In this document: piece by piece, positions 1 through 64,000 of the stretch
How positions within the stretch are numbered: the stretch's first letter is position 1
How the letters are laid out: each line of letters begins with the position of its first letter
The notes under the pieces: generated by a model
What the model saw: the letters and a program-made list of their open reading frames with translations, nothing else
Told to the model about the DNA's origin: nothing
The model's database searches: none
Position numbers and translations under genes: made by a program
Assembly (NCBI GenBank): GCA_030248195.1
Contig: JASAND010030883.1
Location: 27,266-91,265 of the forward strand
Length of the DNA: 64,000 nucleotides
Direction of reading: 5' to 3'
Origin: Trissonchulus latispiculum
Lineage: Eukaryota > Nematoda > Enoplea > Enoplida > Ironidae

Positions 1-1055
1 AGTGAGTGTTCCAGCTAGTTTTATGAAATACTTACTTGCTGGTGTACAAGCGGACTTGTAACTTGCAGCGAACTTGACTCGCAGTTCAAGTGCATGTGCG
101 GATTCCGCACTTTTTTCCCGTAGTGCCACACCCCAGTTTCTTTCGCGATGAGGGGTAGTGCCATACCAATTTTGTACTGGGGCTACGGTATGGCACTGAA
201 TAATTGCATATCGCAATTACCCGAGGCATAGGCAAGGCTACTGCCGGAGCAGAAGTGGCCACGCTGCTTTCACCGCATCGTGAACACCCGTTAGCACCAT
301 TCAAAAGGGTTTCCCCCCTTGAGCGGCCAACTCCTTGAAAATCTCGGTACCATTCCTACAATAATCAATTTCCTGTTATCAGCCGACAACAGGGAACTTT
401 GAGATGTAAGTTCCAGCTTGAAAGTCATAGAATGTTGAATTTCATGGCGGATCCGTAGGATCCAAAATTTCGTGTTTGCGGCCGATTGATGCAGATTGCT
501 ACATTCTCGCAATCTGATCAGCCTAAAGTGTTGCGTAGATTATCCAAAGAATTATGTGCTGAATCATCTTTAATCTGAATCTAATTACTGGATTACTATT
601 ACTAAAGTTATGAATTAATTCATATTTAAGTGGACAAAGGACCCGGGGTCTTCCACTTCCACGCGCCAAGCCTAGTGTCAGAAACAGTTGTTTTTTGTTA
701 CTGTTTCCTGATCGAATAATAAATGCAGTGTTGCCTCCTGTGAATAGTTCAGCGCCAATTGTGATTACCAAGGATATAGTTATTCATGTCATTCTCCATT
801 AACACTCTAATTTCCACAGCGTATTAATTCCATCCATCCAATGTATATCTTGTCCCCATTCAGCCGCTATGAGACTGGCCTAAGTAGCCTTTACTCTGAG
901 TCGCGCTGAACAACACTACTGGAACTACTTCTCTGCAAGTTGTAAATATGATTCTGCACTTGACATTTTATGAAACACTTGCAGCTTGCAATTCCGCAAC
1001 TTTCAGTTCCAAGTTGCGGAATCCACAACTTGAAAACTTTAATGAAATTGGCCCC
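1..1055. repeat. Partial TIR transposon, CTTGCA-rich family, right end
   Basis: The right end, near 1037-1055, reads TTTAATGAAATTGGCCCC. This matches the terminal inverted repeat of the complete element at 23495-27464. Subterminal stretches at about 18-105 and 950-1040 are rich in ACTTGC/GCAAGT words, as in that element. The left end is not visible and probably lies before the window. No transposase is seen. It could instead be two overlapping fragments of the family. Confidence 0.55.
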
Positions 1056-1323
1056 TGTTCACCTAGCCCGCCGGGCCAACCGAGCCTTGAAGCGGACATA
1101 CGGATGCCGGCCGAGAAAGTACCTAACGGCACTACTCTGGTCGGATTGCAAACTTTTATGAAATTGACCTGGTCGGATTGCTTCCATCAAGAGTACATAA
1201 TACTACTCTTGATAATACATAAGATTGTGACAAGCGTAATATTCTGTGCAATGCAAGCGTGACACATCTCGCAGGCTAGCGACAAGTGACAACTGCGGCT
1301 TCATAAGCTATTATTTATCCAAT

Positions 1324-1602
1324 ATGAGCCTATTTTGCGGCGTTCCCATGCGAAGGAATCAAAAAGTGGGAGACAATCTTTTGACCTCTGACATGGTGGG
1401 GACTCCTTCAATTTGGCGGTTGACGACTCCTCCGCAAAACGAAGATGAACTACGTTTCGTATTTTTGTCAGACCCAGTCCCCTCAGTAAAACCAGGGATG
1501 GTTATTCGGATCAAAGCGCTAAAAAAGGAAGTAGCGAAGGGCAGCGTTAGCGTATTCGGACCGGACCACCCAAAGCAGGCGGCACTTTCAAAGAAAAATT
1601 GA
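1324..1602 (+). CDS. Hypothetical 92-aa ORF, possibly OB-fold-like
   Basis: The ORF runs from an ATG at 1324 to a TGA at 1602 with no visible splice donor. The middle part (PSVKPGMVIRIKALKKEV) is loosely reminiscent of the beta-strand pattern of single-stranded-DNA-binding OB folds such as those of telomere protein POT1. The resemblance is weak and comes from inspection alone. It sits between two transposon remnants, so it may be an exon remnant, part of a transposon, or a chance ORF. No function is claimed. Confidence 0.25.
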   Translation: MSLFCGVPMRRNQKVGDNLLTSDMVGTPSIWRLTTPPQNEDELRFVFLSDPVPSVKPGMVIRIKALKKEVAKGSVSVFGPDHPKQAALSKKN

Positions 1603-1637
1603 TGGGTCCTAATTAATCTAAGGGAAGCAAACGACTA

Positions 1638-1939
1638 CCGGTTCACACTAGGCAATTTGTAATGTGGTGGCAATGGCAATATTTTCAGCAATGCACCCGT
1701 TCACACTGCATTACCAAGATTGCCGGCAATATGCGGGAAATTTAAGATTTTAGTCCAGCGGCAATCGCGTACGCCGCTATATTTACGCGTTTAATTGCTT
1801 CAGAGCTTGCTCACTCTCCTAGCTGAGATTGCCGATTGACAGCAATATTGCTGGCAGTCTTAACACTGTTCACAGTAGCAATAGATGGGCAATCTGTTGG
1901 CAATCATACTGCTTGCAATTATTGCCTAGTGTGAACCGG
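1638..1939. mobile_element. MITE, about 300 bp, TIR CCGGTTCACACTAGGCAA
   Basis: The left end reads CCGGTTCACACTAGGCAA. The right end is its reverse complement, TTGCCTAGTGTGAACCGG, so the inverted repeat is perfect for 18 bp. The interior is rich in GCAAT/ATTGC words and has no ORF. This is the form of a non-autonomous DNA transposon. No target duplication could be assigned with confidence. Confidence 0.8.
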
Positions 1940-2689
1940 GCTTTAAGGTAATGTTTTCGTGCAGACGCGGTTCAAGGATAGCTATCCAGGCGTTCACAAT
2001 GCATGCTTGAGTGATGCATCGACCTAACTTTGGAGGACTACCCACTATAACTTTAACTCATTTTATCTTGCACAGACAGCATTTTAGATCCATAGTTCTA
2101 TGAGAAACGTTGCTCCTTGTTGCAGTAGCTATCGATTGATACCCAATTTGTCTATATTTGGAAAAAATTAAAAATTGGCATTTTCCACCTATAAAGATCA
2201 AAGGTACCGCCACAGCAGTCATGTTCATTATTGACGCATTTGTTTTGTCCACATTATGTGACAGACATGGATATATTAATCTGTCAAGCTTGGTGATTTT
2301 TTGCCACAAAGAAATTTGGGTGAGAAATTTTCAAAAGAATGTGATGAAAATTATGAAAAATTGCCATTTTTACCAAGATTTGCTGTTTTTGTGGCAAGTT
2401 TTTGAACTTACTATAGTTGATAGAAAATTGCGATTACTTTCGTAAGACGTGTTTTTGTGCGATGAGTGCAGCTATCTATTGGCCATTTTTGTAGCCTGTG
2501 CCAATCGTCCAGTACAAGCAAACGAGTACTGTAGGTCCTGTTTTTCATAGTCCAAAACCGCTGGATTTTCCAGAATTCTGGCTTTAAATATTCACCAAAA
2601 TTACGCCACTCAACAGAATTGCACCAAACTAGATAGCTACACTCTACACTATGTCCTTGACGTATGCGAAAAGTTTCAGCGCTGTATCT

Positions 2690-2914
2690 TTCACACAGCA
2701 AAAAATTTTCTGCCACAAATTTTTTAACCTAACTTTTTCATTTTCCTACGTTTAACACATGCCAAGGCCCCACTTGAAGGGCTCTACAGAATGACAGAAG
2801 AAATACTACGCAAAACGCACTTTTGTTGTTTTGAGGACCCATGGGGATTACAAAATATGAGAAAATGAGCGAAATCGGAGATGGTAAAAAAATCGGCGAA
2901 AAAGTGATCCCCCC
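2690..2914. repeat. Right end of a TTAA-flanked, C/G-run-terminated element
   Basis: This stretch resembles 53005-53190, the right end of the TTAA element in duplication copy B. Shared pieces include CCTAACTTTTTCATTTTCCTA, a piece around TACAAAATATG, and a terminal C run followed by TTAA. The left end of this copy is not recognised. The TTAA at 2915-2918 is shared with the adjoining element. Confidence 0.55.
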
Positions 2915-2918
2915 TTAA

Positions 2919-4669
2919 GGGGGGGCTACTTGGGTCAAAAATTCGACCCTCACGGATTTCGCTCAAATTGCGCCCATTGATACTCCTTAGGGTTCTACAC
3001 AAACCATTGAAATTTGAGCTGATTTCGCCCAGGAATAGAAAAGTTACAGCTAGTAGTGATGTTTCAGGCGGCCCATTTATTTTCAGTTTCAGTTTCAGAT
3101 TCAGTTTCAGGCCTGCTAATTGAGGAATTTCAGTTTCAGTTTAAGGCGGTTGCTCGTCGGAATTTCAGTTTCAGATTCAGTTTCAGTTTCAGGCCTCAAT
3201 CAACTTATTTTCAATTTCAGTTTCAGTTTCAGGCCTAGACTAAAATTTTATTTTTATATTTTTTCACTAGTAAAATTTTAATTTTATACCTTATGGAACG
3301 TCTTAAAACACATTATTTTTATTAGGTTACAGTATAATCAGTAAAACATCAGTAAAAAGTAAATATTCAACAGTTTAGCAAAATGTTTAAAACATCTGTA
3401 AAATTTGTGACTGCTATTGTCAGTTTTGCGAGAATGGAATGTATCTAGGTATACATACAATGTTTCAAGTGCAAATGTTCGAGCTGATAATAATTTCAGA
3501 CGACACATCATCTGAAAATGGTATTTTTAGGCTTACAAGTTGTCTGAAATTACAAGTTTCAGTCTAAGCGTCGTCTGAAATTACAATTTTCAGTCTAAGC
3601 GTAGACCTAAATCGATTGATACTTTCAGGCCTAGCAAGAGCTGAAATTATTTTAAGATTCAATGGTCGACTGAAATTATTTCAGTTTCAGTTTCAGGTCT
3701 GTTTCCTTCAGAATTTCAGTTTCAGTTTCAGGCGGCAAATCAAAATAATTTCAGTTTCAGTTTTAGTTTTAGTCGTCGATTTTTTGCATTTTCAGTTTCA
3801 GTTTCAGGCGTCGAGCTGTACTATTTTCAGTTTCAGTTTCAGTTTTAGGTGCTGAAACTGAAATATGTACTGACTGAAAATATTTTCAGTTTCAGTTTCA
3901 GATGCTGAAACATCACTAGTTACAGCCATTCAAAATTTCCAATTCCTATTCAAAATGGCCTAAAATCGGAACTTTAAAAATTTCACTTCTGACATCGATA
4001 TCTTCCTCAAATCAAAACCGTTCGAAACGTTCTATATAGCTCATTCTGTAGCTAAATACAATATCTAAAACTTGTCGAAGAGCTTTTTTCAAATTTCTGT
4101 TTCTGACGGTTGTAGTAATCGTTTCTGTGAAAGTGCCCCCAAAAGACTAAAATTAAAAAATCACGAAGATATGGTTTTCGACCGATAACTTGAAACTACT
4201 ACAAAATAGACGTTTGTGCCAAGAAGAAAAGTTGTTTAGAATTGAAAAAGCTATCGATTGGTGTAGATATTGTGCATATTTGTAAATTTCGAACAATTTC
4301 GAAAATGTCACATTTTGACTTATTTTTGGGGCTGCTTCAAGAAAACGATTATTACAACAGTTAGAAACCGAAATTTGAAAAAAGCTCTTCGACAAGTTTT
4401 AGATATTGTATTTAGCTACAGAATAGAATAGAACGTTTCGAACGGTTTTGATTTGAGTAAGATATCGTTGTCAGAAGTGAAAATTTTAAAGTTCCGATTT
4501 TGGGCCATTTTGAATAGGAATTGGAAATTTTGAATGGCTGTAACTTTTTATTCCTGGACGAAATCAGCTCAAATTTCAATGGCTTCTGTAGAAGCCTAAG
4601 GAGTATCAATAGGCACAATTTGAGCGAAATCCGTGAGGGTCGAATTTTTGACCCAAGTAGCCCCCCCCC
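2919..4669. mobile_element. Foldback (long-TIR) element with TTAA target sites
   Basis: TTAA lies on both sides (2915-2918 and 4670-4673). The ends begin GGGGGGGCTACTTGGG and close with its complement. The arms are about 350 bp: 2919-3050 plus 3927-4143 on the left, and about 4325-4669 on the right. A spacer of about 180 bp separates them. The left arm is interrupted by a hAT-like insertion at 3051-3918. With that removed, the two arms match along their length. TTAA targets are typical of the piggyBac superfamily, so a non-autonomous piggyBac-like element is inferred. No transposase is present. Confidence 0.75.
3051..3918. mobile_element. hAT-like MITE made of TTTCAG hexamers
   Basis: It is inserted in the left arm of the foldback element, with an 8-bp target duplication GTTACAGC at 3043-3050 and 3919-3926. 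The inverted termini are TAGTGATGTTTCAG (from 3054, after an extra TAG) and CTGAAACATCACTA (to 3918). Eight-bp duplications and TAGTGATG ends are typical of the hAT superfamily. The interior is largely TTTCAG/CTGAAA hexamers on both flanks around an AT-rich core. The ORFs seen here are products of the repeat. Confidence 0.75.
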
Positions 4670-4673
4670 TTAA

Positions 4674-6368
4674 CCACGTTAAAATAGTTACAATTAACTC
4701 AATCCTTTTCCGACACAGGGAGGCAAGAGTTAGTTCATTTTAAGTTTAAGCCTGCAAGGTTGATCTACTCGCTTAACTCAGATCACGAAAAGACCTCCAG
4801 TCTTCAATGAATAGTTACACGTTATATATGCTTGAACTGTACAAGCTATATTTTCATTACATGCTATTAATCTTTTAAACAAAGTGCTTAAGTTTGCCTG
4901 TAATTGTGCAGGGTCAGGACCAAAAAATTTTTGAAGTAACCAACTCATATCTAATCCAGGGGATACGACCCCTTTTTCCTTTGTCAATCTGTGTGACTAG
5001 TTTCCAATGGTACCCTATTCGCCCCTACCTTCGTTGTCCTCCATAGTTGGAAGATGAGACATATATTTTTCTTCGATACATTTTTCTAGTGGGATGGCAA
5101 AGCCGCGAGTTTTCTACGAACTTGGAGTAAAATCGACAGAATTTGTGAAAAATCTCAGTTTGGTTAAATGCTGATGTTGGCGAGATCTGATACTTTGCGG
5201 AGCAACATCGTAAGCATTCTATGCTAGAACACTCGTACCTTTATAAGCAGCAGTTTGAGTTAAGTTAGTGTCAATATATATTGAATAGCTTGTTGAAGTA
5301 AGTTGAGCATCGTTGCGAGAAACAAAGCCTGCTTTGGTTACTACCATATCGTATCAAAAGCTTTCATTATCAACTGCGGTTTCATACAGGAAAACTGCTA
5401 CAAGAAAGGATTCAGCCATGTGTAATGGAATTGGTAAAATCTGAAATGAAAATTTGTCTAAATTGATTAAAACATGGCCAGGACTTGTGAAATCGGTGAA
5501 GAAGAATCTCCCTGCCATGGATTTGCGAAGAGGATCAACAATTATCACTATGGAAAATAATTTGTAAATGATGTCCAAGCAATAATTGTATGAATTGTCT
5601 TGTGTTTGCCAAGCCAGAGTTGTCTAGTACTCAATATTAAGGGAAAATTCTTAAATAGGGACCAAGGTTTGCACGCAATTAGGACAGAAGTCCTTGTAGC
5701 ATTAAAAATTCCAGGTGTAATTAAGTTTAAATATTGTTTAAATTACTAACTATGCTAATCTGGAACGTGTAAACGAAGTGTTAATTCGGTCACCTATCCC
5801 CTAATAATGGGAGTTGTCACTCCACCCGACTTTAAATGGCAGTATCTTGATAAATCGTAAAGAATACTAAAGAAAATTAATGAATTGTTACTCCCCACGA
5901 AGGAAAAACATCGACATCTCAACTAACTTTAGGGGTATCAATGAGTTGTCACTCATAATTTAAGACAAGAACGGCCTTTTTCTCGCCACTGTGCACGTTT
6001 TTCATTGACTAAACAGGAATTAGCAGGAAGTCATTAACTTTCAAAGCGCAATTGTACACTTATTCAGCCAAAAGTGGCCATTAAAGTACCTGTAAAGTGA
6101 AAATTGCACTAAAGAATGACAAAAATTGCAAGATGGTTCAATTCTAGGTAGAAAATAGCTAAGTACGTAGTTTATATAGGCCTAATTAGGGTTAATTAGT
6201 ACAAATTAGACAATAATTAATTAATTTTAACAATTTTGGATCGAAATATGACTTGGGCTCAGATGAAAGAGAATTTGATGCCGATTTCAAAAATCCAAAC
6301 CCAAAAATTAAGAAAGTTATAAGTAAAAATGTTTTTGTTAAGATTACACTTTTGTTGTGTAATCTTAT
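4674..6368. other. Intergenic, no gene recognised
   Basis: AT-rich sequence with only short unconvincing ORFs. No family resemblance, tandem repeat or clear transposon end was seen. Confidence 0.5.
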
Positions 6369-6909
6369 CACTCCAAAAAGGAGTGTTCTAAAAAGTTTTT
6401 ATTTTGGTTTGACTTAAGTCAAACCTTTTCTTTTCTCTTTTCCTTCCCTCTTTCTGTTGGGCGTTTCCTCAAGGACCCAACAGTTGTCTTCTCCTCAAGC
6501 TTCGGCCGAAGACAAAGCCAGCAAAAAGGAAAAGGGAAATGTACATGGTTTCCAGCCCAAGTCATGACTAGAAGGGGTCTTGCCCTTTAATAATAATAAA
6601 ATTGCATTAATAAGTAGCTAGGAATGCGTACATAAGTATATACTAGGTAATTACGTAATTTATTGGTTCTAGAAAATTATACAATTCGAGTAACAATTTG
6701 TTAAATTCCCAAAATTTAGTAAAATTCTCCCTTTGGTTGCGTTTATGTGTTAAAGAAAGTTTCCCAAAATTTTGCTAGAATTCGGGGCCCAAAATATATC
6801 AAAAAAGGGTCAGTTGGAGGGCAATAATTCTAAAATCTCATTAATATTGACCCTCGGCGGTCAGCTGGCCCGCCTCGCCGCTGCGCCCCATATGTAAAAG
6901 GTGGCAAGC

Positions 6910-6937
6910 TTCTGGAAGCTTCCAGAACCTTCCAGAA
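6910..6937 (+). promoter_or_regulatory. Perfect six-unit heat-shock element
   Basis: Six alternating NTTCN and NGAAN pentamers are contiguous: TTC at 6910, GAA at 6915, TTC at 6920, GAA at 6925, TTC at 6930 and GAA at 6935. This is the array bound by trimers of heat-shock factor HSF. A TCAGTG initiator-like sequence lies about 95 bp downstream (near 7033). No heat-shock protein gene follows, so the site may drive a non-coding RNA or belong to a transposon promoter. Confidence 0.7.
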
Positions 6938-8466
6938 GCTTTGCCTCAAAATCAAAAGAAAATCCGCCTCTAAAGTCACTAATGACCTGTCATCGGGCTG
7001 CCAGCAAAACTGTCAAAATCTTCTTTATAATCAGTGTTCGTTTGAGTGCGACCGAGAGCGGTTGCTTTCCCCCCTCCCTTCTAGTGCGCTCTCCAGTGCA
7101 GTTGTTGCCTGCATGGGGGTTAAAGTGCACTCTCCCCGGTTAGGACTAAAAACGTAGGGCTTTTCTGGCCCTTGGGCCAGAAAAGAAACTGAGATATTTA
7201 CCGCGAACACTACAGATCTAGGGCCATATACGTTTGTTATGCCTGGCCAGAAACTGAGAACAAAAAGCCTAGGAAATGGACGGCCATTTTGGCCTTATGT
7301 TTTACGTACTTTTGAGGCCTTTTGGCCATTTTTAATGTGTGATGTTTTTTGGGTCTTCGGGCCAATTTTCTCTACAGTTTATAAGGCCAACGAGCCAACT
7401 TTTTATGTGTATTTTGGGCCAGCGAGCCCCACTTTTTCTCAGTATCTTGGGCCAGAGGCCAGTTTTGTTTCTCTAGCATGCGTGGGCCCTTGAGCCACTT
7501 TTCAGTTCTTTTACTTAAATCGTTACTAATATTATTTTATTATTTTAATGAAAAGGGGCAGCTCATGTAAACCCCTCCCGTTCGACGGAGGTCTTGAGAA
7601 TTGTCCCTACTTTTGTTTTTCTGTTTTTATATCCGACACCCTCTTGCTATCGAGGTTTGTAGACCTCCGCCTCTCTTTTGTTCCATTTATTCTTATTATT
7701 TTGGTTGCATTTCTTCGGTCAAGCCACGACCAACATTGTTACCATGCTTATAAGACTCGTTGGCCAGTAAATTTGGGGTTTTGACATAGAATACGGGATT
7801 ACTAAGTGGGGACCCCGCCCCTGAGTTTGAGCTAGAGGGTCCCTTTGCTACGACCCTAGAATGTTAAGCTAGTAATAGGAATTATTACCCCACAGCCGGC
7901 AACTAGGAGTTGCCGGCCTTATTGTTTTGCCACGGCTTTGGTAAGCCCAAAAAGTCATTGTCTGTAATTTGTAATTGTTTGTCGTAGGTCGGTATGAAAA
8001 TTAACAGGTTATCAAAAGTGTGAAAAGAGTTTTTAAATGAAGTCCTAAATTAATCGCTTGTCTTATGATCCGTCGTTCTTTAATAATTAATAATCAAGCG
8101 TTTCACGGGGAATGACCGGCTTCCCCATTAGTTAATTTATTTGTTGACAGCAGTTTGGTTTTTAGTAATGATTGCTTAGCAATCATTACTCACACGGCTT
8201 TCCAAAGTTTTAAAATTCTTCAAAGTTGGCAAAGTTCTGCGCTAAAAGCCGAGTTTTAGGACTCTAAAACTCGCAACAAAATCTTTATTAAATCATATTA
8301 AACTAATAACTAATAATCACCATTGAATGGGCACTTAAAGCTCTAGTTAAGGGTATAGACGATCCCATAAATTAGATTTAGAATACATGAATTGCCCCTA
8401 GGTGCGTGTGTGTGTGCGTGTGATTGAGATTAGTTAGATAAGTACCTACTTAAGAGGTTGCGTGTT

Positions 8467-8471
<5 letters not shown>

Positions 8472-8514
<43 letters not shown>
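8472..8514. repeat. (GT)n microsatellite
   Basis: About 43 bp of uninterrupted GT dinucleotides, with looser GT-rich sequence at about 8404-8422. Confidence 0.95.
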
Positions 8515-8516
<2 letters not shown>

Positions 8517-11500
8517 ATTGTATGAATGGCATTGTATAGTAGGCACGATCGGTATGAATGACTGTAAGTTGTTGATGTGAGTGTATGCTAGTCTGACTGT
8601 CGTATAAATGATGTTTAAATGTTTAATTATGTTGTGTCGCAAATGTTATGTGAATGTTGTCTGGATGTCGTGTGAATGAGGATCAAATGTCTGCTTATTC
8701 ATGTGATCTGAACAGTGTGCAAGTGTTGTATGACGGATGTTTGACTTAGTAATAGGATTACGATTATTAAGCGCTAGTTAGTTAGAAAGTGTGTAAGTGC
8801 TGTATGTGTGTAGGATGTGATTGAATAAGTGATTGTTCCTATCTGTAACGAGTGTCTGTGTGTATAGTTGTGCGAAGCACCAGAATTAGTTAGGACTCCT
8901 ATGGTACGCAGGAAAACAATAATAGGTAAGGTAGTTCTGGTGGATGAGCCCTGTATGCATGCCTGGAAGTTTGTGAACGAATGATTACGTAGGTAATTTA
9001 GGTTTAGGCTCAAAGTAGCAAATATGCCAATGAGGTCCAGACCAAGGGATCTAGGGTCACGGGGACCCCGTATGAGGTCCTTACTGGTCGGAAAAGGGTT
9101 ATCCTCGATTCGTCCGCGTAGGCCACTCTTTGTTAAGAGTGCGGACGAATCGCATGAAGGAAAACTCTCCAATAGTTGATCTTTTTACTCAAAATCAATA
9201 CACAGTGCTTTGCTATTTTTAATTAACTATATTTAACCTAGATTTTGATTGTAGTAGCGACAACTGCCGTCGCTTTTAGTTTGAAATCAATGCATGTTGT
9301 TATTGCCATTTTCAGTTGATCTAGCCACACTCAACGCAAATTGCGTCCTTAATTATTACCGCCATGACGGTTCGGCACCTTTTCATGTCAGTGCCCATGT
9401 TTAAAGATATACCTAGCTAAATTCGGTTATATAACATTTGGCAAGGGTAAGAGATCCACCTTGCCCAGCTGACGTTTCTCGCAAACTCGGTTCACAATGA
9501 TTATTTGCAAATGGCGATAACAGGTTCTTACTAAGTAGCAACTTTAACTAATATTAAGTAGTGACTAACAAGGTACCCGAAAGGATGGATATAACAGTTA
9601 ATTACGTAAGTATTAGGGATAGTTGCCAGAACCATCTTCCGAAAAAGACAAAGTTAACAAAGTGCACAAGTTTAATCAGTTTCCGAAAGTCAATATCTGT
9701 TAAAGCAGGAAGTTGTTACCTTCCTCCTTAAAGGCCCGGGAAAACGGAGGCCTTAAACTTGCTTACTATATGCTTATCAAATATGCGCGTTAACATCTTT
9801 CTAATTAATTAATGTTTGCCATGAGCAGGAAGTTGTTACCTTCCGCGTTCGGACCTGGAAAACTAAAGGTCCCAAGCTTAATCACGCTTGAACAAAGTAG
9901 CTATACGCGTTTCAAAAACAATTAGTATCCGCCTGTTTCGAAAGGGCTCAAAATAACCGTAATCTCACGCTTCCAGTCTGGGTGCACAGAAGCAAGACGT
10001 ACAAGGCGAAATCATGTCGTAATGGCAATTTCTTGCACAAGAGTGCAAGAAATTGTGCAAAATGGTATTTCGCCTTAAAATTAACTCCCAATGCAGCGAT
10101 ATTGTTAAAACTGCACTAAGTCACGATATTCTCGCTAAACTTTTAAGTTTTCACAACAAAGTCAAGTTTATAAGTCTAATTCCTGTCCAGAAAGCCAAAG
10201 ATGTGAGTAATGGTTGCTGGGTTCGAATCCCGCACCTATAACTTGTACTAATGGGTTTTAACCCATTTGATTCAGGTGCGGACGAGCGAGCATCTCCTGC
10301 CTGGATTAGCCGAAATCTGCCTCTGAACTCGTGAATCAATTAATCAGTCCTGTGTAGTTGCAGTATATTGGAAGGCGGAAGAGCCCGTATCAGACAGTTG
10401 GAATCAGGAACTATTTGGAATCAGATACTATTTGGACCTCAGAGTAGGTGTTCTTGCTGAATCAGAGATTGACATAGACTTTTGAAGGCAGAGGCGGTTT
10501 TGGAATTGCACTGAATCATCTGTGGGACCTGAAACCTAACCAAGCGAACTGGACCTTATTTTCCGTTACTTTAAAATAACTCTTTACTTTTTACCTCAAA
10601 AGATGAACCTTTTCGAACTAATCGTCAGCCTTATCGAAGGGGTTATCACCCCTTGTCTCTGGTCAAACTAATCAGTGGTAATTTCGAGTCAGTCGGAAGT
10701 AGAAGACATAAAGAAGAGATTAAATATAAACCTACCTTGTACTAACACCATAACCATTCCCAGGAAACTCCCAACCGGACCGACCCTTGCGTTGTCCCCC
10801 CAGGTGACCGAACAGCATCCGAAAGTGCTATTGTCACTGGCATTTCGGGCTCACCCACAGACCGGAAATCTTGTGTTACTAACAACTTTAATCTAGTTAA
10901 TTTTACCTTTTCTGTAGTTACTATTATTATCATACTGTTGTCCTTGGTAAGGAGGACGGATAAAGAGTTTTAACTTAAAGCACGAGCACAAGCATATAGG
11001 GACCGCACAGTAGAGTTTAGTGGTAGATTACGATAAGAGGAAGAAAGAAAGAATCAGTCGGTTGAGTTAAAGAGTCAAGACCTTGTCCCTACAATAATTA
11101 CTAATTTGGGTAAACTGAGTACTGGCAACTCTGGCAAACCATTGTACCGTTTGCTGTTAACTGTATACCTGTATTGTAAGTTGCCAATTGCACTGTTTGC
11201 GGTAGTATTATCAGTTGTACGCGTGTATCCACAATTGTTCTTATTATAATAAGCCTTGCTGTTTGTATCAATAAATTGCCGTGCCTTATAGTCAGTCGCG
11301 TTACCTAAGGCACCTATCCTGATCAATACTCTGGAGCCATATCGGACCCCTGAACAAGTAAGTAATTATAGTCAGACCCCTTGGACCCTACAAAGACAGC
11401 GTGACTCCGGATCTTGATTTGTCAATCAAGGTTTATCAACTAGAGTTCATTGTTACTGAACCGGATTGCCCTCTGGAAAGCAAGTGCCGACCCCGCTTGC

Positions 11501-11758
11501 TGACGACATCAACGGAGCCTGACCCCTATCAAACGAACTCACGATCAAGACCCCACCCAGGTTGGCTGCAGGGAATTCTCAGTTTTGGACACACCACCTT
11601 CTGAGAATCCGGTGCCTAAGTTTATCGTTACCGATAAACGTGCTGACCTTCCGTGCCTTGAAGTGGTTGTTACCCCAAGCCTGCGTCTTGTTAGACCGAA
11701 ACGGACCCGAATCCTGCCAAAAAGAAGTTGGAGCTAAATCCTAGCCACTTCATTACAC

Positions 11759-12454
11759 ATGTAAGTTGTTAACCCAATGAATCTTTGTTTCAATCGTTTC
11801 TTTAGATTCCTTCAAGCGACAGTTTAACCAAGTTTAAAGATGTAAGTGTATCGACAACCAACCATAAGTCTTAAAGCAAATGGAAATGGTGGAATAAAAA
11901 TAATACTCAACAAAGACAAATAATACTCATTTCAAACGCGTAACTTGCAATAGGATTATGTAATTGCGAGCGACCACCTTTTGATCTCACAAATAGTCTT
12001 AATGCCACTTTTCATGTCACTGTAGAATTAATCAAAATTTAGGTACGACCCATGAAATCGGTAACACAGGAATTTCCAGAACCACGCGAAAACAGGACCT
12101 CAAATAAGTTTCATGCTATTGTTGGAAGCTGCCTGGTACAGCCACGTTAAGCATCAATTCCATAAGACTTCTGGATTTTTTAACAAAGTCAGCTGTTGTT
12201 AAGCTTTTCGCTATCATTATGATTTTATTTTATGGTATTGTAGGAAATTTCTCGGAGGTTTGCTGGTCTTGGTTGTGGTCTTGACTTTGGTGGGGCCGCC
12301 CGTGGAATCGCTTCGAGTGAAGCGGTTCAAAGGGCAGTGCTTTGGCGGGATGTACTCCACGGGTCTTCAGGCCTGCTACAACTATTGCCCCACGATTGGT
12401 CAGCGATGCAAGGCCGGAACCGGAATCACGCCCTGGCATTGCTGTGTCGATTGA
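11759..12454 (+). CDS. Defensin-like six-cysteine secreted peptide, copy 1
   Basis: Two coding exons: 11759-11760 (only AT of the start codon) and 12244-12454. The donor is AT|GTAAGTT at 11760/11761 and the acceptor TATTGTAG is at 12243. An in-frame TAA at 11735 precedes the split ATG, so no earlier start exists in that frame. The product is 70 aa: a hydrophobic signal peptide (about residues 2-24), a short pro-segment ending in the dibasic site KR, then a mature region with cysteines spaced C-x11-C-x3-C-x6-C-x10-CC. The terminal CC recalls beta-defensin or big-defensin spacing, not the CxC of classical insect defensins. An antimicrobial role is inferred only. A poly(A) signal AATAAA lies at 12513-12518. 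A paralogue lies at 28242-29801. Confidence 0.75.
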
Positions 12455-14115
12455 AGATTTTATAAACAAATTTTCGTATTTTGCATTTTTACATTATGTT
12501 AGTTTGAACTGAAATAAAATTTGAAACGGACTGGTTATGTTCCCTCAGAGTTGGTATCGGGCCGCAGGTACTCGCGGGGTGGGGTGATTATCAGAAAATC
12601 TCAGTCACTACTCACTTTCGGCGATGGCAACCCTGATAAAACTTAAACCTTTGCGTGATCAGTGTAATATTCTAGAGCTATGTACTTATCAAACAGCTCC
12701 TGCGAGGTTTAATGAAGTTTGGTTTACGCGAAACCTGGAAATTATTAATTTAGTCGAATCTAGCTGTATTGAATCTTCACAAATATTTATTTCGTTATCG
12801 ATAAAATCGGATACCTGATAAAATGAAAAAGTATTCTGTTCAGGAAAAAATATGTTACTGGTATAGCTAATACAGGAACAGGAGCAGGGACAAAGGAACC
12901 AGCAACGGGAACATTAACGAGCAGGAAAAAACGGCAGCCTGAGTTTAGGAATGGAAACGGAAGTCGAATTTTAAGAACAGGAGCAGGAACGGGGTTCTAA
13001 AACGGGAACAGACAGAGATCCATTTTCAGGAGCAAGATATATAATAGTGGTCTATTTCAGACAAAATAACGAACAAAATACGGAGCTGTTCTTGAAATGA
13101 TAATGCACAAGTAAACCCTCAGCTATTTTCTTAAAGGATTTGAGGCGTAACGGTGAAATCCACTGGAAGAAAAACTCACCATGAGAAACCAGGACACCCA
13201 ACTGACTTCGGCTGTTTTGGACATTGCAGCTTACCCCACAGTACATTCCGGAGTAGGATGGCATAATATTTCTGCAAAATATAATATTTTGAAACTAAGA
13301 AATGCCAAAATATAGCCTGACCCTCTAATTTGCTGACTGCATTGTATTTCACAGAATCATGGATAGTCCAAGCAGGTTAAGAATTAATTTATTTTTCCAG
13401 TTGTCGGATGATAGTTGATATTCCCTAGCAGCGGATTCCAGTCACTAAAAAGAAGAGTCAAAAGGTTGGATAAATCAAAGTATCAAAATTGTGGTGATTT
13501 CAAAGTATCAAAATCTACTCAGCAACTGAAATCGAAGACAACCCCAGATTCATTTTTCATAAGTCTAGTTGAACTATTTTAACAAAATTGGAAGAAACCT
13601 TTGACACTGATCTGCCAACCACAAAATCTTTGACAACCTTTACTGTAGAACTGGAAACCCTTGGATCACCATAATTTTGTATGTTCCGCAGCAATGCCAA
13701 ATTCGGACAAAATGTGACCAAAAAGCCTTACGATAGCTCTAAGTTAGACTAGTGGCCACAAGTCGTGTCGTCATTATAAATCAAGTGTTAATATGGCCAA
13801 TGATCATTTGGAATGTACCGTGAGCGTTCAAATTCCCAGGCAGCCTTACCTAAAGTTGGCTCAATCCAGCAACTTACAAAACCGTTTTGCCAGATTCGCC
13901 AGAATGCACTTGAAAACGTCAAGGTCCAATTTCGAAAATCGCAATGGTGCAAAACATGCTCAAAACTATCATTATTTCAAGGTAAAGGATAAGAATACTT
14001 TGATTAGTAACTGCATTAATGTTTCCTGGAATCGACACACTAATGCCAAAACCCTGACTTTCTTAGCGACTAGAATACAGAAAGAGTGCCAAAGTTTCCG
14101 GGAAAATCACATGTG
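12455..14115. other. Intergenic, no supported gene
   Basis: After the poly(A) signal of the peptide gene the sequence is AT-rich. A purine-rich patch with GGAACAGGAGCAGG-like words lies at about 12870-13020. A 107-aa ORF (13793-14116) has an ATG but no recognisable domain and was not accepted as a gene. Confidence 0.45.
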
Positions 14116-14119
14116 ATCA

Positions 14120-14390
14120 TAGGATAACGTGGGGGGAATGGGGGTAGACCCCTCCCCCAGACCGACAAAAAAGGGCAGACCCTCTCGTCCAGAAAGAAAA
14201 AAGGGTAGACCCCTCAGCGATTTTCATTGGTAATTTTTTAGCAAATTTAACGAATTTTTTCAAAAAAGTTTTTAAAAATCGCAAAAAATTGCCATTTTTG
14301 CTAATTTTTGGTTTCGGGGCAGACCGCCCTAAAATTTTCGATTTGTTCAGGGGTAGACCCCTCGCCGAGGTCGGGGTGGAACCCCCAGAA
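14120..14390. repeat. Dispersed GGGTAGACCCCTC-type words
   Basis: Variants of GGGTAGACCCCTC recur near 14144, 14172, 14204 and 14351 in an otherwise A/T-rich stretch. The word is nearly self-complementary. It may be the decayed end of a repeat element; no boundaries were found. From 14400 to 15078 nothing further was recognised. Confidence 0.45.
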
Positions 14391-15078
14391 TCTGTTAATG
14401 TATGTATGTGACCCGGTTTTCCGGTGTCCCAAGCAAAACCGGTTTTTTGATTAATAATTTTTTCTGAGCTAGGTCAACATTATGAGCTAGAAAACGTATT
14501 GGCCGTTCACCGGATTTGTCTCGGAACCTGCGGCATTTGCCAATACGTCACGTACTCGCGACACCTGCCACCACAGTGGCAACCACATTGAAAATTTTGT
14601 TTTCGGACATAATTATTTGATTAAATGTTGAATGCAACATTAAGCCTGTGTTATGACAGATAACAGACATAACAACAAACTTAAATAGGTTATCATCCAG
14701 AGTGCTATTTTGATTCAGATTAATACTGCAAATTATTTCTGCGGATTTTAATATTTTAAAAATTCATAGTCCTTACGTAGCATTAACAATAAATGATAGA
14801 GACAATTAGCTAAAGACCATTAACAGAAAATTTTAGACTGGCATTAGTTTTGAAATTATTAGACTATCCGAAACAATAGACTACTTGAAAGTACCACAAT
14901 CCAAGGATTAACTTGACGTCAAGTTGTCTTGTCAATTATTATGATTTCAACTCTAAGCCAGAGGTTATCTGAAGCTAAAGGAGGAAGAGGGATAATCGGG
15001 ACGAAGAGGAATCTACAGGAATAGTTTGCAATTTTAATTAAAATTTTATTAGGCTGTCCTAATGTAGACTATCCGAAA

Positions 15079-16622
15079 TTGGGCTATCCGGCAAAGCACT
15101 CACTCAATCAAAGTAGTTATATTTGTATAGCACAGCTTTCAAGACTGATGGAACGAATACTGAAGGATGACCGTTTTGATTACTTTACTAAATCCGGCTT
15201 AATATCTTGTCACCAGCACGGTTTTTTCTCTGGCAGGTCAACTCAAACACAACTTTTAAACTGTGTAAAGGATTGGGTCATATTTATTGGCAAAAGCATT
15301 CCGGTAAATATAGTTTATATCGATATTAGTAAAGCCTTTGACACGGTCAGTCATTTGAAGCTGATTTACAAATTGAAACGCTATAAAGTTCCTGATATAT
15401 TTTGTAAATGGATTGAAAATTTTCTAAACGATCGCTATCAGGTGGTTCGGGTGAACGGGGTGTATTCAGCACGGTGTCAGGTTCTGAGTGGGGTGCCTCA
15501 AGGAAGTGTGTTAGGTCCACTTTTGTTCTTGGTGTATATTAGTGATGTAACCAGTAGAGTTGAACAAAGCTATGTAAAAATATATGCGGATGATACAAAA
15601 ATATATTATACATGTGGTAGTGATGTTGACCGTAGTGTACTCTTACATGATATCGAAAACGTTTTTGGGTGGGCGAACGAGAACCAATTGAAAATTGCTT
15701 TGGAAAAGTGTTTTTAATGCATTTCGGTGGAAACAACAATGAATTCGATTATACTGTGAGTAATGTTCAGATTCCAGTTGTAAACTCTATGAAAGATCTA
15801 GGAATAGTTGTAGATGATAAATTAAAGTTTTCCCAACACTGCTCATCAATTAGTGTTAAATCTTTGACTCGTATGAACATAATTTTTAAGTCATTTCGAT
15901 CACGAGACCGGGATTTTTTGTGTGCGATGTACACTACTTATATCCGAAATATTTTGGAGTATAATTTCGCCGGTATGGTCGCCGTATTTCAAAAAGATAT
16001 TGAGAGAGTGGAAAACGTTCAAAGCCGGTTTTCAAAGCGGATTCCGGGTTTGCGCAATAAAACGTATTCTGAGCGTTTGGCAATTTTGGGATTAGAAAGT
16101 TTGGAATTGCGTAGGATCAAAGCAGATCTCAATCAGTGCCTTCGCATAGTGAAAAATCTCGACAACATTGATTTTTCCGACTATTTTGCCTACCGTCAGG
16201 ATGTGGGATTAAGGGGCCATAATTTAATGTTAGATTCTGTACACTGTCGAAGAAATGAGAAATTAAATTTTTTCAGTAGCAGAGTAGTTAAATTGTGGAA
16301 TAACCTCCCCCTTGAAGTTGCCAAGGTTGATTCACTTGAGGTTTTTAAATCTAAACTGCAGGATATAGATTTGTCGATTTATACAAAGACCTTTTAGCAT
16401 TTTGTGGCTATTTGTATACTGCACATGTTTATACAATTTTCACGTAGTTTGCAGATGTAGATATTAGTCTGGACTAGGTTTTATCTGATTGTTTTATATT
16501 GTTGTATGTACGGATGCATGTAAGTAGCTGTACATACAGTTCTTTGTATTCATTTTCAGTAAATGTTTTACTGCGTGACTATAATCTTTACTGAATAAAC
16601 CAATTGTTTGTTTGTTTGTTTT
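15079..16622 (+). mobile_element. 5'-truncated non-LTR retrotransposon (CR1/Jockey-like) with frameshift
   Basis: The reverse-transcriptase region reads in frame 15079-15717 and continues in another frame to 16397. Visible motifs are the palm aspartate block ISKAFDTVSH, GVPQGSVLGPLLF, and the catalytic YADDTKIY. The C-terminal part ends in the block typical of these elements (SSRVVKLWNNLPLEV). The frame is lost at a T run near 15712-15716, so the copy is inactive. The 5' end and any endonuclease domain are missing, as expected from truncated target-primed insertion. The 3' end is a TTTG-type tail at about 16604-16622. Assignment beyond the CR1/Jockey group is uncertain. Confidence 0.85.
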
Positions 16623-16941
16623 GTTCATTTCTGCATTCAATACTAATCATATATCCATATCCTAGAACAAAACAAACAGTACTACTAAGTAAAGTTCTCA
16701 ATATAGGGTGTACTGTCGCTGGGGGCAAGTACTTCGGAGAGACATGTGACGTGGGGGCAAGTTTCGCGGGAGCAAGTGATGGCCTTCTGAATTGAAGATA
16801 TCAGTCTTCCCAAACATTCACTCAGCTTCCCAAATGCCTGCGAAGTTTAAAATAGTGATTTGAATTATCTCCTGATTTTTACGAGAAAGGCTGGTTCCCT
16901 TCAAACTAGATTTCCCTTTCAAGAGGACAAATTGGTGTGAC

Positions 16942-16948
16942 TATAAAA
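16942..16948 (+). promoter_or_regulatory. TATA box candidate upstream of receptor gene A
   Basis: TATAAAA is kept at the same place in both duplicates (42972-42978 in copy B), about 845-1160 bp before the first coding exon. The flanks diverge more than this core. Non-coding 5' exon sequence may start about 30 bp downstream. Confidence 0.35.
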
Positions 16949-17787
16949 ACGATAGTTGCTGCCGCATCTGCATTACATTTACATTTTCAACTGTGCTCGT
17001 GTTCATGTTCTTGGGCGGCCGTACTTCCGAAGAATAGACTTTTGCACGAGATTGTGTCTCTTGGACCCAAGCCTGCACGGTGCCATTAAAAGTCACTGGT
17101 ATCGTTTAGCCATCGATGTGGACTTCTCTGAAAAACTTCCATCAGGTCGTCACAATGCAAAGGAATACCCCAAGCAAGACCTTTTATAAAATTTGTACCT
17201 GAAAAAATATCCTTGTAGAAATAATAAGCGACATGAAAATGAGCAAGGCGCTACTAATTGGTTACACGATACCCTCGGCAAACAAGATAACATGGTCTTA
17301 TGTCTCAACTCAGTACATTCTGAAACAATATTTTTGACAATTAGACAATAAAGTTAACATTCCACAGCTGCACCGTTTCTGTTAGGGCTTGTAGGAATGG
17401 TTAGTCTCAGTGGCAATGATGCTTTCAGTATTGAAGATTAATGTTCACTGCAGCCTTGCTAGTCCCGTACGGAATTTTGGTTTTTTCTGCTTGTGATTTG
17501 CAGCAGGAGGATCATTCCCTGTAAGGAGATCTGCTGCTCTTTGAGCAAACAACTTCTACAACTTTTCAATCATTATAAGTGCCGAAGAGCCTAGCAATTT
17601 GAACAGTTTTATGTCGAAACCTTAGCTAACAGACGGTCTTGTCCTGGGAAGGATATCGAAAGAAAGAATTTGTCGTCAGCCGTCAAGTTTTATCTTTAAA
17701 CTTGTATGCTTCCTTCCATGAATAATTTCGCTGAGCATTAAGTATTGAGATCGACTTCTAAAACATGTTCAAATTTAGCTAACATTA

Positions 17788-21206
<3,419 letters not shown>

Positions 21207-21701
21207 CTGCAGTATAAGTGATTAGTTGATGCTTTATGGCTTGGATATCAATTGAGTATCAATATTGACTATTAATTTTCTGTCTTTGAACGGTTGTTTC
21301 TCTGAATTTCTTTATTCCTAACAACGCTTATGAATTGCTATTATTGTTTAATTCCTTCCGGATGAGTTTTCCATGAACAGTCAATTATGTTTAAACCTTA
21401 AAAGCTTAAAATAATAATTTCCATTTTCGCGTACTTAGGCGCGTAAACTGTATAGTAAAGTGAGCTTTTTATGTAGGCTGTAGGCAGTTGGTATATTGGC
21501 AGTTGATATATGCTGTATAGTGCAAAATGTCACCTTCGTGGATAGCTACTTAAACTTGCACTGTTTGTTATGACTATAACCGCACCCTATGTATTAAAGT
21601 GTGTGACTTTTCTAATTTCTTTCATTATTTTCTAGCATAAAAGATAATAAACCGAAGTACTATGGAATGCTAAGAAGTTGATGCAAAACAAACAGTTGTA
21701 T

Positions 21702-22551
21702 TGATGCGGCCTCAAAAGTTTTGATTTGATTCAGTTCGATTTTCAATCTGAAAAATCATTAGATTTGATTCAAGTTCGAGTTTCTGCACCCGAAAAATGA
21801 ATTGATTTGACTCAGTTCGATGTTTTCAATTTGAAAGACTTTGATTTTGATGCAGTTTTTACCAAAACTGAATTTTGATGTTCCTTTTGATGTTTCAAAT
21901 TTGCGTTTGTGAAAATTTACATAATTTAAACCATCCTAATTTATAATCTCCACAGGTTGTTGTAGTGAGAACATAAAAATTTCAGGACTTGTTTTGAGAA
22001 CATAAAATTTTCATTTTTCATAATATTAAATGCCCATTGCTGCCGTAGAGATTCTTAATATAATTTAAACTTTTTGGCTTTAATGAAATCCTTGCATGCT
22101 AATCTTGATCAAAGTTAGAACTAATGTAAAAATAATGATCTAACAGTCTCCCGAAACGTAAAAGGCTACATTAAAGCAATAAACCTTTTCTAGTATATGC
22201 CTGCCAATACAGTCTTCCAAACTAAAAATCCCTTTTTAAAATTTGGTGGTATCTCTGCCGTGAGTACTGCCATAGTGAAGAGCACAATCAAAGCTTGAAT
22301 GCACAAAAAGGTTCAACAGTTCTCGAAAAGTTGCATGTATGAAAAAGTATTTTTCATAGTGTATATGAGACTAAGTGAAAGCTTTTAGCACATATTCGGC
22401 TGAATCAAAATGTGAATCAAAATCCCATCAAAATCAAAATTACTGATTCATGGACATAAGCTTTGATTTTATTCAGTTCGATTTTGGCTTCTAAAAATCC
22501 TGTAAGATTTAATTCAATTGGATTAATCAAAAATCAAAAGTCGCATCAAAA
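21702..22551. repeat. Inverted-repeat element with TTGATGCG termini (copy A)
   Basis: The left end TTGATGCGGCCTCAAAAG and the right end, whose complement reads TTTGATGCGACTTTTGA, are imperfect inverted repeats. The interior repeats TTTTGATTTGATTCAGTTCGATTTT-like words. It is also present at 50403-51233, so it predates the duplication. There is no ORF. Confidence 0.5.
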
Positions 22552-22555
22552 CTAG

Positions 22556-22735
22556 TCTTATGAATAGCCATTGTCGATTGGATCTACGTAAATATTGTTT
22601 TAGTGAACGTGTTGTCAAATACTGGAATAGTTTGCCAACAAAAGCAGTGTCGACAGACTCTCTTTCACGCCTTATAAAGATTGTAAAAAATCTAAATTTT
22701 ATTGAAACTCCTAGTGGTCGCGTGATCTATAACCG
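22556..22735 (+). pseudogene. Non-LTR retrotransposon C-terminus remnant
   Basis: The plus-strand frame contains FSERVVKYWNSLPTKAV, the block found near the C-terminus of CR1/Jockey-type reverse transcriptases. The frame closes just before 22740. A CTAACTAACTAA run near 22881 may be the element's tail. A shorter version is at 51255-51380 in copy B. Confidence 0.6.
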
Positions 22736-23435
22736 CTAGCGGCCCAACGCGATCACTGTCAGTTGCATCATTAATGACTGTATCCACATTTGTTTGTTGT
22801 GTGTATCTTTGAAGTTCTCTTGCAAATGTTGCTTTAGCCATGTATGCGTAACTTGATGAATAGATGGCTGGCAAAGTAAACCTAACTAACTAAAAACTCT
22901 TTTGATTCGATTCGAATCAGAAATCAAAACGATCGTACTGGCTACATAATAAAACATACTATGCCTGACTTCCAGTAGCAGCAATTTATCTTTCACTTCG
23001 TTTTCTTATCTTCCCCTATGTGTATGCGAATATCTCGATCTCGGGCGCTCGCTCGATTCGCGATTCACTCGTACAAAAAGCTATCTGACTTTGCACTTAA
23101 TAGACTACATCCTGTCCTTTTCTTCAAATTTGAGTTAGCTGAAGCTATATTGACGACGAAAATTTGGCAATCTAGCTGTGAAACGCTTTATGCAGACATA
23201 GGCAAAACCTATAAGTGGCTACGGCATAATGTGTAACTGTACATTTGGCTCATGCATGATCCTTAGAACTACATACTATCTTTATAGTTGTGAGCTGGTA
23301 TCCGTTCAACAACTTAATTATTTAGGAATCATCAAACTTCTGACTTTAAGATAGTATAACATTATTAAAGTATTGCAAAAATTGGCTTGAGCAAAGTAAA
23401 CCTGATTTTTTACTGCTTCTATTCAAGTCAGATCG

Positions 23436-23489
23436 ATTTTATTTTAAAATTATACAAAACGTATATTAGACCAAAACTCGAATGCGGTT
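23436..23489 (+). pseudogene. Non-LTR retrotransposon thumb-region remnant, split by TIR element
   Basis: The frame reads LYKTYIRPKLE-like sequence, typical of reverse-transcriptase thumb regions. It resumes at about 27467-27604 (LIERSFTNAYS) after the inserted TIR element. In copy B the two halves are adjacent at about 53290-53485. Confidence 0.55.
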
Positions 23490-23494
23490 CCTGG

Positions 23495-26400
23495 GGCCAA
23501 TTTCATAAAAAATTTGCAACTTGCACTTGCACTTGCACTTGCACTTGCACTTGAACTGCAAGTTCAAGTTCCCAGTGTTTCATAAAATTTTTCAGCCAAC
23601 TTGACGTTTTTTGGCAAGTTTGCAAGTCTACTTGCGGAACTTGCAACGCAAGTGCAAGTGCAAGTGCAAGTACAAACTCAAGTTTTATCTATATAGTTAC
23701 CTTATATTTGCACTATTTTAGTAGTTCCTCTTATACATTAGTTTTTATCTCATTGTGCTTAAAGTTTTACTGCCATCTATTTCAGTACTTGATTTATTCA
23801 CATAGCCCCCAAGATTTTAAGTGTTTGCATTTAATAAATACATAATTGTTCTTAAAAATAAACAACTCGTCTTGAAACTGCTAGAAATTGATTAAATATA
23901 TATTCGCTACCGTTCGTACTCTAGATGTCCTTGAAGGGCTCATCTCTGAAAGTTTTAAAATTTGTACCTTTGATCCTGAATATCTGTATCACGTTTCGAA
24001 CTTAATATTTAACACTATTTTTGAGAATATATGGAGCTAATTATGTGTGAAAACAAGAGAAATCCGTGGTGACCATCGATTTTAGAGCAAAGGGAAGCAG
24101 GTCATTTCTACCAAGGAGGTATTTTGCCAATATTACCATCTTCTAGTTTTCCCATCTCCACATTTTGTTGTGTTCGCGAGACTAGACAAGAGTGTTTGGC
24201 GTAAATATATAGTGATCTTATCACTCTCTACTGTCCTTTAGCCACGGCATCGACATGTGTTAAACGTAGGAAAACGCAGAAGTTACCCAAAAAGTAGGTC
24301 TCAGAAAAATTGTTCACTGGTCAAAAGATACAGCTCTATCCACCACTTTGCACATTAACATCAAGAAAATGAGGCTAGCGTTTGCTTGCACTAACGCGCG
24401 GCTAACTTTGACCATCAACGATATAATGTAGAGTGCACTTTTCTGTGGTTCAATTCAGCAAATCCAAAGAATCGACCGTTTCTAGACTGAGAACAAGTCG
24501 GTTCAATACTCTTTTCTTCAATCTTCTTCAAACTCAATCTTCTAAACCATTTCACGTATTTTTAAACCAATTTATCTAAACCAACTAAACCATTTAAACC
24601 ATTTCACATATTCTAAAACCATTCTAAACCTTAAGTTCACGTATTCTTTAAATTTACGTAACGGCTTAGTCTGGCAAATTAATGTTGCTGGCATAAACTT
24701 TCTTTTGGTGAAAAGGAAACTTAAAAATTATAAATCATTAAAAGAAGCCGATCTTTTAGGTTCTGAAAAATCAGTAGTAGCCAGGAACTAGCCATTCGGT
24801 GGAAAATTGAAATGGAGACCCAAACAATACATTTTGTATCCCAAATATCAGCTAAGTTCGTCAAGAATTGTAATAGTTATTCAATTTTTTCTATTTTCGT
24901 TTTTTCCAAATTTGACTGGTATTACACGCGATTCACTCCATGAATCACATGAATCACTCCACGATTCACATTCCCAATTGGATTTTCAGGACCGCTTATG
25001 TGTCAGCTATCATGTGATCTCTATGATCTATGCGATTTTTCAAAATTTGAAAGTAGATTTTTTGAAAAAATACCACTTTATGACCCAAAATTCGACCTAG
25101 CGGATCCAGTATTGGTCGGTAAAATAGCACAATCTTGAAGTTTAGTCTAAGCTGAAGCAAACGGCCACCACGCATATTGCGCCCGCAATGAATTTTTAAA
25201 GAATTCCCTATTTTAGATGGTTTTTGTCAAGCCGTCCTGATTGGCAGCAGCCAGTTTATCAGCTCATGATTCGCCTAGGACTCTAGGGGCCATTATTGGG
25301 CTCATTTTTAAAGAATTCAAGGTGGATCGAATTTCTCAGTCAAGTTAAATGACCTGACAAAAATGAAGTTTTTACTCTCTTTAAATCAAATTTTATTTTC
25401 TTAATATCACTGTCACGATGCATCTACCCCCCCCCCCCCCTTCTGAAGTTTCTTCTCCGGAAGTTTTAAGGTTAATTTATACAAACAGCATTTCAACCAT
25501 TACTCCCACATCCGTATTTCAAAAACTGTACCTACATGTTGGTTTCTAGAATTTCTTATCGAATTACGTTATATTCAACTGCTTCAATGCTTTATCTTTT
25601 GCAGCAGACAACAATAAAATTAATCGAGTTACGGTTTCTCTCTTCATTTTCCGCCTCTCCATGATTCTTCCTTTTCCTCTATTAGTTCTAACCAGTTCCG
25701 CAGGCAGCACTTTGTGACGGGAAACGGGCCAGGATTTTTGGAAAAAGAAGTCTGCAGAGTTGGCGGTTAACACATTTTTTGATGACCGCGAAATTAATTT
25801 TTGTCAATTTAATAACCCACTGCAATTATGGTAAAGTTGGATACAAGCTTGTTCTGAATTTTGTAGAATTTAGTAGTGCAAAGGTAAAACATGACTAGTA
25901 GGTAAATTTATGACTTATTTTAGCAGACAGACACTGAATTAGCGATCTTGTGTAACAAATGCCAGCTCTCTTTCCGATACAGTTGCACTTCTTGTGACCT
26001 AGTTTTTGTGCGCATTACAGGTGGTAGAAAATTGCTAGGAACTATTTTTAAGCGAATATTGGCTGTTAAAACGAAATTCTATATATATATAACGTTTTCT
26101 TTGGCTTTTACTTCAAAATCTGACCATTGGCCGATCGGTCAACGCCAATCCGAGAGAAAACGACCGGCGCTTCGGCCAGAAAATTCCCGGCCGATCTAAC
26201 GTGCACACCCAGAGTTGGCTCCGGGTCCGGGTACCTGCGGGTCTGGATCCGGGTGTGGGTCCAAGAACAGTAATAACCACAAAAATTTAGATACATTTAA
26301 GGATTTGGGAACATTAATTTTTGCCAATCTAGTCCATGGACAGACCTTATTGGCATTGGCATTGGCAAACATTGGCAAGCCTTTGTTGTTTGAGTTCAAA

Positions 26401-27464
26401 AATTTCGGTTATAATTTTGAACAAATGTTTTTTACAAAACTGCATTTCTCTCTATATTTGGACAATAAAGTTAGTTCCTGTATAATAAAGTTATGACGAT
26501 TAATGCAATTCCAGATAAGTTGTAGCGAACGATTCTTCACTTCTGTTTTCATAAATTTAAAAGAGAAAGAGAGAGGATGTGGAATTCCCAAAACGGCACC
26601 AATTGCTGAAAATGGCTGAATTATATAACATTGCAAAACTAAAAAGTTTATTTGGAGTTTACTCTTTTAAACTTAAAAACATTTATACTTATGTAGTAGT
26701 TTTACCATGAAATTAAAAATGGTTTAATTTGTCATTGATGTGCAAAATGTGTACCCGAAGCCAACTCTGTGCATACCAGCAGTGTGTGTTGTTTTGCTTC
26801 CATATCCACACAACTGCATCTTTGGAGTTTCCCTCTACCCAAGTGACCTGTCAAAAAAATTTCAGATATCAGAAATTGTGATGAATTTCCATATTTTGCA
26901 TATGATTAGTAGAACATCATAATTTACAATCATCTTTTTGATTATGTTATGGCATTCTTTTAACAACCACAGCTGCATACTCGAAAAACAAAATTGCTAG
27001 ATATAAACACAAATACATTTTCATTCTCAGTAAATATGTACATTACCTGCTATCAATACAATAATAACCAAAGAAAAACTGCAAACACTGCGTTAGAGTT
27101 TAGATAAGTTGCGAAATTAATGCACGAAATTAGCGAATAAACACTTAAAACTCTAAAAAATAACTCTACCTCTAAAAAATGCGTATAAAACGGTAACTTG
27201 CAACAAATCGTTCAGTAAAAATAGACTCAACTACTTGCACCGCAAGTGCAAGTTGCAAGTGCAAGTACTGACTACTTTTATGAAACAAACTCTGACTGCA
27301 AGTGTTAGCCGGCAACTTGTAACTTGCGGACTTGCAACTTGCGGTTTAGGTGCAAGTCCGCAAGTAGCACTTGCAGTTTTATGAAACAGTTAACTTGTAA
27401 CTTGCATGTGCAAGTTGCAACTTGCATATGCAAGTTGCAAGTTTTAGGTTTTATGAAATTGGCC
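23495..27464. mobile_element. 4-kb TIR element with CTTGCA subterminal repeats
   Basis: The termini are perfect inverted repeats GGCCAATTTCATAAAA (left) and TTTTATGAAATTGGCC (right), flanked by CCTGG at 23490-23494 and 27465-27469, a candidate 5-bp target duplication. The insertion is absent from copy B, where the flanks join near 53340. Both subterminal regions (about 23515-23690 and 27235-27450) are packed with ACTTGC/GCAAGT words, likely transposase-binding sites. The interior has a C run (25428-25441) and a GGGTCCGGGT-rich patch (26215-26265) but no transposase, so it is non-autonomous. Confidence 0.85.
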
Positions 27465-27604
27465 CCTGGTAATCTCATTATTTGAAAAACATTGATTTAA
27501 TCAAACGTTCATTTACAAATGCTTACTCGGTATGGGCATTCTATCATACAAACAACTGTTGAAGAAGCTTTGCTTAACCTTGTTGGCGTCGTATTATAAA
27601 AGAT

Positions 27605-28241
27605 CCAGGTATGACATGTAAATTCGTTCTTGGTCAAGTAGATCTAAACTTCAACAGATGATTTCGAATATAGACAGCTCGAGTCCAAAAGGGCATACGT
27701 ATAAATTGACTATTAAAAGTGGTAACACTGATATTTGAAAGAAGTTTTCATTAATGGAATTGTTAGTATCTGGAATGTTTCTGAAGGAACTACAGTAAAT
27801 GCTCCAAAGGTAATTTAATTTAATTAAATTTAATTTAAATGCCTTTAAATTTAATTTAATTGCCTCTATTTCTTTTGCACAGGGCCAGGGACTAGAATTA
27901 TGTCAAACGGTCATTCGGTCATTCGGTCCGCCCCATCCCGACCTATGTATTAGCTTTCATTTTTTAGTGTTTACGTTGATTTGCGTGTCTGATTGCTTAG
28001 TCACTGTTTATGTGTTGGTTGGTTGGAAATGAATTAACATACTACATAAAAGCGTTGTTGCGTTAAAAGCACTGCACAAAAGGATACCATTTAATTAGAA
28101 AATCTAAATCGCAACAATCGGCTTTTAAGCAGTGATTTAAATGCTGCTATACTACACTACGTGCCAAAAGCTTTTATTGCATAATATCAGCTCACATTTC
28201 ATAGACATAGACTCTTAGAAGTGCATCATCTAGATTCGACC
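27605..28241. other. Intergenic and upstream region of defensin-like gene 2
   Basis: No ORF was recognised. An AATTTAATTTAA-type low-complexity patch lies at about 27812-27865. The promoter and 5' non-coding exon of the peptide gene at 28242 should lie here, but no TATA box was assigned. Confidence 0.4.
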
Positions 28242-29801
28242 ATGTAAGTATTTAGCACAAGGAATCTGTACAATTTCAAGCTTTTGTTTAGATTTAAATT
28301 TTAAATTTTAAACCCAAATTAACCAGTCGTTATAGATTTTTTCTGTATTTGCTAAAGCAAAATGCTAATAGGTGAATATGGCAAAATGAAGCATCCAAAA
28401 CAAATGGCCGGAACGCAATATGGACGTCTTGTCTCGATTACCCCCCACCGCACAAAATTCGTACAACTTAGCCAAATGAGCTAAAATTCTTCTGGGTATG
28501 TGTTTTTGACCGCGCTGACTTCAAACATCGCAAAATCTTCCGCGTTCGCCCAATTAGATTTTTTCTCGATTTCTAATGACCAAGGGGAAACCGAAACAGT
28601 TTTTGACTCCGGTTTTGACGAAAAGTTGCTTACAGGGGTCGTAGAACACCAATCTGAAGTCTGTTTTGTTTTGCTTTTCGTTAGCTCAGTAGTATAAGCT
28701 CATATCTTGCTTAAGCTTAAATCTTTAGCTTATACTGAGGTAACGAAAAGCTGAATCGAAAACCGGACTTCAGATTCGTGTCCCAGAAAACTCCTGTATG
28801 CAACTTTTCATCAACATCTAGGACAAAAAAATTCGGTTTTCCGTAGAAATCGTAACGTAGAAAAAGAAAACATAGAATTTTGCGAAAACGGAATTTTTTT
28901 ACGATATTTGAACTCAGCGTGGTCGAAAACATACTGATACCAAATTTTAGCTCATTTGGTTAAGTTTTACAGATTTTGAGCGGTGGATAGAGGGGGTAAT
29001 CGAGACAAGACATCCGGAAATTTTGAGTCCGCTAGAATTTGAACATAAGCACTTGCTTACTGCACCACCATTACTCGATGTAATCAAATCTACTGACTTG
29101 CTTGATTTCATGCATTTTTCATTTACAGCAATTAGCAGGATTACAGAATGGACCGTGAGTGCTCCTCATTCTTTCTCTTGCGTTTCGGGCTTTGCACAGC
29201 TCGTCATTTTAAAGTTGGCTTTTTGTATTAACTTTGAGGCGGAATTTTGAGACGGTATTAATAATGAGACGGAATAAAAACGTTGGTATCTCAAGGCAGC
29301 AATGTAACTTCCAGATTCCTCGTCGGGGAAAAGGAGATCTTCAAATTGACTTAATGCAATTGTATCAAAGACCTGGTGCAATCATTTCTATTTGAACACC
29401 TGGAAACACATTTGAAAGCCATTACCACTAAAAACTGCAGTAGTCATGGAAGTTGCGAAATGTCAGTCAGATGTCTATTGTCCTGGGTTTCTCTTCTGAG
29501 CCAATTTATTCGAAACCCTTGGCCTCGAAAATACTTTACAGCTGTTGTTGCGTTTCTAGCACATACCATTAATTGCTATAACTGAACTTTTATTTTGTGA
29601 TATTGCAGGAACTTTATCGGAAGTGTGCTGGTCTTGGTTGTGGCCGTGACTTTGATGGGACCGCCTGTAGAATCGTACAAAGGGCAGTGCTTTGGCGGGA
29701 TGTACACGGGTGCCCGGGCCTGCTACAACCATTGCCCCACGATTGGGCAGCGATGCGAGATGAGATTTGGGATAACGGCCGTCCATTGCTGTGCCGATTG
29801 A
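28242..29801 (+). CDS. Defensin-like six-cysteine secreted peptide, copy 2
   Basis: Coding exons are 28242-28243 (AT of the start codon) and 29609-29801. The donor is AT|GTAAGTA and the acceptor TATTGCAG, so the start codon is split exactly as in copy 1. The product is 64 aa: a hydrophobic signal peptide ending near PPVES, then a mature region with cysteines C-x10-C-x3-C-x6-C-x10-CC. Most residues around the cysteines match copy 1 (GQCFGGMY, CPTIGQRC), but the LRVKRF pro-segment with its dibasic site is missing, so processing may differ. A poly(A) signal, AATAAA, lies near 29861. The intron is longer (1365 bp) and contains a foldback element. An antimicrobial function is an inference. Confidence 0.72.
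28422..29015. mobile_element. Foldback MITE in intron 1 of defensin-like gene 2
   Basis: Left GGACGTCTTGTCTCGATTACC pairs with right GGTAATCGAGACAAGACATCC, with one mismatch in the outer 21 bp. Pairing continues inward across most of the element (for example TTAGCTCAGTAGTATAAGCT against AGCTTATACTGAGGTAA near the centre at about 28710). There is no transposase. Confidence 0.75.
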
Positions 29802-30082
29802 ATATTTTATAGAGAACTTTGCGTATTTCCAATTTTAATCATGTCAGTCTGAGCTGAAATAAAGTTTGAAAACGGAGTGTGGTTAATAGCTTCCTTACTG
29901 GGGTGGTGAAACGATTTTTGTTAGCTTGTGACTAACCACCACCACATTGTGTTATGTAGATGTAAGGGAAGCAGGCATAGGAACGATTGATAAGCCTGTA
30001 GGTTCATGATCATGCCAGGTCTGAAATTAAATTACTAATTCCAGCACCACTCTAATTTCTAGGTCGCTGTCATTTCAGCTCC
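29802..30082. other. 3' flank of defensin-like gene 2, no gene
   Basis: Contains the poly(A) signal near 29861; nothing else was recognised. Confidence 0.4.
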
Positions 30083-30409
30083 TTAGGTCCCGAGCTCCTG
30101 ACCCGGAGCAGAAATCTCAACGTCTGGCTGGAGACAGGCCGGAGGAGGACGATAGACGGGGTTCTCCGTGACCTCAGGTTCTATCGGACAGCCGGGAGCC
30201 GTAGGAGAAAGTGGGGGGTCGGGCCCACAGGATGGGGGGCGGGTGGAGGGGGTTCGTCCTGGCCTGGCCTCGAGGTCCTCCCCCTCCGAGCCCTCCTCGA
30301 GTGCCTCCTGAGTCGCCTCTTCCGCCGTGAGTGCCACCTCGACTGCCTCATGAGGGTGCCCGACCACCGCTACTTGGATTTCCTCCACAACCTCCTGACC
30401 CACCTGCAA
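30083..30409 (-). CDS. Hypothetical acidic/proline-rich exon
   Basis: A 108-aa minus-strand frame ends at 30083. Its base composition is GC-rich, unlike the surrounding AT-rich DNA and like the LRR exons upstream. The N-terminal half is acidic (EEATQEALEEGSEGEDLE) and the C-terminal half proline-rich (TRPPSCGPDPPLSPTAPG). There is no domain match. A CTAG/CAG acceptor is possible near 30424. It may be a separate gene's last exon or an alternative 3' exon of the LRR gene, whose stop lies at 30830. Confidence 0.35.
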   Translation of the reverse strand: MQVGQEVVEEIQVAVVGHPHEAVEVALTAEEATQEALEEGSEGEDLEARPGRTPSTRPPSCGPDPPLSPTAPGCPIEPEVTENPVYRPPPACLQPDVEISAPGQELGT

Positions 30410-30672
30410 ACTCCCCTGCTAGGCTTCTGAGGCTCCTGAGGTGCTGGGAGCAGCAGTGGCCCGCGCTTCCTCGGTTTCTGATGACTCGCCGCTGGAAAGG
30501 GAGTCAACGCTTGATGCCGACCCGAAACAACAATATCGATGAAAATTTGTGTCACGTTCTGCCTGAACAAAGGCAATTATATGAAATGATTCAGTCATCA
30601 TTTCCAAGGTGCCTTGTACACTCGTTTGCGTCATGCATTTTGAGTTGAAAGTTGAAAGTTGAAAAGTTGCTT

Positions 30673-30743
30673 GGCTCCGCCGAGAATCGAACCGCGGACC
30701 TCCCGGACTGCAGACAGACGTGCAACCACTAGACCACGGAGCC
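30673..30743 (-). tRNA. tRNA-like sequence, Cys(GCA)-like, probably pseudo
   Basis: On the minus strand it begins GGCTCCG and ends CGGAGCC, a perfect 7-bp acceptor stem. It has a D-arm like TGGTCTAGTGGTTGC, an anticodon loop that can be read CTGCAGT (anticodon GCA), and a T-arm with GGTTCGATT. The anticodon stem and T stem each contain mismatches, so it may be a decayed tRNA or the head of a tRNA-derived SINE. GAAAGTTGAAAGTTGAAAAGTT repeats lie beside it. Confidence 0.45.
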
Positions 30744-30829
30744 AGGAGAGAACAGCTCATAATTTCTATATCATTGATACTCACTATGCACTATTCCTGG
30801 TAACTAGAATCTTAGAAAGCAATTAAGTA

Positions 30830-33800
30830 TTAAGCTAACTCCAGTTCGAAGATCTGACCGAGATGTAGACCGGCGGTGGTGACGTCTTGGGCCTGCTGGG
30901 CCTGGAACTCCCCCTCGGTCTCCTCCGAGAACTCGTTGTCGGCGAGTATGACCGTCCGAAGGGAGCTAGACTCCAGAACAAAGTCCGCCAGAGACTTCAA
31001 GTCATGGAGGTCGTTGTGCTTCAGTTTGAGGACCTGAAATAAGGAAAAAGTGGCATATAAATGGAAACATGAGATATCTGAAACACACGAAACGTATACA
31101 TGAATACGGGGGCGCGGAAACACCAAAGTAGTGTTATCTTGAAAGATGGTTTTAGTTTCGTTTTCTCGAAATAAGTTCAGCTTCAGTTTCAGTTTCAGCG
31201 AGCGAATCAAAACAGTATCACTTTCTGCAGATGTTTTAGTAGACAACACAAAATTATTCAATATTAGTTAAAGTCGAAGTATAAGTTCATCCGAAAACGA
31301 GAAGTCTTTATCCTTCGGATTAATATAAAACATGATTTGTATTCCACCTCGTCTGCAAAGTATTAAGAATATAGCAGCCTAAATTTTCATGTTTCGGGGA
31401 AAGACTAGTTTCAATCCGAGTTTCCTTTTTGTGCTACCGAAATATTAACTGAAAATAACGTTTTTGCTAACAAACCAGAGTTTTGCATTAAAATCGGAAA
31501 AATTGCTAATTTTAGCCTCTAAAAATGCGCTTAAGCAAATTTGCTTCCACAAGGGTCAGTGCAATTTGACCTTCCTTTTGTTGGTGCATACAAGGGATTT
31601 AGGACTTTCGGATTTAAAACATCATTTATCTCAATAACGAAACACACTGTTTTGCTTTCTTAAACTGCAAAGCTCAGAAATAACGTAATGCCAAAGATTT
31701 ATTTTAAGCCAAAGTTACCTGAAGCTCCACGTGGTGCCGAAGCTGACCCATGAAGTCGTTGGCGTCCTCGTCTGCATGGTTGTTGGCCTGGAGTTCCAGT
31801 TCCGCCAGATTGGGACAGTTCGACAGGACCTAGAACAGAGAAAAGACAAATCGAATCTTACATTAACTAGCGACTACACAGATAAGGGGATATATGTTCC
31901 TACTTGGGCACCAGCGTCATTGGTGAGTCGAGTCAATTTTGCGCGCGGTGACGCCGTTTTCCAGCAACTCTCAAAATTCTGCAAAATATCTATTTTGTCC
32001 AAAAGGGGGAAGATTTTGACGTGCTTGCTCTGTGACCAGTGCGAAAAGTGTTAAGACAAAATCAATAAGTTTACAGAGGCAAGAAAATATTGCCTTCATA
32101 TAAACGCTATTTTTCTCAAATGTTTTAATATTTCACAAATACCGATAAAAGCAAAAACCTTAGTGGCGAATCAGAAACACCGGGTCAGGGCTAGCTAGCT
32201 CTTCAGTCGGTGCCCCGATTCCCCCGGCACTAAGGTAGAAAAGATTTCTCATGTTCTTGGTTGCAAAAGCAATTTTGCTCAATTTTTCAAATTTGATATT
32301 GTGGCCAGCTTTCAATATAGTGCATAGTATAATCTTGATAATATACAAGTTGAAATTGTTCAAAATTTCTTGTACAATTAGGAATTGCACAAAATTAGAA
32401 ACTGTACATAACATGCATTCACGCTATGTTCTCTTTATTTTGATTCATTTCTGTAATGAGTTAATCTCCTGTGCAAGCTCCAGTAATGATTTCATCTTTA
32501 AATTCTGGTTTAACAGCGATTCTACAGGCTAATTGCAGCGCAACATCTTAGCAAGGTTCAGGGTCAGCTAACAGCATAGGATTACACTGGGATATGGACG
32601 GGTCTAAGTTCCAAGTCTCCTATGCTTTCATCATTTCAAGAGGAATGGTATAATTCCCTTCTCTTCATTGCGTTGCGTAACGTTGTTACACGTGATTTTA
32701 CCCCCGTTTGCTGGAAGGTGATCGACAATACACACCCCCTCCAAGTCTGTGAGTGGAAGTGAGGAAACAGCAGTTTCAGCATATTTTTAGAAAGCTGTCC
32801 CTGCTTGGTGTGAAGGGGGTTCGGAAAAAGTCCTTGTTTAGGTCTACTCAACCAAAGCATACCGTGTTTTATCCCCCTAATCACTCAAACAGGGAACCTT
32901 TTCGAATATCTCGAGCCACTTGATCTTTTGATTACCCCACCAAGGGATGAGTGGTTTTCTCCGCTCTGATTGGCTGTTGGTTATCCCTACAAAAGGGACG
33001 GGGGATTGTTTGGCCAGCCCTACCAGCTAAGTGGGGGAGCATTCTCGTATTGTGGTTGGAGCAGCGTTACGCAATTCAATGAATAGAATTCCGTACTGGA
33101 TTACTCTTTCTCAAAGCAGAATTATGAACGCATGACACTAGCTTTCCTGCCGAGAGAGGTTTAACGTGGTGATTCCTTTTGGGAATATATTATTGGTTAA
33201 CGGTTCAAGTCAAGATGAAATTTGATGAAATATTCCAACATAAGTTTTTTAGCATTTTAACACCCTCCGCGCAATTCCGCTTCAAAACTTCGACGTTTCT
33301 GTTCAGGGTGATTTTTGCCGACTTTTGACATTTAGACAGTAGCTGCATAGCAGTGATTATTTTCACTCGAAAGATGTTCTTGACCTCTACATTTTTGTTT
33401 TTTGAAGCACCTTTCTTGCTTTTCTCTATAGTGAGATATATCTGATTTTCACTTGATAGTCAACTTGTAATTTTTCCAAAAATCAAATAATCCGCCATTT
33501 CTTGAGCTGAGCAAACCATAAAATTAAACTAGCGGTGTCAATTTGAAGGTCTCATCGAGGCCGATTATTCTTTGCGTTGTAATCTTCTAAATCTTATCCC
33601 GTACACTGCTAACTTTGCTTTGCGAATTTACTAACAATGTAAGAAATGAAATTGTTACCTCAGCAACTGAGTCCTGAGAAAACTATTTACTAATTATTAA
33701 TTAATTAATTAATTATATAATTATTTAAATTAACGATTGATTAATTGATTAGATTAATTAACGAAATAATTGAATAGATTACCTTAAAGACTTTGGGGCC

Positions 33801-35534
33801 CAGACCCCTCAAGGTCTGAATCCGGACCTGGGCCAGGTTCTTCTGCCGGGCGAGCCCATCCAGGATACCAGAAAAATTCGGGACCCGCAGGTCCGCCGCG
33901 GCTCCACCCGTGGCCCGCACCAGGACCAGCGTCTTTAGTTTGCGAAGCCGCTGAAACAGGAAAAGTCAAATAAGTTTGATGAACGCATTGGAATTCTGTT
34001 ATTCTGCTAACTGATCCTGCAAACTGTGATCTACACGGTTTTGGCTATAGAAAACTGTTTTCAAACAGAGGGTTCTTAGATTGCATTGATATTGTATTAC
34101 GTAACTTTAACTCATCTTGCAAACTGTGTTCTAAACTATTCTAATTTTAAGAAAACCATAGTGATATTTTCAAACAGAGGGTTCTTAGAATGCATTGAAA
34201 TTGTATTACGTAACTTTAACCGATCTTGCGAGCGGTGTTCTAATCGATTTTGGTTATGGAAAACGTGCTTAATGATGTTTTCAAATAAGGTGGGCCAAAA
34301 CAGATACACTCTTCTTACCTGGAGACTTCGCCCAAGGACCTCCGCTCCTTCCTGCCTGATCGAATTGGCAGACAGGTCCAGAAATCGCAGCACCTTCATG
34401 CCTGAGATCGCCTCCAAAATATTCTAAAACTAAAAATTGTACACTGACAAAAACAATCCGAAAGGTTTTCCAGAATTTTCATCTCTCCATAGTCTTAATT
34501 TTGTTTTAATTTCACTTTCTTGCTGCATGAGCATGATTCTACCAAAACGTTCTGACTGTCTTTCACCGTTTTACCCTGTTGGGAAACTTGTCACACTCTT
34601 AGTTATTATGCACTCTTGCTTTGACCTACGGTTGCATCCTGATTTAGACCGCAGTCCTGCAGATCCAGGCTCTCGAGGTGGCGGTGGAGGTTGAGCCCGC
34701 TGGAAGTCAGGTACTTCCACAGCTCGTTGCGGGCAGTGTCGGAGAAATCGACCCGAAGAATCGCCAGATGTTGGAGGCGAACTCGCCGGGGTCTCATCAG
34801 GCCCACCACCAATATCCGCTGAAAGGAATCACAGTTGAGCAACATGTGTATCAGGTATATATATGCAAAGTTTTGGAACTGTACTCGAAAGCTGTTGAAT
34901 AAATTTTAACTCTGTAAAACTCGTTTTGCTCTTTGGCCGAAAATTTCCCTTGGAATGTCGATTTCGTTGAGACTATCCACCCTCATTCAAACTTTTATTC
35001 GTCAAGCTCTAAAAATTTATTTGAAGCTAGTGGGGGAAATTTAAAAAATGACAAAATCAGGAGTACATAAAAGATAAGAGTATGCGACCGGGCCTGCTCT
35101 TTGTTGTCAGACCAAAAACTATGCTCTGCGAATCGCGACTCAAATCCTCTACCGAGCAATGCAGATTCGCTGTACCTGCTCGCGCTGTTTGTGGTTTCGA
35201 GCTTAAAAGTAAACATAGAACGAGTGAGCGTACCCCCGTTTCGTTAGACCAGAAACTGATTTGCGGGGGCCAGCCGTTAGCGAGCAGAGCACAGGTTTTG
35301 CTCTGATAACAGAGAGAATGTCTAGTGAAATACTCTTAAGACTCACCATGACACTGTACATGTCGGCGGTGTCCACGTCGACGAAGGTGTTGTCGAACAC
35401 CAGCGTCCGCAGATTGGTGGACTCCGCCAATGCGGCTATGACTGGTTCCATTCCTTCTGGGCTAATTGTGGAGTTCCAGAATTCGGCTCGGCGAAAGTTG
35501 GTTATGCCACGAATCTCGTTGGCCACAGTAAGAC
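30830..35534 (-). CDS. Leucine-rich-repeat protein (RNI-like), 5' end not found
   Basis: Six exons in transcription order: 35534-35347, 34818-34630, 34423-34319, 33950-33783, 31829-31719 and 31033-30830, with a TAA stop at 30830. All have GT-AG borders. The introns between them are phase 0 and the first exon begins in phase 1, so at least one upstream exon is missing. About 321 residues are visible. Each exon carries one or two repeats of the ribonuclease-inhibitor-type LRR pattern, for example LRTLVFDNT, LESLDLQDC, LRFLDLSANSI, LAELELQANN and LRTVILADNEF. Such horseshoe domains mediate protein binding and occur in NOD-like and similar cytosolic proteins; no signal peptide or other domain is seen. 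The exons are GC-rich against AT-rich introns. Confidence 0.75.
34010..34290. repeat. Tandem repeat in an LRR-gene intron
   Basis: A unit of about 115 bp, with TTTTCAAACAGAGGGTTCTT and TGTATTACGTAACTTTAAC at its core, occurs twice plus a partial third copy. Confidence 0.7.
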
Positions 35535-37030
35535 CTAAAACGGAAGAACTCTAGATTCAATTAAATAATAGTATGTAAACAGTTTTTCTCTTTAATAGCC
35601 TTTTTGCAAACTTAAATTATTGCTTCAAACCTGTTTTATAGTTATGTGATGCGTAAACCTCCAAGCTCTAATCAAATAAAAAGTTTCTGGCATAGATTTA
35701 CTTTCCCAAATAAAATACCATAACCTAATAGCTCCACACTGAACAGAAGGAATAGAATACTGATTACATAAGAATAAGCTACTTCAACATAATTGACAAT
35801 AGTAACAAAAGTAGAAGAAGAAACTACATGAGCAAAATATTGACCGGAATAGAGAGAAACGAAACCGACCTACTCACAAAGAAACCCAAGCAGTACTAAC
35901 TTGTGAGCACATATTGTTTGCAGTACAGTGGAAAATGTATGTAGCTAATTTGCATAATTATGGCTAACTCAGAATTATCCACCACGTCTTAATTAGCTAC
36001 TAATGATACCAAGTGTTTCATAACGGAACAGAAATGTGCTGAGATAAGGAAAAAGCTAAAGCTATCATCATTATTAATATATAGGTTTGACTGCTAAATA
36101 CAGTTGGATTTTGTGCTCAACTAAACTAGAAATAATTAGATTAGCTTTTGTAGTTATGATGGTTAGTGGAGTTAAAATACTAGTTCTTGTTATCTTTCTA
36201 CATTTTTATTCCTTTACGAACGAGACTTCTGAATGTTAGTGTAAGTTCTTTTGTGCCCAGTTAATTGCCGTCAGTGAGTGTTGCATAACTTTCAACTAAT
36301 TACACTGTAATCACAGTGTAGAGATATAGTGACCTCAGGAAGATTTCAAATAAATAGACGATTGACAGGTTCTAGAGAATGTGTCTGTCAAACCTGTCAA
36401 ATCTTCACAAATCTTACCTTGACCAACTAATGAAAGGCGACCGACGTTACTTAACAAGAAAACGCAGTAACTTCGGAGTATTCATAACAAATTTTAAAAT
36501 CAGGCCCCAATAACTTTACCTTGACTTCAATAACAAAACAGGACAAACCTTTCAATGATTAACAACAAAATCCGAAATGAGAGCTAATGAGGCCTTAAAC
36601 AATAGACAAAGTGATTCCCGCTCTCTTTCTCTAGAGGCCCTAAAGCTCAGACTGACTATATCGCGCGCCCAATTTAAGAAGACTGAACGATTATTCCGGC
36701 ACTGAGCTGTACTAAATTGCTTAAACGTTTGTCAATCTAGAACTCACTTTTGAATAATTTGAAAATATAAACCTAAGAATATTTCCGCTACAGGTGAATA
36801 CATATTTAATTATATGTGAGTAGGTTATTACTGGATGTTAGTCAGGAGAATGTGGTTACAAGAAATAACCAAGTTACTTCAATAAAATGGTAAAAATAGT
36901 TTAGAAATACAGAAAACACATGAGCTTAGGATGATTCAAATATTTAACAAAGTTAACGCAGGAGCAGACAATGCAATTCTTGGCAAAGAAAATGCAAGGC
37001 GATTATGTCGACCTCTGTTTGTGATTTATG
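35535..37030. other. Intergenic; missing 5' part of the LRR gene expected upstream
   Basis: AT-rich with no LRR-like frame, no clear promoter and no repeat recognised. The missing first exon or exons of the LRR gene may be short and lie here, or may be displaced beyond the retrotransposon. Confidence 0.4.
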
Positions 37031-37161
37031 TGTAAAGGAATGCTGGAAGAAGATATAAATAGATTATACATTAAAAAGTGAAACAATTTTAAAAGAGATC
37101 CAATCGCATACACGTGTAGAGTTACTGCCTGAAATATAGAACTATCCAGTCCTATTTTACA
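37031..37161 (+). repeat. 5' LTR (131 bp)
   Basis: Runs from TGTAAAGGAATGCTGG to CCTATTTTACA, preceded by TATG and followed by the primer-binding site. Confidence 0.93.
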
Positions 37162-37181
37162 ATTTTGGTGCCGAAAACATC

Positions 37182-38285
37182 ATGCCAAGACAACGCCAAA
37201 CTGTCTCTTCGTCGCCGGGCGACGTTTCGTCTGTCGCCAATCCTCAGCCTGCTGCTCCTGCTTTAACTTTGACTGTTAATGACCTGTTGGCCGCTCAACT
37301 GGAGAGAGACGACCGTCTTCAACAGCAAATGCAACAGAGGCAAGAGGAAGCGAATCGACGACACGAAGAACTAATTTCTCTTATGGTGCAACAACAACAG
37401 ACCCTACTAGCCCAATTGGTCCAAAATCGAGCCCAACCTGCTGACCCAGTCCACCCTCCCCATTTAACGGTGACTATTCCTCTGCCTCGGTCCTTTCATG
37501 GGGATGCGGAAACCGATGGTATTGAATTTGACGATTGGGTTAATCAGATTCGGGACTACGCCGCACGAAGTGGTCAGCCTCCTTTGGACGTTATGGACCG
37601 GGTTATAGAGGGTGTTGCCAGAGACAGTCTACGTTCTCTTGCACCAGAACTCAGGAACGATTTTGACAGTGCCATATCTCACCTTAAACCTCTGGTCACG
37701 CCGAAGATAACTCCTACGGCTGCTGCCCTAAAATTGTTGGACTTACATCAGCACAGGGTGAGTCAGTGGCGACATACTTACAGCGTTGGAGAAGGGGTTT
37801 TGGTAGAGTGGGTGATGCACAGTTTCTAGCCAAAGCAGTTTGGTTAAACGGTTTACAACCAGAGCTGAAGGAGAAAATGATTTCGTCGTTAGCAAAAGAC
37901 CAGCAAGACATGTCTTTATGTGAGTTACAAGAAAGAACTGTAACTAAAGAACAAGCAGTAAAGCAGGCAAGAGATCTTATTAAAGCTCTACACCTCCGAA
38001 GGGTAAGGAGCAAGATAAGCCGGGTGGTAAATTTACGGCGGGGCAAAGACAAAACAATAAAGATGTCACCTGTTTTAAATGTAACAAGAAAGGTCACTAC
38101 GCTTTCGACTGCAAAACAAAAAACAAACCCAATAAAGACGAAGGTGAATCTAAACGGTCTAACCATGTGTCTGCGGCTAAGTTACAGAAGTGTCCCGATT
38201 ACAAGACTGAACTTTTAGTAGGAAGGCCAAAACTGTCCGACGTTGGGCCTGCCTTAGATTTGGAAATATCAGCTACACAGGCGAT
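37182..38285 (+). pseudogene. gag: gag remnant of Ty3/gypsy element
   Basis: The frame starting at the ATG at 37182 has a glutamine-rich coiled-coil-like stretch (about residues 45-85) and then a capsid-like region, and stops at 37829. Homologous gag sequence continues in another frame from about 37766 to 38218. A CCHC zinc knuckle (CFKCNKKGHYAFDC, about 38086-38127) is in yet another frame. At least two frameshifts separate these pieces. No repair is attempted. Confidence 0.8.
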
Positions 38286-40360
38286 GTCATTGTGGATACC
38301 GGTGCTGACCTAAACTGTATCCCATCTTCATTGGCAAAGAGACTTTGCGAAGAAGGCATTGCTGAGGATGGTCATGGGACCGTTAGGGCGATGGGACCGT
38401 GGGGCCCAGCTATGGATTTGCGTACCGTGACGGTGGACACATCAGTGAATGATGGTCCTGCAGGTCCAATTTCTTTTGCGGTTGTAGGGGATACGGCTGC
38501 AAACGAAGGTAATGAGGTCCTATTGTCCAGGGATGCCGCAGCACGCCTAGGGATAGCCAGTTTGATCTGGCACGTCGACGCCGGGAAAAGTACACAACAG
38601 AATGGTCCAGGAACAGCAAACGTTTTCGAACCTAACAGTAAGAAAACTAAAGAACCTTCCGCTTCCGATCCAGACATTCTGGAAATGACTTCTACTGAAA
38701 GTGACGCAAACCTAATAGAGGTTAAAGGCAAGCGCAGGAACCAGAGATTGGTGGTTGCCGTTCCGGGTGCAGACCGTGATCTGTTATTTGAGCCTGTAGA
38801 AGCTTTGTCATCGGTGGTATCCGCTGGGGTGGTCCGGGTGTGCAATGGCATATTGCCCTTACCCTGTCCGGGTGGTACGTGCAAGCTGTTGAAGAGTGCC
38901 GTCCTGGGCACAGTCACTGCCCTTCGGCAGTTGCGCGCCCTACCGGCTCATGTGGGGCACAAAGTGATGTGTGTCACTGGAGGGAGCACCGACACAACGG
39001 GTTCTACTGGTAGCAAAGAAGCTGTCTTGAGTCTTGCCGATGACCAAACACTGGATCTGACAGAAGAGCAACGTAAAGTGCTAATCAAACTCTTAACTGA
39101 GTTTGCAGATGTCGTTTGCTCTCGTAGAGCCGATGTGGTTGGCGGTGCTAGGGGCGTGAAGCACAGTATCGATACTGTAGGCGAGCCTATCAAGCAGAAG
39201 CCAAGAAGACTTTCAGAGCATGCCCAGCGCGTCGAGTAAGACGAGGTTGAAAAGATGTTGCAAGGAAGGGTTATTAGGAAGTCCAAACCTCCATGGGTAA
39301 GTCCAGTGGTTCTAGTGGTAAAGAAGGACGGAACCATCCGGTTTTGTATAGACTACCGCAAGGTTAACAGAATAACCGTGAAGGACGCTTTTCCGATGCC
39401 GCGGGTAGAAGATTTGGTGTGAATAGGAAGGAACGCCAAGTACTTCACGACCTTGGACTGCATGTCCGGGTATTGGAAATTCCGTTGGATGAAGAAGCCA
39501 TTCCAAAAACGGCCTTTGCTACTACGTCAGGCCTACACGAGTTCTTGGTGATGCCCTTTGGACTTACCAACGCCGGAGCTACATTTCAGAGGTACACCTC
39601 TTCGGTGATGGAGGGGCTTCCGTTTGGTGGTGTCTATATAGACGACATTATAGTGGCTAGCCAATCCTTCGAAGACCATATGCTGCATCTGCGACAAGTA
39701 TTGGCGCGGCTGAGGAGAAGTCGTTTGGGAATAAAGCTGAGCAAGTGCATCTTTGCAGCAAAGAGAGTGCCTTTCTTGGGTATGGTCTTGGAGAACGGTG
39801 TGATCTTCCCATCTCCGCAACGTGTGGACAAACTGATGGCCTGGAAGCCGCCTCAAGATCTGGCTCAACTCCGTACTTTCCTTGGAGCTATGGGGTATTG
39901 CCGAAGATTCATACGAAACTACGCAGCCATGTCCGAACCTCTCAACCGACTAACAAGAAAGGGCGTGGCCTATGCCTGGAATGAAAAGGAACAACAGGCT
40001 GTAAAAACCCTAAAAACGGCGTTGGCCAGTGCTGTAGCCCAGCATCAGGTAGACAATGATCCGGAAAGTCAATTTATTCTGGAGACGGATGCGAGTGGTT
40101 ACGCCCTGGGAGCGGCCCTATATCAGAAGTCCAAAGACGTAACCCGGCTGGTGTCCCTGCAGTCCAAGTCCCTTAATCGTGCACAACAAAACTACTCAAC
40201 AGTGGAGAAAGAGGCTTTAGCGGTAGTTTGTGCACTGCGAGTGTTCAGCACGATTCTTCCTATATCAAAGAAACCTATAGTTGTATGGACAGACCATCGT
40301 CCACTGACAGCTATCATGAAGTTGTGGATGGATGATCCGCCTAATGCCAGGATGGGTTGA
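38286..40360 (+). pseudogene. pol: pol remnant: protease, reverse transcriptase, RNase H
   Basis: The aspartic protease motif VDTGADLN lies at about 38291. A linker of about 250 residues follows, and the frame stops at 39237-39239 just before the reverse-transcriptase fingers. A conserved RT segment (DGTIRFCIDYRKVNR) is in the same register further on, and another stop falls near 39419. From about 39430 the frame changes and carries MPFGLTNAGATFQ, the catalytic YIDD (about 39637) and RNase H with ETDASGYALGAALY (about 40081). It is broken again at 40360. Confidence 0.88.
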
Positions 40361-41466
40361 GACGGTTAGGCCAACGGATGTCCAAGTTCACCACAAATCC
40401 GGAGCAACAAATCAGCTGGCTGATGCAATGCCCAGACTGCGCTCTTTGCGAATACTGCCTCGACACGACTGGGATGAAAGAGAACTGGTCGTGGCCCTGG
40501 CGGAAGAACTTACGGACGACGACCTAAAAGCAATGGGGCTCGTTCAAGTTGGTTCGTTGTGGTACTTGGAGGAAAAAGATTCGTCCTTCGTCTGTACGTT
40601 CCTCAAATGCTTCGACAAAGACCTGTTGAAGACGCCCATGGGGGTCCTCTGGGCGGCCACTTTGGGTGGAAAACTGTGTATGACCTTCTGAAAGAAAAGT
40701 ACTTTTGGCCGGGCATGTCAGTTTTGGTAAAGAACATCGTGACTTCTTGTCAGGTGTGCAAGAAGCGCTGTCCTGGGCGCAAGGCGGTACCTGAACTTCA
40801 ACCAATCTCGGTCGACGAGCCTGGTGAGTTGGTAGCAATCGACATAACATTTCTTCCACGAAGTCGAAAAGGCAACAGGTACGTCCTGGTGGTGGTGGTG
40901 GATCACTTCTCCAAATTCGGGCAAGCCTACATTTTGGAGGATACTTCGTCGGAATCCGTGATTAAGCGAATCAAGCAATACATTATGGTTGCTGGGAGTC
41001 CTAAGCGGCTGCTCTCTGACCGTGGCAGGTGCTTCACTTCAGAGAAGTTCCAGAAATTCTGCCCCGGCTACGGAATGAAGCATTCTTTGACCACTTCCAA
41101 TCACCCACAAGAAAACGGCGTCGCCGAAAGGTTTATCCGCACCATAGTCGGTGTGCTGGCCAAGAAATCATGCGATGTTCCTACAAAGACGCCGTCTCGG
41201 CCTATCTTGCAGGGCCACACTCCTCTACTGGCAAGAGCCCAAGGGAAATTGCCTTCGTGCATGATGACCGAATCCTGAACGAAGCACGCCGCAAGTTAAA
41301 GTCAGAACAACAAGCCAGGAAGCAAGCCTATGATCGAGTTAAAGCAAGGCCGAAAGTTCTGCTGGAGGGGGATCAGGTCTACGTCTATGATAGAAGAAAG
41401 CGTGTTGGTCAACATGGAGAACTTGCTTCTCCTTGGGTGGGGCCTCTTACTGCCAAGGACGTTTAA
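40361..41466 (+). pseudogene. pol: pol remnant: integrase
   Basis: A zinc-binding-type region includes GGHFG and CQVCKKRC (about 40648-40770). The DDE core follows with VAIDITFL, the second Asp in LLSDRGRCF, and the Glu in HPQENGVAERF. The core frame stops at 41278, and the C-terminal part continues in another frame to 41466. The frame breaks indicate loss of function. Confidence 0.88.
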
Positions 41467-41575
41467 CCGTCTACTGCTACTTGTGTCTATCCTGATGGTT
41501 CATCCAAGAAGCACTCAATAAGTAACATTGTTCGGACATTACCGAGCAACCGCCTTTCCCTGAAGGAGGGGGAAA

Positions 41576-41706
41576 TGTAAAGGAATGCTGGAAGAAGATA
41601 TAAATAGATTATACATTAAAAAGTGAAACAATTTGAAAAGAGATCCAATCGCATACACGTGTAGAGTTACTGCCTAAAATATAGAACTATCTAGTCTTGT
41701 TTTACA
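41576..41706 (+). repeat. 3' LTR (131 bp)
   Basis: Same ends as the 5' LTR, preceded by a polypurine tract and followed by TATG. Confidence 0.93.
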
Positions 41707-41710
41707 TATG

Positions 41711-42900
41711 CAAACGAGGTTGTCTCTGCCAAGATAGACGGAGAAAACGTGTTAGTGCCAACTTCTTTGTCTTCCCTTTCAAATAATATTTTGCTGATAT
41801 TCTCAATTTTTATTTCTAACTAAACTACTATGCCTTTAACGGCAAGAAACATTTTTAATAGTTATTGTGACAGCTCATGTGTTTGATTTTAAGGTAAGTT
41901 TTCAGACAATATGAGTTATTAAAATTCGTTTTGTCATAAGTACAGCCTAACGACAGCAAATAATCGAAAATCGGTTTCCCACTTATCCTCTATAGAGTTT
42001 AATTTGTATTAGGTCTAGCTTCACACATAGTTTCTTATTTTTAATAAGACTTATTTGCATTGTAAACTTCTTACCTGACTAGCCATAACAGCAAACATCA
42101 AACTGATCTGTAAACTGATACGTTTTTCAGCATTGCTACCCTTCAATGAAAAATGGATTTTGCTCTTTCCGTGAAATTTTGTCCTTCAAAACCTTCTAAG
42201 AACTACTGAGTTTTGCCGTTTTCACTTGCCGTTTTCTCAAATTCTGCATACAACTCTCACAGCAGCATTTCAAAGTTGTAATTATTGAAAATTCTCATTC
42301 TGTGAACTTAAGGGGGGCACGAATTTCACTAAAAGTTCTATGTCGGAAAAGCTAGCTAGTCTTTTGCCACATAATAGTGTTAGGTTAGTTCAAAACAGTT
42401 TAAAGTTTGAAAGCATTCCGTGCAGCGTAGCGTCCTGTGGAGCCATCATAAGTTCGCATTGTCGGTCCAAAGCTCGACATGACACGTACACAAACTTCGC
42501 CTCGCCCTGATGGCTATGTGCAAGGTTCGGTACCCAAATTTTCAAGAAATAGTTCTGACATACAGCGCTTTGATATCGTGTAAAATAATCCTTAGATCAA
42601 TGTATACTTTTCTGTGGGATACAATCAAAGTGCGAAAAATTGGGTGTTGTAAGTCTATACGGTTGGAGGTTAACTAACATCTCATGATCTGTTGTTTACT
42701 AAATGAACAAAACTTTGCTCCAATTAATACTCCAAGTATCTGTCTTAACTTTTGTAAAAATGACGTGATTTCGTTTATCCCTGCGTTCGCAGTGCTACAT
42801 AGATTGCATTACCGATATTGTCGCTGTTATTTGGTGACATTTCGAAGATATGATTCAATTACTCCAATGTATTGTGGCAGAATCGGCAGAATTGTTGTCC
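41711..42900. other. Intergenic, no gene recognised
   Basis: AT-rich; no convincing ORF, repeat or element end was seen before duplication copy B begins. Confidence 0.4.
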
Positions 42901-42971
42901 CCTCATTTTTACAAGAAAGGCTGTTGCCCTTCAAACTAGTTTTCCCTTTCAAGAGGACAAATTGGCGTGAT

Positions 42972-42978
42972 TATAAAA
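42972..42978 (+). promoter_or_regulatory. TATA box candidate upstream of receptor gene B
   Basis: TATAAAA at the position matching 16942-16948 in copy A. Confidence 0.35.
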
Positions 42979-43211
42979 AGGATAGTTGCTGCCGCCTTTG
43001 CATTACATTTACAGTTTCAACAGTGGTCATGTTCCTTGTCCTGGCGCGTCCACAATTCTGTAGAATTGATCTTCGCACAGAATTGATACTCTTCGACCCT
43101 AGCCTGCACAGTGCCATTAAAAGTTACTGGTATCGTTTAGCCATCGATTTGAACTTTTCTGAAAAACTTCTATCAGGTCATTACAATGCAAAAGAATAAC
43201 CCAAGCAAGAC

Positions 43212-43552
43212 TAGTGATGGGCACTGGGTATTCCGATATCCGGATATCCGTGTACATTTCAGACAAGGAAATGAAAAATTAGGAAATAATTGACTAAAAT
43301 TTCAAAAATTTTAGGATATTTTTCAAAATTTTCTCTGAAAATATTTTTGAAACCAAGGTCGGGGCTTGGTTGTATGATAGACATTCGCAGCCTGCCAGAA
43401 AAATTGGCAGACAAATTTGAAAATTACACTGCAAAATCGAAAAAGGTTCTTGAAGTTAAGTATGGAATAGGCGGATAACCGGATATTCGGATATCCGTTA
43501 ACGCAAAATGGGCGGATATCCGGATATGAAAAATATTCGGTGCCCATCACTA
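43212..43552. mobile_element. hAT-type MITE, 341 bp
   Basis: The termini TAGTGATGGGCAC and GTGCCCATCACTA are inverted repeats. The 8-bp target duplication is AGCAAGAC (43204-43211) and AGCATGAC (43553-43560), one mismatch. Copy A has the uninterrupted site near 17172-17182. Subterminal ATATCCGGATATCCG-type palindromes occur at both ends. It was inserted after the duplication. Confidence 0.88.
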
Positions 43553-44134
43553 AGCATGACCTTTTATAAATTCCATACCTGAAAAAATATCCTTGTAGAA
43601 ATAATAAGCGACATGAAAATAAGCAGTCGTGCTACTAATTGGTTACACGATATCTTCGGCAAACAAAATAACATGGTCTTATGTCTCAACTTTACCACTA
43701 TCTAAAACAATATACCTGACAAAGACAATAAAGTTAACATTCCGCAGCTGTACCGTTTCTGTTAGGGCTGAGAGGAATAGTTTCTCTCAGTGGCAATGAT
43801 TGAAGATTAATTTTCATTTACGGCCGCGCCAGTCCCGTCCGGATTTTGGTTTTCCTGGTTGTGATTTAGTATCAGGAGATCAACTTGATCAACTATGAGC
43901 AAACAGCTTCTACAACTTTTCAATCAACATAAGTGCCGAAGAGCCTAGCAATTTGAACAGTATTATGTCGAAACCTCAGGCTAAAGACGGTTTTGTCATG
44001 GGAAGTTAATCGAAAGAACGTATTTGCCGTCAATTCTTATGTTTAAACTTGTATGCTTGCTTCCATGAATAATTTCGCTAAGCATTAAGTATTGAGCTAG
44101 ATTTCTAAAACATGTTCAAATTTAGCCAACATTA

Positions 44135-49905
<5,771 letters not shown>

Positions 49906-50402
49906 CTTCACTATAAGTGATTAGTTGACGCTTTATGGCTTGGATGTCGATTGAGCATCAATATTGACTTTTAATGTTCTGTCTTAATGAACGCTTGTTT
50001 CTCTGCACTTCTGTATTCCTAACAACGCTTATGATTTGTGAATCTTGTTTACTTCCTTCCAGATGCTTTTTCCATGAACAGTCAATTATGTTTAAACCTT
50101 AAAAGCTTAAAATAATAATTTCCATTTTCGCGTACTTAGGCGCGTAAACTGTATAGTAAAGTGCGCTTTTTATGTAGGCTGTAGGCAGCTGGTGTATTGG
50201 CAGTTGATATATGCTGTATAGTGCAAAATGTCACCTTCGTGGATAGCTACTTAAACTTGCACTGTTTGTTATGACTATAACCGCACCCTATGTATTAAAG
50301 TGTGTGACTTTTCTAATTTCTTTCATTATTTTCTAGCATAAAAGGTAATAAACCGAAGTACTATGGAATGCTAAGAAGTTGATGCAAAACAAACAGTTGT
50401 AC

Positions 50403-51233
50403 TGATGCGGCCTCAAAAGTTTTGATTTGATTCAGTTCGATTTTCAATCTGAAAAATCATTAGATTTGATTCAAGTTCGAGTTTCTGCACCCGAAAAATA
50501 TTCAGTTCGATGTTTTCAATTTGAAAGACTTTGATTTTGATGCAGTTTTTACCAAAACTGAATTTTGATGTGCCTTTTGATGTTTCAAATTTTCGTTTGT
50601 GAAAATTTACATAATTTAAACCATCCTAATTTATAATCTCCACAGGTTGTTGCAGTGAGAACATAAAAATTTCAGGACTTGTTTTGAGAACATAAAATTT
50701 TCATTTTTCATAATATTAAATGCCCATTGCTGCCATAGAGATTCTTAATATAATTTAAACTTTTTGGCTTTAATGAAATCCTTGCATGCTAACCTTGATC
50801 AAAGTTAGAACTAATGTAAAAATAATGATCTAACAGTCTCCCGAAACGTAAAAGGCTACATTAAAGCAATAAACCTATTCTAGTATATGCCTGCCAATAC
50901 AGTCTTCCAAACTAAAAATCCCTTTTTAAGATTTGGTGGTATCTCTGCCGTGAGTACTGCCATAGTGAAGAGCACAAACAAAGCTTGAATGCACAAAAAG
51001 GTTCAACAGTTCTCGAAAAGTTGCATGTATGAAAAAGTATTTTTCATAGTGCATATGAGACTAAGTGAAAGCTTTTAGCACATATTCGGCTGAATCAAAA
51101 TGTTAATCAAAATCGCATCAAAATCAAAATTACTGATTCATGGACGTAAGTTTTGATTTTATTCAGTTCGATTTTGGCTTCTAAAAATCCAGTAAGATTT
51201 GATTTGATTAATCAAAAATCAAACGTCGCATCA
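50403..51233. repeat. Inverted-repeat element with TTGATGCG termini (copy B)
   Basis: Counterpart of 21702-22551, with small deletions. Confidence 0.5.
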
Positions 51234-51254
51234 AAACTAGTCTTATGAATAGCC

Positions 51255-51380
51255 ATTGTCGATCGAATAGTTTGCCAACAAAAGCAGTGTCGACAGACTA
51301 TCTTTCACGCCTTATAAAGATTGTAAAAAATCTAAATTTTATTGAAACTCCTAGTGGTCGCGTGGTCTATAACCGCTAGC
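51255..51380 (+). pseudogene. Non-LTR retrotransposon C-terminus remnant (copy B)
   Basis: Shorter version of 22556-22735. The segment encoding FSERVVKYW is deleted here. Confidence 0.5.
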
Positions 51381-51986
51381 GGCCCAATGCGCTCACTGTC
51401 AGTTGCATCATTAATGACTGTTTCCACATTTGTTTGTTGTGTGTATCTTGGAAGTTCTCTTGCAAATGTTGCTTTGGCTATGTATGCGTAACTTGATGAA
51501 TAGATGGCTGGCAAAATAAACCTAACTAACTAAAAACTCTTTTGATTCGATTCGAATCAAAAATCAAAACAACCGTACTGGCTACATAATAAAACATACT
51601 ATGCCCGACTTCCAGTAGCAGCAATTTATCTTTCACTTAGTTTTCTTATCTTCCCTTATGTATGCGAATATCTCGATCTCGGGCGCTCGCTCGATTCGCG
51701 ATTCACTCGTACAAAAAGCTATCTGACTTTGTACTTAATTGACTACATCCTGTCCTTTTCTTCAAATTTGAGTTAGCTGAAGCTATATTAACGACGCAAA
51801 TTTGGCAATCTAGCTGTGAAACGCTTTATGCAGACATAGGCAAAACCTATAAGTGGCTACGGCATAATGTGTAACTGTACATTTGGCTCATGCAAATCCT
51901 TAGAACTGCATACTATCTTTATAGTTGTGAGCTGGCATCCGTTCAACAACTTAATTATTTAGGAATCATAAAAGTTCTGACCTTAA

Positions 51987-53190
51987 GGGGGGGGGGTCGC
52001 CGGGTACCAAATTTTATGATCACCGATTTCGCTCATTTTCGGGTATAATATACCCCCATATGTGCCCAAAAACAAGACAAATTTTTAGAGACCAGGGTCA
52101 ATCCAGCTTAGAGATATTTCAGTTCAAATTCCTACAATTTAGTATTTGCGCCAGTATGCCTCGCTGAGGGCTTCGAAGTCGTGTACACATAGGACGACAA
52201 CAGACTACGGCATGACAAATACATCAAATTAAAGCCCTGGTTGGGGCTATTTATTAGTGCATAAATAACAGTGGCAAGATAAGCAACCAGCGAGAAACGG
52301 CGTTTGAACGATTCGGTAATGCTCATTCCGACTGTCATTTGCTTCAAACTTTAAGTCGCTCTAACTTTCTCATACTGCTTTGTAGAGACTTGGTGTAAGA
52401 AGATAAAATGTTCAGGACATCGAGAGCTTCAATTTGATATAAAATATGGCTATATTTGAAAAATTGAAACTTTGACATTTTTGGCACATAGGTGTCCGCC
52501 ATGCTGTCGTAATATGTAGCCAACGCAAAACACAGGCTATTGGCATGAAATTTTACATCCATATTGGCATTATGCATGCCAATTAGCACACCAAATTTTA
52601 TTGAGATACCGTAAGTTTTGGCTGACTTATAAAGCATTAAACACGAAATTTTCGAAAAATGATGAATTTTGAGGAAAAATGAAATTTCTGCTACCAGAAC
52701 TGTGAGCTGCTGAAAAGTCTGGACAGGGATTGATTATATTCAAAATAGAGCTCTAGCAATGTACTGTGCTAATAACTAACCGCGAAGTTTCTATACGGAA
52801 GGGTTTGTTCAGGACAGGACAAAACGTTTAACGAGCTATACATTTGTAGAGCGATTTTGAGCAAAAACCGCCTTCCCCGAATTTTCTAAATTCGTATAAA
52901 ATTAACGGCCCTACATGAAATAACGTCGTATAGATATTAGCACTCCACCTAGTCCAGATTAGGTTTACACCAAGTTGTAGCCGATTTACTCGTACACAGC
53001 GCTCAAACTTTTGGTAGCAGAAAAATTTTCCTAACTTTTTCATTTTCCTATGTTTAACACATGTCGGGGTCACCTTTGGAGGGCTATTGTGAATGATAGG
53101 AAAAGTTTTGCAACAAACGCAGTTGTCTTGTTTTGGGCACCCATGAGGACTACAAAATATGTGAAAATGAGAAAAATCACGACCCCCCCC
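51987..53190. mobile_element. TTAA-flanked non-autonomous element, 1.2 kb
   Basis: TTAA lies at 51983-51986 and 53191-53194. The ends are G/C runs (GGGGGGGGGTCG at left, CACGACCCCCCCC at right). Copy A has a single uninterrupted CTTTAAGATAG near 23344, giving an empty site. The right 180 bp resembles 2690-2914. piggyBac-like mobilisation is inferred from the TTAA target; no transposase was found. Confidence 0.82.
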
Positions 53191-53517
53191 TTAAGATAGT
53201 ATAACATTATTAAAGCATTGCAAAAATTGGCTTGAGCAAAGTAAACCTAATTTTTTACTGCTTCTATTCAAGTCAGATAGATTTTCTTTTAAAATTATAC
53301 AAAACGTATACTAGACCAAAACTCGAATACGGTTCCGAGGTTTGGTAATCTCATTATTTGAAAAACATTGATTTAATCAAACGTTCATTTACAAATGCTT
53401 ACTCGGTAAGGACAGTCTATCATACATTGAAATGTTGAAGAAGCTTTGCCTAATCTCGTTGGCGGAACGTTGTATTATAAAAGATAGTAGTAATAGGTCC
53501 GCACCACAGGTCGCGCC

Positions 53518-53735
53518 TGGGGGTGGAGGAGGTGGAGGGAGCGGCTCAAGCGGCTCAGCGGCTCAAGCGGCTCTGGGGTGGAGGAGGTGGAGGGAGCGGC
53601 TCAAGCGGCTCTGGGGGTGGAGGAGGTGGAGTGAGCGGCTCAAGCGGCTCAGCGGCTCAAGCGGCTCTGGGGGTGGAGGAGGCGAGTGAGCGGCTCGGCG
53701 GCTCAAGCGGCTCTGGAGGAGGAGGCTTAGCTGTA
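53518..53735. repeat. GC-rich minisatellite
   Basis: GGGGGTGGAGGAGGTGGA alternates with GCGGCTCAAGCGGCTC in about six units of variable length, a sharp GC-rich island in AT-rich DNA. All frames are open over parts of it because of the repeat. It is not called as coding. Confidence 0.8.
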
Positions 53736-53739
53736 GCTT

Positions 53740-54175
53740 CTGGGAGACCGGAACCATGGCTGACCCAAGCTTAAATTTGAAAATTGTTTATTCTTAACGG
53801 GAAAAGCTTATCTAGGGGGTTTTCGACCATGTAGAATTCAAATATGAGCTTAGTTTTCCTCCATCTCCTAAGCTGTGTGCTGTAGCTGACCCTCGACCGG
53901 AACCATGACAAGCCCATGCTTAAAATCAAAAGCTCTCAATTTTCGACGGGAAAAATTTGTGTATAGGGTTTTCAGGCATGTAGAATGCAAATATGAGCTT
54001 AGTTTTCCTCTTCAGCCTAAGCTCCGTGCTGTACGTGACCGGAATAATGGCTGACCGTAGCTTAAAATTTTAACGGGAAAAGCTTACCTATAGGGTTTTT
54101 GGCATGTAGAATTCAAATATGAGCTTAGTTTTTCTCTCCAACCTGAGCTCCGCTCTGTACGTGGCTAACAATTTG
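53740..54175. repeat. Tandem repeat, about 3 units of 130-150 bp
   Basis: Each unit contains ACGGGAAAAGCTT (or a variant), GGCATGTAGAATTCAAATATG, AGCTTAGTTTTCCTC and GCTGTACGTGACC. It borders the virus-like element on its left. Confidence 0.75.
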
Positions 54176-54353
54176 TGATGAAAATGCAAAGTTTGTTTAT
54201 TTGAGGTTGGTTGTTAGTATTTTATGAAAAGAGAATTTAAAATTCTCTAGCCAGAGTAACTGGCGGAAAATGTTTATTTCAAGCAATATACAGCAGGGTT
54301 TACAAGTGACTACATATTATACAAGGTAAGTCAGATATACAGCAGAAATTTAG

Positions 54354-54857
54354 TTAATGGTTGCAGTCATAATGATTCCACGGTGTAATGAGCCATTCGG
54401 GAACAGTCCATCGTTTACAGGGGTGGTTTCCCAACCATTCCGTAAAGTCCACCGATCGAACGTCGCAGTCCAGAGGCCCCAGCGCATATGCAATGTCAAT
54501 CCTGGCGGTTTCCATAGATTCGAATATTTCCTGACCTTGTAGTTGAAGTTTCCGTAGACGTGAGTAAACCTTCCAGGTAACGCCCCTCTGTAATGGCTGA
54601 TCTGGTCCGGGCAAGATCATCATGAGGTCGTGCTGTCCAGATTTCCGCAGTGCCTCTCGAAATAAAATCGAGGCATTCGCTCCGTGTCGATTAAGCGTTG
54701 CTATAATATCCATATTTCTTTCATGGCCAGGCGTCCGACGCCTGAGGTCCTCCGCCACGTTGGGAGAAAGTAATCCAACTTCCAATAGATAATCCAATAC
54801 AGGCTCAGCCTTCACGTCGTTGCAAAATAATACTAAATTTTCGTAAACAAGATCCAT
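54354..54857 (-). CDS. CARD-like death-fold protein of virus-like element
   Basis: 167 aa from the ATG at 54857 (GAATTATGGATC), preceded by a TTTTGTTTTAG acceptor-like tract. Residues 1-83 fit the six-helix pattern of caspase-recruitment domains: an N-terminal helix (YENLVLFCNDV), LDYLLEVGLLSPNVAEDLRR, an MDIIATLNRHG helix, then LFREALRKSGQHDLMMIL. The remaining about 84 residues have no recognised fold. CARDs bind other CARDs in apoptosis and innate immune signalling, so a virus-borne copy might act as a decoy or inhibitor; that role is inference. It is the leftmost gene of the element. The assignment rests on pattern inspection only. Confidence 0.65.
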   Translation of the reverse strand: MDLVYENLVLFCNDVKAEPVLDYLLEVGLLSPNVAEDLRRRTPGHERNMDIIATLNRHGANASILFREALRKSGQHDLMMILPGPDQPLQRGVTWKVYSRLRKLQLQGQEIFESMETARIDIAYALGPLDCDVRSVDFTEWLGNHPCKRWTVPEWLITPWNHYDCNH

Positions 54858-54983
54858 AATTCCTAAAACAAAAATGAAAGAGATTATTGCAAGTATCAAC
54901 AGATTTGTAATGCCAAGTACTAAGTACTAGGCGGAACCTCCGAAGAGGTTTGTAGTTTCCGTCAGTCAGCGTTCATCCGTAGT

Positions 54984-55289
54984 TCAATCGTATCCATCCG
55001 CAGAATCCGCAGCTTCCTGTTCAGGAACGTAGAACAGAAAGAACTCAATTGCAGTCTTCTTATGAAGAATGTGGGCCACAGTCTGTTTGGGAAAGTCCCT
55101 CACATCAGTCAGTCCAATGGGCACCAGTGTTCCAGTTCCGTTGTTGACAATCATAGAGACTTTACGTTTGCCTCTCAAGAGATTGCTTATCCGAGTGATC
55201 CAGGTTTCGCTGTCCATTGGGACACGGTCATCAATCTGAATCCATTTCAAACCAAAGTTAGACTCTTGGTGTTCATATGGTTCAATCAT
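54984..55289 (-). CDS. Unknown 101-aa protein of virus-like element
   Basis: ATG at 55289. There is no signal peptide or membrane segment, and the C-terminus is acidic (PEQEAADSADGYD). The middle is rich in beta-prone stretches (VSMIVNNGTGTLVPIG, AIEFFLFYVPE). A TTAATAAAAG motif lies 62-71 bp upstream of the ATG. No family is recognised. It sits among accessory genes on the same strand. Confidence 0.6.
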   Translation of the reverse strand: MIEPYEHQESNFGLKWIQIDDRVPMDSETWITRISNLLRGKRKVSMIVNNGTGTLVPIGLTDVRDFPKQTVAHILHKKTAIEFFLFYVPEQEAADSADGYD

Positions 55290-55350
55290 TTTAGTAGCTT
55301 TATGTAAGTTTATTCAATGTCTGAATACCTTTATATTAAAATACCAATCC

Positions 55351-55360
55351 CTTTTATTAA
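55351..55360 (-). promoter_or_regulatory. TTAATAAAAG motif before the 101-aa gene
   Basis: 62-71 bp before the ATG at 55289. The longer match is GAAATTAATAAAAGGGA. Confidence 0.5.
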
Positions 55361-55389
55361 TTTCGTTGTTCCTCTAGTTAAGCTACTTA

Positions 55390-55677
55390 CTATTTGATGT
55401 GAATGGCCGTTAGATGAAGTTGTGGACGGCCTTGAAACCCTGACGACTGAAATAGTCCTGTCTTGGTCACCCAGTCCTTGTATAGGATATGAGAGCAGGA
55501 ATCTGCTATCAGTAGAAACATCAGGCTATCTTCAGTCCAATCCGGGAAGTGAGCCATCAGAAAGCGATTCACATTGGATCCATCAATCAAATCATTTTCC
55601 ATGGCACCGATGGTTGCTTCCACACATCGCATTCTGTTGGCATCGGCAGCGTAATCTTTGCTTATTTCAAATTCCAT
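55390..55677 (-). CDS. Unknown 95-aa protein of virus-like element
   Basis: ATG at 55677. Residues 15-70 look helical (CVEATIGAMENDL, SLMFLLIADSCSHIL), with no clear domain match. A TTAATAAAAG motif lies 52-61 bp upstream of the ATG. The length and helical character would allow a small death-fold or adaptor-like protein, but that is a guess. Confidence 0.6.
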   Translation of the reverse strand: MEFEISKDYAADANRMRCVEATIGAMENDLIDGSNVNRFLMAHFPDWTEDSLMFLLIADSCSHILYKDWVTKTGLFQSSGFQGRPQLHLTAIHIK

Positions 55678-55728
55678 CTTTACTTTTCTAGCTTTAATTT
55701 TGTTTATAATATTGAAATGAGCGTCTTC

Positions 55729-55738
55729 CTTTTATTAA
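55729..55738 (-). promoter_or_regulatory. TTAATAAAAG motif before the 95-aa gene
   Basis: 52-61 bp before the ATG at 55677. The longer match GGAAATTAATAAAAGGAAG is shared closely with the site at 55351. Confidence 0.5.
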
Positions 55739-55964
55739 TTTCCATCTACAAACTCCAACTAAGATGTTAGCCTTTAGGCAAATAGCCAGTTAGGCGGATG
55801 TTTTAGCCATTTAGGCGGATATTTTTTACAATTTTTTAATATTTTTTATACAATTCTTTTCTCTTTTCATTTTTTCTTTTATCCTTTATTCGTTTATTTA
55901 CAACAATTACATTTAATGTAATGTAACAGTATTTAATACATACTACAATACAAGACAAGTCAGT

Positions 55965-56507
55965 TTACTCATTAAAAGTTAAAAAGGTTTCCTTCAGTTG
56001 GTGGGCTCGGTGACGGGCACATTGAATGTTCTTCTTGGTGAATCGCATTCTTTTGTGAGTTCCACAGCAGGGGACACCCTCCACACATGGCATGTTGGGA
56101 AAAGCAGGGTAGTCCAGATGATAACCGGCATCGTACAACCCGACCTTCAGCTCAGCCAATGAAAATGCCTGCACCAGCAATTTGTGCTGGGCAGTCCCTT
56201 TGGTGATCACCACCTTTGCCCCTTTCTGTTGAATGACCGCACAAACCCTGGCCAGAACCTCCATTTTCGTTGCCAGCACTTGTGAATCCACCCAGTTCAG
56301 TCCGTTTATCGATCTGGCCCGATAAAATGAAGCCTTCTGCTTTTCAGTCAATGAGTTGAATGCCACTGGAGCCCGGGTCCTATAGGTTTCTTCATAGGTA
56401 CCACCATCAGGGAACAGCACCAGGACCGAAACCTCCATCACCACCTCCCCCATTTCATGAATCCCATCAGAAACCACCGTTACAAAGGCAACAGTAAAGC
56501 TAGCCAT
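55965..56507 (-). CDS. Unknown 180-aa protein, possibly degenerate RNase H-fold exonuclease
   Basis: The first ATG in frame is at 56507 (MASFTVAFV). A beta-rich N-terminus is followed by an AKVVITKGTAQHKLL segment and a cysteine/histidine-rich C-terminal part (CVEGVPCCGTHKRM, CARHRAHQ) that could bind zinc. The order beta strands, KG block, aspartate (LYDAGYHL), then C..CC..H and CARH recalls putative DEDD-type exonucleases found in related invertebrate elements. However, the first acidic catalytic position seems replaced, so activity is doubtful. A non-enzymatic zinc protein is equally possible. It lies between the YqaJ nuclease and the small accessory genes. Confidence 0.55.
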   Translation of the reverse strand: MASFTVAFVTVVSDGIHEMGEVVMEVSVLVLFPDGGTYEETYRTRAPVAFNSLTEKQKASFYRARSINGLNWVDSQVLATKMEVLARVCAVIQQKGAKVVITKGTAQHKLLVQAFSLAELKVGLYDAGYHLDYPAFPNMPCVEGVPCCGTHKRMRFTKKNIQCARHRAHQLKETFLTFNE

Positions 56508-56632
56508 AACAAACCAATTCCGAGACAATAGCAATTCAAACTGAAAATTTTAAACGTTTATAATGCCCTCATTTAAGTTTTTAAAATACACCGGTCGTTT
56601 GGCACCTGCTGTGTTTGCACCTACCCTTAAGT

Positions 56633-57574
56633 TTAAATTTCAATTGCACTTAAATGAGGGAGCAAGTCATACATGCTGACGTAATTATCACTAGTGTCCA
56701 TGTTCTCTACCTCAGAAGCCGCAGTATCCATGACCGCTACCTCAGTAGCCATTGGACTAGTGTCCATCATCTCTACTTGACCACTGTCCATTCTGGTCTG
56801 GTCACAATGTACCTCATCCAATTTTAATTTCAAATTTAGCCAATACTGTTCGTTGAAATGAACAGGAACTACTAGCAACTCCTTTACTCTGGGAGCATAT
56901 ACAGCTAAATGAGTAAAGCTGATGCCAGTAATTGCCATTTGGCCGAGAACTTGTGCATAGTAGTTGTGTTCCTTGCGTAAAACGTACTGACCATTTACTA
57001 CTTTTAAGTAAAAACTAGTTCCTCGCTCTAGTCTGATTTGTGTAATTGAACGAGGGGTAGGGTGGGTATCGTACAAACACTTAACCTCTAGCAACCATGG
57101 TTTGGTGCTAGAATCAAACTTATTGACAACAACTCCATCTGGAGAAGCACCTAGATAAGGCGCCCATTCAGGAACGCAGAGGCCTACGTCATAAATACAG
57201 ATATCCACATTGTAGGTATCTTGCATAAATTTTATGTAAGCTCGTTTCGCATTTATCTCTTCTTTAATGCCAACCAAACAAGCTGCTGGCATTTTAGTGG
57301 TCTGAAGGTTCCCTTTCCTGCGAGCGATTCGACCAAACTGCGAAGCCGTTAATCGATTCATTCTCAGTTTCCACCAAAAAGGATTTTCACGCTGACCTAG
57401 AGTACTTATTGCTGTTTGCTTATCAATTAATGATTTCATTTGCACCATAAAGGTCGGATGTTTTTTCATTTTCTTGCAGCTATTCTTTTCTGCATTTGCA
57501 GTTTTTCTTTTCTGCATTTTTGTACTGCAGTTTTTCTTTTCTGCTTTTTTTCTGCAGTCTTTTCTTGTCTTCAT
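56633..57574 (-). CDS. YqaJ/lambda-exonuclease-family nuclease
   Basis: 313 aa from the ATG at 57574. Residues 1-40 are very lysine-rich and derive from a tandem repeat that continues upstream. The nuclease core follows: RLTASQFG (74-81), LGASPDG (141-147) supplying the metal-binding aspartate, LLEVKC (161-166) with the EXK motif, and YAQVLGQM (206-213). These are the landmarks of PD-(D/E)XK viral alkaline exonucleases, which resect DNA ends for recombination and replication of viral genomes. The C-terminal tail has three acidic MDT repeats (MMDTSP, VMDTAA, NMDTSD). The core is intact. It probably acts with the neighbouring gene at 55965-56507 in DNA processing. Confidence 0.85.
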   Translation of the reverse strand: MKTRKDCRKKAEKKNCSTKMQKRKTANAEKNSCKKMKKHPTFMVQMKSLIDKQTAISTLGQRENPFWWKLRMNRLTASQFGRIARRKGNLQTTKMPAACLVGIKEEINAKRAYIKFMQDTYNVDICIYDVGLCVPEWAPYLGASPDGVVVNKFDSSTKPWLLEVKCLYDTHPTPRSITQIRLERGTSFYLKVVNGQYVLRKEHNYYAQVLGQMAITGISFTHLAVYAPRVKELLVVPVHFNEQYWLNLKLKLDEVHCDQTRMDSGQVEMMDTSPMATEVAVMDTAASEVENMDTSDNYVSMYDLLPHLSAIEI

Positions 57575-57665
57575 TTTTTTGCAGTTTTTCTTTTCTGCTT
57601 TTTTTCTGCAGTTTTTCTTTTCTGCTTTTTTTTCTGCAGTTTTTCTTTTCTGCTTTTTTTGAATG
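57490..57665. repeat. Tandem repeat at the 5' end of the YqaJ gene
   Basis: Variants of GCAGAAAAGAAAAACTGCAG (minus strand) repeat six to seven times with variable A-run spacers. They encode lysine-rich sequence in whichever frame is read, so the gene's start may drift by repeat slippage. Confidence 0.75.
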
Positions 57666-57738
57666 CTTCCTTGTTTTTTGCATTCACTTTTTCTATATAC
57701 AAATTATATACAAAGTTAACAAGGGCAACACAAAACAA

Positions 57739-58251
57739 TTACTTGAGTTCATCACGTATTTTCATCAAGTTTTCGCCATGAACGTTGTGTCCTTTCCAGT
57801 TTCTTCTGTCTTCGACACCATCTTCATTGATTGCCATTCCAATTCCAAAAAATTTGTCGTATTTAGATGCCTCGGCCAGGGTTGCACTGCCTGTTGACAC
57901 CAGTTTGTCCCGAGCTACCTTGTTCTGCCCAAACTTTGCTCTTAGAGCAGTCAGCATCACATCTTCCGCAGCCTTCCGCCATTCAACTTTATCAAAGCCC
58001 TTGATGTCTTTAGCCAGTTCCTTGCACCGACTCGGTGCCCAGCATTCCAGAATCTTCTTATAAGCATCGTGGTCATTGAAGTACCATGCCTTCCGAGACT
58101 GATAATATTGTTCTACAGTATGGTAGAGGCGACCATCGATGAGAAAAGGCAGCCGGTAAAAGTTCGAGAAGGTTGAGTATCCAGTGAAGAATAGGTAGAT
58201 ATCTCCATCCGGTTGTTGAATAAATCGTTCATGGCAATCAGAGTTCTGCAT
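57739..58251 (-). CDS. NADAR/YbiA-like domain protein (ADP-ribose-type N-glycosidase family)
   Basis: 170 aa from the ATG at 58251, essentially a single NADAR domain. Visible landmarks are FSNFY (28-32), DGRLYHTVEQYYQSRKA (39-55), W91 in the central helix, ALRAKFGQN (102-110), FGIGM (135-139), and the C-terminal GHNVHGENLM.IR block (154-166). Family members cleave N-glycosidic bonds in riboflavin intermediates or ADP-ribosyl compounds. Related proteins occur in phages and large DNA viruses, where they can counter ADP-ribose-based defence or NAD depletion. A counter-defence role here is inference. All key blocks are present. Confidence 0.87.
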   Translation of the reverse strand: MQNSDCHERFIQQPDGDIYLFFTGYSTFSNFYRLPFLIDGRLYHTVEQYYQSRKAWYFNDHDAYKKILECWAPSRCKELAKDIKGFDKVEWRKAAEDVMLTALRAKFGQNKVARDKLVSTGSATLAEASKYDKFFGIGMAINEDGVEDRRNWKGHNVHGENLMKIRDELK

Positions 58252-58337
58252 GATGATGACACAACTTTACTGTAAGACTGACAACAATAGACTAACTCAC
58301 TCAATTGAGTTTCAATTGACCCCTTTTCAAAATCACT

Positions 58338-58525
58338 TGGCGTCGGTTTAGATGTCCTGCTGTGAAACATCTGCCACTTGGCCTCAATAGTTTTCTAAAT
58401 TTCACTCGACCTCATGCTGTGAAAACATCTGCCACTTGGCGTCGGTTATATACCCTGTTGTGAAACCTCTTCTAGAGTTTTCTAAATATAATTCGACCTC
58501 CTGCTGTGAAACACCTGCCACTATA
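58338..58525. repeat. Intergenic direct repeats between NADAR and structural genes
   Basis: Four spaced copies of TGCTGTGAAACATCTGCCACTT-like sequence start near 58358, 58414, 58456 and 58502. TTTTCTAAAT and ATTCGACCTC pieces lie between them. The block lies in the largest gap between the accessory genes and the virion-type genes. It could be a regulatory or replication site. Confidence 0.65.
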
Positions 58526-59045
58526 GAAAATCTATATGCATTTGTATATACGTATGTTCCAATACAAATTCAAGATCGAATTCACTTAACTTTTCAACAA
58601 CAGTTGCCCCATTCAAACAATTACGAATATAGAAAAGTTTTGAATCTTTATCAACAACCAATAATAATTTTAGGGGAACATCTTTACGAACAGTTTGTAA
58701 TATATCATCAAAGGTACGAAACAAATACACAACTCTTGCACCCCATAATTTATCCGCTTTTGGAATATCTAATCCAATACTTGCTCTAAGTCTACGAGCA
58801 TCTAAATTATCCCAAAGAATCCTATATCCTGTGGAAGGGATATACTCCTCTGGGTTTGTTCGAGTAAAATTCTGGAAACACATTACTGTGTTCGATTGTG
58901 TTGGCAGGGGTGCAAGAGTGACATTTAACAACAGTTGCCCTTGTTTAAACAGTACAATCAAAACACTCAATATAAATATCAATATAAATACAAATACTCC
59001 AAATTTACCGCGTTCTTCCCAACGCGAAATAATATTTATGTACAT
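58521..59045 (-). CDS. Membrane-anchored unknown protein of virus-like element
   Basis: 174 aa from the ATG at 59045. A single strong transmembrane segment lies at about residues 15-33 (FGVFVFILIFILSVLIVLF) after a basic N-terminus, predicting an anchored protein with an exterior or luminal C-terminal domain. Its start overlaps the end of the upstream gene (59036-59344) by 10 nt. No family is recognised. A virion or membrane-associated role is possible by position in the structural block. Confidence 0.65.
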   Translation of the reverse strand: MYINIISRWEERGKFGVFVFILIFILSVLIVLFKQGQLLLNVTLAPLPTQSNTVMCFQNFTRTNPEEYIPSTGYRILWDNLDARRLRASIGLDIPKADKLWGARVVYLFRTFDDILQTVRKDVPLKLLLVVDKDSKLFYIRNCLNGATVVEKLSEFDLEFVLEHTYIQMHIDFL

Positions 59046-59344
59046 TTTATATGTATAAATGTTACGGTAACTGATCGATCGTCTGCAAAAAGTCTAGCAA
59101 AGTTTGTGGTATTTACAGCGCCACTTAATAAAATACTTGTCTGGAATGAATGAAAGTGTTCGTCTTCAAAAATAAATACCACATTATCTCTTGATTCCGT
59201 AGCTCGCAGTAGCGAGTTTAGAAAATCTCTAATATTTTTCTCTCCTAAGTTTTGGCAACTTGTAGTTAAGCTGTACACAGAAAATGTTAGTCGCGAGCAA
59301 TCAACCCCGAGAGTTGAAACAGGAGTTACCATTAAGGTATCCAT
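59036..59344 (-). CDS. Unknown 102-aa protein of virus-like element
   Basis: ATG at 59344, overlapping the upstream gene by 13 nt and the downstream gene by 10 nt. It shows alternating beta-prone and helical segments (DNVVFIFEDEHFHSF, SVTVTFIHIKC). No domain is recognised. A TTAATAAAAG motif lies 31-40 bp upstream of the ATG, inside the previous gene. Confidence 0.65.
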   Translation of the reverse strand: MDTLMVTPVSTLGVDCSRLTFSVYSLTTSCQNLGEKNIRDFLNSLLRATESRDNVVFIFEDEHFHSFQTSILLSGAVNTTNFARLFADDRSVTVTFIHIKCT

Positions 59345-59775
59345 TCGTAGTATGATTTAACAGCTTGTTTATGTCTTTTATTAATTTCAGTTCGTGAAAT
59401 TGCTGCTTTAGGTACGCCGAGCTCTTTCAACAATTTTGCAAACTTTGGTGCATCTAAGGGCCGTAATTGCTTAATATGATTTGGAGTAACAAAATATTTA
59501 ACTAAATCGAGCAAATGAGAACCCTTCTCATTCGTAGGTGGGTACAAAATCCTTTGGGACGAATCCAATTTTACGTTTCCTTCTAAATAGTGTAACAAAA
59601 TTCTGGCTTTATTTCTGTACTGTTTCGGTAACTGATCCGCTAAATTTTGTAATGTTTCAGTGTTGGATTTAACAATTTGATACTGTGTTGAAGTTTGAGG
59701 AGCTGTTGTACTTCCTTGGGATGTTAACAATTTTTGATATACATTTTCCGGTATCACTACCATTCGTTGCGCCAT
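59332..59775 (-). CDS. Conserved 147-aa protein of Maverick-like elements
   Basis: The ATG at 59775 directly follows the TAA of the upstream gene. A low-complexity N-terminal third is followed by a conserved-looking core (LPKQYRNKARILLHYLEG, GSHLLDLVKYFV, APKFAKLLKELGVP). In my recollection this core recurs beside capsid genes in many invertebrate virus-like elements; the molecular role is not established. By position it is probably a virion or assembly protein. Confidence 0.7.
   Translation of the reverse strand: MAQRMVVIPENVYQKLLTSQGSTTAPQTSTQYQIVKSNTETLQNLADQLPKQYRNKARILLHYLEGNVKLDSSQRILYPPTNEKGSHLLDLVKYFVTPNHIKQLRPLDAPKFAKLLKELGVPKAAISRTEINKRHKQAVKSYYEWIP
59375..59384 (-). promoter_or_regulatory. 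TTAATAAAAG motif before the 102-aa gene
   Basis: It lies inside the 147-aa gene, 31-40 bp before the ATG at 59344. The longer match is GAAATTAATAAAAGAC. Confidence 0.5.
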
Positions 59776-60096
59776 TTATATAAACGTTTCCAGAAACTTT
59801 AGTGCAGGTTCTAACAGAAATTTTAGCAAAAGAGGATTCCTCTTGACTATTGCTACTTTGCGACTATCTAGTACCTTTTTATTCGTTAAAAGTTCGACGA
59901 GTTTAGTATATCGTTTCAATTTTCTTTGCTGTTGGGGCGTTAGAGGTACTCTACCATTTACAACGTTAAGAGTTACTTCCGAGATTGCTTTTATTAAACT
60001 TTTCCTTGCAGTACTAAGCATCGCAGAAATAACTTTAGGATGCGCTTCGGCGAGCACATGCAAAAAGTGAACGTTAGTTTTTACTACTGTCGACAT
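59776..60096 (-). CDS. Small basic helical protein of Maverick-like elements
   Basis: 106 aa from the ATG at 60096. It has a helix-rich N-terminal half (ISAMLSTARKSLIKAISEV), a central VPLTPQQQRKLKRYTK segment and a hydrophobic C-terminus (PLLLKFLLEPALKFLE). This pattern is common next to capsid genes in related elements and could be a DNA- or capsid-associated minor virion protein. It lies between the ATPase gene (stop at 60124) and the 147-aa gene, in a tight cluster. Confidence 0.7.
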   Translation of the reverse strand: MSTVVKTNVHFLHVLAEAHPKVISAMLSTARKSLIKAISEVTLNVVNGRVPLTPQQQRKLKRYTKLVELLTNKKVLDSRKVAIVKRNPLLLKFLLEPALKFLETFI

Positions 60097-60123
60097 TTTG
60101 TGTGAATCTTAAGATGTTAGTTT

Positions 60124-60765
60124 CTATTTATTACCTTTAGGTAAACATAAGTAATGCTGTTCACCCGGAAATATACCTTCTTTAACTCTAAATCGTGGAT
60201 CGGTGGTTGGTTTTAAGTCCAAAAGCAAGTAGCCGAAAGGCTTGGACGTAGCTTGGGCAAAAGCGTCTGGTAGAAATTTGGGTTGATTTGGGAAAATTTG
60301 TTGTCCTAGCCGACTTATAATTTGAGCATCTCTGGGATTGGGGAAAAGCACAATATAGTTTGCGTTGCGTGTGATAGTTCTTAGATATTTTGATTCGTGA
60401 TAAAAATTTTGCAACACCAAAATTATTGAACAGTTGGCGTGACGACATTTCGTGAATAATGCCGGCAATCTTTTATCGTTTTCCAGTTCAAACATTAAAT
60501 CATCAAGAACTATCAGCGTGTCGCCGTCGCTACTGGTTACTGTTTCTACCAAATCTGTTGGTATCCCCTGAATCATTTCAATATTAGGTACTTTGTTAAG
60601 CAAGTCTTTATAAAGATCTTGAAACATAGAGTACAAGTAGAAAATTTTGTCAAAAGGTTTATTGTGTATCTCAGATTGATTCTCCAAAAGTTTACTCACA
60701 AAGACAGATTTTCCGCTACCTGTCACACCCGAAACTATCATTGTATAAGGTTGTAAAAGCGCCAT
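60124..60765 (-). CDS. Packaging ATPase (A32/FtsK-HerA type)
   Basis: 213 aa from the ATG at 60765. Walker A is GVTGSGKS (13-20) and Walker B LIVLDDL (84-90). A sensor-like VLQNFYH (117-123) and an arginine-containing TRNANYIVLF segment (132-141) follow. Length and motif order fit the genome-packaging ATPases of Polintons, adenovirus-like elements and large DNA viruses, which drive DNA into capsids. A TTAATAAAAG-like motif (CTAATAAAAG) lies 30-39 bp upstream of the ATG, just after the capsid gene's stop. All catalytic motifs are intact. Confidence 0.88.
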   Translation of the reverse strand: MALLQPYTMIVSGVTGSGKSVFVSKLLENQSEIHNKPFDKIFYLYSMFQDLYKDLLNKVPNIEMIQGIPTDLVETVTSSDGDTLIVLDDLMFELENDKRLPALFTKCRHANCSIILVLQNFYHESKYLRTITRNANYIVLFPNPRDAQIISRLGQQIFPNQPKFLPDAFAQATSKPFGYLLLDLKPTTDPRFRVKEGIFPGEQHYLCLPKGNK

Positions 60766-60794
60766 ATTGTTTCTTTAGTTGTGATATCTCTGCT

Positions 60795-60804
60795 CTTTTA
60801 TTAG
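60795..60804 (-). promoter_or_regulatory. CTAATAAAAG motif before the ATPase gene
   Basis: 30-39 bp before the ATG at 60765. It also follows the capsid stop by a few bases, so it could instead serve as a poly(A) signal (AATAAA). Confidence 0.45.
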
Positions 60805-60807
60805 CTT

Positions 60808-62193
60808 CTATTCAGTCCAAGTAGGATTGCGCGAGCTATCAATATGAAGCATAGTGTCAAATTCTCCAATCACCAATAGTGTCGCCGCTGTATAAAGCGG
60901 TTTCTTGAAGTCCAACTTTACTCTCAAGTTTCCTTGTTGTGTAGGATTATTGTATTCGCAAAAGGCTGCTTGATCTTTAGTGCAGTCTATTGCAAAAATT
61001 CCGTACCCACCCTCAAAATCTTCCAAACTCAAATCCAGATTTGGATTTTCTCCAGTGACACCCATCAAGGCATACATGAAAACTCTGAGTTTGTCAAAAT
61101 TGTAATTATCGTAAGTCAAGCTCGCTGCTTGAGGTAAACTTTGGTCATTAACGTATACGCTTAGTGTCCCCAAGTGGTACAACTTAAAATCAAAAGGGTT
61201 GCTGAATATTTGCGCATTATACGCACTGCTGTCAATCATAAACAAGAAAATCCGTTGGGGAAGGTTACCGGTGAATACTGTCCATTCAGCGTTTTGATGA
61301 TTTTGCGCTAAGGCCCGGGCTTTACCGATGTATCGGGTAGTGGGATAGTGGAAACCTTTCGAATTTAGCAACTTATCGTAAGCCGTAATGGCAGGCTGCG
61401 TCAATTTCACTCTAGGAACATAAAGTTTTGCGTCTAGTACTTTAATTTTATATGTTAAGCGTTCTAGTTGGTCGAACAGTGCAAAAGACGAAGGAGTTCG
61501 TAGAAATCTAATTGTAATTTCCGTTTGGCCAGGAATTAACCTACCAAATTTTCTAATGTCACTCATTAAAGGTAACAACAGTTCTAACTTTTGGGATTTT
61601 TCAATTAGTTTATGTCTCTCTTCCATCGCTGAATTCAAAGTATAACGTTTTGGTTTCTTGTTTTCAGTGGTACCGACCTGGTCAGTAGTAGTAGTGGCTA
61701 CTTCTTTTGTTTCCTCTGCAGAACGCGGTATGTAGTGTACACTTAAAGTCCCCGCTGGATCTTTAATCCAGTTTATAAGTTTGAGGGTAAATGCATCCTT
61801 TGGTTCAAATAAAAGATGGCGCAAGTAGCATAGCCAAGGGAATATTACTTGATCGGTAGTGATTCGTTGATCGCTAATATAAATTTCGCAGTTTGCGAAA
61901 ATTGCATAACCAAATAAATTTATTGGCGCAACAAAATTATCTTCAGTTAGCTCGGTGTTATCATTTTTCAAAACTTGTAACTTTATGTAGAAAAATGTTT
62001 GATCCAAATCTATATAAGCATCTGTTTTATCAAGACGAAAGTCTAAACTTGTTAAACCATCTCTCGGTAAACTTGTATAACATGGAATTTCTAAAATTTG
62101 AGAAGACTCTATTGCCTGCTGTACATCGGGTAATGTGGCATAGTCTAAAGACTCGACACTGCAAGCTCGAAACAAATTAGATTTTTTATTCAT
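60808..62193 (-). CDS. Capsid protein of the F54H12.2 type
   Basis: 461 aa from the ATG at 62193, which overlaps the stop of the preceding basic gene as ATGA. The N-terminal half carries the conserved landmarks of this family: DAYIDLDQTFFYIKLQV (about 58-74), VAPINLFGYAIFANCEIYI (about 88-106) and a PWLCYLRHLL segment. F54H12.2-like proteins are capsid-type proteins widespread in invertebrate Maverick-like elements. A jelly-roll virion protein is therefore the likely product, but whether it is the major or a minor capsid protein cannot be settled by eye. The frame is open throughout. A TTAATAAAAG motif lies 58-67 bp upstream of the ATG. Confidence 0.82.
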   Translation of the reverse strand: MNKKSNLFRACSVESLDYATLPDVQQAIESSQILEIPCYTSLPRDGLTSLDFRLDKTDAYIDLDQTFFYIKLQVLKNDNTELTEDNFVAPINLFGYAIFANCEIYISDQRITTDQVIFPWLCYLRHLLFEPKDAFTLKLINWIKDPAGTLSVHYIPRSAEETKEVATTTTDQVGTTENKKPKRYTLNSAMEERHKLIEKSQKLELLLPLMSDIRKFGRLIPGQTEITIRFLRTPSSFALFDQLERLTYKIKVLDAKLYVPRVKLTQPAITAYDKLLNSKGFHYPTTRYIGKARALAQNHQNAEWTVFTGNLPQRIFLFMIDSSAYNAQIFSNPFDFKLYHLGTLSVYVNDQSLPQAASLTYDNYNFDKLRVFMYALMGVTGENPNLDLSLEDFEGGYGIFAIDCTKDQAAFCEYNNPTQQGNLRVKLDFKKPLYTAATLLVIGEFDTMLHIDSSRNPTWTE

Positions 62194-62345
62194 CGTCTAC
62201 GTTTGCGTCTTGTTACCTTACGTTTGCGTTTAGTGCTAGACTTTCGCTTCCTTTTATTAACTTTACCAACTTTGCTAGACTTTCTTCTACGCTTTTTAGT
62301 GCCAGTGGCACCTGGGAAAAGCACTGTACGTTTGCGAAATACCAT
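62190..62345 (-). CDS. 51-aa arginine/lysine-rich protein
   Basis: ATG at 62345, TGA at 62190-62192, overlapping the capsid ATG. More than half of residues 17-51 are Arg or Lys (KKRRRKSSK, KRKRKSSTKRKRK, RRKRRR), so the product is protamine-like. Small basic core proteins condense DNA in adenovirus-like virions; a DNA-condensing or nuclear-targeting role is inferred. It is short but sits exactly between the penton-like and capsid genes on the same strand with a 4-nt overlap, which supports it as a real gene. Confidence 0.65.
   Translation of the reverse strand: MVFRKRTVLFPGATGTKKRRRKSSKVGKVNKRKRKSSTKRKRKVTRRKRRR
62251..62260 (-). promoter_or_regulatory. TTAATAAAAG motif before the capsid gene
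   Basis: It lies inside the basic-protein gene, 58-67 bp before the capsid ATG at 62193. Confidence 0.5.
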
Positions 62346-62396
62346 TTTTAGCTTCGGTAATACTCTATTTACTACACTTTATGCTATTCTTTCTTC

Positions 62397-63020
62397 CTAT
62401 CTATTAATTTTCCTAAAGTGAAGCTGTAGAACGACGACTCCACCATGAAACTTTACAGGTTGAAACAACAAGTTGAGGAATTGAAAACGCAAAGTGGTTA
62501 ATTCCGTTTCCAACAGCTCGACATATTCAGTAGATGCCATTGCTTGTCTTGGCATAAATGTATGCAACAATGGTAAAGTAGTATTATTAACAATCTGTGG
62601 CTTTACAAAGCTAGCAACAACGAAAAGCACTTGTCTCATATAATCTAAATCAATTGGTTTCGAAACAACTGTCTGCCCGGGTTCGATTCCCAGAACGTGA
62701 GACAATGGGGCCGATACTGTAACTTGTTTGTCGCTAATAATTTTTACGACATTGGCAGTCGAAAGCTCTAATTTAACGTCAGCAGTACTTAATAGCTTAT
62801 CTAATTTCTCTATTAAGTCAGCTTCATTGTCAGAGAATCCGCCAGGCACAATAATCTTTTCACCATCAACTACGAATTCACCACTGGGTATATTCTCCCA
62901 GCCTTTAGTTAGCGTACATTTTGTAACACCGACTTCAAAACCTTCCACTTTAAGTGCCTTTGGCAAATTTACAGAAGGATAGTCGGTATTAATAGTCAAA
63001 TTCACGTTAAAGCTAGACAT
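62397..63020 (-). CDS. Penton-like protein (nested product with internal start)
   Basis: 207 aa if started at the ATG at 63020, whose context ACAAAAATGTCTAGC is favourable. Family landmarks are an N-terminal LTINTDYPSVNLPKALKVEG segment, WENIPSGEFVV, IIVPGGFSDNEADLIEKLDK, and the C-terminal VVVLQLHFRK. In related elements a protein of this length begins at the equivalent Met, and TTAATAAAAG lies 30-39 bp upstream here. The separate product is therefore favoured, though a read-through fusion with the TBP-like part cannot be excluded. It is likely a pentameric vertex or minor capsid protein; this is inferred from gene context and family resemblance. Confidence 0.6.
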   Translation of the reverse strand: MSSFNVNLTINTDYPSVNLPKALKVEGFEVGVTKCTLTKGWENIPSGEFVVDGEKIIVPGGFSDNEADLIEKLDKLLSTADVKLELSTANVVKIISDKQVTVSAPLSHVLGIEPGQTVVSKPIDLDYMRQVLFVVASFVKPQIVNNTTLPLLHTFMPRQAMASTEYVELLETELTTLRFQFLNLLFQPVKFHGGVVVLQLHFRKINR

Positions 63021-63611
63021 TTTTGTCCAATCTTTAGTAACTACCGCGTCTTTTATTAATGAGAATACCACTTCCGCATAGCGAAACATATTCTCAACTG
63101 AATTAGCACCTGTAATGATAGCTTTTCCAGTATGAAAAATATTTGCAGTGACACTTGGCGCTAGAATCACACGAACACCTCCCCTTTCAATGAGCTGTTC
63201 GAACCTATACTTGGTACGTACGTGCTCGGCCAACGCTGTCAAATCAATATGACGATGTGCATTGCAGCAAGCGACAACATTCTGCAACGTAAACGTGGGG
63301 GCAATCAGTGGGTAACCCAGTCTACGCAAAAGTACTGTGCAATGTTTAATTGCTTTATGCACTTGACACAACCGATTAGCCCCTACTATAGTAGCTTTGC
63401 CAGTACTAAATAGAAGAAATGTAACATATTTACCACCTGCAAGAAATTTCCACTTAAGACCACGAAAACGTGCCGGTGTGTATTCAGTGTTTTTAAACTT
63501 TTGATTAATTTTGGTTAAGTCTAACGACTGATTGAAATTTACCGTTCCTTGCAAATTCGTAATATACCATTCCGGCTCAGTAGTGTTAGAATATGCGTAT
63601 AAAATCATCAT
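62397..63611 (-). CDS. TATA-binding-protein homologue in frame with penton-like protein
   Basis: One open frame of 404 aa from the ATG at 63611. The N-terminal about 190 residues carry two TBP-type repeats. Repeat 1 (about 17-102) has NLQGTVNF, TPARFRGLKWKF and LFSTGKATIVGA. Repeat 2 (about 108-190) has TLQNVVACCN and IFHTGKAIITGAN. This is the saddle architecture of TBP, with the paired FxSGKxxxTGA-like signatures. The C-terminal part starts at an internal Met (63020) and resembles the small penton-like protein encoded beside F54H12.2-type capsids, ending VVVLQLHFRK. There is no stop between the two. It may be a fusion, or two products with an internal promoter (motif at 63050-63059). A promoter-recognition role for the TBP part is inferred from the family. 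Confidence 0.78.
   Translation of the reverse strand: MMILYAYSNTTEPEWYITNLQGTVNFNQSLDLTKINQKFKNTEYTPARFRGLKWKFLAGGKYVTFLLFSTGKATIVGANRLCQVHKAIKHCTVLLRRLGYPLIAPTFTLQNVVACCNAHRHIDLTALAEHVRTKYRFEQLIERGGVRVILAPSVTANIFHTGKAIITGANSVENMFRYAEVVFSLIKDAVVTKDWTKMSSFNVNLTINTDYPSVNLPKALKVEGFEVGVTKCTLTKGWENIPSGEFVVDGEKIIVPGGFSDNEADLIEKLDKLLSTADVKLELSTANVVKIISDKQVTVSAPLSHVLGIEPGQTVVSKPIDLDYMRQVLFVVASFVKPQIVNNTTLPLLHTFMPRQAMASTEYVELLETELTTLRFQFLNLLFQPVKFHGGVVVLQLHFRKINR
63050..63059 (-). promoter_or_regulatory. TTAATAAAAG motif before the penton-like start
   Basis: TTAATAAAAG on the minus strand, 30-39 bp upstream of the ATG at 63020 and inside the TBP-like frame. The same core occurs at 62251-62260, 60795-60804 (CTAATAAAAG), 59375-59384, 55729-55738 and 55351-55360, each 30-71 bp before a start codon. 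Confidence 0.55.
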
Positions 63612-63627
63612 AAACACCTGCCGCTCA

Positions 63628-64000
63628 CTATTTTAAATTTACAACATCTGATTCAGGAACCCAACTACTTGCAGAAGTAGGGTACCCAAGCCATTTAACT
63701 AGGTACTCCGTACCTCCTCGTACCTTGCGCCTCTTTAAAATTCGCTCAATTTTATAAGTGACATCTGGCGTCTTTTTAATTTTCTGAAGTTCCTGCTCAT
63801 AAAAAGTACCGACAATAATTTCACCGCTACTATCTTTCAATCGATAAACTGGATATCGTCTTGGCAATGCTTCAACAATTGTAAAAATTTCTTCAGTCCA
63901 ATTTGGTGTGTAGCCTTTAGCAAAAACATTTTTCGCCTTCTGGATTCGAACCAAATCACCTACTTTAAACTTAAACTTTTTTGGAAAAGTTTCTCCGGTA
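63628..64000 (-). CDS. Integrase C-terminal part with chromodomain (partial)
   Basis: The frame is open from the window edge to a stop at 63628, so only the last about 123 residues are visible. They begin with the SH3-like C-terminal domain of a retroviral-type integrase (FKVGDLVRIQKAK, FTIVEALPRRYPVYRL, GTFYEQELQK). A chromodomain follows (YKIERILKRRKV, EYLVKWLGY, SSWVPESDVV). This pairing is characteristic of the F54H12.3-type integrases of Maverick/Polinton elements; the chromodomain may steer insertion to marked chromatin. The catalytic DDE core must lie beyond 64000. Confidence 0.9.
   Translation of the reverse strand, partial: TGETFPKKFKFKVGDLVRIQKAKNVFAKGYTPNWTEEIFTIVEALPRRYPVYRLKDSSGEIIVGTFYEQELQKIKKTPDVTYKIERILKRRKVRGGTEYLVKWLGYPTSASSWVPESDVVNLK

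Follow-up and report, generated by a model that had tools for sequence, protein, structure and literature searches.

A TATA-binding protein homologue encoded by a Maverick/Polinton-type element of the nematode Trissonchulus latispiculum, and the TATA-like words before the genes of the element

Whether a compact virus-like element can bring its own promoter-recognition factor is the question raised by a 404-aa open reading frame (ORF) of Trissonchulus latispiculum, which lies in a 64-kb stretch of genomic DNA (64,000 nucleotides, analysed as a whole and hereafter called the window; Table 1). The preliminary description of the locus had read the ORF as a TATA-binding protein (TBP) homologue with two consecutive TBP-type repeats carrying TGKA signatures, and both repeats are borne out, as the ORF matches family PF00352 of Pfam in two stretches (E 3.3e-30; 104 bits against a cut-off of 22.9) and contains the paired signatures 'STGKATIVGAN' and 'HTGKAIITGAN'. 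TBP is also what is found by phmmer in the PDB, where the 35 sequences at E≤10 are named as TBP/TFIID or TBP-containing fusions, except 4wzs_D, which bears a locus name only, and by the NCBIfam scan, in which all ten families listed are TBP families, each scoring below its own curated cut-off. The AlphaFold2 model, based on an alignment of 53 proteins obtained in the protein search, predicts a TBP saddle (mean pLDDT of ten-residue blocks 86–97 across residues 11–190), and residues 198–404 are mostly below pLDDT 50. With the predicted saddle as query, Foldseek returns 44 PDB matches at E≤0.001, all of them TBP entries or, by title, TBP-containing complexes; the best is 1mp9 (TM by target 0.81–0.83), and other TBP chains reach up to 0.90. 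Residues about 10–190 are a two-repeat TBP homologue belonging to PF00352; the earlier reading of the ORF as TBP holds for this part, while residues 198–404 constitute another domain (the C-terminal domain, CTD).

As judged from its gene content, a Maverick/Polinton-type provirus is present in the window in one copy. Its genes share one strand (integrase, TBP + CTD, 51-aa ORF, 461-aa ORF, ATPase, small ORFs, NADAR, YqaJ and CARD) and, with the PF03175 polymerase and rve integrase core of other copies, make up much of the Maverick/Polinton gene set, the packaging ATPase being PF04665. The window contig ends before the polymerase region, and the viral-type family-B DNA polymerase is known from other copies, where three of the five long frames scanned upstream match PF03175 (E 4e-10 to 2e-7), each of them belonging to group A (defined below), and the two group B long frames and the four shorter upstream frames scanned do not. 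The rve integrase core PF00665 is accompanied by a chromodomain in copies L114 and L133. Among the ORFs scanned there is no TFIIB-like gene and no adenovirus-type cysteine protease, part of the element lying beyond the contig; such a protease is identifiable in 74% of Polintons according to the accessible part of PMC4028283. The two end pieces of copy C10649 show no match to each other as terminal inverted repeats, and the true ends may lie outside these pieces.

The 461-aa ORF is the probable major capsid protein on the grounds of its size, place and conservation; its best match in Pfam, PHROGs and PDB is no better than E 0.04, and its single-sequence fold, predicted without an alignment, has a pLDDT of 32. 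The TBP gene had been placed between an integrase and a capsid gene: the integrase adjoins it upstream, but on the other side the 51-aa basic ORF intervenes, so that the TBP gene is next but one to an ORF whose capsid identity is itself only probable. Several other features of the window deserve mention. The ORF with the CARD domain, close to the element's left end, might interfere with host death or immune signalling. The NADAR gene occurs in both lineages of the element and adjoins TBP in group B (L131, L132, L133); the window NADAR protein passes the model for riboflavin-intermediate N-glycosidase and matches the NADAR anti-phage model below its cut-off. Outside the element, frames at 39419–41466 (+ strand) are retrotransposon-like, resembling reverse transcriptase/integrase by eye.

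Table 1. Features of the element and sites of its TATA-like word in the window
Feature	Position	Strand	Basis or remark
Integrase C-terminus with chromodomain, cut by contig end	63628–63999	-	Pfam 5e-13
Whole ORF, TBP + CTD in one frame, 404 aa	62397–63611	-	ATG 63611, stop 62397
TBP saddle, two repeats, residues about 10–190	63042–63584	-	PF00352, AlphaFold2, Foldseek
TAATAAAAG, 38 nt before CTD ATG, inside TBP coding region	63050–63058	-	
CTD, from internal ATG codon 198	62397–63020	-	Separate ORF in L128–L133 (broken in L130)
51-aa basic protein, candidate core protein	62190–62345	-	ORF; no Pfam match
TAATAAAAG, 66 nt before capsid-type ATG	62251–62259	-	
461-aa protein, probable major capsid protein	60808–62193	-	Size, place, conservation
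TAATAAAAG, 38 nt before ATPase ATG	60795–60803	-	
A32-type genome-packaging ATPase	60124–60765	-	PF04665 3.4e-9
106-aa ORF	59776–60096	-	Relatives in both lineages; comparison of regions
TAATAAAAG inside 106-aa ORF, 221 nt to next annotated ATG	59988–59996	-	One misfit among seven
147-aa ORF	59332–59775	-	Relatives in both lineages; comparison of regions
TAATAAAAG, 39 nt before 102-aa ORF	59375–59383	-	
102-aa ORF	59036–59344	-	ORF, region comparison
174-aa ORF	58521–59045	-	ORF
NADAR-domain protein	57739–58251	-	PF08719 5e-40
YqaJ-type exonuclease	56633–57574	-	PF09588 4e-7
TAATAAAAG, 60 nt before 95-aa ORF (55390–55677)	55729–55737	-	
TAATAAAAG, 70 nt before 101-aa ORF (54984–55289)	55351–55359	-	
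CARD-domain protein	54354–54899	-	PF00619 6e-8
Approximate left limit of similarity to element copy C10649	53485–53745		About 53.5–53.7 kb

The genome of T. latispiculum (733.8 Mb in 21,732 contigs) contains at least 110 stretches matching the ORF protein, several of which are pieces of one copy, and at least 25 of the 110 matches span residues ≤12 to ≥403 without a stop; stop-free copies elsewhere in the genome include some 94–97% identical to the window ORF and further ones. Twenty regions (L114–L133) were picked from these matches to cover the range of identity, and all 20 contain the integrase C-terminus, TBP and at least part of the capsid-type gene, so that the expectation of the same gene in related elements is confirmed, all within this one genome. 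The ATPase is present in 16 of the 20, and two of the four regions that miss it (L122 and L130) are cut by contig ends. Seventeen regions (group A, L114–L130) have the gene order of the window as far as each reaches, while three (group B, L131–L133) have the order integrase, ATPase, two small ORFs, NADAR, TBP, 110-aa ORF and capsid, with a capsid-type protein 31–34% identical to that of the window. As both gene orders carry TBP, the gene has stayed with the element through rearrangement. In the midpoint-rooted tree, which has long branches, group A is supported at 99/92 and the monophyly of the element TBPs (A + B) at only 80/91. Tandem repeat units of about 150 bp were seen in L141, in group B (L131–L133) the ATPase is preceded by CGGCTGACG-type repeats, and a group B ATPase (L132:1343-2023) has an N-terminal segment resembling a C2H2 finger (E 0.005, below cut-off).

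Genes of the element are preceded by a TATA-like word that differs between lineages, namely TAATAAAAG in the window, TAATAAGA in L128 and TATAAAAG in group B; it was first spotted as a repeated AATTAATAAAAG in the stretches before ATGs of the window. The word TAATAAAAG occurs seven times in the window, always on the coding (-) strand inside the element and nowhere else, against first-order Markov expectations of 0.18 on the coding strand of the element and, over the whole window, of 0.88 on one strand and 0.93 on the other. The looser pattern WTTAATAAAAG, with one mismatch allowed, shows no excess in the whole window (13 versus 10.0 expected). When 8-mers were counted in the stretches from -85 to -19 with no word chosen beforehand, the most widely shared was AATAAAAG or TAATAAAA for the window, where 6 of 15 genes have it, TAATAAGA for L128 (4 of 8) and TATAAAAG for L133 (4 of 8). 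For these three loci in turn, 2000 Markov shuffles yielded an 8-mer as widely shared 2, 4 and 13 times, and 2000 sets of random stretches did so 0, 9 and 7 times, figures that are optimistic because the range and the three example loci were picked after the word had been seen. The word is weaker or variant in the group A locus L117, where TTAATAAA is common to three of eight genes (the CTD start being set 3 nt too early in these stretches); no 8-mer is common among three genes in L120 and L127, and the words of L123 and L126 were inspected by eye only.

The words also sort by lineage. Exact TAATAAAAG is found in 13 of the 17 group A loci and TAATAAG[AT]AG in 14, both in none of the three group B loci and never antisense. 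The two occur together in L117–L122, L124 and L126–L128, showing that group A words overlap between loci. Each group B locus contains four sense and no antisense copies of exact TATAAAAG, which in group A is limited to one sense (L126) and three antisense occurrences (L114–L116). Sites lie 25–90 nt before an annotated ATG in six of seven cases in the window and in four of four in both L128 and L133; the distances of these 14 sites are 34–83 nt, ten of them 34–48 nt, fitting a TATA box about 30 nt before the transcription start with a short leader. A site matching the position of the one misfit of the window (Table 1) is also present in L114–L117. In the window, L128 and L133 the sites precede the CTD, capsid-type and ATPase genes together with some small ORFs, and a site also precedes the integrase in L114–L116. 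None of the 20 TBP genes has any of the three words within 150 nt. Besides the misfit of the window, the sites that depart from the general pattern are one TAATAAAAG at 108 nt in L128 and one antisense TAATAAGA in L133.

A shared word of this kind could be the polyadenylation signal of the preceding gene and unrelated to TBP, as TAATAAAAG contains AATAAA and the ATPase site directly follows the preceding stop codon. This explanation is unlikely and is rejected for most of the sites: those before the CTD, capsid-type and 102-aa ORFs fall inside the coding region of the gene ahead, with more than 40 nt of it still to come, so that cleavage there would truncate that gene, and the words TAATAAGA and TATAAAAG contain no AATAAA yet stand before some of the same genes at similar distances.

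The site inside the TBP coding region bears on the CTD. In the fused copies displayed, a promoter-like word stands directly before the CTD ATG, within TBP codons, in exact form in L114 and L117 and in variant form in L120, L121, L123, L126 and L127. The TBP and CTD share a single open frame in many group A copies but are separate ORFs in L128–L133, the CTD frame being broken in L130. Judging by these sites, an internal promoter probably drives the CTD independently of TBP, and copies with merged frames perhaps also yield a TBP fusion; the CTD is on our reading a late protein made separately, and in part of group A its frame has become continuous with that of TBP. It has no credible match in Pfam or PDB. 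MKT1_N was considered and dropped, because the match (3.4e-4) is below the curated cut-off and occurs in one of ten members. For one pair the dN/dS of the CTD is 2.06, a value resting on almost no synonymous change. By position only, the CTD is a candidate minor capsid or penton protein, with reference to the accessible part of PMC4028283. The single frame and the place of the TBP gene among capsid-type genes would also suit a virion component, in which TBP fused to a capsid-type protein binds or bends the packaged DNA or is delivered with the particle. Such a role seems quite unlikely, as the two domains are separate ORFs in L128–L133, the fused copies displayed retain a promoter-like site before the CTD ATG, and the promoter words would be left unexplained.

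The residues of the TBP part indicate how the words might be read. In yeast TBP numbering, which we take to be F99, F116, F207, N69, N159 and F190-P191 for the positions concerned, the first five are intact in all 16 element rows of the alignment. All 29 non-element rows and all three group B rows retain the second-repeat Phe-Pro pair (F190-P191), and in all 13 group A rows it is broken, being replaced by Arg-Gly, Lys-Pro, Leu-Cys, Leu-Pro, Tyr-Ala or Phe-Ala; two of these variants retain the proline and one retains the Phe. The canonical TATA-reading set (four Phe + Phe-Pro) is present in all three group B rows and incomplete in the window TBP, which has three of the four intercalating Phe, the second-repeat Phe being Arg (or Leu, by alignment). 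All 16 element rows have another residue in place of the first-repeat Thr (yeast position 124), and the glutamates taken as TFIIB contacts are not conserved in the aligned columns of group A, where a two-residue indel makes the alignment uncertain.

According to the accessible text of PMC12529657, the proline of the second-repeat Phe-Pro favours T at the first TATA position. The word of group B is TATAAAAG and that of group A is (T)AATAAAAG or (T)AATAAGA, the difference lying at the first base (TATAAAAG versus AATAAAAG). Loss of the Phe-Pro pair together with this first-base change suggests co-evolution of factor and sites in group A, away from the TATA boxes of the host; on the tree, word and protein covary in what is essentially one contrast (group A versus group B). 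The word TATAAAAG of group B could be readable by host TBP alone.

An altered second repeat in group A might instead lower DNA binding and make the protein a decoy, titrating host factors or promoters and shutting off host transcription. We regard this as very unlikely, since three of the four intercalating Phe and both Asn are kept in all 16 element rows, specific words stand at the genes of the element, and the dN/dS of the TBP part is 0.07–0.17 in the ten pairs, of 14 compared, that allow an estimate of dS (dS exceeding 2 in two of the ten; row L105, in a wrong frame, enters no pair and L103 enters one). The TBP gene is under purifying selection. That one element captured a host TBP gene by chance, with no function attached, was conceivable when the window copy alone was known but is hardly credible, being already contradicted by TBP in 20 of 20 regions across two lineages, by 25 near full-length stop-free copies and by this selection.

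The best explanation, to which we give a probability of roughly 0.7, is that a lineage of Maverick/Polinton-type elements encodes its own TBP as a stable gene and, as we infer, switches on its own capsid and packaging genes. The proposal of the preliminary description that the element brings its own promoter-recognition factor is strengthened by the lineage-specific TATA-like words before the capsid-type and packaging genes; going by these sequences, the element probably does so for its capsid and packaging genes. We lean, with less assurance, towards a more specific version, in which an element TBP of altered TATA specificity co-evolves with lineage-specific late promoters (TAATAAAAG, TAATAAGA and TATAAAAG) and switches these genes independently of host TBP. 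The TBP would be made early from a promoter without the word, bind the word sites about 30 nt upstream of short-leader transcripts, bend the DNA and recruit host RNA polymerase II, so that the late capsid and packaging genes would be turned on by the element itself, a switch that would resemble the action of the herpesvirus viral TBP at TATTWAA promoters.

To our knowledge, viral TBPs are known only from large genomes, namely those of giant viruses, mirusviruses and herpesviruses. Maverick-type elements are described as 15–20 kb in the accessible part of PMC4028283. A TBP in such elements would mean that small DNA viruses in which no RNA polymerase gene is seen can carry their own promoter specificity; on the more specific version, a compact virus-like transposon would be running a promoter code of its own. 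How TBP and promoter are paired is a natural experiment on the evolution of TBP specificity, because one genome contains many copies and at least three variants of the word, and it makes it possible to ask directly whether Mavericks are expressed, and when.

The full ORF and the TBP part have no match at E≤0.001 in a set of 5.8 billion proteins, probably because few candidates share words with them. A 12-row TBP alignment gives 249 matches in the same set, and the 120 listed all belong to PF00352 at 23–36% identity, with no close relative of the element TBP among them. Scans with the TBP alignment yield one partial match, on a contig taken for an archaeal virus or provirus, and four giant-virus-like loci in IMG/VR, two of which are near-duplicates; in a tree of weak resolution, three IMG/VR giant-virus-like rows are placed separately from the element TBPs. 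No relatives were found in IMG/VR with the TBP, capsid-type and ATPase proteins or with the capsid-type alignment, and no TBP relative was found among the INPHARED phages. The BFVD fold matches bearing names are mostly giant-virus proteins, with a few from ascovirus, iridovirus, African swine fever virus, vaccinia and herpesvirus; many rows are nameless, and all these viral matches are weaker than those to cellular TBP.

The element shares with Mavericks/Polintons and adintoviruses a PolB, an rve integrase, an A32/FtsK-type ATPase and a capsid-type gene cluster, but differs in its TBP, which is not reported there in the literature searched. In the accessible parts of the literature that mentions TBP together with polinton, Mavericks or virophage, the reports of TBP concern giant viruses, mirusviruses and mirusvirus-like elements, not Polintons, and the main texts of PMC11071296, PMC11071308 and PMC10120064 contain no word beginning 'TATA'. 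The earlier claim that no TBP had been reported for Polinton/Maverick or adintovirus-like elements stands within this scope, outside which lie the original adintovirus description and most subscription papers. Cellular and archaeal TBPs (PF00352) have the same two-repeat saddle, of which the element TBP keeps three of the four intercalating Phe and both minor-groove Asn, but it is 22–36% identical to the TBPs compared, has the Phe-Pro pair broken in group A and is encoded by a mobile virus-like element. Among giant viruses (Nucleocytoviricota), available descriptions record TBP genes in Megavirus chilensis and CpV-BQ1, whose genomes are much larger (437 kb in CpV), Megavirus having RNA polymerase subunits of its own. 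Mirusviruses, of which 59% of genomes contain TBP according to the accessible part of PMC10132985, are large plankton viruses with an HK97-type capsid protein and are not Maverick-type. Proteins of the KSHV ORF24/UL87 family of beta- and gammaherpesviruses are TBP mimics which, as described in the accessible text of PMC12529657, replace TBP at minimal late promoters with the non-canonical TATTWAA. Like these, the element TBP is virus-encoded, and its fold weakly matches (E 1.6e-3) that of a UL87-domain protein; membership of this family was considered and rejected, as the element TBP matches PF00352 and the UL87 fold match is far weaker than that to cellular TBP. ORF24 itself is larger, has several domains, depends on four Phe and acts together with five other viral activators (accessible text of PMC12529657), whereas the element protein is the size of a TBP and is matched directly by the TBP profile.
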